A stretch of DNA of 64,000 nucleotides, taken from NCBI RefSeq assembly GCF_011516935.1, contig NZ_WOTF01000005.1, forward strand, positions 55,253 through 119,252, written 5' to 3'. This document shows positions 1 through 64,000 of this stretch, piece after piece (position 1 is the stretch's first letter; each line of letters opens with the position of its first letter). Made by a program: the position numbers and the translations under genes. The notes beneath the pieces are model-generated. The model was not told the origin of the DNA. It did no database searches and worked only from the letters and a program-made list of their open reading frames with translations. The stretch is from Acetobacter farinalis (GTDB lineage: Bacteria > Pseudomonadota > Alphaproteobacteria > Acetobacterales > Acetobacteraceae).

Positions 1-61
1 TGATCAGACACGCTCCCCATGCCTCTTGCTACTGGCAGGATTGCCAGCTATCGGCAGGATT

Positions 62-1021
62 ATGCCAAACACCATCGGTCCATGTGTCGCAATTCTGGTC
101 TATGACCGCCTGAGCCTGTTCGAGTTCAGTTGCGCGTTCGAAGTGTTCGGGCTGTCGCGCCCGGAGATGGGAGCAGACTGGTACCGCTGCATTCTTGTCG
201 GGGCAGAAGCCGGGCCTTTACGGGCGACGCACGGGGTTACGGTAACACCGGAGAAAGACCTCTCCGGTCTTGATGACGCAGATATTATTGTCATTCCCGG
301 CTGGCGGGGGGCGTCTGAAGAAGCGCCGGAAGAACTCCTTTCCGCGCTCCGTACGGCACATAAGGCGGGCAAGCGTCTTGTCTCGATCTGTGGCGCGGCG
401 TTCGTTCTGGCGCAGGCAGGGCTTCTCGATGGGCGGCGCGCCACAACCCACTGGCATCATTCCGATATTCTGGCGGCCCGCTATCCGACGATCCATGTCG
501 TGCCTGATGCACTCTATGTTGAAGATGGTTCTCTTCTCACATCGGCAGGAAGTGCCGCGGGGCTTGATCTCTGCATTCATGTTGTTCGGCAGGATTTTGG
601 GGCCCGGGCCGCAAACATGGTTGCCCGGCGGCTGGTGGTTGCAGCGCATCGGGACGGTGGTCAGGCCCAGTTTATCGAGCGGGCCATTCCCCCTCCTTCG
701 GGTGGGCGGCTTCCTGCGCTGCTTGATGCCATGCAGGGGCGGCTGGGTGAGCCGTGGGGCGCGCAGCGCATGGCGCGGGAAATGCGGGTCAGCCTGCGCA
801 GCCTCCATCGCCATGTCCATGAGGCCACGGGCCTGAGTCCGGGTGTCTGGCTCATGCGGCAGCGCATTCTGCTGGCGCAGGAACTCCTGCAGGAAACGGA
901 TCTGTCTATCGAGGCGATAGCCCATGCCGCCGGGTTTGGGAGTGCGGCCAATTTCCGGCAGCATTTCCGGTCCGTTGTTGGTGTCGCCCCCACTGTTTTC
1001 CGGCGGACAGCCTGCCGCTGA
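62..1021 (+). CDS. GlxA-type AraC-family transcriptional regulator (DJ-1/PfpI domain + HTH)
   Basis: The protein has two parts. An N-terminal class I glutamine amidotransferase/DJ-1-like domain (roughly residues 5-195) carries a nucleophile-elbow motif SICGAA. A C-terminal AraC-type double HTH (roughly 215-318) reads through 'IEAIAHAAGFGSAANFRQHF', the typical second helix-turn-helix. This architecture is the GlxA/CdhR/ArgR-like family, cytoplasmic regulators that sense small metabolites, often nitrogen compounds. The effector cannot be told from sequence. I place the start at ATG 62 because the conserved domain begins at once (PCVAILVYD); an in-frame upstream start at 26 would add 12 unlikely residues. 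It is separated by about 400 bp from the repair operon that follows, so a functional link is not implied. Confidence 0.85.
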   Translation: MPNTIGPCVAILVYDRLSLFEFSCAFEVFGLSRPEMGADWYRCILVGAEAGPLRATHGVTVTPEKDLSGLDDADIIVIPGWRGASEEAPEELLSALRTAHKAGKRLVSICGAAFVLAQAGLLDGRRATTHWHHSDILAARYPTIHVVPDALYVEDGSLLTSAGSAAGLDLCIHVVRQDFGARAANMVARRLVVAAHRDGGQAQFIERAIPPPSGGRLPALLDAMQGRLGEPWGAQRMAREMRVSLRSLHRHVHEATGLSPGVWLMRQRILLAQELLQETDLSIEAIAHAAGFGSAANFRQHFRSVVGVAPTVFRRTACR

Positions 1022-1421
1022 TGCCGCAGCTCAAAAAGGAGCCGCCCGGAAAAATCTGAATTTGATCGCAAGGTTCGGAGTGCCGGAGGCGTGGCGCACG
1101 GATACGATCAAAACAGATCATAACCCGTCCGGAGAGCATGATGCCATTCCATACCGCCAGCCCGGCTCCTGTCCGCCCCTTCTACGGCACGAGATATGTC
1201 GGGATGGGCGCCCGGACTGTCCGGCGCTATAGTGCCGACAGATGTCCCGGCCTTCCGGATCATGCCGCACAGCGCGGCAGCACAGGGGGCGAAGCTGGCC
1301 GGCTTTTGCAAGATATGCACCCGCCCGGACAGACCCAGCCCGTGCAGACATTGCCCCGGTCAAGTGATGCCAGAGGCGGGTATTATGCCACCTGTATTGT
1401 CCGGAAGCGGAGGAAGACGTC
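1022..1421. other. Intergenic region upstream of the ada operon
   Basis: About 400 bp without a convincing gene. Several open frames run through it on both strands, but none has a recognisable domain or a good ribosome site. It should hold the promoter of the alkylation operon. The ada Shine-Dalgarno GGAGGAAG lies at 1409-1416, five bases before the start codon. I could not identify a clear Ada box. Confidence 0.5.
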
Positions 1422-2519
1422 ATGACACCGAAAAACGCTGCCTTACAAAAGGACTTTCACGCCGAAGCGTCTAATGCCACGGAGCATGACCCGCGGTGGG
1501 AGCGTATCCTCCGGCGTGACAGAACGGCAGATGGTCTGTTCTGGTATTCCGTTATCACCACAGGAATTTACTGTCGGCCGTCCTGCCCTTCACGCAGGCC
1601 GCATGCTGAGAACGCGTGCCTTCATGCCACCCTTGAAGAGGCACGGGCAACAGGCGCGCGCCCATGCCAGCGCTGTGACCCGGATGGAGCACATGCCGAG
1701 GCCAGTCATAACGGGCTGGTAGCGCGTGCGTGCCGATCCATTGAGGCCAGTGAAACATGTCCTACACTGGAGGTTCTGGCCAAAGAGGCGCAACTCAGCC
1801 CCACATATTTCCAGCGTGTTTTCAAGCGTATCGTCGGGCTTTCACCCCGCCAGTATGGCGAGGCCTGTCGTGCGGGGCGCGTGCGTGCCACCTTGCGCTC
1901 TTCTGCAACTGTGACGGAAGCCATCTATGCGGCGGGCTATGCGTCCAGCAGCCGTTTTTATGAACAGGCTGAGAGCCTGCTGGGCATGAAACCGCGTGCG
2001 CTGCACCGTGGTGCTCCGGCGGAACGCCTGCGTTTTGCCGTTGGGGAATGCTCTCTGGGGATGATCCTTGTCGCCTCGAGCGCGCGCGGGGTCGTGGCGA
2101 TCCTTATGGGGGACGATGCGGATGCATTGGCCCGTGATCTGCAGGACCGCTTTCCCAACGCGGAGCTTGTGGGCGCGGACCCTGACTATGCGGAGCATGT
2201 CGCACAGGTCGTGGCGCTTGTCGAAACACCGGCTCTCGGGCTGGAACTGCCGCTTGATATCCGGGGGACAGCCTTCCAGCAGCGGGTATGGAATGCGCTC
2301 CGGGCGGTGCCTGTAGGCCAGAGGGTGACGTATACCGATATCGCCAAAGCAATCGGGCACCCGGAGTCCGTTCGGGCGGTTGCCAATGCCTGTGGGGCCA
2401 ATGCTCTAGCGGTCGCAATTCCCTGCCATCGTGTTGTGCGCAGGGATGGTGCGTTGTCGGGCTATCGCTGGGGTGTTGAGCGCAAGACAGCATTGCTGGA
2501 ACGGGAGAAAGGGTCATGA
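1422..2519 (+). CDS. ada: Ada: methylphosphotriester/O6-methylguanine-DNA methyltransferase and regulator
   Basis: Trifunctional alkylation-response protein of 365 aa, close to the usual length. The N-terminal Ada zinc domain has the four expected cysteines (C51, C55, C82, C85); C51 corresponds to the methyl-accepting cysteine for phosphotriesters. A central AraC HTH follows (about 100-195, 'LAKEAQLSPTYFQRVFKR'). The C-terminal MGMT domain ends with the acceptor motif PCHRV (C335). By family knowledge, methylation of the N-terminal cysteine turns the protein into an activator of its own operon. The start at ATG 1422 is backed by a strong SD. Its stop overlaps the next start (ATGA, 2516-2519), so it heads a translationally coupled repair operon. 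Confidence 0.96.
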   Translation: MTPKNAALQKDFHAEASNATEHDPRWERILRRDRTADGLFWYSVITTGIYCRPSCPSRRPHAENACLHATLEEARATGARPCQRCDPDGAHAEASHNGLVARACRSIEASETCPTLEVLAKEAQLSPTYFQRVFKRIVGLSPRQYGEACRAGRVRATLRSSATVTEAIYAAGYASSSRFYEQAESLLGMKPRALHRGAPAERLRFAVGECSLGMILVASSARGVVAILMGDDADALARDLQDRFPNAELVGADPDYAEHVAQVVALVETPALGLELPLDIRGTAFQQRVWNALRAVPVGQRVTYTDIAKAIGHPESVRAVANACGANALAVAIPCHRVVRRDGALSGYRWGVERKTALLEREKGS

Positions 2520-3220
2520 ACCCGGAAACTCTTGCAGCACTGGACTGGCAGGATAACGCGCGCAGGCTGGATGAGGATGGCTGGGCCGTGATTCCCGGAT
2601 TGCTGGATGAGGCGACGTGCCGGTCCCTCTCGGCGCTCTATGCGCAGGGCACCGGGTTTCGCAGCCGTGTCGTCATGGGGCGGCATGGGTTCGGGCGTGG
2701 AGAATACTGCTATTTTTCTTATCCACTTCCGCCTCTGGTCACGACTTTGCGTGAGAAAATTTATCCTTTTCTTGTCCCGACGGCGAACCGCTGGATGGAG
2801 CGTATGGGATTTCCGGTCCGTTTCCCTTCAGATCATCAAAGTTTTCTCGCCCGCTGCCATGCGGCGGGCCAGACGCGCCCCACACCGCTCCTACTGCGGT
2901 ATGGGGCGGGTGATTATAACTGTCTGCATCAAGATCTTTACGGAGAGCATGTTTTTCCCATCCAGCTCGCCGTTCTGCTCTCCTGCCCGGAGAGGGATTT
3001 TACCGGGGGTGAGTTCGTGCTGACGGAACAGCGGCCCCGCATGCAATCCCGTGCGGATGTCGTGCCTCTCAGGATGGGAGATGCCGTGCTGTTTGCCGTC
3101 AGCCAGAGGCCGAAGGCTGGTGCGCGTGGAGACTATCGCGTGACACTGCGGCATGGTGTCAGCCGTGTCCGTAGCGGCCTTCGTCACACGCTGGGGCTTA
3201 TTTTCCATGATGCAGCCTGA
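2516..3220 (+). CDS. 2OG-Fe(II) oxygenase in the alkylation-repair operon
   Basis: A 234-aa protein of the 2-oxoglutarate/Fe(II) dioxygenase fold. An HxD metal motif is visible as H138-Q-D140 (LHQDLYGEHVF), followed by the distal strand 'GGEFVLTEQRPR' and a later His/Arg region near RHGVSRVRSGLRHTLG that would supply the third metal ligand and the 2OG-binding arginine. It is distinct from AlkB, which is the next gene. Such proteins recur beside ada/alkB in Alphaproteobacteria; the substrate is not established, and a role on alkylated nucleic acid or protein is inference from context. Coupled by ATGA to ada upstream, and it overlaps alkB by 14 bases downstream. Confidence 0.8.
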   Translation: MNPETLAALDWQDNARRLDEDGWAVIPGLLDEATCRSLSALYAQGTGFRSRVVMGRHGFGRGEYCYFSYPLPPLVTTLREKIYPFLVPTANRWMERMGFPVRFPSDHQSFLARCHAAGQTRPTPLLLRYGAGDYNCLHQDLYGEHVFPIQLAVLLSCPERDFTGGEFVLTEQRPRMQSRADVVPLRMGDAVLFAVSQRPKAGARGDYRVTLRHGVSRVRSGLRHTLGLIFHDAA

Positions 3221-3854
3221 CCTGTTCGGCACAGCGCGTCCTGATGTGCTCCTTTCCGCCGGAGCGCTCTTCCTTCCTGATTTTGCCAGGGCACAGGTGG
3301 GGAGGTTGCATGCTCATATCCAGAGCATTGCCGCCGGTTCGCCTTTTCGGCACATGCTCACTCCGGGCGGGCGGTGCATGTCCGTTGCCACGACCAGTTG
3401 CGGCAGCTTTGGCTGGACCAGCGGGCGCGGCGGATATCGTTACATGGCTTTCGATCCCGAGACCAGACAGGCGTGGCCACACATGCCCCCCATATTCCGC
3501 GAACTAGCGTATCAGGCCGCCGCCCGCGCAGGCTTTGCGGAGTTTCGCCCTGATACCTGCCTTGTCAACCGCTATGCACCGGGGGCGCGCTTGTCCCTGC
3601 ATCAGGATCTGGATGAAGGGGATATGAACGCTCCGATTGTATCCGTCTCTCTGGGACTTCCGGCTGTCTTTCTCTGGGGAGGCGCGGAACGACGGGACCC
3701 CAGGCGGCGTATCACGCTGTGTGAAGGGGATGTGATGGTATGGGGAGGGGACTCACGCATGAATTTTCACGGGGTTGAACCTGTGCAGGCGGCTGCAGGC
3801 GCTGGTGAGCATGGCGCATGTCGCTACAATCTGACATTCCGCAAGGCCCGATGA
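3207..3854 (+). CDS. alkB: AlkB: alpha-ketoglutarate-dependent DNA dealkylase
   Basis: Oxidative demethylase of 1-methyladenine and 3-methylcytosine in DNA. About 215 aa, the normal AlkB size. The metal triad is visible: H132-Q-D134 in 'LHQDLDEGD' and H188 in 'MNFHGVEP', with the closing 'RYNLTFRKAR' providing the 2OG-binding arginines. A substrate-binding stretch 'GGYRYMAFDPETRQAWP' matches the family. I start at the first of two adjacent ATGs (3207); the longer frame from 3153 lies inside the previous gene. Overlaps its neighbours on both sides (14 bp upstream; ATGA with tag downstream), consistent with a single adaptive-response mRNA. Confidence 0.95.
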   Translation: MMQPDLFGTARPDVLLSAGALFLPDFARAQVGRLHAHIQSIAAGSPFRHMLTPGGRCMSVATTSCGSFGWTSGRGGYRYMAFDPETRQAWPHMPPIFRELAYQAAARAGFAEFRPDTCLVNRYAPGARLSLHQDLDEGDMNAPIVSVSLGLPAVFLWGGAERRDPRRRITLCEGDVMVWGGDSRMNFHGVEPVQAAAGAGEHGACRYNLTFRKAR

Positions 3855-4459
3855 CCAATAACGGACACACGCGCTGCCTCTGGGCCAGAACGGATGCCCT
3901 GCTTCAGGCCTATCATGACACCGAATGGGGTGTGCCGGAGTATGAGTCCCGTGCTCTGTGGGAAAAGCTGATGCTTGATGGCTTTCAGGCTGGCCTGTCA
4001 TGGCGGCTGATTCTGGCCAGGCGAGACGCTTTCCGGGCGGCCTTTGCCGGGTTCAGACCGGAAATCGTGGCCGGATATGGTGAGACCGAAATCAGCCAGC
4101 TACTAGGCAACCGGGAGATTATCCGCTCTCCCACCAAAGTCAGGGCGGTGATCCGCAATGCCCGCGCCTATCTGGCGATGCAGGACGCGGGCGAGGATTT
4201 TTCCGGTTTTGTGTGGGCCAGCGTGCAGGGGCAACCGGTGCCGGGGGATGGTTCGGGCACATCAACGCGTTCGGTGGTAGGGGATATGCTCTCCACCGCA
4301 TTAAAGGCGCGGGGCTTCAGCTTTGTGGGGCCTGTGATTGTGCATGCATGGGCGCAGGCCTGCGGTCTTATCAATGATCATGAAACGAACTGTTTCTGCC
4401 GAAACAGGACGAGGAACGGACCGCTCGGCCAGTCTGAGGTCTCTCCTTATTCTGCGTAA
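3851..4459 (+). CDS. tag: DNA-3-methyladenine glycosylase I (Tag)
   Basis: Excises 3-methyladenine from DNA. The family signature is clear: an N-terminal Cys/His zinc half-site (RCLW... YHDTEWGVP), the core 'LMLDGFQAGLSWRLIL', the helix 'IIRSPTKVRAVIRNARA', and the C-terminal zinc half-site 'NDHETNCF'. About 202 aa, with a C-terminal tail about 15 residues longer than in E. coli Tag. ATG at 3851 overlaps the alkB stop (ATGA). With ada, the oxygenase and alkB it gives direct reversal, oxidative reversal and base excision in one operon. Confidence 0.94.
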   Translation: MTNNGHTRCLWARTDALLQAYHDTEWGVPEYESRALWEKLMLDGFQAGLSWRLILARRDAFRAAFAGFRPEIVAGYGETEISQLLGNREIIRSPTKVRAVIRNARAYLAMQDAGEDFSGFVWASVQGQPVPGDGSGTSTRSVVGDMLSTALKARGFSFVGPVIVHAWAQACGLINDHETNCFCRNRTRNGPLGQSEVSPYSA

Positions 4460-4774
4460 GTTTTTGTTACGGCAGAAACAGGCAGAGGCGGCGCTTTCCC
4501 GTTCTTCCGGAAGTGCGCCCGTACGTCAGGATACGTCACGGGCAGTGCAGCTAAGCAGACTATCGAGTGCAATCAAAAAACAGAAAATTCTTTTTTTTGG
4601 AAAGAGTTTTCCGGTGGGCCTGTGCGCCTCTTTCCTCAGAAGGAAGTAAGGTCAGCCCCAAACATGAGCCCACACGGCTGATCTTCCTTTTTAGCGGCGG
4701 ACACCTTCCATGCCACTGGTTACGTTGCTGGTGAATATGTCAGTCTTGCTGGGTGGCAGGAAGAGGGGCGGGCT
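4460..4774. other. Intergenic region with likely cas3 promoter
   Basis: A 315-bp stretch with an AT-rich core around 4565-4610 (CAATCAAAAAACAG followed by a run of eight T), a local drop in GC against the flanking genes. No gene was recognised. It should carry the tag terminator and the cas3 promoter. A 12-nt inverted repeat (CTGTTTCTGCCG near 4390, complement near 4470) links the end of tag to this gap. The SD for cas3 is AAGAGGGG at 4761-4768. Confidence 0.5.
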
Positions 4775-7510
4775 ATGTCGGGCATTGCAGATGATGGTGG
4801 TTTGAGATTTTTCTGGGGCAAGGCACGCCCTGTGCAACTGGCGCAAGACACCGGCTTTTTAATGCACCCGCTTATTGCCCACATGCTGGACGTGGCGGCG
4901 GTGGCAATCCTGTTGCCCGGCAGTGAGCGTCTGGGGCTGGATTATCGGCAACTGGGAATGCTGGTGGCGCTGCATGATATTGGCAAGCTGGTGCCGGGGT
5001 TTCAGGCCAAAGTTCCGGAATGCTGGCCGGAACAGGCGTTGGGGGCTTACCCGGAGAGAGCCACGTCATCACGCCATGATAGCGATGGTCTGGCTCTTCT
5101 GGACCATGTCTGTCAGGACGCACTGGCTCCCCTTTTTGGAGTGGATGCCGAAGGAAATTCCTGGCTGCCTGACGAAAAGAGCCGAGTAGGGCGCGCCATA
5201 GCCGGACACCATGGGGCACCGGTTTCCGCAATTGAAGACAGAGCGCGTAAAGCTGATATCAAGGTGATCGCGCCATATGCCCGTAAACTTGTCAGCCTTT
5301 TGTTTGATCTTTTCCGGCCGCCACCCATACCGCCTTATCTTGCGGCTGAGGCTCTGCTGCAACTGGAGTGGCGGCTTGCCGGGTTGACGGTACAGGCGGA
5401 CTGGATCGGCTCCCGGCAGGAGTGGTTTCCATATGTCTCGCCGGATGATGTTGCAGATGCTTCCGGTTATTTCTGGAATCACGCGCTGCGGCATGCACAG
5501 GCGGCCATCGTGCGTGCAGGGCTTGCTCCTGTCAGCGCGTCACCCTTTCAGGGGATTGCGCATCTGTTCCCGCATATCAGGACGCCATCACCTGTTCAGG
5601 CTCTGATGGAAGTCGCGTCCCTACCGACCGGCCCGACGCTGGTTGTTATTGAGGACATGACGGGTTCAGGCAAGACGGAAGCGGCACTGGTGGCGGCGCA
5701 TCGGTTGATGGCGGCGGGGCGGGCAAACGGCCTGTTTGTTGCGCTGCCAACCATGGCCACAGCCAATGCCATGTTTGATCGGCTGGCTATGGCGTACCGC
5801 AGCCTGTTCCAGCCTTCCTCTCACCCCTCTCTTGCGCTGGCGCACGGGCGTGCCTTGCTTGATGAGCGCTTTGTCTCGGTGCTGGCGCCTGAGGATGCTC
5901 TGGAGGGCGCAGCCTTGAAAACGGACCGTGCTGAGGCCGCCGAAGTGTGCTGTTCAGCGTGGCTGGGGAGTGAATCGCGCAGGGCACTGCTCGCGCAGGT
6001 GGGTGTCGGCACGATTGATCAGGCGTTGATGGCGGTCCTGCCGGTCCGGTTTGCCACCATGCGGCAGGCCGGGCTCGCCGGAAAGGTGCTGCTGGTGGAT
6101 GAATGCCATGCTTATGATCCGTACATGCAGGAAGAAATGGCCGCCCTGCTGCGCTTTCATGCGGCCATGGGCGGTTCTGCCATTCTTCTTTCCGCAACGT
6201 TGACCCGTGCTGTACGCCAGAAGCTCGCAGCGGCTTTCAGAGAAGGCTTGCGTCAGGAAGACCCTGCGGAGCTGTCCAGCACGGCCTATCCGCTTGTGAC
6301 CCTTGTGGGGCAGGTAGGGGCGGAAGAACTGCCCTGCGCTCCGCGGGCCGGGCTGGAACGGACCATTGCGGTAAGGCAGGTCTGTGACGAGGCGTCTGTT
6401 ATGACGGAAATCGTGAGTGCGGCATGCAAGGGGGCTGCGGTCGCATGGGTGCGCAATACGGTGGATGATGTGATTGCCTCGGCAAAAGCCCTTAAGGAAA
6501 AAGGGATCGAGGCCATGGTCTTTCATGCCCGTTTTGCCATGGTGGATCGTCTGGCTATTGAGCGTTCGGTACTTGCCCGCTTCGGAAAGGACAGCACAGC
6601 GCCAGACCGGGCCGCAGTGCTGGTGGCCAGTCAGGTTATTGAACAGTCTCTGGATCTGGATTTTGATGTGCTCTGCACAGATCTCGCCCCCATGGATCTG
6701 ATCATTCAGCGGGCTGGCAGGCTTCGTCGCCATAAGCGGGATGAGCGGCCTGTTGAGCGTGATGAAATCTGCCTTTTCTCACCTGATCCTGTTGAAGACC
6801 CAGATCCAAAATGGATCAGCCGGGTTCTGCCTGGCACCGCCGCTGTTTATCGTGATGCTGCCCTTTTATGGAGAACTGCAAGAGCCTTGAAGCGCGCAGG
6901 TGCCATACGAAGCCCTGACTCTGTGCGTACCTTAATTGAGGAAGCTGGTGAGACAATTGAGGAAGCTGGTGAGACGTCCGATGTGCCGGCTGGCCTGACG
7001 GGTGCCGCCAGGGATGTTGAAGGGAAAGGGCGTGCGGCCCGTGGTGCTGCTGCCCGAAATGTTCTGAATTACCTCACTGGATATGCTCCGGAGGGGGCTT
7101 TGTGGGAGCGCGACATACGAACACCCACACGGCTTGAAGAGCGCCCGTCTGTTACGGTGCGTCTCGGTGTCATGAGGGGCGGGGAGGTTGTGCCCTGGGC
7201 CGCGTTGAAGGACAGCACGCTTGCGGCACCACATGAGAAGAAGCGCGCCTGGGCACTTTCTGAGGTTTCCGTGGCGCGTCATACCCTTGCGGCGTGTCCT
7301 GTCTCGGAAGACCGGAAGGCTGCGGTCGCTGCGGCCCGGTCTGACTGGTCTCGCTGGGAGCGGGAGGCGGAAGACCTTTATCTGCTGTTGATTCTGGAAG
7401 AGGCAGGAGAGGGATGGGAAGGGGCGGGCTGTAGCGAGCAGGGGCGAGATATTGTGGTCAGATATGATCAGCAGTATGGTCTGCTCATCGTTCCCGCCTT
7501 GGCGGGATGA
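4775..7510 (+). CDS. cas3: Cas3: type I-E CRISPR helicase-nuclease
   Basis: The effector nuclease recruited by Cascade after R-loop formation. 911 aa. N-terminal HD nuclease with the H67-D68 pair in 'LHDIGKLVPGFQAK' and a later 'GHHGAP'. The SF2 helicase has Walker A 'MTGSGKTEAAL' near residue 295, DExH box 'DECHAYD' near 441, SAT motif 'LLSATLT', and motif VI 'QRAGRLRRH'. The C-terminal domain is present. Two oddities: a perfect 21-bp tandem duplication encoding (IEEAGET)x2 near residue 721, and a final segment (about the last eight codons and the TGA) that is itself a degenerate CRISPR repeat. First gene of the cas locus, separated from cas8e by the creTA-like gap. Confidence 0.97.
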   Translation: MSGIADDGGLRFFWGKARPVQLAQDTGFLMHPLIAHMLDVAAVAILLPGSERLGLDYRQLGMLVALHDIGKLVPGFQAKVPECWPEQALGAYPERATSSRHDSDGLALLDHVCQDALAPLFGVDAEGNSWLPDEKSRVGRAIAGHHGAPVSAIEDRARKADIKVIAPYARKLVSLLFDLFRPPPIPPYLAAEALLQLEWRLAGLTVQADWIGSRQEWFPYVSPDDVADASGYFWNHALRHAQAAIVRAGLAPVSASPFQGIAHLFPHIRTPSPVQALMEVASLPTGPTLVVIEDMTGSGKTEAALVAAHRLMAAGRANGLFVALPTMATANAMFDRLAMAYRSLFQPSSHPSLALAHGRALLDERFVSVLAPEDALEGAALKTDRAEAAEVCCSAWLGSESRRALLAQVGVGTIDQALMAVLPVRFATMRQAGLAGKVLLVDECHAYDPYMQEEMAALLRFHAAMGGSAILLSATLTRAVRQKLAAAFREGLRQEDPAELSSTAYPLVTLVGQVGAEELPCAPRAGLERTIAVRQVCDEASVMTEIVSAACKGAAVAWVRNTVDDVIASAKALKEKGIEAMVFHARFAMVDRLAIERSVLARFGKDSTAPDRAAVLVASQVIEQSLDLDFDVLCTDLAPMDLIIQRAGRLRRHKRDERPVERDEICLFSPDPVEDPDPKWISRVLPGTAAVYRDAALLWRTARALKRAGAIRSPDSVRTLIEEAGETIEEAGETSDVPAGLTGAARDVEGKGRAARGAAARNVLNYLTGYAPEGALWERDIRTPTRLEERPSVTVRLGVMRGGEVVPWAALKDSTLAAPHEKKRAWALSEVSVARHTLAACPVSEDRKAAVAAARSDWSRWEREAEDLYLLLILEEAGEGWEGAGCSEQGRDIVVRYDQQYGLLIVPALAG
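6934..6975 (+). repeat. 21-bp perfect tandem duplication inside cas3
   Basis: Two identical 21-bp units (6934-6954 and 6955-6975; unit starts AATTGAGGAAGC and ends GGTGAGAC) lie head to tail. They keep the reading frame and insert IEEAGET twice into the linker between the helicase core and the C-terminal domain. Looks like a recent slippage duplication. Confidence 0.95.
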
Positions 7511-7564
7511 ACCGTCTTGAGCCGTAGGCCGGTTTATGTTCCCTGCGTAAGCAGGGATTTAAAA
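7488..7564 (+). ncRNA. creA: Candidate CreA: degenerate mini-CRISPR (pseudo-repeat, pseudo-spacer, pseudo-repeat)
   Basis: Pseudo-repeat 1 (7488-7514) reads GTTCCCGCC-TT-GGCGGG then ATGAACCG, keeping the Cas6e hairpin and the exact 8-nt 5' handle ATGAACCG of the array repeats. Pseudo-repeat 2 (7536-7564) reads GTTCCC-TGC-GTAA-GCA-GGGAT, a six-pair stem with a GTAA loop; its C-to-T change is matched by G-to-A on the other arm. Its 8-nt tail, which Cas6e would cut off, is not conserved. Between them lie about 21 nt of pseudo-spacer beginning TCTTGAGCCGTAGGC. By comparison with the published CreTA family, this would be processed by Cas6e into a crRNA-like guide that directs Cascade to repress creT. 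The function is inference; the repeat similarity is direct. Confidence 0.8.
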
Positions 7565-7570
7565 AATAAG

Positions 7571-7626
7571 AAGTCTTGAGCCGTAGGCTTAATTAGGTTG
7601 ATTCGGTTTGCGAATCGGTTTAAACA
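7571..7626 (+). promoter_or_regulatory. Candidate creT promoter with a CreA-guided Cascade target and AAG PAM
   Basis: The 15-nt TCTTGAGCCGTAGGC at 7574-7588 repeats exactly the first 15 nt of the pseudo-spacer (7515-7529), and is preceded by AAG (7571-7573), the canonical type I-E PAM. A 32-nt protospacer from 7574 would end at 7605 and cover a candidate -35 (TTGATT, 7598-7603); after 17 bp comes a -10-like TAAACA (7621-7626). Beyond the 15-nt seed the match is poor, which would favour binding over cleavage. An inverted repeat GATTCG-N5-CGAATC (7600-7616) lies between the -35 and -10. The promoter assignment is by inspection and the -10 is weak. Confidence 0.65.
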
Positions 7627-7632
7627 AAAACA

Positions 7633-7718
7633 GCCACCCCAAGCGAGCTTGAGGTGGCGGGAAGGAAAATTAAAGGGAGGAGCGTAACGTGCGATACACG
7701 TTTGCGAGAAGAGTATAA
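7633..7718 (+). ncRNA. creT: Candidate CreT: toxin RNA with 5' hairpin, strong SD and AGA-AGA mini-ORF
   Basis: The expected transcription start about 7 nt after the -10 coincides with a 12-pair stem-loop (GCCACCCCAAGC 7633-7644, GCTTGAGGTGGC 7647-7658, one mismatch), which would protect the RNA 5' end. A purine-rich SD (AAAGGGAGGAG, 7672-7682) follows, then a GTG-started mini-ORF with two consecutive rare AGA arginine codons. CreT toxins described in other CRISPR systems work in this way, sequestering a rare tRNA in a highly translated mini-ORF. Nothing here shows toxicity directly. The 3' end is uncertain; a strong hairpin at 7748-7780 may belong to it. Confidence 0.7.
7689..7718 (+). CDS. 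9-codon mini-ORF of the candidate CreT RNA
   Basis: GTG CGA TAC ACG TTT GCG AGA AGA GTA TAA, encoding MRYTFARRV. The SD GGGAGGAG ends six bases before the GTG, an excellent spacing. AGA looks like a minor arginine codon here (CGC, CGT and CGG dominate the neighbouring cas genes), so the tandem AGA at 7707-7712 should stall on a scarce tRNA. The peptide itself is unlikely to matter. Confidence 0.65.
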   Translation: MRYTFARRV

Positions 7719-7727
7719 GGGGCAATT

Positions 7728-7793
7728 ATGTCCCCTAAGACTAATAACCCTGCCTGTCAGATTGCAGCTGATAGGCAGGGCCATATTATATAA
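7728..7793 (+). CDS. Possible 21-aa ORF between creT and cas8e
   Basis: ATG TCC CCT AAG ... ATA TAA, 21 codons, preceded by AAGGGG (7718-7722). It overlaps the 7748-7780 hairpin and the -10 element of the presumed Cascade promoter, so it may simply be open by chance. No similarity recognised. Confidence 0.2.
   Translation: MSPKTNNPACQIAADRQGHII
7748..7780 (+). terminator. Strong stem-loop between creT and cas8e
   Basis: CCCTGCCTGTCAG (7748-7760) pairs with CTGATAGGCAGGG (7768-7780) over 13 positions with one G-U, around a 7-nt loop. It is followed by CCATATTATATAATTATTT rather than a clean T tract, so it is either the creT 3' stabilising hairpin/terminator or a leader structure. The placement suits an end for the short creT transcript. 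Confidence 0.5.
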
Positions 7794-7794
7794 T
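7789..7794 (+). promoter_or_regulatory. Candidate -10 of the Cascade operon promoter
   Basis: A perfect TATAAT sits at 7789-7794, about 27 bases before the cas8e ATG at 7821, with a weak RBS (TTAGGAT, 7805-7810) between. No good -35 is evident at 16-18 bp, so an activator may be needed. Confidence 0.45.
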
Positions 7795-7820
7795 TATTTC
7801 AAATTAGGATGTCTAATTAA

Positions 7821-9482
7821 ATGACGGCGTCTGAATTTTTCAATCTCATTACAGACGCATGGTTGCCAGTCCTCCATAAATCCGGCGCACGGAGCGTCAT
7901 TCGCCCCGCCCAGATTGTAGAGGGATTGAAAGACGATCCGATTATCGGATTTTCCTGGCCGCGTGCGGACTTTCGGGTCGCCACCTTTGAATTTCTGATC
8001 GGCCTTGTGGCCACAGCGTGCCCGCCAACAGGCAACCGGGCGTGGTTGCAGGGGTGGAATACGCCGCCTTCTGTCGAAAAGCTGGATGAAGCCTTTGCGG
8101 CTGTTACCGATGCATTCTGGCTGGATGGCCCCGGCCCACGTTTTCTTCAGGATTTTGAAGATCTTCAGAGCGGACAGGAGCTTATCGAACGGCTGCTGAT
8201 TGAGGCACCGGGGGAAAGCACTGTCAAACGCAATGCCGATCTTTTTGTCCATCGGGGGCAGGTGGAGCGTCTGGGGCGGGGTGCTGCGGCAATGGCGCTG
8301 TTCACCCTGCAATCTTGGGCGCCAAGTGGCGGCGCAGGGAATATGACAGGCCTGCGCGGTGGTGGTCCGCTGACTACTCTTGTGCTCCCCTCGGAAGAGG
8401 CCAGCGTGTGGGAGATTGTCTGGGCGAATGTTCCTGAAGGTCCCCCCGCAAAAGAGGGCGATATAAAAACAGTTTTCCCATGGATGGCCCCCACGGTGGT
8501 GTCGGGCAAAGAGGGAACGGATGTGCGGGCAACAGAGAACGCGCACCCGCTGCAATGCTGGTGGGGTATGCCAAGGCGCATCCGCCTCGATTTTGAGACT
8601 GTTGAAGAGGGTACCTGTGATCTGACAGGGCAACCGGATGACCGCTTGGTGTCGGGATGGCGCCAGCGGCCCTACGGCCCGAAATATGCCGACTGGATTG
8701 GCATGCCGTATGGAGCGGGCGGGACCATTCACCCCCTTACACCGCGCTACCGGCAAAAGGACGGAGCCGAATGGCTGGCCGTTCATCCGCAGCCGGGGGG
8801 GATTGGCTATCGGCACTGGACCGGCGTTGTGGTGGAAAGTGCTGATGGGAACAGGCTTCCGGCAAGCTGTGTTGTCAACTGGCGGGGGGCACGCGCGCTG
8901 AATACATGCCTTTCACAACAGCCCCGCCTGCTGGCGGCGGGATTTGATATGGATAACATGAAAGCCCGCGGCTTTGTGGAAAGCGAGATGCCGCTCCCCG
9001 GCGCTCAGAATGAGGAGCGCCAGAAGGATCTGAACGCATTGGCGTGCCTCTGCGTAAGCGTTGCAACGCAGATTGCTGATATCCTGCGCGGGAGTGTGCG
9101 TGAGGCCCTGTTTGGGAAAGGCACTGTTTCTGTCGATGTAACGCTGCTCTCCAACGTGCGTGAGCGCTTCTGGGCAGAAACAGAAGGGCCGTTTTTCACC
9201 CTGATGCAGAAAGCTTCGGGTGTTGAAGATGAAAGCAATGATGAGACATTCAAGGCATCATGGCTCCGCACCCTCGCACAGGCCGCAATGCGGGAGTTTG
9301 ATAGCACTGTCATTCTGGAAGCCGATACGGGCATGACAGAAGCCAGGCGTTCCGCACTGGCGCGCAGGCGGCTGGGGGCTGCCGTATCAGGAGGGGGGAA
9401 AGAAGGAGAAAAGATTATGTCGAGTCTGGGTCTTTCTCAGCTTGTCAAAAAGAAATCACGCACAGCAGGGAAGGTGTCCTGA
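7821..9482 (+). CDS. cas8e: Cas8e (Cse1/CasA), Cascade large subunit
   Basis: 553 aa, in the Cse1 size range. The N-terminal 'FFNLITDAWLPV' and 'RPAQIVEGL' open the protein in the standard Cse1 way, followed by the core with 'PRADFRVATFEFLIGLVA'. A C-terminal helical bundle completes it. In Cascade, this subunit reads the PAM, locks the R-loop and recruits Cas3. Presumed start ATG 7821 with a modest RBS. Its TGA overlaps the cse2 ATG by one base (TGATG), so the two are translationally coupled. Confidence 0.96.
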   Translation: MTASEFFNLITDAWLPVLHKSGARSVIRPAQIVEGLKDDPIIGFSWPRADFRVATFEFLIGLVATACPPTGNRAWLQGWNTPPSVEKLDEAFAAVTDAFWLDGPGPRFLQDFEDLQSGQELIERLLIEAPGESTVKRNADLFVHRGQVERLGRGAAAMALFTLQSWAPSGGAGNMTGLRGGGPLTTLVLPSEEASVWEIVWANVPEGPPAKEGDIKTVFPWMAPTVVSGKEGTDVRATENAHPLQCWWGMPRRIRLDFETVEEGTCDLTGQPDDRLVSGWRQRPYGPKYADWIGMPYGAGGTIHPLTPRYRQKDGAEWLAVHPQPGGIGYRHWTGVVVESADGNRLPASCVVNWRGARALNTCLSQQPRLLAAGFDMDNMKARGFVESEMPLPGAQNEERQKDLNALACLCVSVATQIADILRGSVREALFGKGTVSVDVTLLSNVRERFWAETEGPFFTLMQKASGVEDESNDETFKASWLRTLAQAAMREFDSTVILEADTGMTEARRSALARRRLGAAVSGGGKEGEKIMSSLGLSQLVKKKSRTAGKVS

Positions 9483-10042
9483 TGTCTCTCAATGATAAGG
9501 AAAGCGTGCGCCAGATTGTGCTCTGGTGGCAGGGCTTGCAGCCTGACCCGGATAAAAAGCAACAGGGCAACCGTGGTGCACTGGCGCGCTTGCGGCGCTG
9601 TGCAAGCGTGACAGAAGCTCTGTTCGAACCGGAAACACAGGCGCTTGTACGGAACTGTGGTGGCAAGGGAGATTTCGAACTGTGCCGTCTGGCACTGGTG
9701 GCGGCTGTTCTGGCGCATGTGCGCAGGAACGCTCCGGGCCTGCCTGTGGCGCGGCAGATTGGCCCTGTTGATACGCATGATGATGCCGCAGCTCTGTGTA
9801 AACCTGTCCGGTTTCGCCGGGTGCTGGATGCCGAGACTTATGATGAGTGTCTGCGTGTTTTCCGGCGGCTTGTGGTTCTCGCCGGGAACGGTGTGGACAT
9901 TGCCGATCTGGCGCGCGCGCTCCTGACGTGGCCGCGGGAAGAAGCCCGTGATGATGTGGTGAGGGATAAGATCCGGCGGCAGTGGGTTTACCATTACTGG
10001 AATGCAGGTTCTCCAGACACAGTTTCCGATACGACTGTTTGA
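9482..10042 (+). CDS. cse2: Cse2 (CasB), Cascade small subunit
   Basis: 186 aa, the usual Cse2 length. Helical protein with the typical opening 'VRQIVLWWQGLQPD...RGALARLRRC' and the pair 'FRRVLDAE..DECLRVFRRLVVLAG', then 'DIADLARALLTW'. Two copies form the belly of Cascade and stabilise the displaced DNA strand. Coupled to cas8e by TGATG; an 18-bp gap precedes cas7e. Confidence 0.95.
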   Translation: MSLNDKESVRQIVLWWQGLQPDPDKKQQGNRGALARLRRCASVTEALFEPETQALVRNCGGKGDFELCRLALVAAVLAHVRRNAPGLPVARQIGPVDTHDDAAALCKPVRFRRVLDAETYDECLRVFRRLVVLAGNGVDIADLARALLTWPREEARDDVVRDKIRRQWVYHYWNAGSPDTVSDTTV

Positions 10043-10060
10043 TTTAAAAGGAATATTGAA

Positions 10061-11119
10061 ATGAGCCGTTTTCTTCAGCTTCATCTTTTGACGTTCTACC
10101 CGCCTTCCAACGTGAACCGTGATGACTCGGGTAACCCCAAAACCGCTACGGTAGGCGGCGTGACACGGCTGCGTATTTCCTCGCAGGCGCTCAAGCGGGC
10201 ATGGCGTACCTCTGGTGTGTTTTCATCAGCTCTGGACGGCCATATGGGCCAGCGCACGACACGCCTGGGGGGCGAGGTTCTCGCGCATTTGCTTGAAAAC
10301 AAGGTGGATGAGAAAAAAGCTGTTTCCATCGCACGCGAGATTGCAGGCGTTTATGGCAAGGTAAAGGGCGAGAAGGATGAGCATCCCACCCGCACCGAAC
10401 AGCTTGTGTTTGTGTCCCCCTCTGAACGGGAGGCCGCCTTTGAGGTTGCTGATCGTCTGGCGGCAGGGGAAAAAATTGACCTGAAAAAAGAGCAGGATGC
10501 GCTGCTGCATCGTGCGGATTCTGCAGCAGATATTGCTCTGTTCGGCCGCATGCTGGCCAGTGCGCCCGCCTTCAACCGTGAAGCAGCGGTGCAGGTGGCC
10601 CATGCCATCACCACCCATCGGGTTACGGTTGAGGATGATTATTATACAGCCATTGATGATCTAAAGGATGACGCAGAGGATGCCGGTGCGGGCTTCCTTG
10701 GGGAGGCTGGTTTCGGATCAGGCGTATTTTACCTCTATCTCAGCATCAATCGTGACCTTCTGAAGAAAAACCTTGGTGGCGAGAGTGAAACCGGCGTGGC
10801 GGAAGCGGCTCTTGGCGCTCTGGCTGAAGCCGCGATGACAGTCTCCCCGTCCGGCAAGCAGAACAGTTACGCTGCTCTGGCTCGTGCGGGCTATGCGCTG
10901 GTGGAAAAGGGGAACGCCCAGCCCCGTACGCTGGCGGGTGCGTTCGCGCGGCCCGTGGGTGGGGCAGATCTGATGGCAGAGTCCATTAAAGCTCTTAAGG
11001 ACTTCCGTGCAGAACTGACGCGTGTTTACGGAGCCGGTGCGGATGAGACATGTGAGCTGGCGCTGGGAGACAAGAAGAGTGCCACGCTGGCTGATATTGT
11101 CACCTTCTGCCGGACCTGA
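10061..11119 (+). CDS. cas7e: Cas7e (Cse4/CasC), Cascade backbone
   Basis: 352 aa RAMP protein, six copies of which coat the crRNA spacer. The family opening 'LQLHLLTFYPPSNVNRDD' is followed by 'GGVTRLRISSQALKRAWR' and a central 'FGRMLASAPAFNREAAVQVAHAITTH', all standard Cse4 signatures. RBS AAAAGGAATATT just before ATG 10061. The stop is 5 bp from the next ATG. Confidence 0.97.
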   Translation: MSRFLQLHLLTFYPPSNVNRDDSGNPKTATVGGVTRLRISSQALKRAWRTSGVFSSALDGHMGQRTTRLGGEVLAHLLENKVDEKKAVSIAREIAGVYGKVKGEKDEHPTRTEQLVFVSPSEREAAFEVADRLAAGEKIDLKKEQDALLHRADSAADIALFGRMLASAPAFNREAAVQVAHAITTHRVTVEDDYYTAIDDLKDDAEDAGAGFLGEAGFGSGVFYLYLSINRDLLKKNLGGESETGVAEAALGALAEAAMTVSPSGKQNSYAALARAGYALVEKGNAQPRTLAGAFARPVGGADLMAESIKALKDFRAELTRVYGAGADETCELALGDKKSATLADIVTFCRT

Positions 11120-11124
11120 GCAGC

Positions 11125-11907
11125 ATGGGGCATTTTCTGACATTTGCCATGGTCGCCCCTATGGCATCGTTCGGTACCCTCGCTGTTGGTGAGCGACGGG
11201 ACGGAGCGGACCGGCCAGCACGCTCTGCCGTGCTGGGGCTGGTGGGGGCCTGTCTGGGCGTTGCGCGTGAAGATGAAGCAGACCAGAGCGCTCTGGCTGA
11301 GGGCTATGGCCTTGCGGTGCTGTGTCATGCGCACGGTCGTCTGCTGACGGATTATCATACGGCCCAGACAGCACCTTCGCGGCGGAACTGGCGCCCGGCA
11401 ACGCGCGCGCAGGAACTGGCCGAGGCGCAGGGTGAACTGGCCACAATCCTTTCACGCCGGGATTACCGGACGGGAAGCTGGTATCTGGGGGCTTTGTGGA
11501 TAAGGGGGGATGCACCGCGCTGGTCTCTTGAGGAGATACAGGGGGCGATGCGGGAGCCTGTTTTCACGCCATCGCTGGGGCGCAAATCCTGCCCTCTCGG
11601 GCTTCCGCTTGACCCGGATCTGGTGGAGGGAGAGAGCGCGACAGCCGTTCTTCTGGCGCGCCAGAAGAGTGGGCGGGAAGGCACTTTGCCTGCACGCTTC
11701 GGCCTGTTTCGGGATCAGTTAACAGGGCGGGACATGCGCACGGAGACGCTGGTTGTGCTGGATGCGGCAGATGTGGCCGAGCATGGCGCGGGGCATAGCG
11801 TTATGCGGCGTGAAATGCGGCGCGACCAGCCGCTTTCGCGCGCGCGGTGGCAATTCGGGCTGCGTGAGGAAGCCTTGCTTCTGTGCGCGAAAGGAGCGGA
11901 AGCATGA
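11125..11907 (+). CDS. cas5e: Cas5e (CasD), crRNA 5'-handle binding subunit
   Basis: 260 aa RAMP protein of Cascade. It holds the 8-nt 5' handle of the crRNA, here expected to be AUGAACCG. Recognised by the start 'LTFAMVAPMASFGTLAVG', the stretch 'TRPATRAQELAEAQGELAT' region and 'FTPSLGRKSCPLGLPL', a Cas5e hallmark. Its stop overlaps the cas6e start (ATGA at 11904-11907). Confidence 0.95.
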   Translation: MGHFLTFAMVAPMASFGTLAVGERRDGADRPARSAVLGLVGACLGVAREDEADQSALAEGYGLAVLCHAHGRLLTDYHTAQTAPSRRNWRPATRAQELAEAQGELATILSRRDYRTGSWYLGALWIRGDAPRWSLEEIQGAMREPVFTPSLGRKSCPLGLPLDPDLVEGESATAVLLARQKSGREGTLPARFGLFRDQLTGRDMRTETLVVLDAADVAEHGAGHSVMRREMRRDQPLSRARWQFGLREEALLLCAKGAEA

Positions 11908-12593
11908 GTGCGGGTTTTCTGTCTCGTATAGCCCTGCGGCGTGATGCGTCCGTACAGGCCATTGCCCGGCTTCTGGTGCCGCAGGGGGAGGGGCTTCAAT
12001 ATGCTGCCGCGCATCATCTCCTCTGGTCCCTGTTTGGGGACGACCCTGACCGTGCACGTGATTTTCTGTGGCGGCAAACAGAGCCGGGGCATTTCATGGT
12101 GCTCTCTCACAGGGAACCTGCTGACAGCCACGGGCTGTTTGACATCGAAAGTCGGGAATTTGCACCGCGCCTGAAAGAGGGGAGCCGGCTACGCTTCCTT
12201 TTGCGCGCCAACGCGACGGTTGACCGGAAGACGCCGGGGCGTGTGCGCAGCCAACGGCATGATGTTGTGATGGATGCCTTGCACAAAATTCCATCGGATG
12301 ATCGGGCTGCTGTGCGTGATGGGGTGGTGCTTACCGCCATGACAGCATGGCTGGAACGGCAGGGCCAACGCGCCGGTTTTGAACTGGACGCGGGGGCTCT
12401 GGGCATTGAGGGGTGTGACGTGTTGCGTATTCCGCGTGCGCGCGGGCAGGGGAAGGCAACCTTCGGTGTGGTGGATGCCACGGGTGTGCTGCGTGTGACA
12501 GATCCTGCCCTTTTTACGCCGGTTCTCATGCAGGGGTTTGGGCGCGCGCGTGCCTTTGGGTGTGGGTTGATGCTTATCCGTCCAGCCCACTGA
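11904..12593 (+). CDS. cas6e: Cas6e (CasE), crRNA-processing endoribonuclease
   Basis: About 229 aa. Two ferredoxin-like folds; begins 'LSRIALRRDA', contains the early catalytic-type histidine region 'AAHHLLWSLFGD', and ends with the glycine-rich RNA-binding loop 'FGRARAFGCGLMLIRPA'. It would cut 3' of the repeat hairpin, and by inference also process the creA pseudo-repeats. Start is ATG 11904 inside the cas5e stop (ATGA), with SD AAGGAG at 11891-11896; a longer frame from 11883 is unnecessary. Confidence 0.95.
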   Translation: MSAGFLSRIALRRDASVQAIARLLVPQGEGLQYAAAHHLLWSLFGDDPDRARDFLWRQTEPGHFMVLSHREPADSHGLFDIESREFAPRLKEGSRLRFLLRANATVDRKTPGRVRSQRHDVVMDALHKIPSDDRAAVRDGVVLTAMTAWLERQGQRAGFELDAGALGIEGCDVLRIPRARGQGKATFGVVDATGVLRVTDPALFTPVLMQGFGRARAFGCGLMLIRPAH

Positions 12594-12604
12594 AAGGATA
12601 AATC

Positions 12605-13886
<1,282 letters not shown>

Positions 13887-13958
13887 ATAACACCTCTAGA
13901 GATTGGTAGATTCTTTGACAGTCAAATAATGATTTGAAATCAATGCGTTCCACGAAGA
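13887..13958 (+). promoter_or_regulatory. CRISPR leader with two 13-bp palindromes
   Basis: Only 72 bp separate the cas2 stop from the first repeat. The leader holds a consensus -35 TTGACA (13915-13920) embedded in a perfect 13-bp palindrome TTTGACAGTCAAA (13914-13926), and a second perfect 13-bp palindrome TGATTTGAAATCA (13930-13942). The last bases (GCGTTCC at 13945-13951) echo the repeat start. These elements would set array transcription and/or spacer integration. Confidence 0.75.
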
Positions 13959-16900
13959 GCGTTCCCCGCACATGCGGGGATGAACCGGGAGAGGACGGCA
14001 CAGAGGCCATTCAGAAGGCGCGTTCCCCGCACATGCGGGGATGAACCGCGCAGTTCTGCCGGGTGCGTCATTGCCCGGTGGCGTTCCCCGCACATGCGGG
14101 GATGAACCGGAGAGGGGGAGCAGTAGCGCCGCACCGCGAGCGCGTTCCCCGCACATGCGGGGATGAACCGGATATGGATACCGGCGGAAGGTTTTTGCAA
14201 AAGCGTTCCCCGCACATGCGGGGATGAACCGGGCAGGAGAGTGACGAGGAACTTGCTCTAACCGCGTTCCCCGCACATGCGGGGATGAACCGCAGTATCG
14301 CGGGCAACGGGCCGAAGTGCCGTTGCGTTCCCCGCACATGCGGGGATGAACCGAATCATGTCCTATGTAAACCCTGCCCTTGTCAGCGTTCCCCGCACAT
14401 GCGGGGATGAACCGTCTGACAGCATTGGCTCTGATCTTGACCTTGGGCGTTCCCCGCACATGCGGGGATGAACCGTCCTCGGGATACTGGTCAGCCATTA
14501 GTAATCCGCGTTCCCCGCACATGCGGGGATGAACCGATGCACTCTTCGCCCATCTTGTCCGTGAGCGCGCGTTCCCCGCACATGCGGGGATGAACCGCCT
14601 TCTCTGCCTGATCGTGGAAAGGCGAATGAGCGTTCCCCGCACATGCGGGGATGAACCGGCCATTGACGCTCGGGTTCTGGCTGTCGAGCCGCGTTCCCCG
14701 CACATGCGGGGATGAACCGGCCGCGATCTGGCAGGGATTGGCTTTCGGCTGGCGTTCCCCGCACATGCGGGGATGAACCGACGCTGGCGACGTAATGGAT
14801 TTTCTGGGGTATGCGTTCCCCGCACATGCGGGGATGAACCGTCGTCTCGGGCGCAGCAGATACTCGGCCCCGAGCGTTCCCCGCACATGCGGGGATGAAC
14901 CGTCTCTCGGGCTTACCGACCAGAACGTAGGGGAGCGTTCCCCGCACATGCGGGGATGAACCGGACGAAACGCCATGAAATACGGATACGCCAGAGCGTT
15001 CCCCGCACATGCGGGGATGAACCGCCGCAGGCGCAGCAGGAGCGGGAGCCGCAGGCGCGTTCCCCGCACATGCGGGGATGAACCGATGGGCGCTGCGGGC
15101 GCGGCCACGAACATGATGCGTTCCCCGCACATGCGGGGATGAACCGGTCGTTATCTTTGGGCACCACCGCGAACCTATGCGTTCCCCGCACATGCGGGGA
15201 TGAACCGCTGACCGTAAAAGCCTTTCTGCCCTCTGAACTGCGTTCCCCGCACATGCGGGGATGAACCGGACTAGCTATAGACCCGTTTATCGTCCAGATA
15301 GCGTTCCCCGCACATGCGGGGATGAACCGATTTGGTTTTCATCCGCACGGATCAGACCGCGGCGTTCCCCGCACATGCGGGGATGAACCGCCATTTGCTA
15401 AAGGGGCGCAAGTCTGTCCCGGGCGTTCCCCGCACATGCGGGGATGAACCGGCAGATAATCCTTATCTGCACGCCCGGCAGGAGCGTTCCCCGCACATGC
15501 GGGGATGAACCGTCATACGCTCACACAGGGCATTTCCACAACAAGCGTTCCCCGCACATGCGGGGATGAACCGCTACCCACCCCTTCACAGCCATCCAGA
15601 TGTAAGCGTTCCCCGCACATGCGGGGATGAACCGGTAAATAATACCCGCCGTAACTTTCTAAAAGCGCGTTCCCCGCACATGCGGGGATGAACCGGAAAC
15701 GCATAACGTCAGGGATAAACTGTGGGTGCGTTCCCCGCACATGCGGGGATGAACCGGTTGCCGCTAATGCTGCTGCCGGTCTGATTTCGCGTTCCCCGCA
15801 CATGCGGGGATGAACCGGCTGAGGATCAGTTTGTGGTGCTGATCCCATAGCGTTCCCCGCACATGCGGGGATGAACCGTTGACAATTACGCCTGATTTAG
15901 CTGATTACATGCGTTCCCCGCACATGCGGGGATGAACCGGGCTTCATTTTACGCTGCTTGCGAACGGAATAGCGTTCCCCGCACATGCGGGGATGAACCG
16001 GTTGCTGTTAGCCGTAATGGCGCTTCATGCAAGCGTTCCCCGCACATGCGGGGATGAACCGGTGCGCTTTATATACAAGCTGCGCCGCTCCGAGCGTTCC
16101 CCGCACATGCGGGGATGAACCGGATACTGGGGATCGGGTCGTTTTCGTAAAAGAGCGTTCCCCGCACATGCGGGGATGAACCGTTCGTCTATTGTTGAAC
16201 ACTCTAGGTGTCGAAGCGTTCCCCGCACATGCGGGGATGAACCGAGGCTTGATTGCCTCTCTGAAAATAGATATACGCGTTCCCCGCACATGCGGGGATG
16301 AACCGGCAAACATTAGCGTTATTAGAATCCCATCTTAGCGTTCCCCGCACATGCGGGGATGAACCGGAACATGCTGTGGATATTGCAGATGGTAAATTGC
16401 GTTCCCCGCACATGCGGGGATGAACCGGTGTAGGTATCGGCGCGAAGTTCGTCCTCGCTGCGTTCCCCGCACATGCGGGGATGAACCGCAGGGAAACGCT
16501 TACTCGTTAATTCTGACTTAGCGTTCCCCGCACATGCGGGGATGAACCGTTAGACAATGGCGTCCCCGGTTCCGCTGGCGGGCGTTCCCCGCACATGCGG
16601 GGATGAACCGTTCTTGGCGCAGTTGCGTATGGGTTTTGGAGTGCGTTCCCCGCACATGCGGGGATGAACCGGTCACTAGACGGCGCACCAAAACGAGAGG
16701 GAGGCGTTCCCCGCACATGCGGGGATGAACCGGCATGAGAACGGGTTTCTTGCATCCTCTGGCGGCGTTCCCCGCACATGCGGGGATGAACCGCCGTTTC
16801 ACCGTATCGGCTTTTTGTAATGCAAGCGTTCCCCGCACATGCGGGGATGAACCGCTGCTGAAACGGGCTGTTAATAAGCGGATGAGGCGTTCCCCGCACA

Positions 16901-18988
16901 TGCGGGGATGAACCGCAGCGTTTGACAGCATCCTGACCAGTGCGCAGGCGTTCCCCGCACATGCGGGGATGAACCGCATCACTAGATTTCCAACCGGCGT
17001 CACAAATAGCGTTCCCCGCACATGCGGGGATGAACCGCCGTAGCTACGCGAGAAAACAGGTCTTGGTAAGCGTTCCCCGCACATGCGGGGATGAACCGAC
17101 CTCGGACTGCTGTCTCCTTTGCGTGCTCCTGCGTTCCCCGCACATGCGGGGATGAACCGCCAAAATCCTTGGTAACATGGGTTAAAAATAAGCGTTCCCC
17201 GCACATGCGGGGATGAACCGGGTACAGTTCAGGGTTAGCGTATCGCCACCAAGCGTTCCCCGCACATGCGGGGATGAACCGCCAGCGCGATATGAATCCA
17301 CGGCCACCCACAGGCGTTCCCCGCACATGCGGGGATGAACCGATATGGCAGGCATCCCACCAGAGGCCACGGAAGCGTTCCCCGCACATGCGGGGATGAA
17401 CCGGCATAACGTCTCGCCATTCTCAAACCGCTTTAGCGTTCCCCGCACATGCGGGGATGAACCGCCGTCCGAATTTTCCCGGTGTTTGCAATTACCGCGT
17501 TCCCCGCACATGCGGGGATGAACCGCTAACAACATGATTGCTGAGTATTACGGAGAGGCGTTCCCCGCACATGCGGGGATGAACCGCTGCTTTACTAGGC
17601 GTTTACGGTGAACCATAAGCGTTCCCCGCACATGCGGGGATGAACCGCGGCTGGCGCAGATGCGGCCGGAGCTGGTGAAGCGTTCCCCGCACATGCGGGG
17701 ATGAACCGGCTGAGCAGGTGCTTTCTGCTGCCCTTACTGCGCGTTCCCCGCACATGCGGGGATGAACCGCAAAAAACCGTTTTTCTTAAAAAAGTCCGGC
17801 GGCGTTCCCCGCACATGCGGGGATGAACCGGCGCATGTCCTTACGACCGTAATAGGAGCATGGCGTTCCCCGCACATGCGGGGATGAACCGAGAACGTCT
17901 ATCATCTGATTGTTTCTTTCCCAGCGTTCCCCGCACATGCGGGGATGAACCGGAATACAGGACACCGTTACCGAGCCTAACCCAGCGTTCCCCGCACATG
18001 CGGGGATGAACCGATTTCCTGCTCGGTCTTGTCCATGCTGATTGCGCGTTCCCCGCACATGCGGGGATGAACCGCCCATGATGTAGGGCTAGGCGTTATG
18101 GCCTGGGCGTTCCCCGCACATGCGGGGATGAACCGGGGAACGGTTCCCTTCCCGGTGAGGTTCCGACGCGTTCCCCGCACATGCGGGGATGAACCGCACG
18201 TTCTATGGCTATTTCAGAGTTTCGCTATGCGTTCCCCGCACATGCGGGGATGAACCGGTGAGGAAAGACATGATTTTGCCCGCCTATCAGCGTTCCCCGC
18301 ACATGCGGGGATGAACCGGCCGGAGCAATCTGGCAGGCGAGGGCAGGGGTGCGTTCCCCGCACATGCGGGGATGAACCGGCCGGATCAGGGGGAACCTGT
18401 GACGGTGCTGGGCGTTCCCCGCACATGCGGGGATGAACCGGTTGCGCGGGCGGTCTGCCAGTATCGCGGTGGGCGTTCCCCGCACATGCGGGGATGAACC
18501 GCCAAATAAGCGCGCTCATTTGTCAATCTTCGGGCGTTCCCCGCACATGCGGGGATGAACCGACGGCGACCGGCACCGTGACGGGCGAGACGGAGCGTTC
18601 CCCGCACATGCGGGGATGAACCGCAGCGTTGCTACTGAACCCGCCGGGACAGTTGGCGTTCCCCGCACATGCGGGGATGAACCCGCCCCTTCCAGCTCGT
18701 TCAGGCTTAACTGAAAGCGTTCCCCGCACATGCGGGGATGAACCGTCCGCAGTTTTAACGAGTGCCATTTCTTATTTGTGTTCCCCGCACATGCGGGGAT
18801 GAACCGCTGCCCGGCGGCCTGACGCTCCGGCTGCCGGAGTGTTCCCCGCACATGCGGGGATGAACCGCAAACTCCCTCACGTCCTGCCCAATCTTCTCCG
18901 TGTTCCCCGCACATGCGGGGATGCACCGGTCGGGAGCCGGGTGGCCCCCTTGAATACAGGGCGTTCCCGCACACGCAGGGATGAACCG
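13959..18988 (+). CRISPR. Type I-E CRISPR array, 83 repeats / 82 spacers
   Basis: 29-bp repeat starting GCGTTCCCCGC, loop ACAT, ending GCGGGGATGAACCG, with 32-bp spacers; the 61-bp period held at every point I checked from 13959 to 18961. Strand and leader position follow the E. coli I-E orientation, transcribed left to right away from cas2. Repeats are identical until the distal end. Repeat 78 ends ACCC, repeats 80-82 begin GTG, repeat 82 reads ATGCACCG, and repeat 83 (18961-18988) has lost a C and has further substitutions. This is normal trailer-end decay, showing that new spacers enter at the left. Minus-strand frames rich in 'PHVRGT/CAGNA' are artefacts of the repeat. Confidence 0.99.
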
Positions 18989-19152
18989 GGTCGGGAAACA
19001 CATTGTCTTGCTGCAGTTGGTTCAGTTTGTGACCTGCGCCATTTGTGCATCCCAAGGCCCGTCTGCTCCTGCAATTACGGCAAGAGGGTGCCCCAAAAGG
19101 GAGGTGGCACAGGTGTCCACCTGCAGGAAGAACAGTTTTATACGCATGGAAC

Positions 19153-19578
19153 CTATGATTTCGGGCCAACCCAGGGGTCGAGGGCATTGGCCTGCTGGCT
19201 CAATGTCGGGCTATGCAGGGCGGCTACCGTCCGGGCAAAACTTTCGCGGTGGCAGTCCGAGTGTTTGATCAGTTCCTGTGTCGGGATGGACAGGCCATTC
19301 ATGTCCCCGCAGGCTTTCAGCGCAGCCCGGTCGATCCTCACCAGCAGGCGCCGCGCCCGGGCAGGGTCTGTCAGATCCTGATGAACATATGAGACAGGGA
19401 CGGGCTCAGGGCTTTCTTCGGCTTCCTGTGCCAAGGCGGGGTGATGAATGGCCATGAGAGCCATCAGCCCCCCTACGAGAGCACAAATAAGCAGCAGGAC
19501 TTCCGCCATTTCCCGGATCTGGCTGGACAGGCGGCCTTCATGCTGCAAAACCGCACTGTATTTGACGGGATGTGACAT
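19153..19578 (-). CDS. UrcA-family protein with N-terminal membrane segment
   Basis: About 141 aa. A hydrophobic segment (MAEVLLLICALVGGLMALM, about residues 24-42) is followed by 'PALAQEAEES' and a UrcA-like domain: 'VSYVHQDLTDPARARRLLVRIDRAALKACGD' and a second cysteine in 'HSDCHRESFARTVAAL'. UrcA proteins are small exported alphaproteobacterial proteins of unknown function. I use ATG 19578 because AAGGAT sits 7-8 bases upstream on this strand; the longer frame to 19659 starts in the promoter region. The N-terminus is longer than a usual signal peptide, so it may be a membrane anchor. Divergent from the MocR regulator. Confidence 0.65.
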   Translation of the reverse strand: MSHPVKYSAVLQHEGRLSSQIREMAEVLLLICALVGGLMALMAIHHPALAQEAEESPEPVPVSYVHQDLTDPARARRLLVRIDRAALKACGDMNGLSIPTQELIKHSDCHRESFARTVAALHSPTLSQQANALDPWVGPKS

Positions 19579-19701
19579 AAGACGATCCTTATTGTTATAG
19601 TACAATAGAGACGAATCGATTCGATTGTTATAAATTGACAGGTCCAATAAAGAGTTCAATCATTATATTGTCCTATTCCAATTGCACGCTCGGAGACGGT
19701 T
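19579..19701. promoter_or_regulatory. Divergent promoter region with ATTGT/ACAAT inverted repeat
   Basis: AT-rich 123-bp gap between two divergent genes. ATTGTTATAGTACAAT (19591-19606) is a near-perfect inverted repeat, and related CCAAT/ACAAT boxes recur near 19645 and 19670. It is a candidate operator for the adjacent MocR regulator, which is inference. Confidence 0.4.
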
Positions 19702-21120
19702 ATGTGGCAACCTGAACTGCACTCAAGCCCGTTGCCCATCTATGAGCGGCTTGTTCTGGCCATGGCGTCGGATATCCAGACCGGCGAACTCCCACCGGGA
19801 ACAAAGCTGCCTCCTCAGCGTGATCTGGCCTTCAGGCTCGGGATCAGTGTGGGGAGCGTGACACGCGCCTATGCCGAGGCAGAGCGCCGAGGCCTGTTGC
19901 GTGCGCATGTCGGGCGCGGGTCTTTCGTGCGGGATGCGTTGCCAGCCATGCCGGATGTCATGGCACTCGAACAGGGAGCGCCGATGGTGCGCGCCAGAAG
20001 CGGGCCGATCGAGCCGCGGTTCGACTTGCGGTGCAACACGCCCCCCTCTGTGCCCTTGATGAACAATCTGAATACCGCATTGACCACATTGGTGGCGCGT
20101 GGGGTGCTGGAGCCAGCCGTGCACTACATTCAGGGGGCTGGGCTGCCGCATGTGCGGGCGGCAGGCGCGCAATGGCTTGCCCGCCATTACGGGCTGGAGT
20201 TTGACGTAGGCAACATCATCCAGTGCAACGGCGGCCAGCACGGCATTGCACTGGCGCTCTCGTCGTTCTGCGCGCCCGGCGATACCATCCTTTGTGAATC
20301 CTCCACCTTTTACGGTGCACGAATGGCAGCCGAGCATCTCGGCCTGAAGCTGCGTGGTTTGCCGATGGATGAAAACGGCGTGTTGCCAGAGGCTGTTGAT
20401 CGCGCCGCCGCCGAGACCGGAAGCCGTCTGCTCTTCACCCTGCCAACGCTGCACAACCCCACGACACGAACAATGTCGGAGCAGCGCCGGCAGGAGATCG
20501 CGGCTGTTGCGCGGGCGCGTGACATGCTCATTCTGGAAGACGATGCCTATTATGCGTATTCCAGCCGCCCGCGGCAGATTGTGTCTTACGCCCCAGAGCG
20601 GACGCTTTATCTTGCCAGCCTTTCCAAGGGCATTTGCCCGGGGCTTCGTCTGGCGTTTCTGGCGCTTCCGCCGGACATGCCACAAGAGCGGCTGATGCGG
20701 GGCATTCGCGCACTGGGGTATTGTCCGCCTGCGCTGGGCGGGCTGGTGTTCAGCCAGTGGGTGGCGGATGGCCGGATTGATGACATTGGGCACGCTGTTC
20801 AAGCTGAATCCAAGGTGCGGTGGGATATGGCTCAGGCTGAGCTGGGGGACCTTATTGCCCCAGCCGGTGCCACGCATTCCCCCCATGCCTGGCTGCCCAT
20901 GCCATCGGCGCTGGATGCTGAACGGGTGACGGCACGGCTGCTGCGCGTCGGGGTTGAAATCATGCCGCCAGATGCCTCCTCGGTGTCCATGCAGGCTGAT
21001 ACAGGCCTGAGGCTTTGCCTGGGAGGGCCGGAGGAGCGGGACGATCTTGCCCGGGCACTCGTGGCTATTCGGGATGTGATTATGGATCACGGGCGCGCGG
21101 ACCGGGACGGACTTATCTGA
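19702..21120 (+). CDS. MocR-type regulator (GntR HTH + aminotransferase-like domain)
   Basis: 472 aa. An N-terminal GntR winged helix (about residues 12-78, 'LPPQRDLAFRLGISVGSVTRAYAEAERRGL') joins a fold-type I aminotransferase domain. The PLP-binding lysine is in 'LASLSKGICPGLRLAFLA', and the motif 'LEDDAYYAYS' supplies the aspartate near the cofactor ring. MocR proteins sense PLP or amino-acid-derived ligands (PdxR, GabR, TauR). The target cannot be identified here, since the divergent gene is a UrcA protein and not a PLP or amine-pathway gene. RBS GGAGA at about 19693. Confidence 0.9.
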   Translation: MWQPELHSSPLPIYERLVLAMASDIQTGELPPGTKLPPQRDLAFRLGISVGSVTRAYAEAERRGLLRAHVGRGSFVRDALPAMPDVMALEQGAPMVRARSGPIEPRFDLRCNTPPSVPLMNNLNTALTTLVARGVLEPAVHYIQGAGLPHVRAAGAQWLARHYGLEFDVGNIIQCNGGQHGIALALSSFCAPGDTILCESSTFYGARMAAEHLGLKLRGLPMDENGVLPEAVDRAAAETGSRLLFTLPTLHNPTTRTMSEQRRQEIAAVARARDMLILEDDAYYAYSSRPRQIVSYAPERTLYLASLSKGICPGLRLAFLALPPDMPQERLMRGIRALGYCPPALGGLVFSQWVADGRIDDIGHAVQAESKVRWDMAQAELGDLIAPAGATHSPHAWLPMPSALDAERVTARLLRVGVEIMPPDASSVSMQADTGLRLCLGGPEERDDLARALVAIRDVIMDHGRADRDGLI

Positions 21121-21153
21121 AATACCGCCCGCATCGCCATGTGCTGGTGCGTG

Positions 21154-22566
21154 TTACTCCGGATAGGCGCGATACGGCACAACACCGCGCGCATCACTCC
21201 CCGTGTCCAGCAGTCTGCCTGAAAGAGGAAGGGAGCGGTGACTACAGTTATCACGGCTACAGGCCCGACACCCGGGACCAATCGGAATAACAAGACTATG
21301 GTCACTCAGGTTCAGGCCGTCAGCATAGACCGTCTGGGCCGCATCTTTGATGTGGCACCCCAGCACAATGGCGCTCTGGCGCGGTCTATCCGTATAAGTG
21401 CGGCCTTCATGTGAGACTGTGCGGGCAACATTCAGGTAAATCGTCTCATCTGTTGTTTGCGAAAGCTGCACCTGAACCTGCCCGGGCGTTGCAAATGCGC
21501 GGAAAATATTCCAGAGCGGGCAGGGGCCGCCAAAGCGCGCCTGTGAAAAACGGTTGGCGGAGAAACTTTTCAGAATATTTCCGGCAATATCAAGTTTCAG
21601 GAAATAAAAGGGGATTCCTTCGGAACCGGGGCGCTGCAACGTGCTTAACCGGTGGCTGACCTGCTCAAAACTCACACCGAAATGGCGGCGGATGCATTCC
21701 ACATCATAGCGCGTGGTCTGAGCTGTCTTTAAAACCCTTTCATACGGCAGCAGAAGGGCTCCGGCGAAGTAATTACCCAGATAAACCCGGGCAAGCTGAA
21801 ACGAATTTTTGTCTTTTGGTGCTGAACGTTTCAGAATTCTGGTCATGAGCTTGTCGTAATTAAGCTGCCCGATAATCTGGGCAAGGTAGAACAGGCGGCT
21901 TTCCTGCGGTTGGTTGTAAGGCAGCACAATCGCGTTGCGTTGCTTGTCAATGCGCCAGACAAGTCCTTGCTGTTCCATTTCCAGATCATGCGTTATGGCT
22001 AATCCGTGCTGTTCCAGAAGGAAGGCTGTCAAGGCAGGTTCCAGCCCATCCTTGTGTTCGGGAAGTTTTTCGTAAAAAGCCTCGGCTGCGCAATCAAGTT
22101 CATGAAAATAATTGTTTTTTTCCTGAACCCAGTTCCCCACAACATCGTAAGGCTCCAGCGGAGAGCCGTCCGGCGGGCTGAACGGTGCGCGCTGCTGCTC
22201 GAACGTATAGGCCCGATACAGGGTGAGAAACGCATCGCATAATGCGGGAGACTGCCGCGCTGCATCGGCCATATGTGCCAGTGTCAGCGGGCCATCCTTG
22301 AACACCGGATCTGCCATGGTTTCGCGCAGGGCCTGAACCCTGTGGGCTTCGCGCGTATCATTAAACCACGCAGGCGTCAGGCCGTAATGCTCACAGATAA
22401 GGTGCAGCAGGCGGTCGGGCAGGGGGCGGTGGTTGCGCTCAAGCTGGTTGAGGTAACTGGGCGAGATGCCCAGCCGCAATGCGAGAGCCTGTTGGGTCAG
22501 GTCATCGCGCTTGCGCAATTCCCGCAGGCGCTGCCCGGCAAAGAGCTTGGAGCGACTTACCGGCAT
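21154..22566 (-). CDS. prpR: Short-chain fatty acyl-CoA regulator, PrpR/RamB type
   Basis: About 470 aa. An N-terminal XRE helix-turn-helix ('QQALALRLGISPSYLNQLER') is followed by an ImmA/IrrE-like region around residues 150-260 and a C-terminal cysteine-rich ScfR domain with 'GPCPLWNIFRAFATPGQ', 'LGCHIKDA' and 'GPGCRACSRDNCSHR'. The last matches the acyl-CoA/Fe-S sensing domain of RamB and mycobacterial PrpR, which control methylcitrate and glyoxylate genes. It is divergent from prpDCB-acs, as expected for their regulator. The ATG at 22566 lies within 10 bp of three TTTGCAAA-type boxes and has no clear SD, pointing to autoregulation; a TTG at 22590 is an alternative start. Confidence 0.88.
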   Translation of the reverse strand: MPVSRSKLFAGQRLRELRKRDDLTQQALALRLGISPSYLNQLERNHRPLPDRLLHLICEHYGLTPAWFNDTREAHRVQALRETMADPVFKDGPLTLAHMADAARQSPALCDAFLTLYRAYTFEQQRAPFSPPDGSPLEPYDVVGNWVQEKNNYFHELDCAAEAFYEKLPEHKDGLEPALTAFLLEQHGLAITHDLEMEQQGLVWRIDKQRNAIVLPYNQPQESRLFYLAQIIGQLNYDKLMTRILKRSAPKDKNSFQLARVYLGNYFAGALLLPYERVLKTAQTTRYDVECIRRHFGVSFEQVSHRLSTLQRPGSEGIPFYFLKLDIAGNILKSFSANRFSQARFGGPCPLWNIFRAFATPGQVQVQLSQTTDETIYLNVARTVSHEGRTYTDRPRQSAIVLGCHIKDAAQTVYADGLNLSDHSLVIPIGPGCRACSRDNCSHRSLPLSGRLLDTGSDARGVVPYRAYPE

Positions 22567-22574
22567 GGCAAAAC

Positions 22575-22599
22575 TTTGCAAACTTCGCAAATTTGCAAA
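22575..22599. promoter_or_regulatory. Triple TTTGCAAA-type operator in the prpR-prpD interval
   Basis: Three boxes are in near-perfect phase, 8-9 bp apart: TTTGCAAA (22575-22582), TTCGCAAA (22584-22591) and TTTGCAAA (22592-22599). This resembles the RamB/PrpR recognition sequence and sits immediately upstream of the prpR start, in the divergent promoter with prpD. Confidence 0.75.
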
Positions 22600-22694
22600 A
22601 TTCCTTCGCTTCTTTCCACTCTTATCCCTCTCCTGATTTTTGGTTTTGTTTGTCAGACTGCTTGCAGCTTCTTAGCAAGATCAGGAATTAAAAT

Positions 22695-24257
22695 ATGCAA
22701 TACCATGATGTCCGTGTTCACCCGGAAACAGCGCGTCTGCCCCGTTCCGAGCAACTCGCATGGAAGATTGCACAGGTTGCGGCCGATCCCGTGCCTGTTG
22801 ACTCTGCCGTGACAGAAATGGTTGTCAACCGGCTCATTGATAATGCATCCGTTGCGGTAGCCTCTGTCAATCGTCACTCCGTGATGAGTGCGCGGGCGGA
22901 AGCACTGGCGCACAGGCGGGACAATGGTGCCACGCTGTATGGCATGGGCCCGGATGTTCGGGTGCATGCGGAATGGGCCGCGTGGGCCAACGGAACAGCC
23001 GTGCGCGAACTGGACTATCATGACACATTCCTGGCTGCGGAATATTCACACCCCGGTGATAATCTGCCCGGCATTCTGGCCGTAGCACAGCAATGCCACC
23101 GGAGTGGGGCGGATTTCATACGGGGTGCGGCAACGGGCTATGAAATCCAGATTGATCTGGCCCGCTCCATCTGCCTCCACAAGCACAAGATTGATCATGT
23201 GGCGCATCTCGGGCCGTCAGTCGCAGCGGGTATTGGCACCCTGCTGCGTTTGCCGGCCACGGTCATCTATCAGGCCATAGGGCAGGCGTTGCATGTCACC
23301 ACAGCCACGCGGCAGAGCCGCAAGGGCGAGATTTCCTCCTGGAAAGCCTACGCCCCTGCTCACGCCGGAAAAATGGCTATTGAAGCGGTTGACCGCGCCA
23401 TGATGGGCGAAACCGCACCGGCTCCGATCTATGAAGGCGAAGATGGCGTCATAGCCTGGATGCTGGGGGGGAAAGACGCAATTTACAAAGTGCCGCTGCC
23501 CGCACAGGGAGAGGCAAAGCGTGCCATTCTTTCCTCCTTCACCAAGGAGCATTCAGCGGAGTATCAGAGTCAGGCCCTGATTGATCTGGCCTTTAAAATG
23601 GGCCGGAAAATCCCGGACTGGGATGCGGTGGAAGACATTCTGATCGAAACCAGCCACCATACGCATTACGTGATTGGCACAGGCTCGAACGACCCGCAGA
23701 AGTTTGACCCACATGCCTCGCGTGAGACGCTGGATCATTCCATCATGTATATCGTGGCCGTAGCCCTGCAGGATGGCGCATGGCACCATGAACGGTCTTA
23801 CGCTCCGGAGCGGGCGCGGCGGGAAGATACCGTGCGGCTGTGGCGTAAAATCCGCACGGTGGAAAAACCGGAATGGACCGAACGGTACCATGATTCCAAC
23901 CCGGATCGTAAAGCCTTTGGCGGGCGCATTATCATCCGGATGAAGGATGGTTCGGTGCTGGAGGATGAACTGGCTGTAGCCAATGCCCACACGCTGGGGG
24001 CAACGCCGTGGCAGCGTGTGGACTATATTCGCAAATTTCGCACTCTGGCCGATGGCATCGTGCCGAAGGAAGAAGTCACCCGCTTTCTTGAAGTGGTGCA
24101 GCGTTTGCCAGCCTTGAAGGCGGGGGAGCTCCACTCTCTGGAAATCCGTCTCCCGGCACCCAGCCTGCTTCAGAACAAGGCTGAAGGCATCTTCAATTTC
24201 GGGCAGGTCAGACCGGAAAATGAAAGTGTGAAGCCATCCGCCATTCTGGCTTCTTAA
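22695..24257 (+). CDS. prpD: 2-methylcitrate dehydratase PrpD
   Basis: 520 aa MmgE/PrpD-family enzyme that dehydrates 2-methylcitrate to 2-methyl-cis-aconitate in propionate breakdown. Recognised by '[21 protein letters not shown]', '[17 protein letters not shown]', 'THLGPS'-like '[11 protein letters not shown]', and '[21 protein letters not shown]', the substrate-pocket segment of PrpD. Full length compared with other bacterial PrpD (about 480-500 aa). An SD (CAGGAA) precedes ATG 22695. First gene of the prpDCB-acs operon. Confidence 0.95.
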
Positions 24258-24300
24258 GGCCCTTCGTCATCCATAGTTTTTACGGAACAGGATAAGAACG

Positions 24301-25467
24301 ATGACAACACACCTGCACAGAAAACCCAAGAAATCTGTGGCCCTGTCAGGAACGGTTGCAGGCAATACAGCCCTGAGCACAGTCGGCCATAGCGGCAATG
24401 ACCTGCATTATCGCGGCTACGATATCAAGGATCTTGCCAGAAACTGTACGTTTGAAGAAGTCGCGCATCTTCTGATTCACGGTTATCTGCCGAACTCTCA
24501 TGAACTGAGCGCCTACAGGCAGCATCTGGTGCGGCTGCGGGAAATTCCGGCGCTGGTGAAGAAGGGGCTGGAATGCCTGCCAGCGGCAACCCACCCGATG
24601 GATGTCATGCGCACGGCTGTATCCTTACTGGGCTGCGCGCTGCCCGAACGGAGTGACTGCCCTGTTGCAGGCACGCGGGAGATTGCGGACAGGCTCGTGG
24701 CCTCTCTCGGCTCCATGCTGCTTTACTGGTACCATTTCTCCACGCATGGCCGCAGGATAGAGACCTTCACGCAGGACGAGACGGTTGGGGCGCATTTTCT
24801 GCACCTTCTGCATGGAACAGCCCCACCGGATGCGTGGGTGCGAGCCATGCACACCTCTCTCATTCTGTACGCCGAGCATGAATTCAACGCATCGACGTTT
24901 ACGGCCCGTGTTGTCGCTGGCACGGGGTCGGATGTCTATTCCGCCGTTGGTGGCGCGATAGGGGCCTTGCGCGGCCCCAAACATGGGGGGGCCAATGAGG
25001 TCGCTCTCGATATCCAGCAGCGTTACCACACGCCGGATGAGGCAGAGGCCGATATTTGCAGCCGCCTTGAAAACCGGGAGGTTATCATCGGGTTCGGCCA
25101 CCCTGTCTATACCATTGCGGACCCGCGGAACGAGATCATCAAGGAGACGGCGCATCGGCTGTCACGCCATAATGGCACCATGCGGCTTTACCATGTTGCC
25201 GAGCGTATCGAGCGCATCATGGCAGAAAAAAAGAGCATGTTCCCCAATCTCGACTGGTTCAGTGCCGTTTCCTACCAGGCGATGGGTGTCCCGACAGCCA
25301 TGTTCACGCCCCTGTTCGTGATCTCTCGTGTAACCGGGTGGTGCGCACATATCATCGAACAGCGTGAAGATGGAAAAATCATCCGTCCTTCCGCCAACTA
25401 TACAGGCCCGGATAATCGTCCGTTTGTTCCACTGCGTGAGCGTGACGGGCTGGAGAATGCAGCATGA
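24301..25467 (+). CDS. prpC: 2-methylcitrate synthase PrpC
   Basis: 388 aa citrate-synthase-family enzyme joining propionyl-CoA and oxaloacetate. The family histidines and aspartate are in '[13 protein letters not shown]', '[19 protein letters not shown]' and '[11 protein letters not shown]'. The opening '[28 protein letters not shown]' is typical of methylcitrate rather than TCA citrate synthases, as is the short length. The stop overlaps prpB by four bases (ATGA at 25464). Confidence 0.94.
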
Positions 25468-26402
25468 CATATCTTTCAGGGCATGATGTGCCGGTGGTTC
25501 CAGCAGGCATGCGCTTTCGCGCCCTTCTGGAAAAGAAGGGAATTATGAAAATTCCCGGTGCCCATAACGGACAGGCGGCATTGCAGGCCAAAGATGCCGG
25601 GTTTGAGGCGCTCTATCTCTCAGGTGCGGCCATGTCCGCCAGCATGGGTCTGCCGGACCTTGGCATCATAACAATAGAGGATGTCTGTTTCTTCATTCGC
25701 CAGATAGCGCGTGCGTCCGGCCTGCCGCTGCTTGTTGATGGAGACACGGGATATGGCGAGACCTTGAATGTCATGCACATGGTGCGGGCGTTTGAGGATG
25801 CCGGGGCGGCAGCCGTGCATATTGAAGATCAAATCCTGCCCAAAAAATGCGGTCACCTGAATGACAAGAAGCTGGTTGCACCCGAGGATATGGCCCATAA
25901 AATTGCCGCCGCGGTGAAGGCCCGCCGCACGATGGTTGTGGTTGCCCGCACGGATGCCGCAGGCTCCGAAGGGCTGGAGGGGGCTGTTGCCCGTGCCAGA
26001 CTGTACAGAGAGGCCGGGGCAGATGCTATTTTCCCCGAAGCCCTGACATCGGAAGAGATGTTCCGCGAGTTTGCCCGCCGCCTGCCTGATGTGCCTTTGC
26101 TGGCCAATATGACCGAATTTGGCCGCTCACCATTTTTCACGGCCAACCAGTTCCAGGCAATGGGATACAGTATGGTGATCTGGCCGGTGAGTTCCCTGCG
26201 TGTCGCCAATAAAGCGCAGTCCGACCTCTACCGCACCCTTGCGCTGAGGGGCAGCACGGAAGACATGCTGCCGCAGATGCAAACCCGCGAGGAACTCTAC
26301 AAAACCATACGGTACTATGACTATGAAGCGCTGGATGCGAGCATTGTCGCAACAGTGCTCCCGAAAGCTGATGACGAAGAGAGACGCAGTAACGCTGCCT
26401 GA
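25464..26402 (+). CDS. prpB: 2-methylisocitrate lyase PrpB
   Basis: 312 aa PEP mutase/isocitrate-lyase superfamily enzyme that splits methylisocitrate into succinate and pyruvate. The catalytic cysteine is in the KKCGH motif ('[13 protein letters not shown]', near residue 128). Metal and substrate residues are visible in '[23 protein letters not shown]' and 'HIEDQ'. Coupled to prpC by ATGA. A 46-bp gap precedes the synthetase. Confidence 0.95.
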
Positions 26403-26448
26403 CCTCTTTTTCCATTTTCTGAACAAAAGCAAGAACAGAGCGGAAGAT

Positions 26449-28446
26449 ATGTCACACACGTCATCCATCCCGGCAAGCGCTTACCACAAGCATCCGCTCC
26501 TCATGAGCGCCGAGCGCTTGCAGGTTATGCGGGATTATGCGCGTCAGGACCCCGAGGCGTTCTGGCTTGAGCAGGCGCAGCGGATCCATTGGCACCGCAA
26601 GCCAACCAAGGCTTTTCGGGGTTCATTTGATGGCGATGTCTCCATCAAATGGTATGAAGACGGCCTGTTGAATGCATCCGTTTGCTGCATAGACCGCCAT
26701 CTGACGGCACGAGGGGATCAGGTAGCGCTGATCAGCCACCGGGAAGGGCGTGAGAATGCAGAAAAGCTCACCTATTGCATGCTGCATGAAAGGGTCTGCC
26801 GTCTTGCCAATGCGCTGACAGATCTGGGGGTGGAGAAAGGCCAACGGGTTGCAATCTGCCTGCCCATGATTTCTGAATCTGTTGTCGCGATGCTGGCCTG
26901 CGCCCGTGTGGGGGCGATTCATGTTGTTCTCTTCGGCGGTTTTTCTGCCGAAGGAATTGCTGATCGGCTTCATGATAGCGGTGCCGTGCTGGTTATCACT
27001 GCAAGTGAGGCAAAGCGGGGGAGCAAATCCGTTCCCTTCAAGCAGACGATGGATGAGGCCTTGCTCAAAGCGGGCAAAGACAGCACCGTGCATTCTGTTC
27101 TGGTTGTCCGGACCTCAGAGGCCGCCGTGCCTATGCTGCCCGGCCGTGATTATGATTTTCATGATTTTGTTGATTCGTTCGAGCCTGATTTCATACCCGT
27201 TGTCATGCCGGCCGAAGCACCCCTCTTCATGCTGTATACATCCGGCAGCCCGGGCAAGCCGAAGGCGGTGGTCCATACCACAGGCGGATATATGGCATGG
27301 GCGGCCTATACCATGGGCATGGTGTATACACAGCACCCCGGTGATGTGCTGTGGTGCACGGCTGATGTGGCATGGATTACAGGCCATACGTCTGTTGTTT
27401 ATGGTCCTCTGGCCAATGGCGGCACAACCATGATTTCGGACAGCCTTCCCAATGCGCCCCATCCCGGTCGGTGGCTGGATCTGGTTGACGAGTATAAGGT
27501 GACAATGCTGTTCACCTCTCCCACTGCTGTAAGAGCCATGATGGCGGATGGTGATGAGGTGGCGGCAGCGCACAGCCTTGAATCACTGCGGCTGCTGGGG
27601 GTGGCGGGGGAACCTATCAGTTCGGATGTCTGGCTGTGGTATCACGATACCATCGGCCGCAAGCGGTGCCCGGTTGCGGATACCTGGTGGCAGACTGAAA
27701 CCGCAGGTATTGTTCTGGGGCCAGTACCTGGCGCGCAGGCCCTCAAGCCCGGCTCCGCCAGCACACCACTGCCGGGACTTGAACTGGTGATTGCTGATCA
27801 GAAAGGGCAGATCCAGCAGAACATGGCTGAGGGGAGCCTGTGTATTGCGCGCTCCTGGCCGGGGCAGGCGCGAACCATCTGGCGTGACCATGACCGCTTT
27901 TGCAAAACCTATTTCTCCATGGTTCCGGGCTTCTATTTCACGGGGGATGGCGCGAGAAGAGACGAGGACGGCTATTACTGGATTACCGGACGGATGGATG
28001 ATGTCATCAACGTTGCAGGCCACAGGCTTGGCACCGCCGAGGTGGAAGATGCCCTGGCGACGGATCATCGTCTGGTAGAAAGTGCGGCTGTTGGGGTTCC
28101 ACATCCTGTCAAGGGGCAGGCGCTGGTTGTTTTTGTCATTTCACGCAAAGATGCCGTAACCCAGTTGACAGAAGCCGGTATCAAGACGCTGGTTTCTGAT
28201 ACGCTTGGCCGTTACGCGACACCTGAGGACGTCTATATCGTGCCGGATCTGCCCCGGACGCGCTCCGGGAAAATTGTAAGGCGACTGCTGCGCAAAATCG
28301 CGAGTGGAGAAGTCGATAACTTCGGTGATCTTTCAACCCTGACTGATCAGGATATCGTGCGGACCATTTGCAACTTTGTGCAGGATAAGAAAAAGGCGAA
28401 TGCTGGCGCTTCAAAACGCCACCCGGCACATCAGGTGCGCGCCTGA
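26449..28446 (+). CDS. Acyl-CoA synthetase (acetyl-/propionyl-CoA synthetase, Acs/PrpE type)
   Basis: About 665 aa AMP-forming ligase. The P-loop reads 'YTSGSPGKPKAVVHTTGGY' (Ser-Pro where Thr-Gly is usual), with 'TADVAWITGHTSVVYGPL', 'DTWWQTETAG' and the acetylatable lysine in 'RTRSGKIVRRLL'. Motif TADVxWxTGH and the length favour an Acs backbone, but its place at the end of prpDCB argues for a propionate role; I cannot decide the substrate. Start ATG 26449 with SD GCGGAAGA; the longer frame from 26317 lies inside prpB. It supplies propionyl-CoA (or acetyl-CoA) to the methylcitrate cycle. Confidence 0.88.
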   Translation: MSHTSSIPASAYHKHPLLMSAERLQVMRDYARQDPEAFWLEQAQRIHWHRKPTKAFRGSFDGDVSIKWYEDGLLNASVCCIDRHLTARGDQVALISHREGRENAEKLTYCMLHERVCRLANALTDLGVEKGQRVAICLPMISESVVAMLACARVGAIHVVLFGGFSAEGIADRLHDSGAVLVITASEAKRGSKSVPFKQTMDEALLKAGKDSTVHSVLVVRTSEAAVPMLPGRDYDFHDFVDSFEPDFIPVVMPAEAPLFMLYTSGSPGKPKAVVHTTGGYMAWAAYTMGMVYTQHPGDVLWCTADVAWITGHTSVVYGPLANGGTTMISDSLPNAPHPGRWLDLVDEYKVTMLFTSPTAVRAMMADGDEVAAAHSLESLRLLGVAGEPISSDVWLWYHDTIGRKRCPVADTWWQTETAGIVLGPVPGAQALKPGSASTPLPGLELVIADQKGQIQQNMAEGSLCIARSWPGQARTIWRDHDRFCKTYFSMVPGFYFTGDGARRDEDGYYWITGRMDDVINVAGHRLGTAEVEDALATDHRLVESAAVGVPHPVKGQALVVFVISRKDAVTQLTEAGIKTLVSDTLGRYATPEDVYIVPDLPRTRSGKIVRRLLRKIASGEVDNFGDLSTLTDQDIVRTICNFVQDKKKANAGASKRHPAHQVRA

Positions 28447-28656
28447 AGGGGGAAGGTTATGGCGATGCGGGGGACTGACGTTTAACAGCTCTTGTGTCGC
28501 CACCTCCTCACGAAGGGTGTGACGGACGTTGTCTGGCGTTGCGACACCGGATGGTGGAGGCAGCCAGACGCGCACGAGATTAATGAAAACTGTTGATATC
28601 CCGGGAAGCATGAGTGCCTGAAGATGCGGGGCTTTTTACCTGCCTCCCGAGCAATA

Positions 28657-28690
28657 TTTTGCCCTGCGCTCGGGGGAGGGCAGGGCAAAA
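28657..28690. terminator. Hairpin between acs/prpE and the acid phosphatase
   Basis: TTTTGCCCTGC (28657-28667) is perfectly complementary to GCAGGGCAAAA (28680-28690), an 11-bp stem between two convergent genes, so it may serve both. An alternative pairing with the upstream CCTGCCTCCCGAGC (about 28639-28652) is possible. Confidence 0.6.
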
Positions 28691-28699
28691 GGACAGAGG

Positions 28700-29497
28700 T
28701 TAGGGAGCCTGTGTCAGCGGATCAGGAGAAAGACCAGCTTTTTCCACAGCGCATTCCTGCTGATTTGCCGGAGCGGAGGATGCCGCAGGCAGAGCAGCGA
28801 TTTCGTCACGGGCTTCTTTCAGCACCTGAGCGTTGGCAGGGTTGCTGCTGAACTGGGTGTAGACTTCACCGCCCAGCAGGAAGCCCGTCCACACATCCGA
28901 GGCCCAATGCACGCCGCAGACAACACGGCTTTCGCCATATTCGCGCCCGCGTGCAAAAATCTGTGTTGCGTGATCCGGAAACAGGGACGCAAGCAGCAAC
29001 GCGCTGGACCAGCCTGTTGTGGCGTGACCAGACGGATAAGCATAGCCCGAAGCAGCGTTTGCCGGCCTTACAGTGCAAACCGGGGCATCATTCCCGACAA
29101 AAGGACGTACTCTTTTGGTGATGTTCTTCTGTACCTTGACTGTGTCATGCACCTGATCACGGAGCGCTGAAATCAGCTTGAAGAGAGCCGGATTGCCCTC
29201 TTTCGTCAATGAGCGCCCGATGGCACAGGAAAAATCGCGCAGGAGCGCTTCAGGTTTGGAATCCGCGTCTGCATGGGCCAGAGCCCACCGCGGTGTATCT
29301 TTGAGCTTGCGCGTCTGTTCGAAAACCGTCTTGTCATAAGCCTCCATGGGGGAGCCCGCAGAGGGGACAACCGGCACCAGCAATTCTGTGCTCTCGGGAG
29401 CTGACTTGGCATATGTGGGATCTGCCCACAGACCCATGCATGTGCCGGAAAGCGTGAAAACCAGGAAGGTCCATTTGGATATCGTGGGTCGAAACAT
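28700..29497 (-). CDS. Periplasmic class A acid phosphatase (PAP2 family)
   Basis: 265 aa with an N-terminal signal peptide (hydrophobic 'WTFLVFTLSGTCMGLWA'). The PAP2/acid phosphatase triad is complete: 'KRVRPF' (KX6RP-type), 'YPSGHATTGWSSALLLA' and 'SRVVCGVHWASDVWTG'. Family members release phosphate from nucleotides and sugar phosphates in the periplasm. SD GGAGACAG lies just upstream of ATG 29497. Convergent with the prp operon. Confidence 0.92.
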   Translation of the reverse strand: MFRPTISKWTFLVFTLSGTCMGLWADPTYAKSAPESTELLVPVVPSAGSPMEAYDKTVFEQTRKLKDTPRWALAHADADSKPEALLRDFSCAIGRSLTKEGNPALFKLISALRDQVHDTVKVQKNITKRVRPFVGNDAPVCTVRPANAASGYAYPSGHATTGWSSALLLASLFPDHATQIFARGREYGESRVVCGVHWASDVWTGFLLGGEVYTQFSSNPANAQVLKEARDEIAALPAASSAPANQQECAVEKAGLSPDPLTQAP

Positions 29498-30405
29498 GAG
29501 TTCTGTCTCCTGGAAAGGGAATGATTGTGACGCGCTCTAAGCTCAAAAGCAGAGATTAACCCGTGATAAGGTTGATCAAATAATGACAGGAACAAAAATG
29601 CACCAAAAGGCACATTCCAGAGTGTAGACTCCTATAGACCTCTCGCTTCTCTGTTTTGCCAATCCTGTCTTTCACTCAATCTGACATTGTGGGCTCTGTA
29701 GCGTTAACTACAATCGCAACGCCAGATATCATGGTTGAGGGCTCCGGGTTCGTGACATAATTATGAATTGGTGCACCCGGAGACCGTTATGCATGGCATG
29801 ATGATGCAAACCCTGAATTATCAGGAGGCTACGAGGAAAGGAGTGTGTCCATCTCTTAATGTATTACAAAAAATACAAGACATAGAAGAATCTATGAGAA
29901 CCATCGCATAGGACGCGACTCCTGATCCGGAAGAGATCTGATGTCCGGGATACTATCCGGGTCTTTGTCACGAGATCAGTTCAGAACGGCTTGAGTGTCG
30001 TTCTGATCCATGCATGACCAACGGAAATCTTTATAAATTTTAAGAGGGAATCCTTTTATTATTCCCAAAGGGGATGCCTCCTGCCGGCGTCGCACCAAAA
30101 AAGAGTTCTTGACGCCATTTTGAACGTCACCCGAACCAATCTGATCGTTCTTTTGGGGTGTGGGAAGAACGCACTTTTTGCCCCGCATGCGGACTGATGG
30201 CAAAAAATATCTTATTTTCCCGGAACAAAACACTTCGTGGGATCCTTTGTTCTGTATTTCAGGAAAAATTCCGCGATGACATTTAACTGACATAAAATGA
30301 AAACAATAACGTCACGAAACCTTTCTGATCACCGTGATAAAGGCCACGCTGTTGTGATCGCTACGGAAGGGCCGGGCGGCCGACACTTGTCTGGAGAGCC
30401 CTTTG
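29498..30405. other. Long AT-richer intergenic region
   Basis: About 900 bp between the phosphatase promoter and the TonB receptor. I see one small candidate ORF (29789-29911, listed separately), a hairpin upstream of it, and a GGGAAT/ATTCCC stem at about 30046-30066. A 105-codon minus-strand frame (29976-30293) has no recognisable features. The remainder probably holds the TonB-receptor promoter. Confidence 0.4.
29789..29911 (+). CDS. Possible 40-aa small protein, SD inside a hairpin
   Basis: ATG CAT GGC ATG ATG ATG ... ATC GCA TAG, 40 codons, with SD CCGGAGA six bases before the start. The second half is helical ('LQKIQDIEESMRTIA'). The SD forms the right arm of an 8-bp stem (CTCCGGGT 29742-29749 with ACCCGGAG 29775-29782), which suggests control of translation. 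No family recognised, and it could be fortuitous. Confidence 0.3.
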   Translation: MHGMMMQTLNYQEATRKGVCPSLNVLQKIQDIEESMRTIA

Positions 30406-32868
30406 ATGCATCCCGTTTTTCACGTTACCAACCGCGCTGTTATGCGCCCGAACGCACGACGTGTGACCCTGAAGTGGTCCCTGCTGGCCTGCGTCGGGAT
30501 GGCTTTCGGAGGCGCGCAGGCGATGGCCGCTTCTGTTGATACGGCACCGCGTAATGTGACGAGCAAGTCGAGCAAAACGACGAAGACGAAGACGTTCAAA
30601 CCGACCAGAATGAAGAAAGCTGCGCATGTCCGAAGCGCGGCGGCAACTTCGGTCGCGGCCCCGGTTACGGAACACGCCATGCAGGCCGGTGCGCAAAGCG
30701 CTCCAACCCGTAAGGGCACGAATGAAGCGATCCTGGTGGCGGGCCACTATCGCACTGACTCCGCGCCTTATCAGGCGCCGACAAAAGCGCCGTTGTCGGC
30801 CTTTCAGCCGACATCTGTCATCAGCCAGCATTTTATCGAGAACAATATTCCACCCTCAGGCAGTTATGACACGATGGTAGCGCTTTCACCCAGCGTTGTT
30901 ACCATTGGGTCAAACGGGCCGGGGCTGGCGGAAAACAATGTGTCAGTCCGCGGGTTTTCGGATGGGCAGTATAACGTTCTGTTTGACGGTATTCCCTTCG
31001 CGGATGGGAATAACTTCACCCATCACACCACGGCTTATTATACCGCGCATGATCTGGGCGATATCAGCGTGGATCGTGGGCCGGGTGATGCCTCCACCAT
31101 GGGGTATGCAACCTTTGGCGGCACGATTGATGTGAACGGCAAGGCCCCTTCCGACCAGCGGATGGTGCAGGCCTATGGCAGCATGGGCTCCTGGAACACC
31201 TATACCTATGGTGGAGAACTCAATAGTGGCCGCATGAAGAAGCTGAACAATGCCTCTTTCGTGTTTGATGGCGGTGGCGTGCAAAGTAACGGCTACCAGA
31301 CTTACTCCCGGCAGCAGCGTTATAATTTCTATGGAAAATGGGTCCAGCCGCTTAACGACCATACAACGCTGACGTTCATGGGGCTGTATAACAATCTTGT
31401 TCAGTCCCCGCCGCCCGGCGTGACAAAGGACCAGATTGCCAAGTATGGCCCTGATTATGGCCTGTCCAACAATCCGAATTCGCAAAACTACTATAAATAC
31501 AATGTTGATACCATTCAGACGGACATGGCCTATATCGGCCTGAACTCTGATATTGGTGGTGGATGGACCATCGATAACAAGGTCTATACTTACGCGTATT
31601 ACCATCATGGCCATAACGAAAATGACGTGAACGGGACCACTCAGGCACAGTATCTTGCATCCGCACCGGTATGGAAAGGCAAGACAGTGGCGTGCGGTGG
31701 AACGTATGGTGCCAACAAACTGACGTATAACTCAGGTCCGGGGTGCGAGTTTGGTCAGGCGATGCGCCAGGATTATCGGGCCTGGGGAGACACGTTCGCT
31801 GTCAATCGTGACTTTGGTCTGGCGAAGCTGAAGCTGGGCTTTTGGCTGGAACATCAGACCGATACCCGCCAGCAGGGGAGTGTTAACTGGGCAGACGGCG
31901 GTACGTTCACCAATCCGGCAATGCCTCTCAATCGCCTTATGACGCTTGAGAACTTCAGTGCGCAGCCTTACGTGCAGCTTACGTTCCGGCCGCTGCCGAA
32001 CCTGGAAATCTCACCGGGTTTCAAATATGCGCTCATGGTGCGGCAGATTAACGCACCGGTTAACCAGAAGACAGGCACACCGCTGACGTATGACCAGACT
32101 TACGGCGCGCCGATGCCCTCTCTGAACGTGCATTATATGGTCAACCCGCACTGGTCAGCCTATCTGCAGGTCGCACGCGGGTTCCTTGCGCCGGATGCCG
32201 CCTATTTTTACACGCCTAATCCGGCGGCCAACAAGGTCAGCCCGGAAAACACAATGAACTACCAGATCGGCACAGCGTGGCAGAGCCGCCGCTTCACCCT
32301 TTCTGCTGACGTCTATTACATCAACTTCAGCAATTTTGTGACCAGCAACAAGCAGAACATTCCGGGTTACGGCCCGATGACCGTCTATTACAATCAGGGC
32401 GGCATTAATTATTACGGAATTGAAGGTGAGGCCTCCTATTATCTGGGGTCAGGCTTCACAGCGTTTGCGAATGGCAGCCTCAACCAGTCCAAAACCCAGG
32501 GCACGGGTGCGCCGATCGCCAATGCGCCGGATGCTACCGCAGCCGGGGGGATGATCTATGAGCATAACGGCCTTTATGCGTCCGTGATTGATAAATGGGT
32601 TGGTTCACGCGCGGGTTCCATAACCTCTGCGGGGAAGGCTGCGAATGGACTTGATCCCTTCAATCAGCTTGATATTTCGATTGGCTATACGATCCACAGC
32701 AAGGATCATTTTGTCCCGCCAGTCAAATTCCAGCTCAGCATGACCAATCTGGCGGATAGCAAGAAGATCTTCGCTTATTCCGGAACAACGGCTGATGGTG
32801 TGTCACAGTGGAACACACAGCCCGGCCGTGGCTTCTTCGGGTCGGTTTCTGTTCCTATCGGGTTCTAA
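30406..32868 (+). CDS. TonB-dependent outer-membrane receptor
   Basis: About 820 aa. The signal peptide 'LLACVGMAFGGAQAMAA' ends near residue 42, followed by a Lys/Thr-rich linker, then the plug domain ('NVSVRGFSDGQYNVLFDGIPF', 'GDISVDRGPGDASTMGYATFGGTI') and a 22-strand-type barrel ending in a C-terminal aromatic residue ('SVSVPIGF'). The barrel contains the typical 'NYQIGTAWQSRRFTLSADVYYINF'. The substrate (siderophore, cobalamin, sugar) cannot be told. ATG 30406 is used, with GGAGAG upstream. It is followed by a cytochrome b561, as is common when iron uptake is the theme. Confidence 0.93.
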   Translation: MHPVFHVTNRAVMRPNARRVTLKWSLLACVGMAFGGAQAMAASVDTAPRNVTSKSSKTTKTKTFKPTRMKKAAHVRSAAATSVAAPVTEHAMQAGAQSAPTRKGTNEAILVAGHYRTDSAPYQAPTKAPLSAFQPTSVISQHFIENNIPPSGSYDTMVALSPSVVTIGSNGPGLAENNVSVRGFSDGQYNVLFDGIPFADGNNFTHHTTAYYTAHDLGDISVDRGPGDASTMGYATFGGTIDVNGKAPSDQRMVQAYGSMGSWNTYTYGGELNSGRMKKLNNASFVFDGGGVQSNGYQTYSRQQRYNFYGKWVQPLNDHTTLTFMGLYNNLVQSPPPGVTKDQIAKYGPDYGLSNNPNSQNYYKYNVDTIQTDMAYIGLNSDIGGGWTIDNKVYTYAYYHHGHNENDVNGTTQAQYLASAPVWKGKTVACGGTYGANKLTYNSGPGCEFGQAMRQDYRAWGDTFAVNRDFGLAKLKLGFWLEHQTDTRQQGSVNWADGGTFTNPAMPLNRLMTLENFSAQPYVQLTFRPLPNLEISPGFKYALMVRQINAPVNQKTGTPLTYDQTYGAPMPSLNVHYMVNPHWSAYLQVARGFLAPDAAYFYTPNPAANKVSPENTMNYQIGTAWQSRRFTLSADVYYINFSNFVTSNKQNIPGYGPMTVYYNQGGINYYGIEGEASYYLGSGFTAFANGSLNQSKTQGTGAPIANAPDATAAGGMIYEHNGLYASVIDKWVGSRAGSITSAGKAANGLDPFNQLDISIGYTIHSKDHFVPPVKFQLSMTNLADSKKIFAYSGTTADGVSQWNTQPGRGFFGSVSVPIGF

Positions 32869-32982
32869 AAAGACAGACAAAGTGCGTTGCGGTGGATGTC
32901 GCCGCAGCGCACGTGTGTTAGAGGCAGCGTGACGTTTATCAAAACAGCAGTTGGAAAAGCCAAAGTGCCTCAGGAGCCCGGA

Positions 32983-33528
32983 ATGTCTGGAACTTTGTCA
33001 ATCGGTACCTCTTCGAGCACGGCAAGATATGACAGAGGAACAATCCTGTTCCATTGGGGCACGGCGGCCCTCGTGCTGTGCCTTGCTCTTACAGGAGAGC
33101 TTCTCAATACGTTTTCGCACCCGGTTCATCATGCTTTTGCCATAGCTCACATGACATGCGGTGTGGTGCTGAGTGTTGTAATGCTGGCCCGTATTGCCTG
33201 GCGCCTTCTGGCCGGACGCCATTTGCCTGTTAAGCAGTCCCGCTCTCTGCATCAGTTGGCCTTTGCCGTGGCAATGGGTCTTTATGCCCTGATTATCACA
33301 GAAGCCACCCTTGGTTTTCTCTGGCGCTGGGGGCATGGGCGGGCAATGGCTTTTTTCGCGTTTTCAATTCCTTCGCCACTTGCAGTGTTTCCCAAAAACA
33401 CCACGTCTGCTCTTGGTTCAGCGCACTGGTGGCTCGCACTCGTGATTATTGCTGTTGTGCTGGGGCATGTTGCCGCGGCTGTCTGGCATTTACGGCGACG
33501 GGACGGGGTGTTCTCACGCATGCTGTGA
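32983..33528 (+). CDS. Cytochrome b561-family protein
   Basis: About 181 aa, four predicted membrane helices. Histidines suited to two b-type haems are in 'ILFHWGTAALVL', 'HHAFAIAHMTCGVVL' and 'VVLGHVAAAVWHL'. These proteins move electrons from quinol to periplasmic acceptors, and beside a TonB receptor one could assist iron reduction (inference). ATG 32983 with SD CAGGAG; the longer frame from 32887 starts in the gap after the receptor. Confidence 0.88.
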   Translation: MSGTLSIGTSSSTARYDRGTILFHWGTAALVLCLALTGELLNTFSHPVHHAFAIAHMTCGVVLSVVMLARIAWRLLAGRHLPVKQSRSLHQLAFAVAMGLYALIITEATLGFLWRWGHGRAMAFFAFSIPSPLAVFPKNTTSALGSAHWWLALVIIAVVLGHVAAAVWHLRRRDGVFSRML

Positions 33529-33629
33529 GCGGCATTTTTCTGGCTTGCCATATCGGGGAATGATATCCCGGTCATATGTGATGCGTGCCTGTTTTTGTTG
33601 CCTATGGAAAGTGAAGTGGCTGCCTGACG

Positions 33630-34652
33630 ATGGTTGTGTGGATTATCCTGTTTGTGGTGGCGACCCTGATGTTCGCCTTAAGCGCGGTTTCCGGCGGGGG
33701 AGCGGGGTTGATCCTCATGCCTGTGCTGGGCCTGCTGCTGCCCCCCGCAGGCGTTCCCGCAGCCCTTTCCATCGGAACCGCCGTCAGTTCAATGTCCCGC
33801 ATTGCTCTGTTTTTTCAGAACATACGCTGGGCGGTTGTCTTGCGGTTTGTTCCTCTGGCGCTCCCTGCGGCCTGGGGTGGGGTGCTGCTGCTCAAGCAGG
33901 TGCAGCCGGTTTATCTTGATCTTCTGCTGGGCCTGTTCCTGCTGGGCAATTTGCCGCTTCTACTGCGCCGCTCCGGAAAAGAACAACAGGCTCAACCAAA
34001 AGCGGATCGTGTTGTCTGGTTGCCGGTTATCGGGGCGCTGGCGGGATTTATTTCCGGTTTTACCGGAGCGGTTGGGCTGCTTTTCAACCGGTTTTATCAT
34101 CAGCTTGGCCTGAGCAAGCACCAGATTGTTGCAACGCGTGCAGCCAATGACGTTCTTCTGCATCTGGTAAAGGTTTTTCTCTACCTGCATTATGGCCTTA
34201 TCACCCGCTCAGTCTTGACGGCGGGTCTTGTGGTGGCCTTGGCGGCACTCCTCTCGTCCGTCAGCATGAAGCGTGTTTTGCGCTATGTGCCAGATCATCT
34301 GTTCAGGCAGGTGGGGCATGGGTCAGCCGTACTGGCGGGGCTGGCAATGATGGGGATCGCGGGGAGTAATATCCTGACACAGGAGCAGGTTGCCTTGTAT
34401 TATGTGCAGGGAGCCCGCGCGCAGGAAGATAGCAAACTGGTGCTTGACTGGCGGCAACACCGCCTGACATTCGAGGTGGAAAAGCCTGTCGAGTTGGAAA
34501 TTCACGATCTGGCCCGATCACAGTGGCACTTGCCCGCAGCCTCCGAGTGCGCGCCGGAGGCCCCCTCCGTGATTTTGCACCTCTCGCCGGTAGACGGTGT
34601 CTACGTGACGCACAGGCAGAAGGGACAGCTAACCTGCCATACTGTGTCGTGA
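33630..34652 (+). CDS. TauE/SafE-family (TSUP) membrane permease with soluble tail
   Basis: 340 aa, about eight membrane helices. The two TSUP repeats are visible: 'SAVSGGGAGLILMPVLGLLLP' near residue 18 and 'GFISGFTGAVGLLFNRFYHQLGL' near residue 137. TSUP proteins export sulfite, sulfonates or other organic anions. After the last helix (about 260) there is a roughly 80-residue non-membrane extension ('LEIHDLARSQWHLP...'), unusual for the family. IS1 is inserted 21 bp beyond its stop. Confidence 0.82.
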   Translation: MVVWIILFVVATLMFALSAVSGGGAGLILMPVLGLLLPPAGVPAALSIGTAVSSMSRIALFFQNIRWAVVLRFVPLALPAAWGGVLLLKQVQPVYLDLLLGLFLLGNLPLLLRRSGKEQQAQPKADRVVWLPVIGALAGFISGFTGAVGLLFNRFYHQLGLSKHQIVATRAANDVLLHLVKVFLYLHYGLITRSVLTAGLVVALAALLSSVSMKRVLRYVPDHLFRQVGHGSAVLAGLAMMGIAGSNILTQEQVALYYVQGARAQEDSKLVLDWRQHRLTFEVEKPVELEIHDLARSQWHLPAASECAPEAPSVILHLSPVDGVYVTHRQKGQLTCHTVS

Positions 34653-34673
34653 TGCCGTAAGCCTGGAGCCTTA

Positions 34674-35520
34674 GGCTCAGGACTCATTCTTTGAGAAAGA
34701 AGATGAAGCTTGCTGCGATGTGGATTGCAGACATGAATGTATGAGCGCAGCGATCATATCTGGTTGCAACACGTCGCCAGTCTTTCAGCTTTGCGAACAT
34801 GTTTTCGATCAGATGGCGCTTTTTATACAGATGCCAGTCATAAGGCGGCTTTGATTTCCGGTTCTTCTTCGGCGGAATACAGGCTGTGATATTCCGGTCT
34901 GCAAGCGATAACCTGATCCGGTTGCTGTCATAGCCTCTGTCCCCGATGACTTCTTCTGTCCCGTCGGGGAGATCTGCCAGCAGCACGTCTGCGCCTTTGA
35001 AGTCACTGACCTGACCTGCAGTCAGATGCAGGCGAACAGGCCGGCCCTGACCATCGCACACGGCATGGAGTTTTGAGTTCAGGCCGCCTTTTGTCCGTCC
35101 GATATGACGGGGAAAAGCCCCTTTTTGAGCAGGGACGCCGACGTCCGGTGCGCCTTGAGATGTGTTGCATCGATCATCAGGCGCTTTGAACGGCCAGCCT
35201 GTTCTGTCAGGGCGACAAATATCCTGTCAAACACACCCAGGCGGCTCCACCGGATAAAGCGGTTGTATAAAGTCTTGTACGGACCATACGCTTTCGGAGC
35301 GTCTTTCCACTGAAGACCGTTACGGATTACATAAACGATCCCGCTCAGAACACGCCGGTCATCCACACGCGGAACCCCGTGTGCCAGAGGAAAAAACGGC
35401 TCAATCCGCGTCATCTGGCGTTCAGACAGCAAAAATATCTGATTCACAGGCTCACCTCCATCGGTAAGCCTGTGAATCACAGCGTCTCGCTCAGTTCAAG
35501 AAATTAATAGGTCCTGAGCC
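34674..35520 (-). mobile_element. IS5-family element (IS427-like), 847 bp
   Basis: Ends are the inverted repeats GGCTCAGGAC (34674-34683) and GTCCTGAGCC (35511-35520), flanked by TA (34672-34673 and 35521-35522), the usual 2-bp target duplication of this group. The transposase is split over two frames. Its right TA is also the left TA of the next IS. Confidence 0.85.
34684..35447 (-). CDS. IS5-family transposase made by -1 frameshifting (orfA/orfB)
   Basis: The first frame (about 35447 to 35079) encodes the N-terminal DUF4096-type half ('NQIFLLSERQMTRIEPFFP', 'RVLSGIVYVIRNGLQWKDAP', 'MIDATHLKAHRTSASLLKKG'). The second (to 34684) encodes the DDE half ('LTAGQVSDFKGADVLL', 'IGDRGYDSNRIR', 'RHLIENMFAKLKDWRRVATRYDR'). 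A -1 slip at the CTCAAAAAGGGG tract joins them as SLLKKGAFPRHIGRTKGG, restoring the family consensus. Probably a functional programmed frameshift. A GTG start at 35447 has a GGAGG SD. Confidence 0.85.
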
Positions 35521-35522
35521 TA

Positions 35523-36390
35523 GAGGGTGTTATGCACATTGGATCATCTGTGCGGCATGTTTGAGCATGTATCCGACGAATGCGATGACGTGGAAGCCTG
35601 CGAGCGTGGTCGCGTATCTTTCGTAGTCCTTGACCAGCCTGCGACAGCGCGTGGCCCAGGCAAAGGATCGCTCCACGACCCAGCGACGCGGCAGCAGGAC
35701 AAAGCCGCGCTTGGCTTCTGGCAGTTTGACCACATGCAGGGCAATGCCTTCGGCGGCAGCGGCGTCGGCCGCGACTTCGCCGGTATAGCCCTGATCGACA
35801 TAGGCGAGTGTGACGTTGTCGCCGGTCGCGTCCTGGATGTCGGCGGCGAGACGTGCCACGGCGGCGCGATCGCCGACATCGGCCGGCGTCACATGAAGAG
35901 CGAGCAAGTGCCCGAGCGTGTCCACCGCCATATGCACCTTCGAGCCGCGCTTGCGCTTGGCGCCGTCATAACCGGCACGGGTGCCGCTTTCCGGCGTGGA
36001 GCGCAGCGTACGGCTATCAATGATCGCGGCCGTGGGTTCTTCCGCCCGTCCAGAGGCGAGGCGCAGCAAAGCTCGCAGATCCTGTGCCAGGGCCTCGAAA
36101 CAGCCCGACGCCAGCCAGCGCTGCGATTGTTGATACACCGCCGACCACGGCGGGAAGTCGTTCGGCATGGCGCGCCAGGCAATGCCATAACGGATCACGT
36201 AACGCAGGGCATTGAACAACTCGCGCAGGGAATGCTCTCGCTGCGGCGCAGCCTCAGTCATCAGAGTGAGATAAGGAACCACCAGCGACCACTCTTCGTC
36301 GCTGACGTCAGACGGATACGGCTTGCGAGGCAGAACAGGGCTCATCCAGTTCCATTAGACCCAAGCGCCGCAAAAGTACATAACACCCTC
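35523..36390 (-). mobile_element. Second IS5-family element, 868 bp
   Basis: Inverted ends GAGGGTGTTATG (35523-35534) and CATAACACCCTC (36379-36390), flanked by TA (35521-35522 and 36391-36392). The left TA is shared with the first IS. A single complete transposase frame fills it. Confidence 0.85.
35530..36345 (-). CDS. IS5-family DDE transposase (single ORF)
   Basis: 271 aa. The N-terminal 'YPSDVSDEEWSLVVPYL' and 'LRYVIRYGIAWRAMPNDFPPW' precede a DDE core: D in 'AAIIDSRTLRSTPESG', D in 'LAYVDQGYTGEVA', and E in 'RRWVVERSFAWATRCRRLVKDYER'. Its stop lies inside the left inverted repeat. Appears intact. Confidence 0.93.
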   Translation of the reverse strand: MSPVLPRKPYPSDVSDEEWSLVVPYLTLMTEAAPQREHSLRELFNALRYVIRYGIAWRAMPNDFPPWSAVYQQSQRWLASGCFEALAQDLRALLRLASGRAEEPTAAIIDSRTLRSTPESGTRAGYDGAKRKRGSKVHMAVDTLGHLLALHVTPADVGDRAAVARLAADIQDATGDNVTLAYVDQGYTGEVAADAAAAEGIALHVVKLPEAKRGFVLLPRRWVVERSFAWATRCRRLVKDYERYATTLAGFHVIAFVGYMLKHAAQMIQCA

Positions 36391-37241
36391 TAGAATTGCT
36401 CGATCTGGCTGCGGAAATCGTTCAACCGGCTCAATGTCAGCATGGTCTTTTCCCGCTGAACAGCAGAGAGACCAAAGGCAATGGCTTCAAGGAGCGCGAC
36501 CGTGGCTGAATGGAGCGCAATATGCTCTTCCTTGCCGCGCATGGCTTTCACGATCACCGTTCCGGGCGGAACGGCTGTGGCGGGAATATGGTCTGTAATC
36601 AAAACTGTGGGCAGACCCAACCGCTTTGCCTCACGGAACAGGAGGGCGATTTCTCGGTACAGCGTACCATAGGCCATCACGATAACCCCATCACCTTCCC
36701 GAAGGGCGACAAGATCATCCGCAAACGCGCGGCCGGTCGCCCCGATCGGCAGGCTGGCACGCCCGTTACGTTTCAAAACGCGACTCATATAGTCTGCAAG
36801 ACCATGAGACGGCCCGATGCCGAATACGGCAATACGCTCACAGGGGTGGAGCGCCTTGACGGCTTCAGCAAGACGCTGCTGCGTGCGCGGTTTGTGCAAA
36901 GCTGTGGCAATTTCAACATGTGTTTGCAGAATGCCGCTGATTGCCTTTTCAAGATCCGCCCCGATATCCTCAAGGGTGCGCGACATGGCGGTGGCGGGGT
37001 CACTCGGCTTCGTCAGGCTGGCAATCAGTACTTTCCGCAGGGCTGCCAGGCTTTCAAAACCCATTGCCTGAACGGCACGAATGACCGTAGCATCGGATGT
37101 TCCGATCTGTTCGGCCAGTTCGGCGGCTGAACTGGCAAGTGCGAGGGCGCGGTTGGCATGGATAAACTGTGCAACGCGCCTTGCTGTTGGGGTCAGGCCT
37201 GAATCGGGGTGCAGGCTTTCAAAAATCGGGTCTGCTGTCAA
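36390..37241 (-). CDS. MurR/RpiR-family transcriptional regulator
   Basis: 283 aa: an N-terminal HTH_6 ('SAAELAEQIGTSDATVIRAVQAMGFESLAALRKVL', residues about 38-75) and a C-terminal SIS sugar-phosphate-binding domain ('ERIAVFGIGPSHGLADYMSRVLKR', 'VIVMAYGTLYREIALLFREAKRLG'). Such regulators usually control sugar or amino-sugar catabolism; no such genes adjoin it. The start seems to be TTG 37241, as no in-frame ATG exists nearby. IS2 lies exactly at its stop codon: the last codon TTC is followed by TA(target)G(IS), so TAA became TAG and the protein is unchanged. Confidence 0.85.
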   Translation of the reverse strand: MTADPIFESLHPDSGLTPTARRVAQFIHANRALALASSAAELAEQIGTSDATVIRAVQAMGFESLAALRKVLIASLTKPSDPATAMSRTLEDIGADLEKAISGILQTHVEIATALHKPRTQQRLAEAVKALHPCERIAVFGIGPSHGLADYMSRVLKRNGRASLPIGATGRAFADDLVALREGDGVIVMAYGTLYREIALLFREAKRLGLPTVLITDHIPATAVPPGTVIVKAMRGKEEHIALHSATVALLEAIAFGLSAVQREKTMLTLSRLNDFRSQIEQF

Positions 37242-37666
37242 AACGAGCGAATCTCTTATGAAAATATTTTGTCTTTAATAGCATCGCGTACATGATTTCG
37301 TCGTCAAGTTTATAAAAATTTCGCTCTGCATGCTTATGCTGCCCTCGTGGTAAAAAATCTTTTTAATTGAAGGAAAAAACCAGATGACTGCAAAACGCAC
37401 TCGGAACGGTGTCCATCTGCGGTGCGTCAGAGCATGAGCGGGCCAAATGACGCGCAGAGAGAAGGGCTGTGCATATCTGCTGCCTGATAATGTCTGTCAG
37501 GCATAACACCGCCCCACGCAATTCTGTGCTAACTCCCCTTTATCGTAGATGAAAGTTTTATGACAGGCGCACCAAAGGGTATTCTGAAGAAGCATTTTTT
37601 GATTTTTGAGACCGTTCATCATTCTGTTTTATAGTTTTATGCCTTACCTGAATTGGTTTACATGCC
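37242..37666. other. Intergenic region with a 17-codon ORF behind a good SD
   Basis: 425 bp between divergent rpiR-like and fetA-like genes. ATG 37384 with SD AAGGA about 10 bases upstream opens MTAKRTRNGVHLRCVRA and then stops at 37437. It looks like a leader peptide or the remnant of a gene lost from beside the RpiR regulator. Otherwise AT-rich promoter sequence. Confidence 0.35.
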
Positions 37667-38314
37667 GTGACTGAAGTCCGCCCCTCTGAATTCGAAAATT
37701 CCGGCATCCTTGCCAGTGGTCTGTCCGTCCGTGCCTTGCGTAATCTCCATGCAGGCCCATGCACCTTCGATGTTCCGGCAGGAGACTGTCTGCTGATTAC
37801 TGGGGCCTCCGGTTCCGGCAAATCAGTCCTGTTACGCATGATGGCCGATCTGGACCCGCATCAGGGTGATGTGGCGCTGGATGGGCAGTTCTGTTCCGCC
37901 ATGCCAGCGCACCTCTGGCGGCAGGCGGTCTATTACATGTCAGCCGAGCCCGGCTGGTGGTCCGATGCCGTTCTGGATCATCTGCCAGATGACACCCTGA
38001 CGCGGAGCCTCATGACCACGCTCGCCCTGAAGGACGATGTGTTGGTCAGGCCGCTGCATCGCCTGTCTACCGGGGAGCGGCAGCGCCTTGCCTTGATCCG
38101 GGGGCTGCACCATAAGCCTCGCGCCCTGCTGCTGGATGAACCCTGCTCAGCGCTGGATGAAGCCACAACTCTGAGGGTGGAGGCCCTGATCCACCAGATC
38201 ATGTCAGAAGGGACGACAGTTGTTCTTGTCTCGCATGATCCGGCTCAGGCGGAACGGATGGGCACCAGACATCTTGAAATGGCCCACGGCCGTTTTGTAG
38301 AAGGGGCTCCATGA
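37667..38314 (+). CDS. fetA: ABC transporter ATPase, FetA-like (iron export)
   Basis: 215 aa ATP-binding subunit. Walker A 'GASGSGKSVLLRMM', a Q-loop-free short variant region 'YYMSAEPGWWSDAV', signature 'LSTGERQRLALIRGL', Walker B 'ALLLDEPCSALDE' and the switch histidine in 'VLVSHDPAQAERMG'. The pairing with a FetB-type permease identifies the FetAB/YbbLM class, which exports iron and aids oxidative-stress resistance. Begins with GTG at 37667; its stop overlaps the permease start (ATGA at 38311). Confidence 0.82.
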   Translation: MTEVRPSEFENSGILASGLSVRALRNLHAGPCTFDVPAGDCLLITGASGSGKSVLLRMMADLDPHQGDVALDGQFCSAMPAHLWRQAVYYMSAEPGWWSDAVLDHLPDDTLTRSLMTTLALKDDVLVRPLHRLSTGERQRLALIRGLHHKPRALLLDEPCSALDEATTLRVEALIHQIMSEGTTVVLVSHDPAQAERMGTRHLEMAHGRFVEGAP

Positions 38315-39102
38315 CGCCTGTGCTTCTGGATACAGGGGATATGCTGCTTGCGGGCGGCCTGATCTTCGGGTGTGTTCTGCTCTCTGTGGTGCTGTCTCTT
38401 GGCATTCATCGCACACTTGCCATTTCCGCCCTGCGTATGGCGGCGCAACTCCTGCTGACAGGCAGCGTGTTGCTCTTCCTGTTCGGGCACTCGTCCGTCT
38501 GGCTGACGCTGCTGGTCATTGCCTTCATGCTCACCGCCGCGACGATCGAGGTCGGGTCCCGACAAACATCACGCCTTACACGCATCTGGCATTTTGGCAT
38601 TGGTGGGTTCAGCACGGCAGCGGGAACCATTCTGGTTGCGCTGGTTGGGCTTTTCACGGCCCTGCATCCACATCCCTGGTATCAGGCCCGTACGGCCATT
38701 CCGATGACGGGCCTGCTGCTTGGCAATGTGATGAATGCCACCAGCCTTTCCATGAATACGCTGCTGTCCGCGGCGTCACGCGAGCGCACCGCTATCGAGG
38801 CGCGCCTTGTTCTGGGCGCAACCCGTTTCGAGGCCATGAACAGTCTTGTCCGACAAGCCATCCGCACGGCCTTGATCCCGACCCTGAACCAGATGGCGGC
38901 AGCAGGGGTCATTACACTGCCGGGGATCATGACAGGTCAGATTCTGGCTGGCATGAACCCGCTGGAAGCCTCCAAATACCAGATTGTGCTGATGAGCCTG
39001 ATTGTAACAGGCAACATGGTCGGGGCCACGCTCTCGGCAATCCTTGTTTCAGCCCGCCTGTGTGACGCTCGCGGGCGCCTTCGGCTCGATCATCTGGCCT
39101 GA
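38311..39102 (+). CDS. fetB: ABC transporter permease, FetB-like (UPF0014)
   Basis: 263 aa with about seven membrane helices. UPF0014/FetB signatures: 'RMAAQLLLTGSVLLFLF', 'MTGLLLGNVMNATSLSMNTL', 'EARLVLGATRFEAM' and 'AAGVITLPGIMTGQILAGMNP'. Coupled to fetA by ATGA. By family, it exports iron from the cytoplasm. Confidence 0.88.
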   Translation: MTPVLLDTGDMLLAGGLIFGCVLLSVVLSLGIHRTLAISALRMAAQLLLTGSVLLFLFGHSSVWLTLLVIAFMLTAATIEVGSRQTSRLTRIWHFGIGGFSTAAGTILVALVGLFTALHPHPWYQARTAIPMTGLLLGNVMNATSLSMNTLLSAASRERTAIEARLVLGATRFEAMNSLVRQAIRTALIPTLNQMAAAGVITLPGIMTGQILAGMNPLEASKYQIVLMSLIVTGNMVGATLSAILVSARLCDARGRLRLDHLA

Positions 39103-39227
39103 GCAGTCGGGAGCAGAAAATTACTTTCCCGGTAAATATCTGGCGAGCATGGGGGAGGGCTCAACCATGCTTTCCCAAGGGCAAGCGGAGGATACGGGAA
39201 GTGTAGAGGTGAGGGGCTTGTGCTGGC

Positions 39228-39857
39228 TTACCGGGCAACTCCAAGCCTCTGCGCAAGATAAAGCCTGTTCATGAACCGGAGTTCGTCCGGCGCTCCGGCG
39301 CTGGTCGGCGCGTCTTTCAAGGTCATTCCCACCATGGTTTTCATGTTGTTGAGCACGACAGCGGCGATGCTCTCAGCGTCTGCTTCTGTGCTGCCAAGAT
39401 GGGGTGCACAGGCCACCAGTGCGGCTTTAACTCCGGCCAGAGCCTGAGCGCGGATCTGTAGGCGTGTCAGTGTAGACTCCGCACGAGAGTCCAGAAGGGC
39501 GGATAAGGCCCGAGTTTGCGCGTGCCGCGCGACCAGAAAATCAATCAGCAGATCAGAAAGCGCTTCCGGGGAGAGTGTCCGCGCCTGTGCCGCGATGGCC
39601 TCAAAGCCCTGCTGCAGGACCTCGGTGTAATGCTGCATCAGGGCATCGGCGAGGGCTTCCTTGTTGGGGAAGAACCGATACAGGGATCCGATATTGGCTT
39701 CGGCACGCGCCGCGATTTCCACCATTGTGGCGGCTTCGAACCCTCGTTCCTGAAAAACCAGTGCCGCCGCGCGCAGGAGTGCGGCCACACGCCGGCGACC
39801 AAGATCGCGCTTTGGTTCGAGTGCCGTGCGATTTCGGCTTGACGAAGTTGAGTCCAT
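39228..39857 (-). CDS. TetR-family transcriptional repressor
   Basis: 209 aa. The TetR HTH is at residues about 20-65 ('AALLRAAALVFQERGFEAATMVEIAARAEANIGSLYRFFPNKEAL'), followed by an all-helical ligand domain. ATG 39857 used (a TTG at 39863 is possible). It is divergent from the isochorismatase-like hydrolase and AbrB-type protein, its most likely targets; the palindromes at 39846-39895 support this. Confidence 0.88.
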   Translation of the reverse strand: MDSTSSSRNRTALEPKRDLGRRRVAALLRAAALVFQERGFEAATMVEIAARAEANIGSLYRFFPNKEALADALMQHYTEVLQQGFEAIAAQARTLSPEALSDLLIDFLVARHAQTRALSALLDSRAESTLTRLQIRAQALAGVKAALVACAPHLGSTEADAESIAAVVLNNMKTMVGMTLKDAPTSAGAPDELRFMNRLYLAQRLGVAR

Positions 39858-39895
39858 ATTCAACTAATGCCTTTGTTAAGTCTCATCTCAACTAA
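39846..39895. promoter_or_regulatory. Candidate TetR operator
   Basis: An inverted repeat AGTTGA-N8-TCAACT (39846-39865) covers the TetR start codon, and the half-site TCAACTAA occurs at 39860-39867 and again at 39888-39895, 28 bp apart, across the divergent promoter. Confidence 0.6.
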
Positions 39896-39964
39896 CTAGC
39901 ATGCCCGCTGAAGACGTGAAACACGGCAGGCGCAGCGCATTCAAAAATCCGGAAAGGATCTCCC

Positions 39965-40534
39965 ATGATCACACTGCCCGCAGCAACGACAGCGCTGGTT
40001 CTGATCGATTTGCAGAATGGCATCCTCGGGCGGCAGATCGCGCCTTATTCCGGCGCGGCTGTCCTGGAAAAAGGGAAGGAACTGGCCCAGCGCTTCCGGG
40101 CGGCAGGAGCCCCTGTCGTGCTTGTGAATGTCGGGTTCGCGCCGGATTTCAGGGACGCTCTGAAGGCCCCGGTTGACCGTCCGTTTCAGGCTCCTCCCGG
40201 CGGATTTCCGGAAGGATGGAGCGACCTTGCGGACGGGCTTGCCGAGCCCTCTGACATCCGCATCACCAAGCGCCAATGGGGGGCATTCTACGGCACGGAA
40301 CTTGATCTGCAATTGCGCCGCCGGGGCGTGAAAACCATTGTTCTCGGTGGTATCGCGACGAACATGGGTGTTGAATCAACCGCCCGCGCGGCCCATGAGC
40401 ACGGATATGAGGTTGTGCTGGCCGAAGACGCCACGACATCTCTTTCGGCTGAGATGCATGCATTTGCATACGATCATATTTTCCCGATGCTCGGCCGCGT
40501 GACAACTGTCTCTGCCATCGCCCTTCAAGAGTGA
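39965..40534 (+). CDS. Isochorismatase-superfamily hydrolase lacking the nucleophilic cysteine
   Basis: 189 aa Rossmann-like hydrolase. 'ALVLIDLQNGIL' supplies the catalytic Asp, 'ITKRQWGAFYGTELD' the Lys. The position of the usual catalytic Cys reads 'GIATNMGVESTARAAHEHGY', with Gly. Subfamilies of this type, including EntB, lack the Cys, so the substrate is unknown and activity is not certain. Directly coupled to the AbrB-like gene by a GTGA overlap. Confidence 0.85.
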   Translation: MITLPAATTALVLIDLQNGILGRQIAPYSGAAVLEKGKELAQRFRAAGAPVVLVNVGFAPDFRDALKAPVDRPFQAPPGGFPEGWSDLADGLAEPSDIRITKRQWGAFYGTELDLQLRRRGVKTIVLGGIATNMGVESTARAAHEHGYEVVLAEDATTSLSAEMHAFAYDHIFPMLGRVTTVSAIALQE

Positions 40535-41598
40535 AGGGGCGTTCCCTGCGCCACCTGCCACCAGCCGGTCGATGGACCGTGCTGGTGGTGGCCTCAGTAC
40601 TCGCGGCGGCTGCCCTGCAAGGGATAGGTTTGCCTGCGGGACTGATGCTCGGGCCGCTGGCCGCCGCCGCGCTGTTGCAAAGCCACGGGGGTGCCGTAAA
40701 AATTCCCGGTGGCCTGATGACGGCGGCACACGCTGTTATCGGCTGCCTTGTTGCACGGTCGATCACTCCGGCAATTCTCAGCGGCTTCGTGCATCACTGG
40801 CCGATCCTGCTGGGTGTGGTGGCGCTTTCTATCATGGCGAGTGCCTCGCTGGGCTGGCTTATGGCCCGCTTGCGCATTGTGTCGGGCACAACCGCAGTCT
40901 GGGGCATGATGCCGGGGGCCGCGCCAATGATGATCGTGATGGCGGAAGCCTGTGGTGCTGATTTCCGTCTGGTTGCCTTCATGCAGTATCTGCGCGTGGT
41001 CATGGTTGCGTCCTGTGCCTCGGTGGTAGCACTCCTGTTTGTGCATGGTAGCGGCAGCCGGTTTGCCAGCGGCTATTTCCCACCCGTCATGCTGCTGCAT
41101 GTTATCGAAACAGTGGCCGTAGCCGGAGTAGGGGCGGCTCTTGGCCGGGTTTCCCGCATGCCGGCGGGAACGCTTCTCGGCCCGATGGCTCTAGGGGGCG
41201 TGCTGAATGCTCTGGGCGTGATCAGCATTGACCTGCCGCCTGTGGTGCTTATTGCCAGTTACGCGCTGATTGGCTGGAATACCGGCCAGCGCTTCACCCG
41301 CGAGGTTCTTGTCGCCGCAACACGGGCGCTGCCTCAGACGATCGGGGCCACAGCCGTGCTGATGGGATGCTGCGGGCTTCTGGCATGGATGCTGGTTGCG
41401 CTGTTCCATATCGACCCACTGACAGCCTATCTGGCCACCAGTCCGGGCGGTGTGGATGCAGCGGCAATCATTGCCGCATCGAGCCACGTCGATACGTCCT
41501 TTGTCATGGCCGTGCAGATTTTACGCGTAATCGTATTGCTGGGCATCGGGCCGCAAGTCGCACGATGGGTGGCCGGAACGCTCCGCCCCAGAGCATGA
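40531..41598 (+). CDS. AbrB-family membrane protein (AmoA-like duplication)
   Basis: 355 aa, about ten membrane helices with the internal duplication characteristic of the membrane 'AbrB' family (Pfam 'ammonia monooxygenase' name, a misnomer). Repeats: 'GLPAGLMLGPLAAAALL' and 'MPAGTLLGPMALGGVLNALG'; each half has a segment such as 'WGMMPGAAPMMIVMAEACGADFRLVAFMQYLRV' and 'ATSPGGVDAAAIIAASSHVDTSFVMAVQILRV'. Function unknown. The start GTG 40531 overlaps the preceding stop. Confidence 0.78.
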   Translation: MKGRSLRHLPPAGRWTVLVVASVLAAAALQGIGLPAGLMLGPLAAAALLQSHGGAVKIPGGLMTAAHAVIGCLVARSITPAILSGFVHHWPILLGVVALSIMASASLGWLMARLRIVSGTTAVWGMMPGAAPMMIVMAEACGADFRLVAFMQYLRVVMVASCASVVALLFVHGSGSRFASGYFPPVMLLHVIETVAVAGVGAALGRVSRMPAGTLLGPMALGGVLNALGVISIDLPPVVLIASYALIGWNTGQRFTREVLVAATRALPQTIGATAVLMGCCGLLAWMLVALFHIDPLTAYLATSPGGVDAAAIIAASSHVDTSFVMAVQILRVIVLLGIGPQVARWVAGTLRPRA

Positions 41599-41663
41599 CG
41601 GGCTACATGTGAAGGGAAGGGAGATTGACCCCGTCCATCTGGCCTTCGGCCAGTAAGGGCAGT

Positions 41664-41749
41664 CAGGCCACAGACCCATATTGATAGGAGCCTGTGGCCT
41701 GCCGCGTTCCCTTGAGGTTCAGGAACGCAAGGTGTGTGAACCTCAAGGG
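41664..41749. terminator. Two stem-loops between convergent genes
   Basis: First: CAGGCCACAG (41664-41673) with CTGTGGCCTG (41692-41701). Second: CCCTTGAGGTTC (41709-41720) with GAACCTCAAGGG (41738-41749), 12 perfect pairs. They lie between the convergent AbrB-like and gcd genes and probably act as the terminators; neither has a strong T tract. Confidence 0.65.
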
Positions 41750-41755
41750 CGTGTT

Positions 41756-44191
41756 TTAGTGTGCTGCCACACCATCGGGCAGGGTGTAGGCAATAAGATA
41801 ATCACCCACATCCGGGGAGTGGCTCATGCCACCGGCAGAAATAACCACATATTCCTTGCCCGTTTTGGGGGAGCGGAAAATGAGGGGGGCTGCCACGGCA
41901 CCAACCGGCAGACGCTCACGCCAGACTTCCTTGCCTGTGGCGGAGTTAAGTGCGCGCAGGTAGTAGTCCTGCGTGCCTGCGAAGAACAGCAGGCCGGAGG
42001 CTGTTGTGGTCGGGCCACCAAGGGTGGGCATCCCCATGGGAACCGGCAGATGGGTCTTGATACCCATCGGGCCGAGATCCTGTGTGGTACCCATGGGAAC
42101 CTGCCAGAGCAGCTTCTTCGTATGCAGATCAATGGCGCTCATGGTGCCGAAAGGCGGGGTGTTGCACGGAACCTGCAAGGGGGACTGCAGGATATCAATG
42201 CGCACACCGGCATAAGGCCCTGCCATCTGCGGGCGGATTGTTCCCATAAAGCCGGGGACTTCATCCGTGGAGACCTTGTATTTCTTGGCCTCTTCCTTGT
42301 TCACCAGCGTCATGCGCAGGGGCATGCGCATGTCATTGACGAACATGACACCGCGGCCTTCATCAATGGAAATACCGCCCCAGTTCATGCCACCCAGCAG
42401 GCTGGGCCATTCGATGTAAGGCTTCTCACCCGGCGGGGTAAAGGGACCTTCATAGATCGAATCCTTGAACATGATGCGGCAGTACAGCTGGTCAAACGTG
42501 CTGACACCCCACATGGAGCTTTCCGTCAGCGGGTCTGCGCCGATAACGGGCATCCCGACAGAGAAAGGCTGGGTGGGAGAGAGGTGCTCGTCCTGCGCTG
42601 CGGGTGTTGTGGGCACCTTGCGTTCCTGAACTTCCGTCACGGGCTGGCCGGTGCGGCGGTCAAGAACAAAGATATGGCCAGTTTTTGTTGTCTGGATCAG
42701 GGCCGGAACTTTTTCCCCCTGCGCGTTCGTGACATCAAACAGCACAGGCTGGGAAGGCAGATCATAATCCCAGACGTCATGATGGACCGTCTGGAAAACC
42801 CACCGGGTTTTGCCGGTTGCGGCATCAACGGCCACAACGGCGGCGCCGAACTTTTCCTTGGCTGCCGTGCGGTCTCCACCCCAATAGTCAGGCGGGCCGT
42901 TACCTGTGGGCAGGTAGACGAGGTTCAGATCCTTGTCATACGTAGGAATGGTCCAGACGTTGGGCGTCTCCAGCGTATAGGTCTGGCCTTCCGGCGGAGC
43001 CTGCGTGTTTTCAGGGTTCCCGACATCCCATGCCCACACCAGAGAGCCATCCCGCACGTCATAAGCGCGGACAACACCGGACGGTTCACCGTGGACGATA
43101 TCACGCACCCAGCCGCCAATAACGGCCACATGCCCCATCACAACCGGAATGGAGGTGGGGTGATAACGCTTGCCGCCTTCAACCGGGCCCATCTGCTTTT
43201 TCAGATCGACACTGCCGTTATCGCCAAAGCCTGAGCACAGGGCGCCCGTATGCGCATCCAGCGCGATAAAGCGGGCATCAACAGTGGAAACAAGGATACG
43301 CTGGCGGCACATCGGGTTTGTGTCCGCCGCTTTCTGTTCCGCGGTCAGGCTTGCGTCTTTATCAACGTCATAATAGCCAACGCCACGGCACGTGACGTGC
43401 TCTGCGGTTCTGGCCTTGGCGTCATATTTCCACAGGGGCTTCCCGGTATCTGCATCAAGAGCAGTGACCAGATCTTCCGGCGTGCAGGAATACAGCACAT
43501 TCCCGATCTGCTGCGGGGTGTTTTCATCAACCCCCACGCCAGCACCGTGCGTTCTTCTGCCGGTATGGTAAACCCAGGCAACCTGCAGCTTGCTGACATT
43601 TTCAGGCGTGATCTGCGTATAGGGCGCATAGCGCGTGCCCGCGGCGTTGCGGCCGTAAAATTCCCAGTCATCCGGGGCATCGATTTTCCCGGCCTGAGCA
43701 AGCTCGGGCTTTGCCGCCGCATCAGGATTGCTGATCTGGCCATGCGGAAAGAAGGCTTCAATCAGAGTGAGCACAAGGCAGCCCACAACGCCAAAGCTGG
43801 CGGCCAGACTGCCACGACGCACGGCCTTGCCAGTTGTCGGGAAAGTTGCCGTGGCCCACAGGCTGAGGGTGAGCAGAATAGCGGGAACAACCAGACGGGG
43901 CAGAAGAGCCCAGTAGCCAACTTCCGGTGTATCGCAGAAGGCCCATACACACGTTGCGAGAAACGTGACGACGGAGAACGCCAGTGCGAGGCGATGCTTC
44001 AGGAAAACCAGAACGGCCAGCGCACTATAGGCCAGCCCGGCCAGAAGGTAATAGGCTGAGCCACCCAGCATAAGGAGTTTGCTGCCGCCATAGGCAAGAA
44101 CCAGCCCCACCGCGAGACTGATCAACGAAAATACGGCGCGGTAGGCTGCGCCTATGGGGGAATGCTGATCTACGGGTTGAACGCCACCCAT
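41756..44191 (-). CDS. gcd: Membrane-bound PQQ-dependent glucose dehydrogenase (mGDH)
   Basis: 811 aa, the full mGDH length. An N-terminal membrane domain of five helices (to about residue 150) precedes the periplasmic eight-bladed quinoprotein propeller. The start of the catalytic domain, 'DDWEFYGRNAAGTRYAPYTQI', and 'GRRTHGAGVGVDENTPQQIGNVLYSC', 'GHVAVIGGWVRD', 'TGNGPPDYWGGDRT', 'PVLFDVTNAQGEKVPALIQTTKTG' and 'NWGGISIDEGRGVMF' are standard. It oxidises glucose to gluconolactone, passing electrons to ubiquinone, the classic incomplete oxidation of acetic acid bacteria. SD GGAG precedes ATG 44191. Confidence 0.96.
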   Translation of the reverse strand: MGGVQPVDQHSPIGAAYRAVFSLISLAVGLVLAYGGSKLLMLGGSAYYLLAGLAYSALAVLVFLKHRLALAFSVVTFLATCVWAFCDTPEVGYWALLPRLVVPAILLTLSLWATATFPTTGKAVRRGSLAASFGVVGCLVLTLIEAFFPHGQISNPDAAAKPELAQAGKIDAPDDWEFYGRNAAGTRYAPYTQITPENVSKLQVAWVYHTGRRTHGAGVGVDENTPQQIGNVLYSCTPEDLVTALDADTGKPLWKYDAKARTAEHVTCRGVGYYDVDKDASLTAEQKAADTNPMCRQRILVSTVDARFIALDAHTGALCSGFGDNGSVDLKKQMGPVEGGKRYHPTSIPVVMGHVAVIGGWVRDIVHGEPSGVVRAYDVRDGSLVWAWDVGNPENTQAPPEGQTYTLETPNVWTIPTYDKDLNLVYLPTGNGPPDYWGGDRTAAKEKFGAAVVAVDAATGKTRWVFQTVHHDVWDYDLPSQPVLFDVTNAQGEKVPALIQTTKTGHIFVLDRRTGQPVTEVQERKVPTTPAAQDEHLSPTQPFSVGMPVIGADPLTESSMWGVSTFDQLYCRIMFKDSIYEGPFTPPGEKPYIEWPSLLGGMNWGGISIDEGRGVMFVNDMRMPLRMTLVNKEEAKKYKVSTDEVPGFMGTIRPQMAGPYAGVRIDILQSPLQVPCNTPPFGTMSAIDLHTKKLLWQVPMGTTQDLGPMGIKTHLPVPMGMPTLGGPTTTASGLLFFAGTQDYYLRALNSATGKEVWRERLPVGAVAAPLIFRSPKTGKEYVVISAGGMSHSPDVGDYLIAYTLPDGVAAH

Positions 44192-44904
44192 GCTGTCACT
44201 CCAGTGTTTTCAAATACCGCCCGGACAGAGAGTGGTCAGGGCGAGGTTAAGACTAAATCCAGATACACTGGCTTTGAGCAGGAGAATGACGCACCACCGG
44301 ATAGAGCCGACCCAGAGCCGAGCCTCCCCGATATCCTGCTGATTTTAACAAAAAGCATGAGTCTTTCCTGCCTGTAGCCACCGGAGGGGAGGCCTGAGCG
44401 GGGAGCCCTGAATTTTTGGCAAAACGCTATCTGGTGGCCGGAGTGGCTGTAACCTTCAACCGATGGGGCGACTCTCTTTCTCATTGTCCCAGAGGAACGG
44501 AAATGGCTCTGTGTCCAATTCACTCCGGGCTGTCAAGGAGAGGAGAGGGGCCGCAATGCAGGGAGAAGACACGCTATTCTTCAAAGGAATGTTTTTGTAG
44601 CGATATCACGTTATGGTGATGTGTGTGCGTGGCGGGTAATACTTGTTTTGGACAATAATGGTATGGTTCTGCCTGCTGTTTAATGCGTGGTTCGTGTTTG
44701 CTGTTAATGTACGCGCAAACGCGGTCAGCCTGCCTGACGCAGCGGGAGCACTCCAGCAGGAAGACCTGCATCACCGCCTGAGCAGGGTGGTTTCCCACTG
44801 TGTCACTCTCCATGCCCTGCACATGCCAATGGGGACAACCCGCCTCAGACACCACGGAAAACGTGTCATGAAAGGGTAACAATACAGACCGAATAATCTG
44901 ACTT
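44192..44904. other. Long intergenic region upstream of gcd and of the T3SS locus
   Basis: About 710 bp. It should contain the gcd promoter. One candidate ORF (44658-44879, starting ATGGTATGGTTCTGC) encodes a 73-aa product with a signal-like N-terminus (MVWFCLLFNAWFVFAVNVRA) and a His/Arg-rich tail, without a convincing SD. The rest shows no recognisable gene or structure. Confidence 0.35.
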
Positions 44905-45072
44905 ATGGGAAGGGTGGAATTTAATAACTCTTTGCCGTTGCCTGTTCAGGAAACATCGATGCCTCCCAGTTCAGTCCAGATCATGCCTTCTTCACATGCG
45001 GAGGGGCATTCAAGCTCTGCAAAAAGCTCTGACTGGCCGCAAAGCTCCAGCCAGACTGCGTCTGTAGGCTGA
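44905..45072 (+). CDS. Possible 55-aa Ser-rich small protein at the head of the secretin operon
   Basis: ATG 44905 to TGA 45072, 'MGRVEFNNSLPLPVQ...' with about 30% serine in its second half and little charge, a composition seen in type III secretion signals and small secreted proteins. It ends 15 bp before the secretin start and would be cotranscribed. No SD is evident, so it is tentative. Confidence 0.3.
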   Translation: MGRVEFNNSLPLPVQETSMPPSSVQIMPSSHAEGHSSSAKSSDWPQSSSQTASVG

Positions 45073-45087
45073 TTTAAGGACAGAAAA

Positions 45088-46488
45088 GTGTTGAGTGCGA
45101 CGGTCAGAAAACTTTCTGATTCAGTCTACAAGCGTAGACGGTTTGTTAAAATTGCCTATCTGAGTCTCACGGCTTTATCCGGGCTTGTTTACACTCAGCC
45201 TGGAGTGGCCCGCAGCACGGATGCCGGGCAGGTTGCCCAGGCGCACAGGGCAGAAACGATTCAGATAAGCGTGGGGGGAGGGCATATGCTCAGCCTTTCA
45301 CGCGCTGCTGCAAGCGTCTTTGTGGCGGAGCCGCAAATTGCGGATGTTCAGATCCCCTCGGAAGACAAGATTTTCATCCTTGGGAAAAAGTCCGGAACCA
45401 CAACGCTTTTTGCTCTGGATGAGAACGGTGATTCCATTGCTTCGTGGACAATCCGTGTTGAGGCTGATCAGACAGTCTTTACCCCGCGTGCCCAGACGGA
45501 ATCAGAGAGCGCTTCCCTTCAGACATCTCCCAATGGCGCCGTCATGACCGGTTCGGTCGCGAATGCGGATCAGGCAGACCATCTGGCAACGGCAGCGCGC
45601 GGCGTGGAGGGCAAGGACCACCCTCTGGCAAACCAGATGGGGGTTACGCATCCTCTTCAGGTCAATCTGCGGATCAGAATTGCCGAGGTTTCGCGCAGTG
45701 TGGCGCAGCAGATCGGCTTTAACTGGTCTACCGTCATCAAGGCAGGAAGCTTTGCATTCGGCCTGCAATCCGCATCAATCGCGGAGAATGCGGCCGCATC
45801 CCTGTTCGGTGGGGCCAGCACCAGCCATGTCAATGCGCAGACGGTGCTGGACGCCATGGCGAACGAGCACCTTGTAACCTTGTTGGCGGAGCCTAACCTT
45901 ACAGCCATCAGCGGCAGCACGGCCACTTTCCTTGCCGGGGGTGAGTTCCCTATTCCCGTACCGCAAGCTCTGGGTGTCATGTCCATCCAGTATATGCAGT
46001 ATGGCGTGAGCCTTGCCTTTACCCCCACTGTGCTGGGGAGCGGGTTGATCCATCTTAAGGTTCGCCCGACTGTCAGCGCGTTATCGGGCTCGGGGAGTTA
46101 TCAGCTTAATAACCTTTCCGTGCCAGCCCTGACCACGCGCCGCGCCGAGACTGAAGTGGAACTTGCCAGTGGCGAAAGCTTTGCCATTGCGGGCCTTTTG
46201 CGAAATGACGCGGATAATAATGTGCAAAAATTTCCCATTCTGGGGGATATTCCGGTGCTGGGGCAGTTGTTCCGTTCCTCACGCTTCCAGCGGGACCAGA
46301 GTGAGCTGGTGATTATTATCACGCCCTATCTGGTCAAGCCGGTTGACCCCCTCCATACGCCGGATGATCCACTCAGGCATGTTCATCAGCCCAGTGAATT
46401 GGAGCGTTTTTTCTACGGGCGAATGACAGATCAGCAGGATCTGGAGCGGATGCCGCATCTTCATGGCACGGGGTTTGTATTCGAGTGA
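45088..46488 (+). CDS. cpaC: Tad/CpaC-type outer-membrane secretin
   Basis: 466 aa secretin that forms an outer-membrane ring. A signal segment is followed by the Tad-type N-domain ('ISVGGGHMLSLSRAAASVFVAEPQIADVQ', 'FILGKKSGTTTLFALDENGD'), a BON-like middle region and the secretin core ('VNLRIRIAEVSRSVAQQIGFNW', 'VTLLAEPNLTAISGSTATFLAG', 'FPILGDIPVLGQLFRSSRFQ', 'ELVIIITPYLVKPV'). This is a CpaC/RcpA architecture, not the SctC/YscC one, yet no other pilus genes (CpaE/F, TadB/C, Flp) are in view. Starts with GTG 45088 behind AAGGA. GTGA overlap with cpaD. Probably serves the adjacent T3SS. Confidence 0.9.
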   Translation: MLSATVRKLSDSVYKRRRFVKIAYLSLTALSGLVYTQPGVARSTDAGQVAQAHRAETIQISVGGGHMLSLSRAAASVFVAEPQIADVQIPSEDKIFILGKKSGTTTLFALDENGDSIASWTIRVEADQTVFTPRAQTESESASLQTSPNGAVMTGSVANADQADHLATAARGVEGKDHPLANQMGVTHPLQVNLRIRIAEVSRSVAQQIGFNWSTVIKAGSFAFGLQSASIAENAAASLFGGASTSHVNAQTVLDAMANEHLVTLLAEPNLTAISGSTATFLAGGEFPIPVPQALGVMSIQYMQYGVSLAFTPTVLGSGLIHLKVRPTVSALSGSGSYQLNNLSVPALTTRRAETEVELASGESFAIAGLLRNDADNNVQKFPILGDIPVLGQLFRSSRFQRDQSELVIIITPYLVKPVDPLHTPDDPLRHVHQPSELERFFYGRMTDQQDLERMPHLHGTGFVFE

Positions 46489-47153
46489 ACAAGACTGTTT
46501 TACTGGTGCTTCTGGCACTGTGTGGCTGTGAAGCGACGCAATCCGACCCTGAGAAAACGCTTCCTGTCGCCCTGCATACCGAACAGCGGACGGTTCCGCT
46601 CATGTATACCGGAGCATTCAAACCAGTATTGGTGCGGCAGGCAATGGCGGCACTTGGCGGCCAGACTGAAATCAGCACAGATATTGTGGGGCTGGAGGCC
46701 GGAAAAGCCGCGGCCCTTGTGCCGGACCTGATGGCGCTTGGGCTGGACCCGGACAGGATTCATATCGCACCTGTCACCGCGCGATACCCGTTTGTGCAGC
46801 CGCGCCTGATTTTAAGCCGCTCTCAGGTTGCCCTGCCGGACTGTTCAAAGGTGATCCGTTCTGGCTGGCTGGGTGACGTAACCCCCAGTATCGAGAATGT
46901 CGGGCGCTGCGTGCAGAACAATAATCTGGCACAGATGCTGGCAGACCCGAGCGATCTGTATCGTTCCCCGGCGTTTCATCCGTCCTCGGCAGAGCGTGCG
47001 GCTCTGGGGGTACGACGCCTGAACCAGGGGCAGCAGCCGGCTCTGCCATCAGATGCTCTGGGCACGGGGCTTTCCGGGAATGGGATGGCAGGAGGCGGGG
47101 TGACTGGTGGCGTAACGACGGACACACAGAGCCAGAACAGCCCTATTCCTTGA
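46485..47153 (+). CDS. cpaD: CpaD-like lipoprotein
   Basis: 222 aa. Lipobox 'LLALCGC' near residue 15. The CpaD hallmark is 'NVGRCVQNNNLAQMLADPSDLYRS' (about residues 138-160), and the tail is Gly/Thr-rich. In Tad pili this is a secretin-associated lipoprotein. Coupled to the secretin by GTGA at 46485. Convergent with the TadD-like gene. Confidence 0.85.
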   Translation: MNKTVLLVLLALCGCEATQSDPEKTLPVALHTEQRTVPLMYTGAFKPVLVRQAMAALGGQTEISTDIVGLEAGKAAALVPDLMALGLDPDRIHIAPVTARYPFVQPRLILSRSQVALPDCSKVIRSGWLGDVTPSIENVGRCVQNNNLAQMLADPSDLYRSPAFHPSSAERAALGVRRLNQGQQPALPSDALGTGLSGNGMAGGGVTGGVTTDTQSQNSPIP

Positions 47154-47176
47154 GTCAGGCCGCGTTAACCGCGCTC

Positions 47177-47989
47177 TCAGGGAGAGGGCGGAGCTTGTGC
47201 CGCCGTGTGCCGCACGGCGTCATAAAACGCCAGATTTTCCTGCGTCTGTTGCTCAGACAGGCGATGCCGCAAAATGGCGGAAGACATCGCGTGATCTCCC
47301 ATCAGGCCATACACAAGCGCCAAAGCATTTTCCACGGCTGCGGCATGGGCGGTCTGGCCCGTGCCGGCAAGCTCACCGCGTAACGGCCGCAAAATTCCCA
47401 AAGCCTGAGGGTATGAACCGGAAAGGGCCAGGGAGAGAGCCATGTCAGTCCGCGCCGCGATATCATCGGGGTTCTGGGCCAGTGCCTGCTGATAATAGCC
47501 TTGAGCCGCCTGCTGGTTCCCCAAAGTGTCCAGTGTCACCCCAAGAGCGACAAGAATATGGATATCAGAAGGGGTCTGATGCTGCGCGGTTTGCAGAATA
47601 TTCAGGGCTTCACGCGCCCGCCCGGCTTCAATCAACAGACGACCTGTGACAAGATAAAGCCGGGCGTTATCAGGATTTTTTGCCGCCAGAGGCATAAGAA
47701 GACCAAGAGCATCATTGGCTTTTCCGCTTGCGGTCAGGGCCTGAGCATAACCAATCTGAAGGTCAATACGGTCGGGGCGCAGCGTGACAGCGCGGCTGTA
47801 GAATGTGACAGCCGTAGTGACGTCACCCGTCTGAAGCGCCGTCTGGCCTATGCGGGCGAGAGCATCGGGGTTTTGTGCAGCCTGCATCATCAGGCGTGAG
47901 GTGTCCGGCGTTGAGGGCGGCGCCTGCACGCAGGCTGTCAGCAACAGGGCGGGAAGACAGAAGATCAGCGCGGGTCTGGAAAGCAGCAT
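47177..47989 (-). CDS. TadD-like TPR lipoprotein
   Basis: About 270 aa. Lipobox 'ALLLTAC' (residues about 13-19), then at least five TPR-like helix pairs ('VTTAVTFYSRAVTLRPDRIDLQIGYAQAL', 'AREALNILQTAQHQTPSDIHILVALG', 'QQAAQGYYQQALAQNPDDIAARTDMALSLA'). This matches TadD, the pilotin-like TPR protein of Tad secretins. Start ATG 47989 lies 37 bp after the sctV stop on the same strand, so it ends the sctV operon and physically links Tad-type and T3SS genes. Confidence 0.82.
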   Translation of the reverse strand: MLLSRPALIFCLPALLLTACVQAPPSTPDTSRLMMQAAQNPDALARIGQTALQTGDVTTAVTFYSRAVTLRPDRIDLQIGYAQALTASGKANDALGLLMPLAAKNPDNARLYLVTGRLLIEAGRAREALNILQTAQHQTPSDIHILVALGVTLDTLGNQQAAQGYYQQALAQNPDDIAARTDMALSLALSGSYPQALGILRPLRGELAGTGQTAHAAAVENALALVYGLMGDHAMSSAILRHRLSEQQTQENLAFYDAVRHTAAQAPPSP

Positions 47990-48026
47990 GGAAAGTCCAC
48001 GAGAGAAGCAGGGAGAGAACAGGGGG

Positions 48027-50120
48027 TCAGGCTGCTTCAGAGGCAGCGGGAGAAGACGCCAGAATGGCTTCCGAGAGCGTTCCATAAAGCTTGACGGAGA
48101 ATTCCGGAGCGACTTCATCATAGGATATCACAGGCACGCTTAATCCATAATGCCGCAGCAGCAGGGATGCCGGGCGGCGCAGGTCAGGTGCCACCAAAAG
48201 AACACCCTTACGGTCATGCAGCAGGCAGGGGGCCAGAAGGGTGCGGGATGTTTCAATCAGCCGTTGTGCGGAAACAGGGTCCAGGGCGATCTGTCTGCCC
48301 TGCGGCCCGTTTTGCAGCAGGGAACGCAAAGTATTTTCCAGAGGCGCATCAATACCGATTGCCGCAAGAACTTTGTCATTATTGGAAAACTGGTGACAAA
48401 TCTGCCGCCGCAGCGCACGGCGCACACACGCAACAAGCCCGGACGTTGTCTGCTCTCGGGGTGCAGCCTCTGCAATGGTTTCAAAAATAGTTCTGACATT
48501 TCGCAAGGCCACACGTTCTTCCAGCAGGAGGCGGAGCACATCGGACATGCGCGGTAGAGGGCAGACTTTACCGACTTCACGCACCAGATCAGGCAGGAGT
48601 TTTTCTGTGCGGCGTATGAAAGTCTGCGTTTCCTGAATGCCGATCAACTGCCCGCCATGCGCAAGGAGCGTTGCTTCTGCCGTGCGGCAAATAAAGTCTG
48701 CAGGGGAGATATTCAGCAGACCAGCCTCCTGCAGGGCAGGGCGTGCGGAGGAGGAAACCGCAATGCTCTCTGGCCCGAACGGCCCCTGCGTGCGACAGAA
48801 ATCAAGGCCCAGTTCCTGCATGACATCCGGCAGTTCCTCAACAAACACAAGGTCCGGATCAAGCGGTGCCAGAAGGGCCGGGACACCATCACTATCAATG
48901 CTGAAGCTGTTTGGCTCCTGCCGGGCATCAACAATCATCTGAATGGCGGGCAGGGTCAGGCCAAGCTGTTCAGAAAGCTGATGGATGCGGCTGGTGATCT
49001 GTTTCTGGAGTGCGTCATGCTGCGGGGCAAACGCCGTGCCCAGCCTGACCAGCACGTTCAGGCTGGTGGAAAGTGTGTGGTGCTGTGCTGCGGAGTTGGC
49101 AAAAGCCGTTGCCTGCTCGCGCTGGTGCCGTTTGAGCAGCACCCAGGACGCCCCGCCCAGAATAACGCCAAAGCACAGGAAAACCGCCGCTGGAAAACCG
49201 GGAACAAGCGCCAGAGCCCCCATAACAACAGCCGCAACCTGAAGAGAGAAGGGTTCCGCGCTGATCTGTTGAAGAATGTCCCTGCCAAGATTGCCGCCAC
49301 CATCTTCATGCGTCACGCGTGTGACAACCACACCGGCCGTCAGGGAGATCAGCAGGGCAGGGATCTGGGCTATGAGACCATCCCCCACGGCCAGCAGGGA
49401 GTAGGTCTGCAGGGCTGTGGAAAACGTCATGCCCTTTTGCAGGCATCCGATGGCAATACCGCCAATCAGATTGACGACAATGATAATCAGGCTGGCAATG
49501 GCATCGCCCTTGACGAACTTCATGGCACCATCCATGGCGCCGTAAAGCTGGCTTTCCTTCTGGAGCCTGTTCCGCCTGCTTCGGGCTTCCTCCTGCGTGA
49601 TGTCACCGTTCTTGAGGTCGGTATCAATGCTCATCTGGCGGCCGGGCAACGCATCAAGGCTGAAACGTGCGGCGACTTCCGCAACACGTTCGGACCCCTT
49701 GGTGATAACCAGAAACTGCACAATGGTGATGATGAGGTACACAACGATCCCCACCACGACATTCCCTGAAATCACAAATTCACCAAATGTGCGGATAATT
49801 TCCCCGGCATCGGCCTCTACCAGCACCATACGTGAGGTGGTGATGGAAAGAGCCAGCCTGAATGCTGTTGTGATCAGAATAATGACAGGCAGTGTGGAAA
49901 ACATGACGGGGGAGCTGATATAGACAGCCACCATCATCAACACGGTGGAAATACTGATATTCAGCGCAATCAGGATATCTGCCAGCATGGTGGGCATCGG
50001 CAGAATCATCATGCCCACCGTGAGCACCAGCAAGGCGACCAGAAGCAGATCCTGCCTGCGGGAGAGGCGCATCAAAAAATGATGCAGCGGATGATTTTCA
50101 GTGTCTGTCTGTGCGGGCAT
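48027..50120 (-). CDS. sctV: SctV (FlhA/HrcV family) export gate
   Basis: 697 aa, the usual SctV length. Eight membrane helices occupy the N-terminal half, with the family signatures 'TVGMMILPMPTMLADILIALNISISTVLMM', 'TTAFRLALSITTSRMVLVEADAGEIIRTFG' and 'GRQMSIDTDLKNGDIT' (FHIPEP motif region); a cytoplasmic domain with the nonameric ring fold follows. Start overlaps the sctD stop (TAATG). Forms the export gate that unlocks substrates for the inner-membrane channel. Confidence 0.97.
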   Translation of the reverse strand: MPAQTDTENHPLHHFLMRLSRRQDLLLVALLVLTVGMMILPMPTMLADILIALNISISTVLMMVAVYISSPVMFSTLPVIILITTAFRLALSITTSRMVLVEADAGEIIRTFGEFVISGNVVVGIVVYLIITIVQFLVITKGSERVAEVAARFSLDALPGRQMSIDTDLKNGDITQEEARSRRNRLQKESQLYGAMDGAMKFVKGDAIASLIIIVVNLIGGIAIGCLQKGMTFSTALQTYSLLAVGDGLIAQIPALLISLTAGVVVTRVTHEDGGGNLGRDILQQISAEPFSLQVAAVVMGALALVPGFPAAVFLCFGVILGGASWVLLKRHQREQATAFANSAAQHHTLSTSLNVLVRLGTAFAPQHDALQKQITSRIHQLSEQLGLTLPAIQMIVDARQEPNSFSIDSDGVPALLAPLDPDLVFVEELPDVMQELGLDFCRTQGPFGPESIAVSSSARPALQEAGLLNISPADFICRTAEATLLAHGGQLIGIQETQTFIRRTEKLLPDLVREVGKVCPLPRMSDVLRLLLEERVALRNVRTIFETIAEAAPREQTTSGLVACVRRALRRQICHQFSNNDKVLAAIGIDAPLENTLRSLLQNGPQGRQIALDPVSAQRLIETSRTLLAPCLLHDRKGVLLVAPDLRRPASLLLRHYGLSVPVISYDEVAPEFSVKLYGTLSEAILASSPAASEAA

Positions 50121-50989
50121 TAAAAGTGTACCGTAAGATGTTCCGAGCCGCGATGCAGCAGAATGCTGTCAGGCAGGATCTGATCTATAATCCAGCCGTC
50201 TTCCACAACACTGCCGGGAGGAAGGCGCTGGCCACTCATATCAATAACGTAGGGGGCAGCCCCCAGAGCAACAGCGGCAATCTGCACGGGGGAGCGCGTG
50301 GCAACATGGGTGAAGGAGACATGGTCCAGAAGCAGGGCGTGGGTGCCATATGTCTCGTCAAACCAGAGTTTTGTGGCAGACCAGAGCGCGCGTTGTTCAG
50401 GCTGTGCTGACCCGCTGGCGATGACGGCACCATCAGTTGTGGCAGACACACGGACGGCGCTCAGATGCTGCGCTGCAAGTTTTTCCTGCAAGGCGTGCTG
50501 CATGCTGTGTGCAGCGTTTCCATCACCTTGCTGCGCAGAGGAGACCGAAGGAAGAGGGGATGTGGGCCGTGAAGAATGACGCGGGAAAACGCTGCTGAGG
50601 TAAGCAAAACCCAGCAGGACAACCAGAATCCCAGCAAGGCCATATGTTCTGGCGTTGATCCGCTTTGGAACGACAAGTTCAAAATTAGTGTTGCCCGCTG
50701 AAAATTCGAGACTTTTGCGTGAAAGAAAAGAAGAGTTTTTCGTTAGCACCTTACCGGATGGAAGCTGGAGAGATCCCTCCAGCGCAACGAGCTTTATTCC
50801 GAAAAATGTCTTCTGAATTTTGAAATGCTTGTCCGCAAGAGCCATATCAGCGATGACGGCGTCATTATCAAGCGATTTCCCAACACAAAGAGCTCCCGTT
50901 TGCAGAGCAAGGGAGCATCCGGCCTGAGGACCGCTTTTTATAACCAGCCATGGGGCGGAAAGAGTGGTAACTGTTTGTCCGGGCTTCAT
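50120..50989 (-). CDS. sctD: SctD-like inner-membrane ring protein
   Basis: 289 aa with a cytoplasmic FHA-like N-terminus (about 10-105, 'GALCVGKSLDNDAVIADMALADKHFKI'), one membrane helix ('YGLAGILVVLLGFAYLSS', about 117-135), and a short periplasmic region with BON-like segments. Smaller than typical SctD (about 350-430 aa), so one periplasmic ring domain may be missing. Position between sctV and small secreted-protein genes fits. Overlaps sctV by TAATG. Confidence 0.8.
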   Translation of the reverse strand: MKPGQTVTTLSAPWLVIKSGPQAGCSLALQTGALCVGKSLDNDAVIADMALADKHFKIQKTFFGIKLVALEGSLQLPSGKVLTKNSSFLSRKSLEFSAGNTNFELVVPKRINARTYGLAGILVVLLGFAYLSSVFPRHSSRPTSPLPSVSSAQQGDGNAAHSMQHALQEKLAAQHLSAVRVSATTDGAVIASGSAQPEQRALWSATKLWFDETYGTHALLLDHVSFTHVATRSPVQIAAVALGAAPYVIDMSGQRLPPGSVVEDGWIIDQILPDSILLHRGSEHLTVHF

Positions 50990-51034
50990 AGGGCAGGGAA
51001 TGTGTTCCGGCCAGAGGCCGGAACACTTCGTTTT

Positions 51035-51208
51035 TCAGCCGATATTCGGGCGCTGCTGGGCTGCAGTTTCTTCAGCACCTTTTTCGGTTTTCACAACGGT
51101 GATTTTTTCGTTGGTTTCAATCGCCGTGTTGAATGCAGAGGTCATTTTATCGATTTCGCCATCGATGCTGGAGCTGGAAGCACCGGAAACGCCAGAAGTA
51201 TCGCTCAT
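51035..51208 (-). CDS. 57-aa small protein, candidate T3SS needle/pilus subunit
   Basis: MSDTSGVSGASSSSIDGEID... with a Ser-rich start, a predicted central helix (EIDKMTSAFNTAIETNEKI) and a C-terminal 'ETAAQQRPNIG'. The size, lack of Cys, and place beside sctD resemble NopA/SctF-type needle or pilus subunits of rhizobial systems. The similarity is only in size and composition. SD AGGA eight bases from ATG 51208. Confidence 0.55.
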   Translation of the reverse strand: MSDTSGVSGASSSSIDGEIDKMTSAFNTAIETNEKITVVKTEKGAEETAAQQRPNIG

Positions 51209-51314
51209 GTGAATAGTCCTGTTTCTAAAACTTAAGCACAATGCTTAATGGTTTACTCCGGAATGGCGGAGCGGAGAGGTGCAGGCCGCAGAAGCAGCCT
51301 GCATCGGAAACTGA

Positions 51315-52103
51315 TTACTGACCGTAACCGGTTTCGATCTTGAGATTGGCAACGGATGCTGCGGAGTATTCCGGCGCCGTGACACCCTGCGAACCATGCG
51401 CGGCCACAGTTGTGCCTGCCAGGATTGCGGCATCGAACGACTGCATCGGAACGCGCTGGTCGAGGAATGCCATAACACCACCACCATGATCATCCAGCGC
51501 GGTATTGCCTGAGGTCGGCAGGGAGGAGTTATCCGCGAAGCGCAGGTCGTTCAGTGAAGAACCGACATTCAGCACCGTATCGCTGTAAGAGTCGAACGTG
51601 TTGTTCAACTGAAAGGCATTGCCGGTCTGCGGGGCAGAGATTTGCACCTGAGCGGTGCCTGCATCGTTATAAAGACCGGTAATGAAAGAGGTCTTGTTGT
51701 CTTTGGTTACGGAAACAGCGTTAATGTGGGAAACACCGTTGTTTTCAGCGGTCGGCTGCACCTGCACCTGCGTTCCATCGGCCAGGTTGATCACAAGACC
51801 ATCCTGCGTGAATTCACCGTGCGTTTCATTGCTGGTTTCAAGGTGCGGGTCACCAAAGACCTGAACATAGGTATTGGTCTGCTTGTCATAGATACGCACA
51901 AAACCATCATCAGCCGAGTGATAGTTGTAGGCTGCGCCTGCGGTATAGCTGTTGCTGGCGGTAATCAGATAACGGCCGGTATCAATGGTGTTGCCCGAAA
52001 CCTGCAGATCTGTCACAGCGGGGGCTGGAGTGAAATCGTTGCCAACAGGAATCTTGCTAACAGCGAGATCGCTATTCCCGGAGTTATTGATGGAAACAGA
52101 CAT
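51315..52103 (-). CDS. GDPH-containing (DUF1521/MIIA-like) candidate T3SS effector
   Basis: 262 aa, no signal peptide, with an N-terminal Ser/Asn-rich stretch typical of type III signals. Contains 'VFGDPHLETS' (G84-D85-P86-H87), the motif at which metal-ion-inducible autocleavage (DUF1521/MIIA) domains of rhizobial NopE1/NopE2 cut between D and P; the following 'GLVINLADGTQVQVQP' and 'VTKDNKTSFITGLYND' continue the domain. Only one such domain is visible (NopE has two). It lies between small secreted-protein candidates in the T3SS operon. GAGGAAA SD before ATG 52103. Autocleavage and secretion are inferred. Confidence 0.7.
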   Translation of the reverse strand: MSVSINNSGNSDLAVSKIPVGNDFTPAPAVTDLQVSGNTIDTGRYLITASNSYTAGAAYNYHSADDGFVRIYDKQTNTYVQVFGDPHLETSNETHGEFTQDGLVINLADGTQVQVQPTAENNGVSHINAVSVTKDNKTSFITGLYNDAGTAQVQISAPQTGNAFQLNNTFDSYSDTVLNVGSSLNDLRFADNSSLPTSGNTALDDHGGGVMAFLDQRVPMQSFDAAILAGTTVAAHGSQGVTAPEYSAASVANLKIETGYGQ

Positions 52104-52139
52104 TGATTTTCCTCATCAGATTTAAAAAGTAGGGAAACT

Positions 52140-52328
52140 TTAGAACGGCTCGTCAGGATCGCTGGTGTTATCACTTATGGCGTCAGTCACATCTGACTGC
52201 AGCCCCTGAAAGAACATCAAGCCAGATTTCAGCAACATTTTCCCAAATTCAGAACCCAGCGCATCGCTGTCTCCATCAGTCTGGGTTCCAGCACTTGAGG
52301 GTGACACACCCTGAACACTCTCACTCAT
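52140..52328 (-). CDS. 62-aa small acidic protein, candidate secreted or chaperone-type
   Basis: Begins MSESVQGVSPSSAGTQTDGD, continues with a short hydrophobic segment (MLLKSGLMFFQGLQ) and an acidic tail ending DPDEPF. Start ATG 52328 chosen; the longer frame to 52412 includes an implausible N-terminus overlapping the upstream gene. No family recognised. Its place in the T3SS operon suggests a needle-related or secreted function. Confidence 0.45.
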   Translation of the reverse strand: MSESVQGVSPSSAGTQTDGDSDALGSEFGKMLLKSGLMFFQGLQSDVTDAISDNTSDPDEPF

Positions 52329-52347
52329 GGCAAAGGTCTTTCGTGTA

Positions 52348-52944
52348 TCAATGAACAACAATATCGGAGACAGAAGACCCCCGAAAAAGCGTAAGGTGCC
52401 GCCCATTATCACTGGATCGCCTCACAGGGCGCGCTTCCGGCGATAAGGACTGAAGCGTCTGCTGGACCATCGCAATAAACCTTGGCGGGCCGGATATGAC
52501 TGCCGTGTCATTGGCAGGACCGGCATTCAACTCAAATCGTTCATCAAAAAGCCCCAACCGCTGCATCTCCACCCTCAACTGAGAAAGAGAATGGTCGTGC
52601 AAAGGTACAATTTGTGTAGAGCGCTCCGATTTACTGCTGACATAAAGAGCCCCTCCATCATCATACCAATCAAAATCATAAAGACGGCTCATTTTCTGAA
52701 GGAAGTCTTCGGATGTTATATTGAGCCACCGACCACGAACCTGACCATGTATTTTTTCTGAAATATTTATAGAAAGGTCATTAATGTAAGAAAATTCCTT
52801 TAGAACAGAAGAAATATTTTGATCTACGGCAATATAAGAAAATGGGTTCTTCTCCCATTTTCTGTATGCAAGCGCCGCAGGTGAGGTGATAAGAAGGCCA
52901 CCTAGAACAGCAAAACTGAAAACCTTCGATAAACAGTCAGTCAT
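52348..52944 (-). CDS. SctC-N / NolW-like secretin N-domain protein
   Basis: 198 aa with a signal peptide ('FAVLGGLLITSPAALA') followed by secretin N0 and N1-type domains: 'FSYIAVDQNISSVLKEFSYINDLSINISEKIHG', 'EDFLQKMSRLYDFDWYDDGGALYV' and 'QLRVEMQRLGLFDERFEL'. These match the N-terminal part of SctC/YscC, but the channel-forming part is absent. In rhizobia the secretin is likewise split (NolW/RhcC1 and RhcC2). The rest is presumably supplied by the CpaC-type secretin at 45088. First gene of the sctD-V operon. Confidence 0.75.
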   Translation of the reverse strand: MTDCLSKVFSFAVLGGLLITSPAALAYRKWEKNPFSYIAVDQNISSVLKEFSYINDLSINISEKIHGQVRGRWLNITSEDFLQKMSRLYDFDWYDDGGALYVSSKSERSTQIVPLHDHSLSQLRVEMQRLGLFDERFELNAGPANDTAVISGPPRFIAMVQQTLQSLSPEARPVRRSSDNGRHLTLFRGSSVSDIVVH

Positions 52945-53149
52945 TCAAAGTATTTTCCAAACCACCCGTCCGGTGAGGCCTTTTAGAGCGCGTGATGCTC
53001 TCCGGTGCAATACAAAATTGGCCGGGCAATAAAACTGTCACACAACTGAAAAAAAACTGCTGCTATTGCAAAACGCAGACACGCTGATCTGATCCAAGAG
53101 ACTGTATGAAACGCAATGTCTGTCACAACATTAACGGGTGGTTTTTCTG
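52945..53149. promoter_or_regulatory. Divergent promoter region of the two T3SS operons
   Basis: 205 bp between the divergent NolW-like and SctI genes, AT-richer than the flanks, with an A-run near 53050. No recognisable hrp, tts or PIP box was found, and no T3SS regulator gene is in the window. Confidence 0.45.
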
Positions 53150-53560
53150 ATGTCTGATGCTATTGGGGCTGTGTCTGGCCTGACAGGAGCGCAGGCCGGG
53201 GGCGCAGCCGCTCCGGATATGCAGGAAACCTCTGCAACACCCCAGATGTCTGACCAGCTGGGCGCGGAATTCCATCAGGCCATGCGGCAGGAAATTTCCT
53301 TTGTTCCTGATCAGACAGGCGGTGCAACGGCTATGGGGCAGGCGCTGAGCCAGAAGCTTGAAGGCATTTCAAGCTACCTCAACCAATGGGGGGCGCAGCC
53401 CGCCACGCAGGCGGAGCAAGCCCCCTCTGACCCGGCAAATGCCGCACAGCTTGTTGCCCAGATTCAGGCAACCTACACATTTGCGATCGAGACCACACTC
53501 GTCAGCAAAGGTTCAACGGAGACAACGAAAATTTTCAATACCCTTCTGAAGGGGCAATAA
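53150..53560 (+). CDS. sctI: SctI-like inner rod protein
   Basis: 136 aa. The C-terminus 'QIQATYTFAIETTLVSKGSTETTKIFNTLLKGQ' matches the inner rod/EscI-YscI-HrpB end, including the final LLKGQ. The N-terminus is low-complexity and export-signal-like. Start ATG 53150 (the frame from 53138 is less likely). Overlaps sctJ by one base (TAATG). Confidence 0.85.
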   Translation: MSDAIGAVSGLTGAQAGGAAAPDMQETSATPQMSDQLGAEFHQAMRQEISFVPDQTGGATAMGQALSQKLEGISSYLNQWGAQPATQAEQAPSDPANAAQLVAQIQATYTFAIETTLVSKGSTETTKIFNTLLKGQ

Positions 53561-54303
53561 TGCTGCTCCAGCGTTTTCGTGCGCTTAAAGCCGCGTTTTT
53601 CCTTATCCCCCTCCTGCTGCTTTGTGCCTGCAAAACAGAGCTGATGACCGGGCTTGTGGAGGATGATGCCAACATCATGCTGGCACTGCTGCTCCAGCAT
53701 GGCGTGAGCGCTGATAAAATTCAGCAAAAGGACGGCAGTGATACGCTGCGTGTGGAGCAGGGGCAGTTTGCTCAGGCAGTGGCTTTGCTGCATGAGGCCG
53801 GGTATCCACGCCAGAGCTTTCAGAGCATGGGGGATGTCTTTCAGGCGTCCGGTCTGGTGTCCTCCCCCCAACAGGAACGTGCGCGTTTTTTGTGGGCTTT
53901 GGGGCAGGAACTGTCCCGCACGATTTCGGATATTGATGGGGTCCTGACGGCCCGTGTGCAGGTTGTGCTGCCCAATAATGACCTGCTTAACCGGGAGCCG
54001 ACACCCTCATCCGCCTCAGTGTTTGTGCGTTATCGGGAGCAGAGCGCCGCGCAGCATCTGGTGCCCCAGATCAAGCAACTGGTGGCGGATAGCGTGGAAG
54101 GGCTGAGTTATGATCGTGTTTCCGTGGTCATGGTGCCCGTTGCGGAAAAAGATGTTCCGGTGCTCCCCACCTCGCCAGGAAGCCCGCTGCTGTGGGAAAT
54201 CCTGGGGGTTCTGCCTGCTCTGGTGATCGTGCTTGGCGCGGGTATTCTGGTTAACCGGCGCTGGCCGGACCTGTTTGATCGCCTTCGGCTCCGGGGCAGG
54301 TAA
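53560..54303 (+). CDS. sctJ: SctJ lipoprotein, inner-membrane ring
   Basis: 247 aa: lipobox 'LLLLCACK' near residue 20, then the YscJ/FliF ring domain ('GLVEDDANIMLALLLQHGV', 'RARFLWALGQELSRTISDIDGVLTARVQVVLP', 'ASVFVRYR', 'LVADSVEGLSYDRVSVVMVP') and one C-terminal membrane helix (about 213-232). Standard SctJ. Confidence 0.96.
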   Translation: MLLQRFRALKAAFFLIPLLLLCACKTELMTGLVEDDANIMLALLLQHGVSADKIQQKDGSDTLRVEQGQFAQAVALLHEAGYPRQSFQSMGDVFQASGLVSSPQQERARFLWALGQELSRTISDIDGVLTARVQVVLPNNDLLNREPTPSSASVFVRYREQSAAQHLVPQIKQLVADSVEGLSYDRVSVVMVPVAEKDVPVLPTSPGSPLLWEILGVLPALVIVLGAGILVNRRWPDLFDRLRLRGR

Positions 54304-54891
54304 ATGATACAGGAAACGGAGCAACCGGCGGTGGATCGCCACATGGGAGATCGCGTTCTGGCAGCAGGGCTTTTGCATGTTTCTGAACAGGCCATTGAGC
54401 GGCTGGCGGCCAGCGTTTACACGCGAGCCCTTCTGGAAGGGTGCCTGAAAGAAAAATTGGGAGGTGAGCTGCCGCCTGATTTGACTCCCCCCCAGAAATA
54501 TCTCCTCACACTGGAAGCGGGGCAGTTGGCCGTACTGGCGCTCAGGCTGGGGTGTGCGTGTTACGCCCGGGCAATTATGGCTGTGATAAACGGGGAGGCG
54601 CTCCGCAAGCTTGCAGACCAGACAACGCCACAGCTCATGCAGGATGCGGTCTGGGGCATGACGTATTTAGCAGGACACGGAAGCTCACAGAATACGGACC
54701 CGTTGGCACAGACCATTCGCGCCTCAGGCCTTGCCTGCCTGAGGGCATGGTGTGTGGCGCAACCGCGCCCTATTGCGGTACGCGTGCATCTCCTGCTGCC
54801 GACCCGAAGCGAGGATGAGGAAGCGCCTCTGCAACACCCGGAGCATCTGGTGGAAGCCTTTGTGATGGAGAGGCTTCATGACAACGCGTGA
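54304..54891 (+). CDS. sctK: SctK-like accessory sorting-platform protein
   Basis: 195 aa, helical, lying between SctJ and SctL, the place of SctK/NolU in rhizobial operons. Sequence similarity is weak ('LLHVSEQAIERLAASVYTRALLEGC', 'LRAWCVAQPRPIAVRVHLLLP'). SctK bridges the ring and the cytoplasmic SctQ-L-N platform. Assignment rests mainly on position. It overlaps sctL by 14 bases. Confidence 0.7.
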   Translation: MIQETEQPAVDRHMGDRVLAAGLLHVSEQAIERLAASVYTRALLEGCLKEKLGGELPPDLTPPQKYLLTLEAGQLAVLALRLGCACYARAIMAVINGEALRKLADQTTPQLMQDAVWGMTYLAGHGSSQNTDPLAQTIRASGLACLRAWCVAQPRPIAVRVHLLLPTRSEDEEAPLQHPEHLVEAFVMERLHDNA

Positions 54892-55435
54892 TCCATCTTC
54901 ACCATACGTTATCCGCTCCGCTCAATTTGAAGCGCTGACAGATGCGCGGGAGATCCGTGCACAGGCACAGGTAGAGGCTCAAGCCCGTCTGGAAGAAGCG
55001 CGCCGGGAGGCCGATGCCTTGCGGCAGGCAGCACAGGCAGAGTGCGAGGCACTGCGTGCAGAAGCCCGTGAGCATGCTCAGGCTGAGATAGCCGCGTATA
55101 TGCAGAGTTGTGAAAACAGTCTTGCGGATCTCGCCTTCCTTATCGCGCGCCGCCTGATTGATGATCTCCCCCGGGACGAGAAAGTGATGCGGCTGGTCAG
55201 AACTGCTCTGACTGATCTGCCAGAACAGATGGGTTTGGTGGTAAAAGTGCCTGTTTCTGAAGGCAATTCCCTTAAAATGAGTCTACATCAGGACGATGGC
55301 GTTCTTGCAGGCCTGAGTGTTATGGAATGCGGAACCCTGAAACCGGGTGAGTGCCTCTTACAGCATGAACAGGGCCAGACCCGCCTGGATGTAACGGCCC
55401 AGTTACGGGCCTTATGGCAAGGTACGGCTGCGTGA
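54878..55435 (+). CDS. sctL: SctL stator of the T3SS ATPase
   Basis: 185 aa with a long Ala/Glu/Arg helix (about 20-75, 'AQAQVEAQARLEEARREADALRQAAQAECEALRAEA') followed by a FliH/SctL-like globular domain ('SLADLAFLIARRLIDDLPRD', 'LVVKVPVSEGNS', 'GTLKPGECLLQHEQGQTRLDVTAQLRALW'). Regulates and anchors SctN. Overlaps sctN. Confidence 0.88.
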   Translation: MTTRDPSSPYVIRSAQFEALTDAREIRAQAQVEAQARLEEARREADALRQAAQAECEALRAEAREHAQAEIAAYMQSCENSLADLAFLIARRLIDDLPRDEKVMRLVRTALTDLPEQMGLVVKVPVSEGNSLKMSLHQDDGVLAGLSVMECGTLKPGECLLQHEQGQTRLDVTAQLRALWQGTAA

Positions 55436-56733
55436 CGGATCTTGGCGCTTTTGCACAGCGGCTTCAGGCAGCCTCACCACGGCCGGTGTTGGGTCGGGTT
55501 TTGCGCGTTTCCGGCGGGTTGGTTTCCGCACGGGTGGATGGTGCGGGTTTGGGTGAATGCTGCCGTATTATTTTGCAGGATGCGGAGCTTCTGGCTGAAG
55601 TCGTCGGGTTTGAAGGGCCGGTTGTTCGGCTCGCACCTATTGGCAGCATGCAGGGCATTGTGCCCGGATGCCTTGTCTACCGGACAGGCGGGGCGCTGAA
55701 GGTGCCAGTGGGAGAGTGTTTGCTGGGGCAGGTTCTGGACGGCTTCGGCCACCCGCTTAACGGTGAAAGCCTGCCGGAGTGTGAGGAACGCCCGTGCGCG
55801 GAGGCACCGCCTTCCGCCCTGTTTCGGCACCGGGTGACCGAGCCTGTCGCAACGGGGCTGCGCGTGATTGATGGCCTGCTGACATGCGGCAAAGGTCAGC
55901 GTGTTGGTATTTTCGGTGAGGCAGGCGGCGGCAAATCCACGCTGCTCGGGCAGCTTGTGCGCGGAACCAGTGCGGATGTTGTCGTTGTGGCGCTGGTGGG
56001 TGAGCGTGGGCGTGAGGTGCGGGATTTTCTGGAACACCAGATGGACCCGCAGACACGGGCGCGCACGGTGCTTGTTGTCGCCACATCCGATCGCCCGCCG
56101 CTGGAGCGTGTGAGGGCCGCGATGAGCGCTACCACCATTGCCGAGTGGTTTCGGGATCAGGGCAACCATGTCCTGCTGGTGGTGGATAGCATGACCCGCC
56201 ATGCCCGGGCTCTGCGCGAGGTGGGGCTGGCGGCGGGGGAAGTGCCGGGGCGGGGCGGCTTTCCGCCTTCCGTCATGGCGGAACTTCCACGCCTTCTGGA
56301 ACGCGCCGGGCCGGGGGATGAGCGGAAAGGCCCCGGAATGATCACGGCTTTCTACACCGTTCTGGTGGAAGGGGAGGGAGACCCGGTTGCGGAAGAAATG
56401 CGCAGTATTCTGGACGGGCACATTCTTCTTTCTCCCACGCTGGCGGCCTCCGGGCATTATCCCGCCATTGATGTGATGACCAGCCGGAGCCGCCTGATGA
56501 ATGTGGTGGCGGATGCTCTCCATTGCGAAAAAGCATCCCGGTTAAGGGCGCTGCTGCATCGGTATGAAGAAGTGCGTTTTCTGGTTGAGGTTGGAGAATA
56601 CAAGTCAGGGAGTGACCCGCAGGCGGATGAAGCTTTGGCGAAAATGGGTGAAATCAGGACGTTTCTGAAACAGGACGAACGGGACATCACGCCGTTTGCC
56701 AGAGTGGTGACATGGCTGAATCAGATCGTTTGA
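55414..56733 (+). CDS. sctN: SctN ATPase
   Basis: 439 aa F1-beta-like ATPase that unfolds and strips chaperones from substrates. Walker A GEAGGGKST (residues about 168-176), 'GERGREVRDFLE', Walker B 'LLVVDSMTRHAR' and the T3S-specific ATPase C-terminus ('VGEYKSGSDPQADEALAKM'). Two starts are possible: ATG 55414, or a GTG at 55432 that overlaps the sctL stop (GTGA) with AAGG upstream; I list the longer one. Overlaps sctO by 22 bases. Confidence 0.96.
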   Translation: MARYGCVTDLGAFAQRLQAASPRPVLGRVLRVSGGLVSARVDGAGLGECCRIILQDAELLAEVVGFEGPVVRLAPIGSMQGIVPGCLVYRTGGALKVPVGECLLGQVLDGFGHPLNGESLPECEERPCAEAPPSALFRHRVTEPVATGLRVIDGLLTCGKGQRVGIFGEAGGGKSTLLGQLVRGTSADVVVVALVGERGREVRDFLEHQMDPQTRARTVLVVATSDRPPLERVRAAMSATTIAEWFRDQGNHVLLVVDSMTRHARALREVGLAAGEVPGRGGFPPSVMAELPRLLERAGPGDERKGPGMITAFYTVLVEGEGDPVAEEMRSILDGHILLSPTLAASGHYPAIDVMTSRSRLMNVVADALHCEKASRLRALLHRYEEVRFLVEVGEYKSGSDPQADEALAKMGEIRTFLKQDERDITPFARVVTWLNQIV

Positions 56734-57227
56734 GGCTCAGGCAGGTTACAGTGCTGGCCCGCATCCAGACATTCCGGGAAGAACAGGCCAGCCGTCAGGT
56801 TGCGGCGGCCCGTATGCAGGTCATGCAGGCGCGGCAGGATGTCACGAATGCGGCTGCCGCGTATGAACAGGATGTGCTTGAGCAGACCAGAGCCCGCCAC
56901 CAGCGCTGGCAGGGGTGTGTGGGGCTGGAGCTGAGCGAGGCCACAGTGCGGACTTTGCGGGCAGAAGATCAGGCAGGACTTGCCTCTGTTGAAGACCACA
57001 GGGTGAATCAGAGCAAAGCGCAACAGGCCGCCCGGCAGGCGCAGGGCGCTTTGAAAAAGGCTGAGCAGGAAGCCGTTTCTGTCCGAAACGCCACGGCCCG
57101 CAGGGATGCGCTGAAACTCAGGCTGACGCGTGCGTATAAAAAACATGAGCGTTTGCGAGAGGACATGATGCGCGATCAGCAAGCGCACATGCTGTTTGTT
57201 CATCGCAACGTGGATGATCCGGTATGA
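56712..57227 (+). CDS. sctO: SctO central stalk protein
   Basis: 171 aa, almost entirely coiled coil (FliJ/YscO-like), with regular heptads from about residue 15 to 165. Couples SctN to SctV. Placement directly after sctN identifies it. Overlaps sctQ by four bases (ATGA). Confidence 0.85.
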   Translation: MAESDRLRLRQVTVLARIQTFREEQASRQVAAARMQVMQARQDVTNAAAAYEQDVLEQTRARHQRWQGCVGLELSEATVRTLRAEDQAGLASVEDHRVNQSKAQQAARQAQGALKKAEQEAVSVRNATARRDALKLRLTRAYKKHERLREDMMRDQQAHMLFVHRNVDDPV

Positions 57228-58231
57228 AAGAGACAGCCGTGACGCGCTATGTGCCGGAAACCGTCAGCCGGGAGGAAAGCAGGCAGCAGACAGGCAGCAG
57301 AGCACCGCGTGTTTCCCTGCGGCTGGGAGAGGCGCTTGTTCTGCACGATCGCATCCAGCCATGGGAAGGGCCATGGGTCTGTTACGAGGGGCGCATGGGC
57401 AATGAGCCCTTCAGGATGTTCGCAGCACAACCGCTTCTGGCCGTTCTCGCTGCGCAGGAAGGAGGAACTGAAAGCAGCCTGACGCCTGAAATGCAGGCTC
57501 TTTTCAGTATTCTGGCTGTTGAGGCATGCTTTGCCCGGCTGGAGCGGGCGCTGGCCACCGAAATCCGGTTTCTCAGAATGGGGCAGGCCTTACCGCCCGG
57601 AGATGCCCGCTATGCCGTTCTGGAAGCCCACGGACAAAGCTGGCCTGTGGCCTTGCAGGCCCCTCGCGCGCTTCTGGTTGCGCTTGTAGACCTCTGGCCG
57701 CTGGCACCGCTCCCTGAGCACGCGGTTTTTGTCAGAACAGCCTTGCGTATTGGAAAAACAACGCTGCCGCTGGCCGTTTTATCCAGCCTTCATTCTGGTG
57801 ATGTCGTGCTGTTTGAAGAGGGTAGCCCGGCACGGGCTGCGCTGGTTGTTGAAAACCATGGGCAGGCCCGGGCGCAGTGGGACGAGGCTAAAGGCTGGGT
57901 TCTGGAAAGCGGCATGACATACCCGGAAAAAAAGGAGGGGCCGGTGGACGAACCAGACAAGAACAGGACCCCGAACGGCATGCAGACCGCGACAGATGAC
58001 GTGACATCAGACATGGAGCTTCCTGTCACGATCAGTTTTGAAATGGGCCAGCAGACCATCACGCTGGCAGAACTGCGCGCACTTGGGCCGGGCAGTGTTC
58101 TCGCGCTGCCTGCCCCCGTTAAAACGCCCATCCGGCTCTGTGTCGGCGGCCGCCAGATCGGCACGGGTGAACTGGTGGATGTTGAAGGGGCTGCCGGAGT
58201 GCGTGTGGTGAGGATTTTCGGGCGTGAATAG
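57224..58231 (+). CDS. sctQ: SctQ cytoplasmic ring protein
   Basis: 335 aa. The recognisable part is the C-terminal SpoA/FliN-like domain (about 265-335, 'LPVTISFEMGQQTITLAELRALGPGSVLALP', 'GELVDVEGAAGVRVVRIFG'). The N-terminal part diverges. No separate SctP ruler gene exists between SctO and SctQ, where one is often found. GTG start of sctR overlaps its end. Confidence 0.88.
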   Translation: MKETAVTRYVPETVSREESRQQTGSRAPRVSLRLGEALVLHDRIQPWEGPWVCYEGRMGNEPFRMFAAQPLLAVLAAQEGGTESSLTPEMQALFSILAVEACFARLERALATEIRFLRMGQALPPGDARYAVLEAHGQSWPVALQAPRALLVALVDLWPLAPLPEHAVFVRTALRIGKTTLPLAVLSSLHSGDVVLFEEGSPARAALVVENHGQARAQWDEAKGWVLESGMTYPEKKEGPVDEPDKNRTPNGMQTATDDVTSDMELPVTISFEMGQQTITLAELRALGPGSVLALPAPVKTPIRLCVGGRQIGTGELVDVEGAAGVRVVRIFGRE

Positions 58232-58883
58232 TCTCGTCACCCCTGACATTTCAGCCGTTCTTGTCGGCATTACCGCACTCGGTTTTGTAACGTTTGCGGC
58301 TGTCACCATGACAAGCTTTATCAAGATTGCCGTTGTGTTGTTTCTGCTTCGCAATGCGCTGGGTATTCAGCAAACACCGCCAAATATCGTGCTGTATGGC
58401 ATTGCCCTGCTCCTGAGCATCTATGTGATGGCCCCTGTGGTGATGAGCGCCTACGCGGCAGCGGTGACAACACCCGTAGACCACATGACGCTTTCGGACA
58501 TGATGGCAGCGGCACGACGGGCGGAGCAGCCTGTAAAAGCCTTTATGCTCCGCTTCACCAGCCCCGGAGAGCGCGAATTTTTCACCAATGCGACCATGCG
58601 TGTGTGGGGACCTGCATCCGGCCTGAAAGCCGCCCCGGATGATCTGCTGATCGTTCTGCCATCCTTCCTGCTTTCCGAGCTTCAGCGGGCTTTTGAAATC
58701 GGCTTTCTGCTCTATCTACCCTTTATTGCCATTGATCTGGTGGTGACGGCCGTTCTCATGGCCATGGGGATGTCGTCCGTTTCTCCCTCCACCATTGGCG
58801 TGCCGCTCAAGCTGTTTCTGTTTGTGGCCATTACGGGCTGGACACGGCTTATTCACGGCCTGGTCCTGAGCTACGCAACATGA
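58224..58883 (+). CDS. sctR: SctR (FliP/HrcR) export channel
   Basis: 219 aa, four membrane helices. Signatures: 'MTSFIKIAVVLFLLRNALGIQQTPPNIVLYGIALLLS', 'LLIVLPSFLLSELQRAFEIGFLLYLPFIAIDLVV' and 'VLMAMGMSSVSPSTIGVPLKL'. Starts with GTG 58224. Confidence 0.97.
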   Translation: MNSLVTPDISAVLVGITALGFVTFAAVTMTSFIKIAVVLFLLRNALGIQQTPPNIVLYGIALLLSIYVMAPVVMSAYAAAVTTPVDHMTLSDMMAAARRAEQPVKAFMLRFTSPGEREFFTNATMRVWGPASGLKAAPDDLLIVLPSFLLSELQRAFEIGFLLYLPFIAIDLVVTAVLMAMGMSSVSPSTIGVPLKLFLFVAITGWTRLIHGLVLSYAT

Positions 58884-58892
58884 CGGCGCATC

Positions 58893-59159
58893 ATGTCTGA
58901 ACAGCTGGTTTTCCACTTCCAGTCCACACTTTCTCTGGTTCTGTATCTGGCGCTTCTGCCCTTGCTGGCCGCGATGGCGGTAGGGCTTGTTGTGGGGATT
59001 TTACAGGCTGTGACACAGGTGCAGGACCAGTCCCTGCCCATGACCTTCAAATTGCTGACGGTCATTCTGCTGCTTCTGTTCGGGGGCTCCCTGCTTGCCG
59101 TGCCGCTGGAGCGTGAGGCAGCCGAGGTGTTTGACTCCTTTCCGACCCTGACACGGTAG
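58893..59159 (+). CDS. sctS: SctS (FliQ/HrcS) export channel
   Basis: 88 aa, two membrane helices, standard FliQ/SctS size: 'VLYLALLPLLAAMAVGLVVGILQAVTQVQDQSLPMTFKLL'. Nine bases after sctR. Confidence 0.96.
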   Translation: MSEQLVFHFQSTLSLVLYLALLPLLAAMAVGLVVGILQAVTQVQDQSLPMTFKLLTVILLLLFGGSLLAVPLEREAAEVFDSFPTLTR

Positions 59160-59166
59160 GCTGGCG

Positions 59167-59997
59167 ATGAGCGCACCACCATCCAGTGTCCCGCTTCTGC
59201 TGGAGATTCTGGGGCAGCTTCAGCACTGGCTGCTGGCGCTGGGCTTTGCCATGGCGCGCCCCATGGGGCTGCTGGCCATTCATCCGGCATTCTCCCGTTT
59301 CCAGATTACCGGCCTGTTACGCGGGGCCATGGCGCTGGTGCTGGCGCTTCCCGCCGTGCCCATGATTGCCGCACTCCTGAACCAGACGCCACAAACAGGC
59401 ATAAGCCTGATGGTGCTGGGCATGAAGGAAGGGGCGCTGGGCTGCGTGCTCGGGCTTTTGCTGGGTATGCCGTTCTGGATGCTGGATGTGGCCGGAGACG
59501 TTCTTGATTTGCAGCGCGGCGCGACACAGGGGCGGATTAATGATCCGGCCGGGTTTGAGGATGTCTCCATAACCGGTACATTCCTTTTGCTGCTCGGTAT
59601 TACCTATTTCGCGGCCTCTGGCGGCTTGCAGATGATGCTGGACAGCCTTTACCAGAGCTGGACCATCTGGGGGCCGCTCTCGGGCCTGCCGGACTTTTCA
59701 CGGCAGTTTCCGGTGCTGGTGCTGGGCTTGCTGGATGACATGCTGGTCTCTGCCCTCAGCCTGGCCCTGCCCATGCTGCTGGCCATGCTGCTTTCAGATA
59801 TCGCCCTGAGTATTGTCAGCCGGGCCGCTCCCTCCCTGCGTGTGGATGACCACGCAATGGGCGCGCGCAATATTGTCTTCTTTTTCGTCCTGACCCTTTA
59901 TACCTCTTATCTGTGTCTTTTTGTCCGGCAGGATATTGCCCGGATGCCAGCCTTTTTTGATGCCCTGAAGCTGATGGTCGGGCAGCACGCCGCATGA
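59167..59997 (+). CDS. sctT: SctT (FliR/HrcT) export channel
   Basis: 276 aa, about six membrane helices ('ARPMGLLAIHPAFSRFQITGLLRGAMALVLALP', 'LLLGMPFWMLDVAGDVLDLQRGATQGRINDPA', 'LAMLLSDIALSIVSRAAPSL'). Overlaps sctU by four bases. Confidence 0.96.
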   Translation: MSAPPSSVPLLLEILGQLQHWLLALGFAMARPMGLLAIHPAFSRFQITGLLRGAMALVLALPAVPMIAALLNQTPQTGISLMVLGMKEGALGCVLGLLLGMPFWMLDVAGDVLDLQRGATQGRINDPAGFEDVSITGTFLLLLGITYFAASGGLQMMLDSLYQSWTIWGPLSGLPDFSRQFPVLVLGLLDDMLVSALSLALPMLLAMLLSDIALSIVSRAAPSLRVDDHAMGARNIVFFFVLTLYTSYLCLFVRQDIARMPAFFDALKLMVGQHAA

Positions 59998-61037
59998 GTG
60001 ACACAAGTGAAAGCAAGGAACTTCCTGCTTCGGCCAAAAAACTGCGGGAGGCCCGCAGAAAAGGGCAGGTAGCCAACAGTAAGGATTTTGTCGGTGCGAT
60101 TGCAACGGTCACGGCGATTTTCTATGTGGCCTTGCGCAGCGCGGACCTGTTTGCCCAACTCGGAGCCGTTCTGTCTGACACAGCGCTTCTGGCCGAAAAG
60201 CCGCTGGAGGTTGCCCTGCCGCTGGTTCTCCAGCGATTGACCGCCTTGTTTATCGGATTTGTTCTGCCTTTGCTGGCTTTGCTCTTTTCTACCGTTGTTC
60301 TTGCAGCACTGGTGGGAAATGGCGGGCTGGTTTTCTCGGTCGAGCCTCTGGCACCCAAATTTGAGCGCATTAATCCTGTCAGCGGGTTCCAGCGCATTTT
60401 CTCGCTGCGCAATATGATTGACGGCCTGAAAATCGTTCTGAAATTTATTGCCGTTCTCTGCACCCTTGTTCTGGTTGTCAAATCAGACGTGCGGGCTTTG
60501 GTGCATCTGCCTGCCTGTGGGCCGACCTGCGTGCCGGATGCTGTTCATGTTATGGTGTGGCCACTGCTGCTTTCAGCAATTTTCTGTTTTCTGGTTCTGG
60601 GCTGTCTCGATCTGGGTATTCAGCGCCTGCTCTTCCGGCGGGAAATGCGGATGACACGCACGGAGCAGAAAAAAGAACACAAGAACTCGGAAGGAAATCC
60701 GCTGATCAAACGGGCCCAGCGGCAGGAACGGCGTGCGGCAATGAGCAGCAACGTGCGCATGGGACTGAAACACGCGACTTTTGTTGTTTATAATTCTGAA
60801 ATTGCCCTTGCATTCCAGTATGCGCCGCCGGACGTTCTTGTGCCAGCCCTTGTAGCCCGTTCGGCAAAAGGGGCCGTTTCAGCATTTCTGGACGATGTGA
60901 AATCCGCGGGCATCCCGATGGTGGATGATGATGAGTCCACCAAATTTCTGGCGTCCCGCGTGCCACTTGGCAATCTGCTGCCTAAGGATGCGTTCCAGAC
61001 AACCATTCAGTGTATGCGCAAAGCCGGTGTCATATAA
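59994..61037 (+). CDS. sctU: SctU (FlhB/HrcU) export switch without the NPTH motif
   Basis: 347 aa: FlhB-type start 'ASAKKLREARRKGQVANSKDF', four membrane helices, then the cytoplasmic tail with 'EQKKEHKNSEGNPLIKRAQRQERR'. Where the family has the autocleavage motif NPTH ('VVVNPTHIAVAL'), this protein reads 'FVVYNSEIALAFQY' (N267-S-E269), one residue shorter and without P or H. Autocleavage, which permits the needle-to-effector switch, should not occur. The frame is clear and the rest of the tail ('VPLGNLLPKDAFQ') is intact, so this is not an obvious sequencing error. Confidence 0.93.
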   Translation: MSDTSESKELPASAKKLREARRKGQVANSKDFVGAIATVTAIFYVALRSADLFAQLGAVLSDTALLAEKPLEVALPLVLQRLTALFIGFVLPLLALLFSTVVLAALVGNGGLVFSVEPLAPKFERINPVSGFQRIFSLRNMIDGLKIVLKFIAVLCTLVLVVKSDVRALVHLPACGPTCVPDAVHVMVWPLLLSAIFCFLVLGCLDLGIQRLLFRREMRMTRTEQKKEHKNSEGNPLIKRAQRQERRAAMSSNVRMGLKHATFVVYNSEIALAFQYAPPDVLVPALVARSAKGAVSAFLDDVKSAGIPMVDDDESTKFLASRVPLGNLLPKDAFQTTIQCMRKAGVI

Positions 61038-61170
61038 AGCGGGCTAGAAAACGGAAATTCTATTACCCGATTGCAGGTTTGTGCACGAATTCCGCCGGAG
61101 TGCCACGCAAAGATGCGTTCAGAACACCCGGAACACCCCCTGCCACGGAAGCCGGGGCAGGGGGAGAAAC

Positions 61171-62010
61171 TCAGGCATTTCCGAAGTCTGCGGTATAATG
61201 CTGGCTTTTATCTTGTGCCATCGTCATCGGGTTGGTGCCGCTGGCCCGGTTCTGGTCATCATCGGGGTGAATATAGGCGTTTCCGGTCCCCAGTTCATTT
61301 TGCATATAAGCGCCCCCGGCCTGCATGGTGGAGGTAGACCCATCATACCATCCGGCCACGGTTGCGTTGCCGGCGGCGTCATGCGTGACGGTGCCTTCAG
61401 GGGCGGAGCCTGCAATGCTTTTTGTATCGCCAGCCGTCTTGCCCTGATCGTCCGAAACCTGAATGGCGGCATTTCGGCCATCAATATAGCTGACGTCTGT
61501 ATTATTGATGCCGTTTGCATCCGCATAAAATTCCAGACGGGATGCCGTTGACTGATATTTTCCAGAAGAATCAGCCTCGGCCATATAACCACCCTGACCG
61601 TTGGCGTAGCTCAGTGTGCCACTTTCACCGGGTTTGAGCGTAATTTCTGCAACAGGCGCTGTTGTCGAGCCACCATTCATGAATTCCCCGATGGTCTCGT
61701 CATGAGAGCTGGTATTGGCAATCGTGACCGTATTGCTGCCGCTTCCTGCTGAAACGCTTGCCGGGGGCGTGGTGGTGGCATGATCCGCCACAGCAGGGGC
61801 ATTGCCTGACGCTGCGGGAGGCGGTGTGGGTTCAGCCGCGGGGGCTGCTATGGTGTCGAGAGAGTGTCCAGAAGGCCCAGGGGCGACCGGGCCACTCTGT
61901 GTCATGCTGCCAAACAACTGCGCCAGTTCGCTCGGGTTAACCCCGGCGCTGGCAAGAGCATCCTCCAATGCGGCAAAAATGTTCGATCCGAGTGCATTTG
62001 AAACAGTCAT
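61171..62010 (-). CDS. Possible T3SS-secreted protein with a C-terminal thaumatin/glucan-binding-like domain
   Basis: 279 aa, no signal peptide. The N-terminus 'MTVSNALGSNIFAALEDAL' is amphipathic, then a Pro/Ala/Thr-rich linker (about 45-90). The C-terminal part ('VTIANTSSHDETIGEF', 'LEFYADANGINNTDVSYIDGRNAAIQV', 'GNAYIHPDDDQNRASGTNP') is a beta-rich domain reminiscent of fungal thaumatin-like proteins. It sits beyond sctU on the opposite strand with an AAGG SD before ATG 62010. Role as effector or translocator is inference. Confidence 0.5.
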   Translation of the reverse strand: MTVSNALGSNIFAALEDALASAGVNPSELAQLFGSMTQSGPVAPGPSGHSLDTIAAPAAEPTPPPAASGNAPAVADHATTTPPASVSAGSGSNTVTIANTSSHDETIGEFMNGGSTTAPVAEITLKPGESGTLSYANGQGGYMAEADSSGKYQSTASRLEFYADANGINNTDVSYIDGRNAAIQVSDDQGKTAGDTKSIAGSAPEGTVTHDAAGNATVAGWYDGSTSTMQAGGAYMQNELGTGNAYIHPDDDQNRASGTNPMTMAQDKSQHYTADFGNA

Positions 62011-62368
62011 GCGGAAAGCCTTGTGATACAAAAACAGGCTCATGACATCGCACGGAAAATAGAAAAAGTGAAAATTAATTACAGTGTTTTATAAAACCTT
62101 CATAAATGAACGTGAGGGGGAAACATGCGAATACCCCACATGAACCGGAGCCTCACGCACTGAATAATCATGCAGAGGCGCTCCTTCTGATGAATCATAG
62201 TCCCCTGAGCTATGAACTATCGCCCTCAGCCACGGGCATACGCCTGCCGGGAGGCAGGATAAACAGAGTACAGGATACACTCTGCCCCGTTATCCCGCCG
62301 CCAGCGGATGTCGTGTGCTCAGGGAATTTGGTTTTCTGCTTTGTGCGCTGTGGCTTTGAACCTCTGCG
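62011..62368. other. Intergenic region
   Basis: About 360 bp between the secreted-protein promoter and the ABC permease stop, AT-rich at its left end (TTTTATAAAACC near 62090). No gene or RNA was recognised; a plus-strand frame from 62106 runs into the opposite-strand permease and looks spurious. Confidence 0.4.
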
Positions 62369-64000
62369 TTACAGGTTTGAAGAGAGATACGCTGCCCGGC
62401 TTCTTGCCGCGCGCCACGCCTGACTGAAAATCGCAAGTGCTGCGATGGCAAGCGCCATGAGCATCACGGTGAGAAAGGGGAGCGGTGTAAGCGCAATCCT
62501 TTGATCAAACGTGGAAAGCCACTCCCGCATCAACAGCCATGCCACGGGCCATGCGACAAGATTTGCGAGCACAACCGGCCGCAGAAACTGGCTGACAAGC
62601 AGAAAAAGAATATCCTGCGTGGTTGCACCAAGGACTTTGCGGATACTTATTTCCTGCATCCGGCGTGTGACGCTGAAGGCTGACAGGCCATAAAGCCCCA
62701 GACAGGCAATGGCCACAGCGACAGCAGACCCGATACTGAAAAGCGCGCTATGGTTTGCATCCGCGCGGTAATCTTCAGCAAGAATATCAGAAACAGTCTG
62801 GGCGGAAAACGGTACGTCCGGCGCAGCCTCTTCCCATGCCGTGCGGAGCCGGGCCATTTCCGTCTGTTCCGTAGCCCCTGAGTAACGCACCAACGCGGCG
62901 GCGTAATTCACAGAGGCTTTGGTGCCAAAAAGAAGGAAAGGGGCGAGAGGCTCATGAACGCCACCAAGGCGTATGTCTTCAATCACGCCAATAATGCGAT
63001 ATTTTCCGTCTCCGGACGCAGGCTGCACCTCCTGTCCGACGGCCTGTTCAGCAGAAGTAAAGCCAAAGCGGCGCGCGGCCAGACGCGAAATGATGACGTT
63101 TCCGGCATTTTCCGCCGTTGACGTTCCCTGAGCGTAGTCCTGCCCATGCTCCTCATCAAACAGGCGTCCTGCAATGAGCGTTGCCCCGATCGTCTCGAAA
63201 TAACCCGGCGTTGCGTACCCCCACTGAAGCCCGAAAGTGACAGGGCTGCCTGGCCGCTTCCAATTATCGCGGTCAGACATGTGATGGGGATAAAGATCGG
63301 ACCGGGAGACCGTGGTGACTCCCGGCACTTCAGCCAGACGGGAGACAAGAGCCGCCTGCCGGGTTTTCAGGCTGTCATCATTCAAGGCATCGATCACGAT
63401 CAGCCCATGTGTGGGCATCCCACGCTCCAGCGTCTGGATGAAGGTCGCCTGCCGGGTCATGACCAACGTGCAGATGGCCAGAATGATGGCGAAAGTGAAT
63501 TGCAACGCCACAAGCCCGTTCCGTATCCTGCGCTCCAGCCTGCCGCCTCCGGGCATCCTGCTTGCAGAAAGGACTTCAACAGGCCGAAACGCGGAAAGAG
63601 CCAAGGCGGGATAAAGACCGGCAACACTCCCCACCAGCACGGCAATAGCCAGTGTGACAGGCAGAATAAACGCCCATTCATACGGGATTTGCCATCCGCC
63701 GAATGCATTGACCCACCTCACGGCACTCTCAGTCAGGGTCAGAGCAAGACCAGCCGCCCCCAGAGCCAGAAGAACAGCTTCTGTCATGAACCGGACAACA
63801 AGAGAGAAACGGCTGGCCCCAAGGATCTTGCGTACTGCAACATCCTTGGCGCGCATCCCGGCACGGGCCGTTGCCAGATTAATGTAATTGACGATAGCGG
63901 TTGCCAGAGCCGCCAGTCCGACCAGCCCGAGAATGTGCACAAGCTGTTGGCTGGTACCGGCCTCACCGATAGCAGCGTTATGAAAATGCACGTCCCGCAG
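62369..64000 (-). CDS. FtsX-type ABC transporter permease (5' end beyond window)
   Basis: At least 543 aa visible. An FtsX domain starts near the visible N-terminus ('LVHILGLVGLAALATAIVNYINLATARAGMRAKDVAVRKILGASR') and a second near the C-terminus ('LGLYGLSAFSVTRRMQEISIRKVLGATTQDILFLLVSQF'). Between them lies a large periplasmic MacB-like region ('DSLKTRQAALVSRLAEVPGVTTVSRSD', 'RIIGVIEDIRLGGVHEPL'). The reading frame continues through the window end ('LRDVHFH'), so the first methionine at 63991 is not the start. Family: macrolide/peptide/lipoprotein-type exporters. Confidence 0.9.
   Translation of the reverse strand: MRDVHFHNAAIGEAGTSQQLVHILGLVGLAALATAIVNYINLATARAGMRAKDVAVRKILGASRFSLVVRFMTEAVLLALGAAGLALTLTESAVRWVNAFGGWQIPYEWAFILPVTLAIAVLVGSVAGLYPALALSAFRPVEVLSASRMPGGGRLERRIRNGLVALQFTFAIILAICTLVMTRQATFIQTLERGMPTHGLIVIDALNDDSLKTRQAALVSRLAEVPGVTTVSRSDLYPHHMSDRDNWKRPGSPVTFGLQWGYATPGYFETIGATLIAGRLFDEEHGQDYAQGTSTAENAGNVIISRLAARRFGFTSAEQAVGQEVQPASGDGKYRIIGVIEDIRLGGVHEPLAPFLLFGTKASVNYAAALVRYSGATEQTEMARLRTAWEEAAPDVPFSAQTVSDILAEDYRADANHSALFSIGSAVAVAIACLGLYGLSAFSVTRRMQEISIRKVLGATTQDILFLLVSQFLRPVVLANLVAWPVAWLLMREWLSTFDQRIALTPLPFLTVMLMALAIAALAIFSQAWRAARSRAAYLSSNL

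Follow-up and report, generated by a model that had tools for sequence, protein, structure and literature searches.

The window analysed here, a stretch of 64,000 nucleotides of Acetobacter farinalis DNA, carries a type I-E gene set in which the genes for Cascade, Cas6e and Cas3 are all present (features lie on the forward strand unless stated otherwise). Hereby, cas3 (911 aa, 4775..7510; core and HD models above their cut-offs, full-length model below its own) is followed by cas8e (cse1/casA, 7821..9482), by cse2, cas7e, cas5e and cas6e (9482..12593) and by cas1e and cas2e (12605..13886), the genes from cas8e onwards being assigned with gene models. Next to cas2 lies the main CRISPR array (13959..18867), in which a pattern search finds 80 repeats with a period of 61 nt; 78 of these 80 repeats read GCGTTCCCCGCACATGCGGGGATGAACCG, and the remaining two differ from it by one base near the 5' end. 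Spacers 1, 2, 3, 4 and 6 match three A. pasteurianus plasmid records (L210-L212) with 0-4 mismatches, and the flanks of those five plasmid protospacers are AAG (three), TTG and TGG. Since its cas2-proximal spacers match small A. pasteurianus plasmids, the array appears to record encounters with such plasmids. Phage matches of the array (6 records, 60-80% identity) were read as repeat-like matches and discarded.

The gap between cas3 and cas8e contains a crRNA-like guide with degenerate repeats (7489-7556). It consists of the degenerate CRISPR repeat psiR1 (7489..7514), with a hairpin at 7493-7506 and the 5' handle ATGAACCG at 7507-7514, the spacer-like guide segment psiS of about 21 nt (7515..7535) and a second degenerate repeat, psiR2 (7536..7556; hairpin 7541-7556), which would supply the 3' handle. 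The handle corresponds to the final 8 nt of the main-array repeat. With two divergent partial repeats and a spacer of about 21 nt, the element does not classify as an ordinary array, in which near-identical repeats and spacers of about 32 nt are expected. Straight after the handle begins the first copy of TCTTGAGCCGTAGGC (7515-7529), i.e. the first 15 nt of psiS; an identical second copy at 7574-7588 constitutes the target and directly follows the trinucleotide AAG (7571-7573). A preliminary description of the locus had pointed out this exact repeat behind AAG, and its positions and letters are confirmed. The assignment of AAG as type I-E PAM made there is credible here, as three of the five array protospacers are AAG-flanked, and the sequence itself and the comparison of loci described below agree with it. 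Compared to the 32-nt protospacer assumed at the same time, the guide segment is shorter, measuring about 21 nt. In the whole window genome, the pattern AAGTCTTGNGCCGT has a single occurrence, which is the guide–target site. Unlike most other loci, the window pair matches at all 15 positions, 6 and 12 included. A further observation concerns CGGTTTAT (7530-7537), which runs from the 3' end of psiS into psiR2; it is nearly complementary to the handle and pairs in the predicted fold, which may be chance.

The cas3 stop codon TGA (7508-7510) lies inside the psiR1 handle, occupying its bases 2-4 (A-TGA-ACCG). A cas3 TGA within the handle is found in 11 of 25 guide-bearing loci, the window counted. 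Type I-E Cas6e cuts at the base of the hairpin. Judged from the position of the stop codon, Cas6e processing of psiR1 would leave the cas3 message without a stop, and guide production could therefore lower Cas3.

For the comparison, 140 regions upstream of cas8e were collected from relatives, namely from a genome scan with 99 confirmed loci, of which the best 80 were used, from further genome searches and from one plasmid; 121 regions were left after identical or too short ones had been dropped. A guide–target pair required a handle with at most one mismatch to ATGAACCG, a target lying 3' of the guide behind a PAM of AAG, ATG, AGG or GAG, and a seed (positions 1-5 and 7-11) agreeing in no fewer than 9 of its 10 bases. 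Such a pair is found in 23 of the 121 regions, whereas dinucleotide shuffling of these regions leads to an expectation of 0.26. The repeat is thus not due to chance, which the preliminary description had called very unlikely. When the PAM requirement is removed, 29 seed matches are obtained, with AAG in front of 20 and ATG in front of 3. From the 23 loci, 21 were kept, L003 being dropped as the same record as L035 and L118 as doubtful; L053 and L115 proved to be real array repeats and not guide pairs and were removed. A looser handle rule yielded L134 and L136, and L014 and L017 (8 of 10 seed positions) were added by eye following a tandem-codon scan. Same-genus loci stand outside the 121 regions, with six of eight matches read by eye. 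When the region was searched for at the DNA level, the 49 genomes of the genus returned the window's own copy only; among plasmids, nothing but 51 nt of cas8e matched, in 9 records of A. pasteurianus.

The seeds of the 21 loci vary widely (TCTTG.., GCATT.., TTGGC.., TATGC.., ATAGC..), yet each pairs with its own target. Mismatches are present at position 6, which the pair rule leaves free, in 17 of 21 loci and at position 12, which lies outside the rule, in 18 of 21, whereas positions 13-15 show mismatches in 6 of 63 cells (p 1.4e-10). In a type I guide every sixth base is flipped out of pairing. According to the available text on haloarchaeal CreTA, positions 6 and 12 of the guide take no part in pairing (PMC8501985). 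The comparison of loci strongly supports the view that Cascade is guided to PAM-flanked seed matches at these sites, and the differing seeds together with the 6/12 mismatches in 21 loci support the earlier proposal that a PAM-adjacent seed match guides Cascade in the window.

Downstream of the target a promoter is predicted (7598..7626), with TTGATT (7598-7603) as -35 element and either TTAAAC (7620-7625, the best-scoring pick) or TAAACA (7621-7626, chosen by eye) as -10 element. We treat it as predicted only, because promoter-like scores are enriched across the set (n=23), with a mean of 6.87 out of 12 compared to 5.76 at random positions, but a consensus scan with a 9-of-12 threshold did not reveal a sigma-70-like site in 7400-7900. 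The predicted -35 element starts 27 nt after the first PAM base, and TTGAC hexamers at 27-28 nt after the first PAM base are also present in L035, L036, L048, L058 and L127, with the promoter scoring preferring another hexamer as best pick in L035. Since the 15-nt match stops 9 nt before the predicted -35 element, only a full 32-bp footprint would reach the promoter. The overlap of the site with a candidate promoter is the least secure element of the preliminary description: the enrichment across the set favours a promoter, but the consensus scan of the window does not. An Rfam scan of 7400-7900 gave uxuA at 24.1 bits, far under the cut-off of 66.8, which was taken as chance. By eye, a perfect TATAAT without a good -35 element was noticed at 7789-7794, 26 nt 5' of the cas8e start, as a possible separate cas8e promoter.

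The distance from target to cas8e amounts to 247 nt in the window and encloses a unit of hairpin, Shine-Dalgarno (SD) sequence, mini-ORF and hairpin. Hereby, the 5' hairpin of a putative CreT RNA (7633..7658) is followed by the SD sequence GGGAGGAG (7675..7682; duplex energy -11.3 kcal/mol) and by a mini-ORF of nine codons, GTG CGA TAC ACG TTT GCG AGA AGA GTA TAA (7689..7718, putative creT), which starts about 100 bases downstream of the target and carries a tandem AGA at codons 7-8 (7707..7712). RNA folding, which also gave the 5' hairpin, places a small hairpin after the mini-ORF (7718..7736) and a 3' hairpin of 13 bp at 7748..7780, ending 40 nt before cas8e. The RNA from 7627 to 7820 is more stable than 200 of 200 shuffles (z -5.0). 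The features of a toxin of the CreT type, namely SD sequence, GTG start, tandem rare codons and stem-loop, can thus all be recognised downstream of the target. Here the former reading of the site as a Cascade-repressed promoter falls short, as the mini-ORF located between target and cas8e, with its tandem rare codons, was missed. A forward-strand terminator was not found in 7400-7900, the only terminator-like hairpin there (7633-7658) being on the reverse strand. Without a forward terminator before cas8e co-transcription is possible, and the guide switch may therefore also set the expression of the cas operon, which the module would perhaps govern too.

The order of 5' hairpin, SD sequence and mini-ORF between target and cas8e is found in 14 loci, the window among them. 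Nine of the 14 (window, L010, L036, L051, L058, L095, L020, L125 and L017) additionally have a hairpin of -20 kcal/mol or below 3' of the codon pair, and in L036 and L125 this strong 3' hairpin lies within a longer ORF. The length of the mini-ORF spans 9 to 54 codons, stop included, and a MAFFT alignment of the CreT RNAs was workable among close relatives only. Two minimal ORFs were noticed downstream of guide targets, i.e. ATG AAG TAA behind an SD sequence of -12.1 kcal/mol in L134 (rel -380) and ATG TGA behind one of -5.6 kcal/mol in L044 (rel -139).

Codons 7-8 of the mini-ORF are AGA-AGA in the window, L051, L060, L014 and L017, ATA-ATA in L034 (Komagataeibacter) and TTA-TTA in L058 (Rhodopseudomonas), with mixed pairs in L010 and L127 (AGA-TTA), L020 (TCA-AGA) and L125 (AGA-TCA). 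L044 has ATA-AGA at codons 7-8, yet a stop already at codon 2; L036 (TTA-TCG) has only one rare codon there, and in L095 the pair ACA-ACA sits at codons 8-9. When window and L034 are aligned, AGA-AGA and ATA-ATA occupy the same columns, and most flanking columns are conserved. Both codons 7-8 are rare (at most 5.5 per 1000) in 12 of the 14 mini-ORFs chosen by eye, the exceptions being L036 and L095. Codon usage was derived from small samples (3,750 to 28,801 codons), and the loci are partly related and not independent.

In a rule-based test, mini-ORFs were selected by ribosome-binding energy in 12 loci that carry a guide and offer 220 nt or more ahead of cas8e, the limits (220 nt, -8 kcal/mol) having been fixed after the loci had been inspected. 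The test was carried out without L014, L017 and L134, the latter having two sense codons and hence no codon 7; L044, L063, L064 and L136 fell under the energy limit. L035 was scored with the codon table of the window, and L034 was scored as a counterexample, its top-ranked start being an in-frame upstream TTG that displaces the pair. Both codons 7-8 are rare in 8 of these 12 loci (8 of 13 counting L134), whereas in the background this applies to 229 of 112,548 neighbouring codon pairs and, among ordinary genes, to 2 of 256. Identical rare pairs occupy codons 7-8 in 4 of 12 loci, compared to 29 of 112,548 in the background, and the median usage of codons 7-8 is 1.6 per 1000 compared to 16.2 for all other codons (p 6e-8, 12 loci). 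Since the hosts are GC-rich and their rare codons AT-rich, codons were also compared with the permutations of their own letters, using 13 by-eye mini-ORFs (L044 and L063 left out). Codons 7-8 are the least used permutation in 22 of 26 cases (8.3 expected) and, without L014 and L017, in 18 of 22 (7.0 expected); for codons 2-6 this applies to 14 of 62 (16.8 expected). The excess at codons 7-8, absent from codons 2-6, thus indicates that the rarity belongs to the in-frame codon and not to AT-richness. Matches of the tandem-codon scan without a guide pair (L055, L056, L078 and L117) were left uncounted. In the window host AGA is the 4th rarest of 61 codons (3.5 per 1000), hence uncommon and not extreme, its usage being 0.55-1.6 per 1000 in seven relatives. 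The window genome gave 43 tRNA matches, 42 confirmed by ARAGORN, and one of them is tRNA-Arg(UCU); since the list is incomplete, tRNA-Ile being absent from it, there may be a second tRNA-Arg(UCU).

A guide–target pair located 63-149 nt before cas8e and no comparable mini-ORF are found in L033 (A. indonesiensis), L048, L071, L019, L025 and L114, with L033, L048 and L019 offering too little space before cas8e for the mini-ORF scan. By their sequence these six loci look like CreR-type autorepressors. The guide-bearing loci L035, L063, L064, L134 and L136 have no clear equivalent of the mini-ORF, and in the nearest Cas8e relatives L032, L203 and L112 (A. pasteurianus) neither guide nor mini-ORF was found. 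When presence of the toxin is mapped on a Cas8e tree built from 55 selected rows, 12 changes are required for the 14 toxin-bearing rows, compared to 12.5 with shuffled labels. Toxin rows are thus scattered as shuffled labels would be, and the module comes and goes. A scan for guides on the opposite strand gave, as an uncalibrated raw count, 12 rows from 11 additional loci, most of which belong to Gamma-, Beta- and Deltaproteobacteria; the pair in L062 was rejected as a palindrome. The opposite-strand guides of L070, L073, L091, L098, L099, L103, L105 and L106 have AAG-flanked targets with mismatches that include positions 6 and 12, and in L070, L103, L105 and L106 the downstream ORF resembles, by eye, a short hydrophobic peptide.

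In our assessment, the window module is probably a tRNA-sequestering CreTA of type I-E with an AGA-AGA toxin, toxicity being predicted; the mini-ORF with its tandem rare codons points to a toxin-antitoxin module over a bare cas repressor. According to this model, the mini-CRISPR (7489-7556) would yield a crRNA-like guide (CreA), probably transcribed along with cas3 and excised by Cas6e, with an expected length of about 50 nt and the 5' end AUGAACCG. CreA would bring Cascade to AAG and target (7571-7588). Partial R-loops permit binding without cutting, and Cascade binding here would probably involve the seed only, so that no triggering of Cas3 is expected. Once bound, the complex would block the promoter predicted at 7598-7626, likely silencing the small RNA downstream. 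Once Cascade is lost or inhibited, CreT RNA would be made, and the strong ribosome-binding site and the hairpins would result in many initiations and in stalling on AGA-AGA. Stalled ribosomes would then sequester tRNA-Arg(UCU), for which a single gene was found in the genome, leading to growth arrest. Such an arrest upon loss of Cascade would make the CRISPR-Cas locus addictive, as losing CRISPR would harm the cell.

More tentatively, and with slightly more doubt than trust on our side, the loci may be read jointly as a type I-E family of RNA toxins with swappable targets, in which the guide is cut from cas3 mRNA and loss of the toxin gives rise to cas autorepressors. The hosts of this family would be Acetobacteraceae and other Alphaproteobacteria. 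Its fixed scaffold would comprise a hairpin, a strong ribosome-binding site, codons 7-8 and usually a second hairpin, and the codons would be exchanged among AGA, AUA, UUA and mixed pairs, so that the scarce tRNA of each host is hit. Cas6e would cut the guide from the end of the cas3 message, before the stop, the antitoxin being made at the cost of Cas3 mRNA, and repeated toxin loss would leave plain cas autorepressors.

It is, in our view, unlikely that the locus serves CreR-type autorepression only, in which the guide would send Cascade to the cas8e-cas2 promoter to tune Cas levels and the mini-ORF would be incidental or decayed. Such a pair can persist without a toxin, since the six loci described above keep it without a mini-ORF, and CreRs have been reported for types I-B, I-E and V-A in the available parts of two reviews (PMC13131331, PMC12737573). 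However, the 247 nt of the window hold the unit of hairpin, SD sequence, mini-ORF and hairpin, the codons 7-8 of which are rare in related and distant loci, and drift would not keep this. Amino-acid leader peptides are encoded by short ORFs with tandem identical codons, then stem-loops, upstream of an operon. The window shares this layout, and a mini-ORF of this kind could stall ribosomes when a tRNA is depleted, e.g. by phage or anticodon nucleases, and thereby free cas8e, with Cascade repression on top; the varying codon identity (Arg, Ile, Leu) would suit the sensing of any scarce tRNA. We nevertheless regard leader-peptide control as improbable, as an attenuator needs neither a hairpin before the SD sequence nor a very strong SD sequence, the ORF length varies as widely as 9 to 54 codons (stop included), the 3' hairpin of the window has no U-run, and a forward-strand terminator was not found in 7400-7900.

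The agreement of the window copies at 15 of 15 positions, including 6 and 12, is what a fresh duplicate would show, and would thus fit chance or a recent, functionless local duplication of a repeat-spacer piece. At the family level this explanation is refuted by 21 loci with different seeds, their own PAM-flanked targets and the 6/12 signature, 0.26 pairs being expected in 121 regions, and as an account of the module we consider it highly improbable.

If the CreTA reading is true, the changing codon pairs at a fixed ORF position would show retargeting of the toxin to whichever tRNA is scarce, and part of the persistence of type I-E loci would be explained. It would furthermore offer a sequence rule for hidden modules (seed with 6/12 mismatches, AAG or ATG, SD sequence, rare codons 7-8), and deletion of Cascade genes in these bacteria may bring unexpected lethality. 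Earlier CreTA work reportedly also predicted bacterial modules in a supplement. A bacterial (alphaproteobacterial) type I-E tRNA-sequestering CreT was not found in the open literature, supplements and closed papers being beyond this scope. The characterised tRNA-sequestering CreT toxins found there are, as far as the available text goes, haloarchaeal (PMC8501985), and the type I-E CreTA found to be studied is that of Citrobacter, described in the accessible part of the source as having no rare codons (PMC12055562).

Compared to the latter system in Citrobacter rodentium, the nearest counterpart of type I-E, whose toxin is Cascade-repressed, the window shares the type I-E context, the cas3-casA gap, a crRNA-like guide, a PAM and a partial match (PMC12055562). 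As far as the available portion of that work describes it, the guide there lies on the opposite strand and the ORF has 96 bp without rare codons, whereas the window has a same-strand guide and an ORF of nine codons with tandem AGA; as in-frame translation is required as well, a protein toxin is suggested for C. rodentium (PMC12055562). The Acinetobacter type I-F AcCreTA resembles the window in its SD sequence and mini-ORF downstream of the CreA target, located there in the cas3-csy1 gap, but its ORF, according to the accessible text, is divergent from creA, 33 bp long and conserved, unlike that of the window (PMC10097628); AcCreTA also differs by toxin mode and by type I-F. With CreR the window has in common a crRNA-like guide, which in CreR shows limited complementarity to the cas promoter. 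Unlike CreR, generally toxin-free in the available parts of the sources, the window has a toxin-like unit between target and cas8e (PMC12737573, PMC13131331).

The closest likeness in toxin features is to the type I-B CreTA of Haloarcula hispanica and H. hubeiense, which, as far as the available text describes it, likewise has a degenerate-repeat guide and a PAM-adjacent seed match (1-5, 7-11), located there at the toxin promoter, with two degenerate creA repeats in H. hubeiense and one in H. hispanica (PMC8501985). The haloarchaeal CreT, like the mini-ORF unit of the window, combines an efficient start with two adjacent rare codons (AGA-AGA or AUA-AUA there) and a stem-loop (PMC8501985). Hereby, H. 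hispanica CreT depends on a strong SD sequence, a start codon that is AUG or GUG, an uninterrupted pair of AGA codons and a stem-loop; the ORF of H. hubeiense CreT comprises six codons, two of which are AUA (PMC8501985). By sequence, the window has all of the features required in H. hispanica. The position of the AGA pair differs, however, being immediately behind the start codon in H. hispanica and at codons 7-8 in the window. Measured against the haloarchaeal systems as they are described in the text at hand, the window moreover represents a bacterial type I-E module with a hairpin both before the SD sequence and behind, its creA precedes creT and is located where cas3 ends, and among the compared loci at least three tandem codons (AGA, ATA, TTA) occupy one and the same ORF position.
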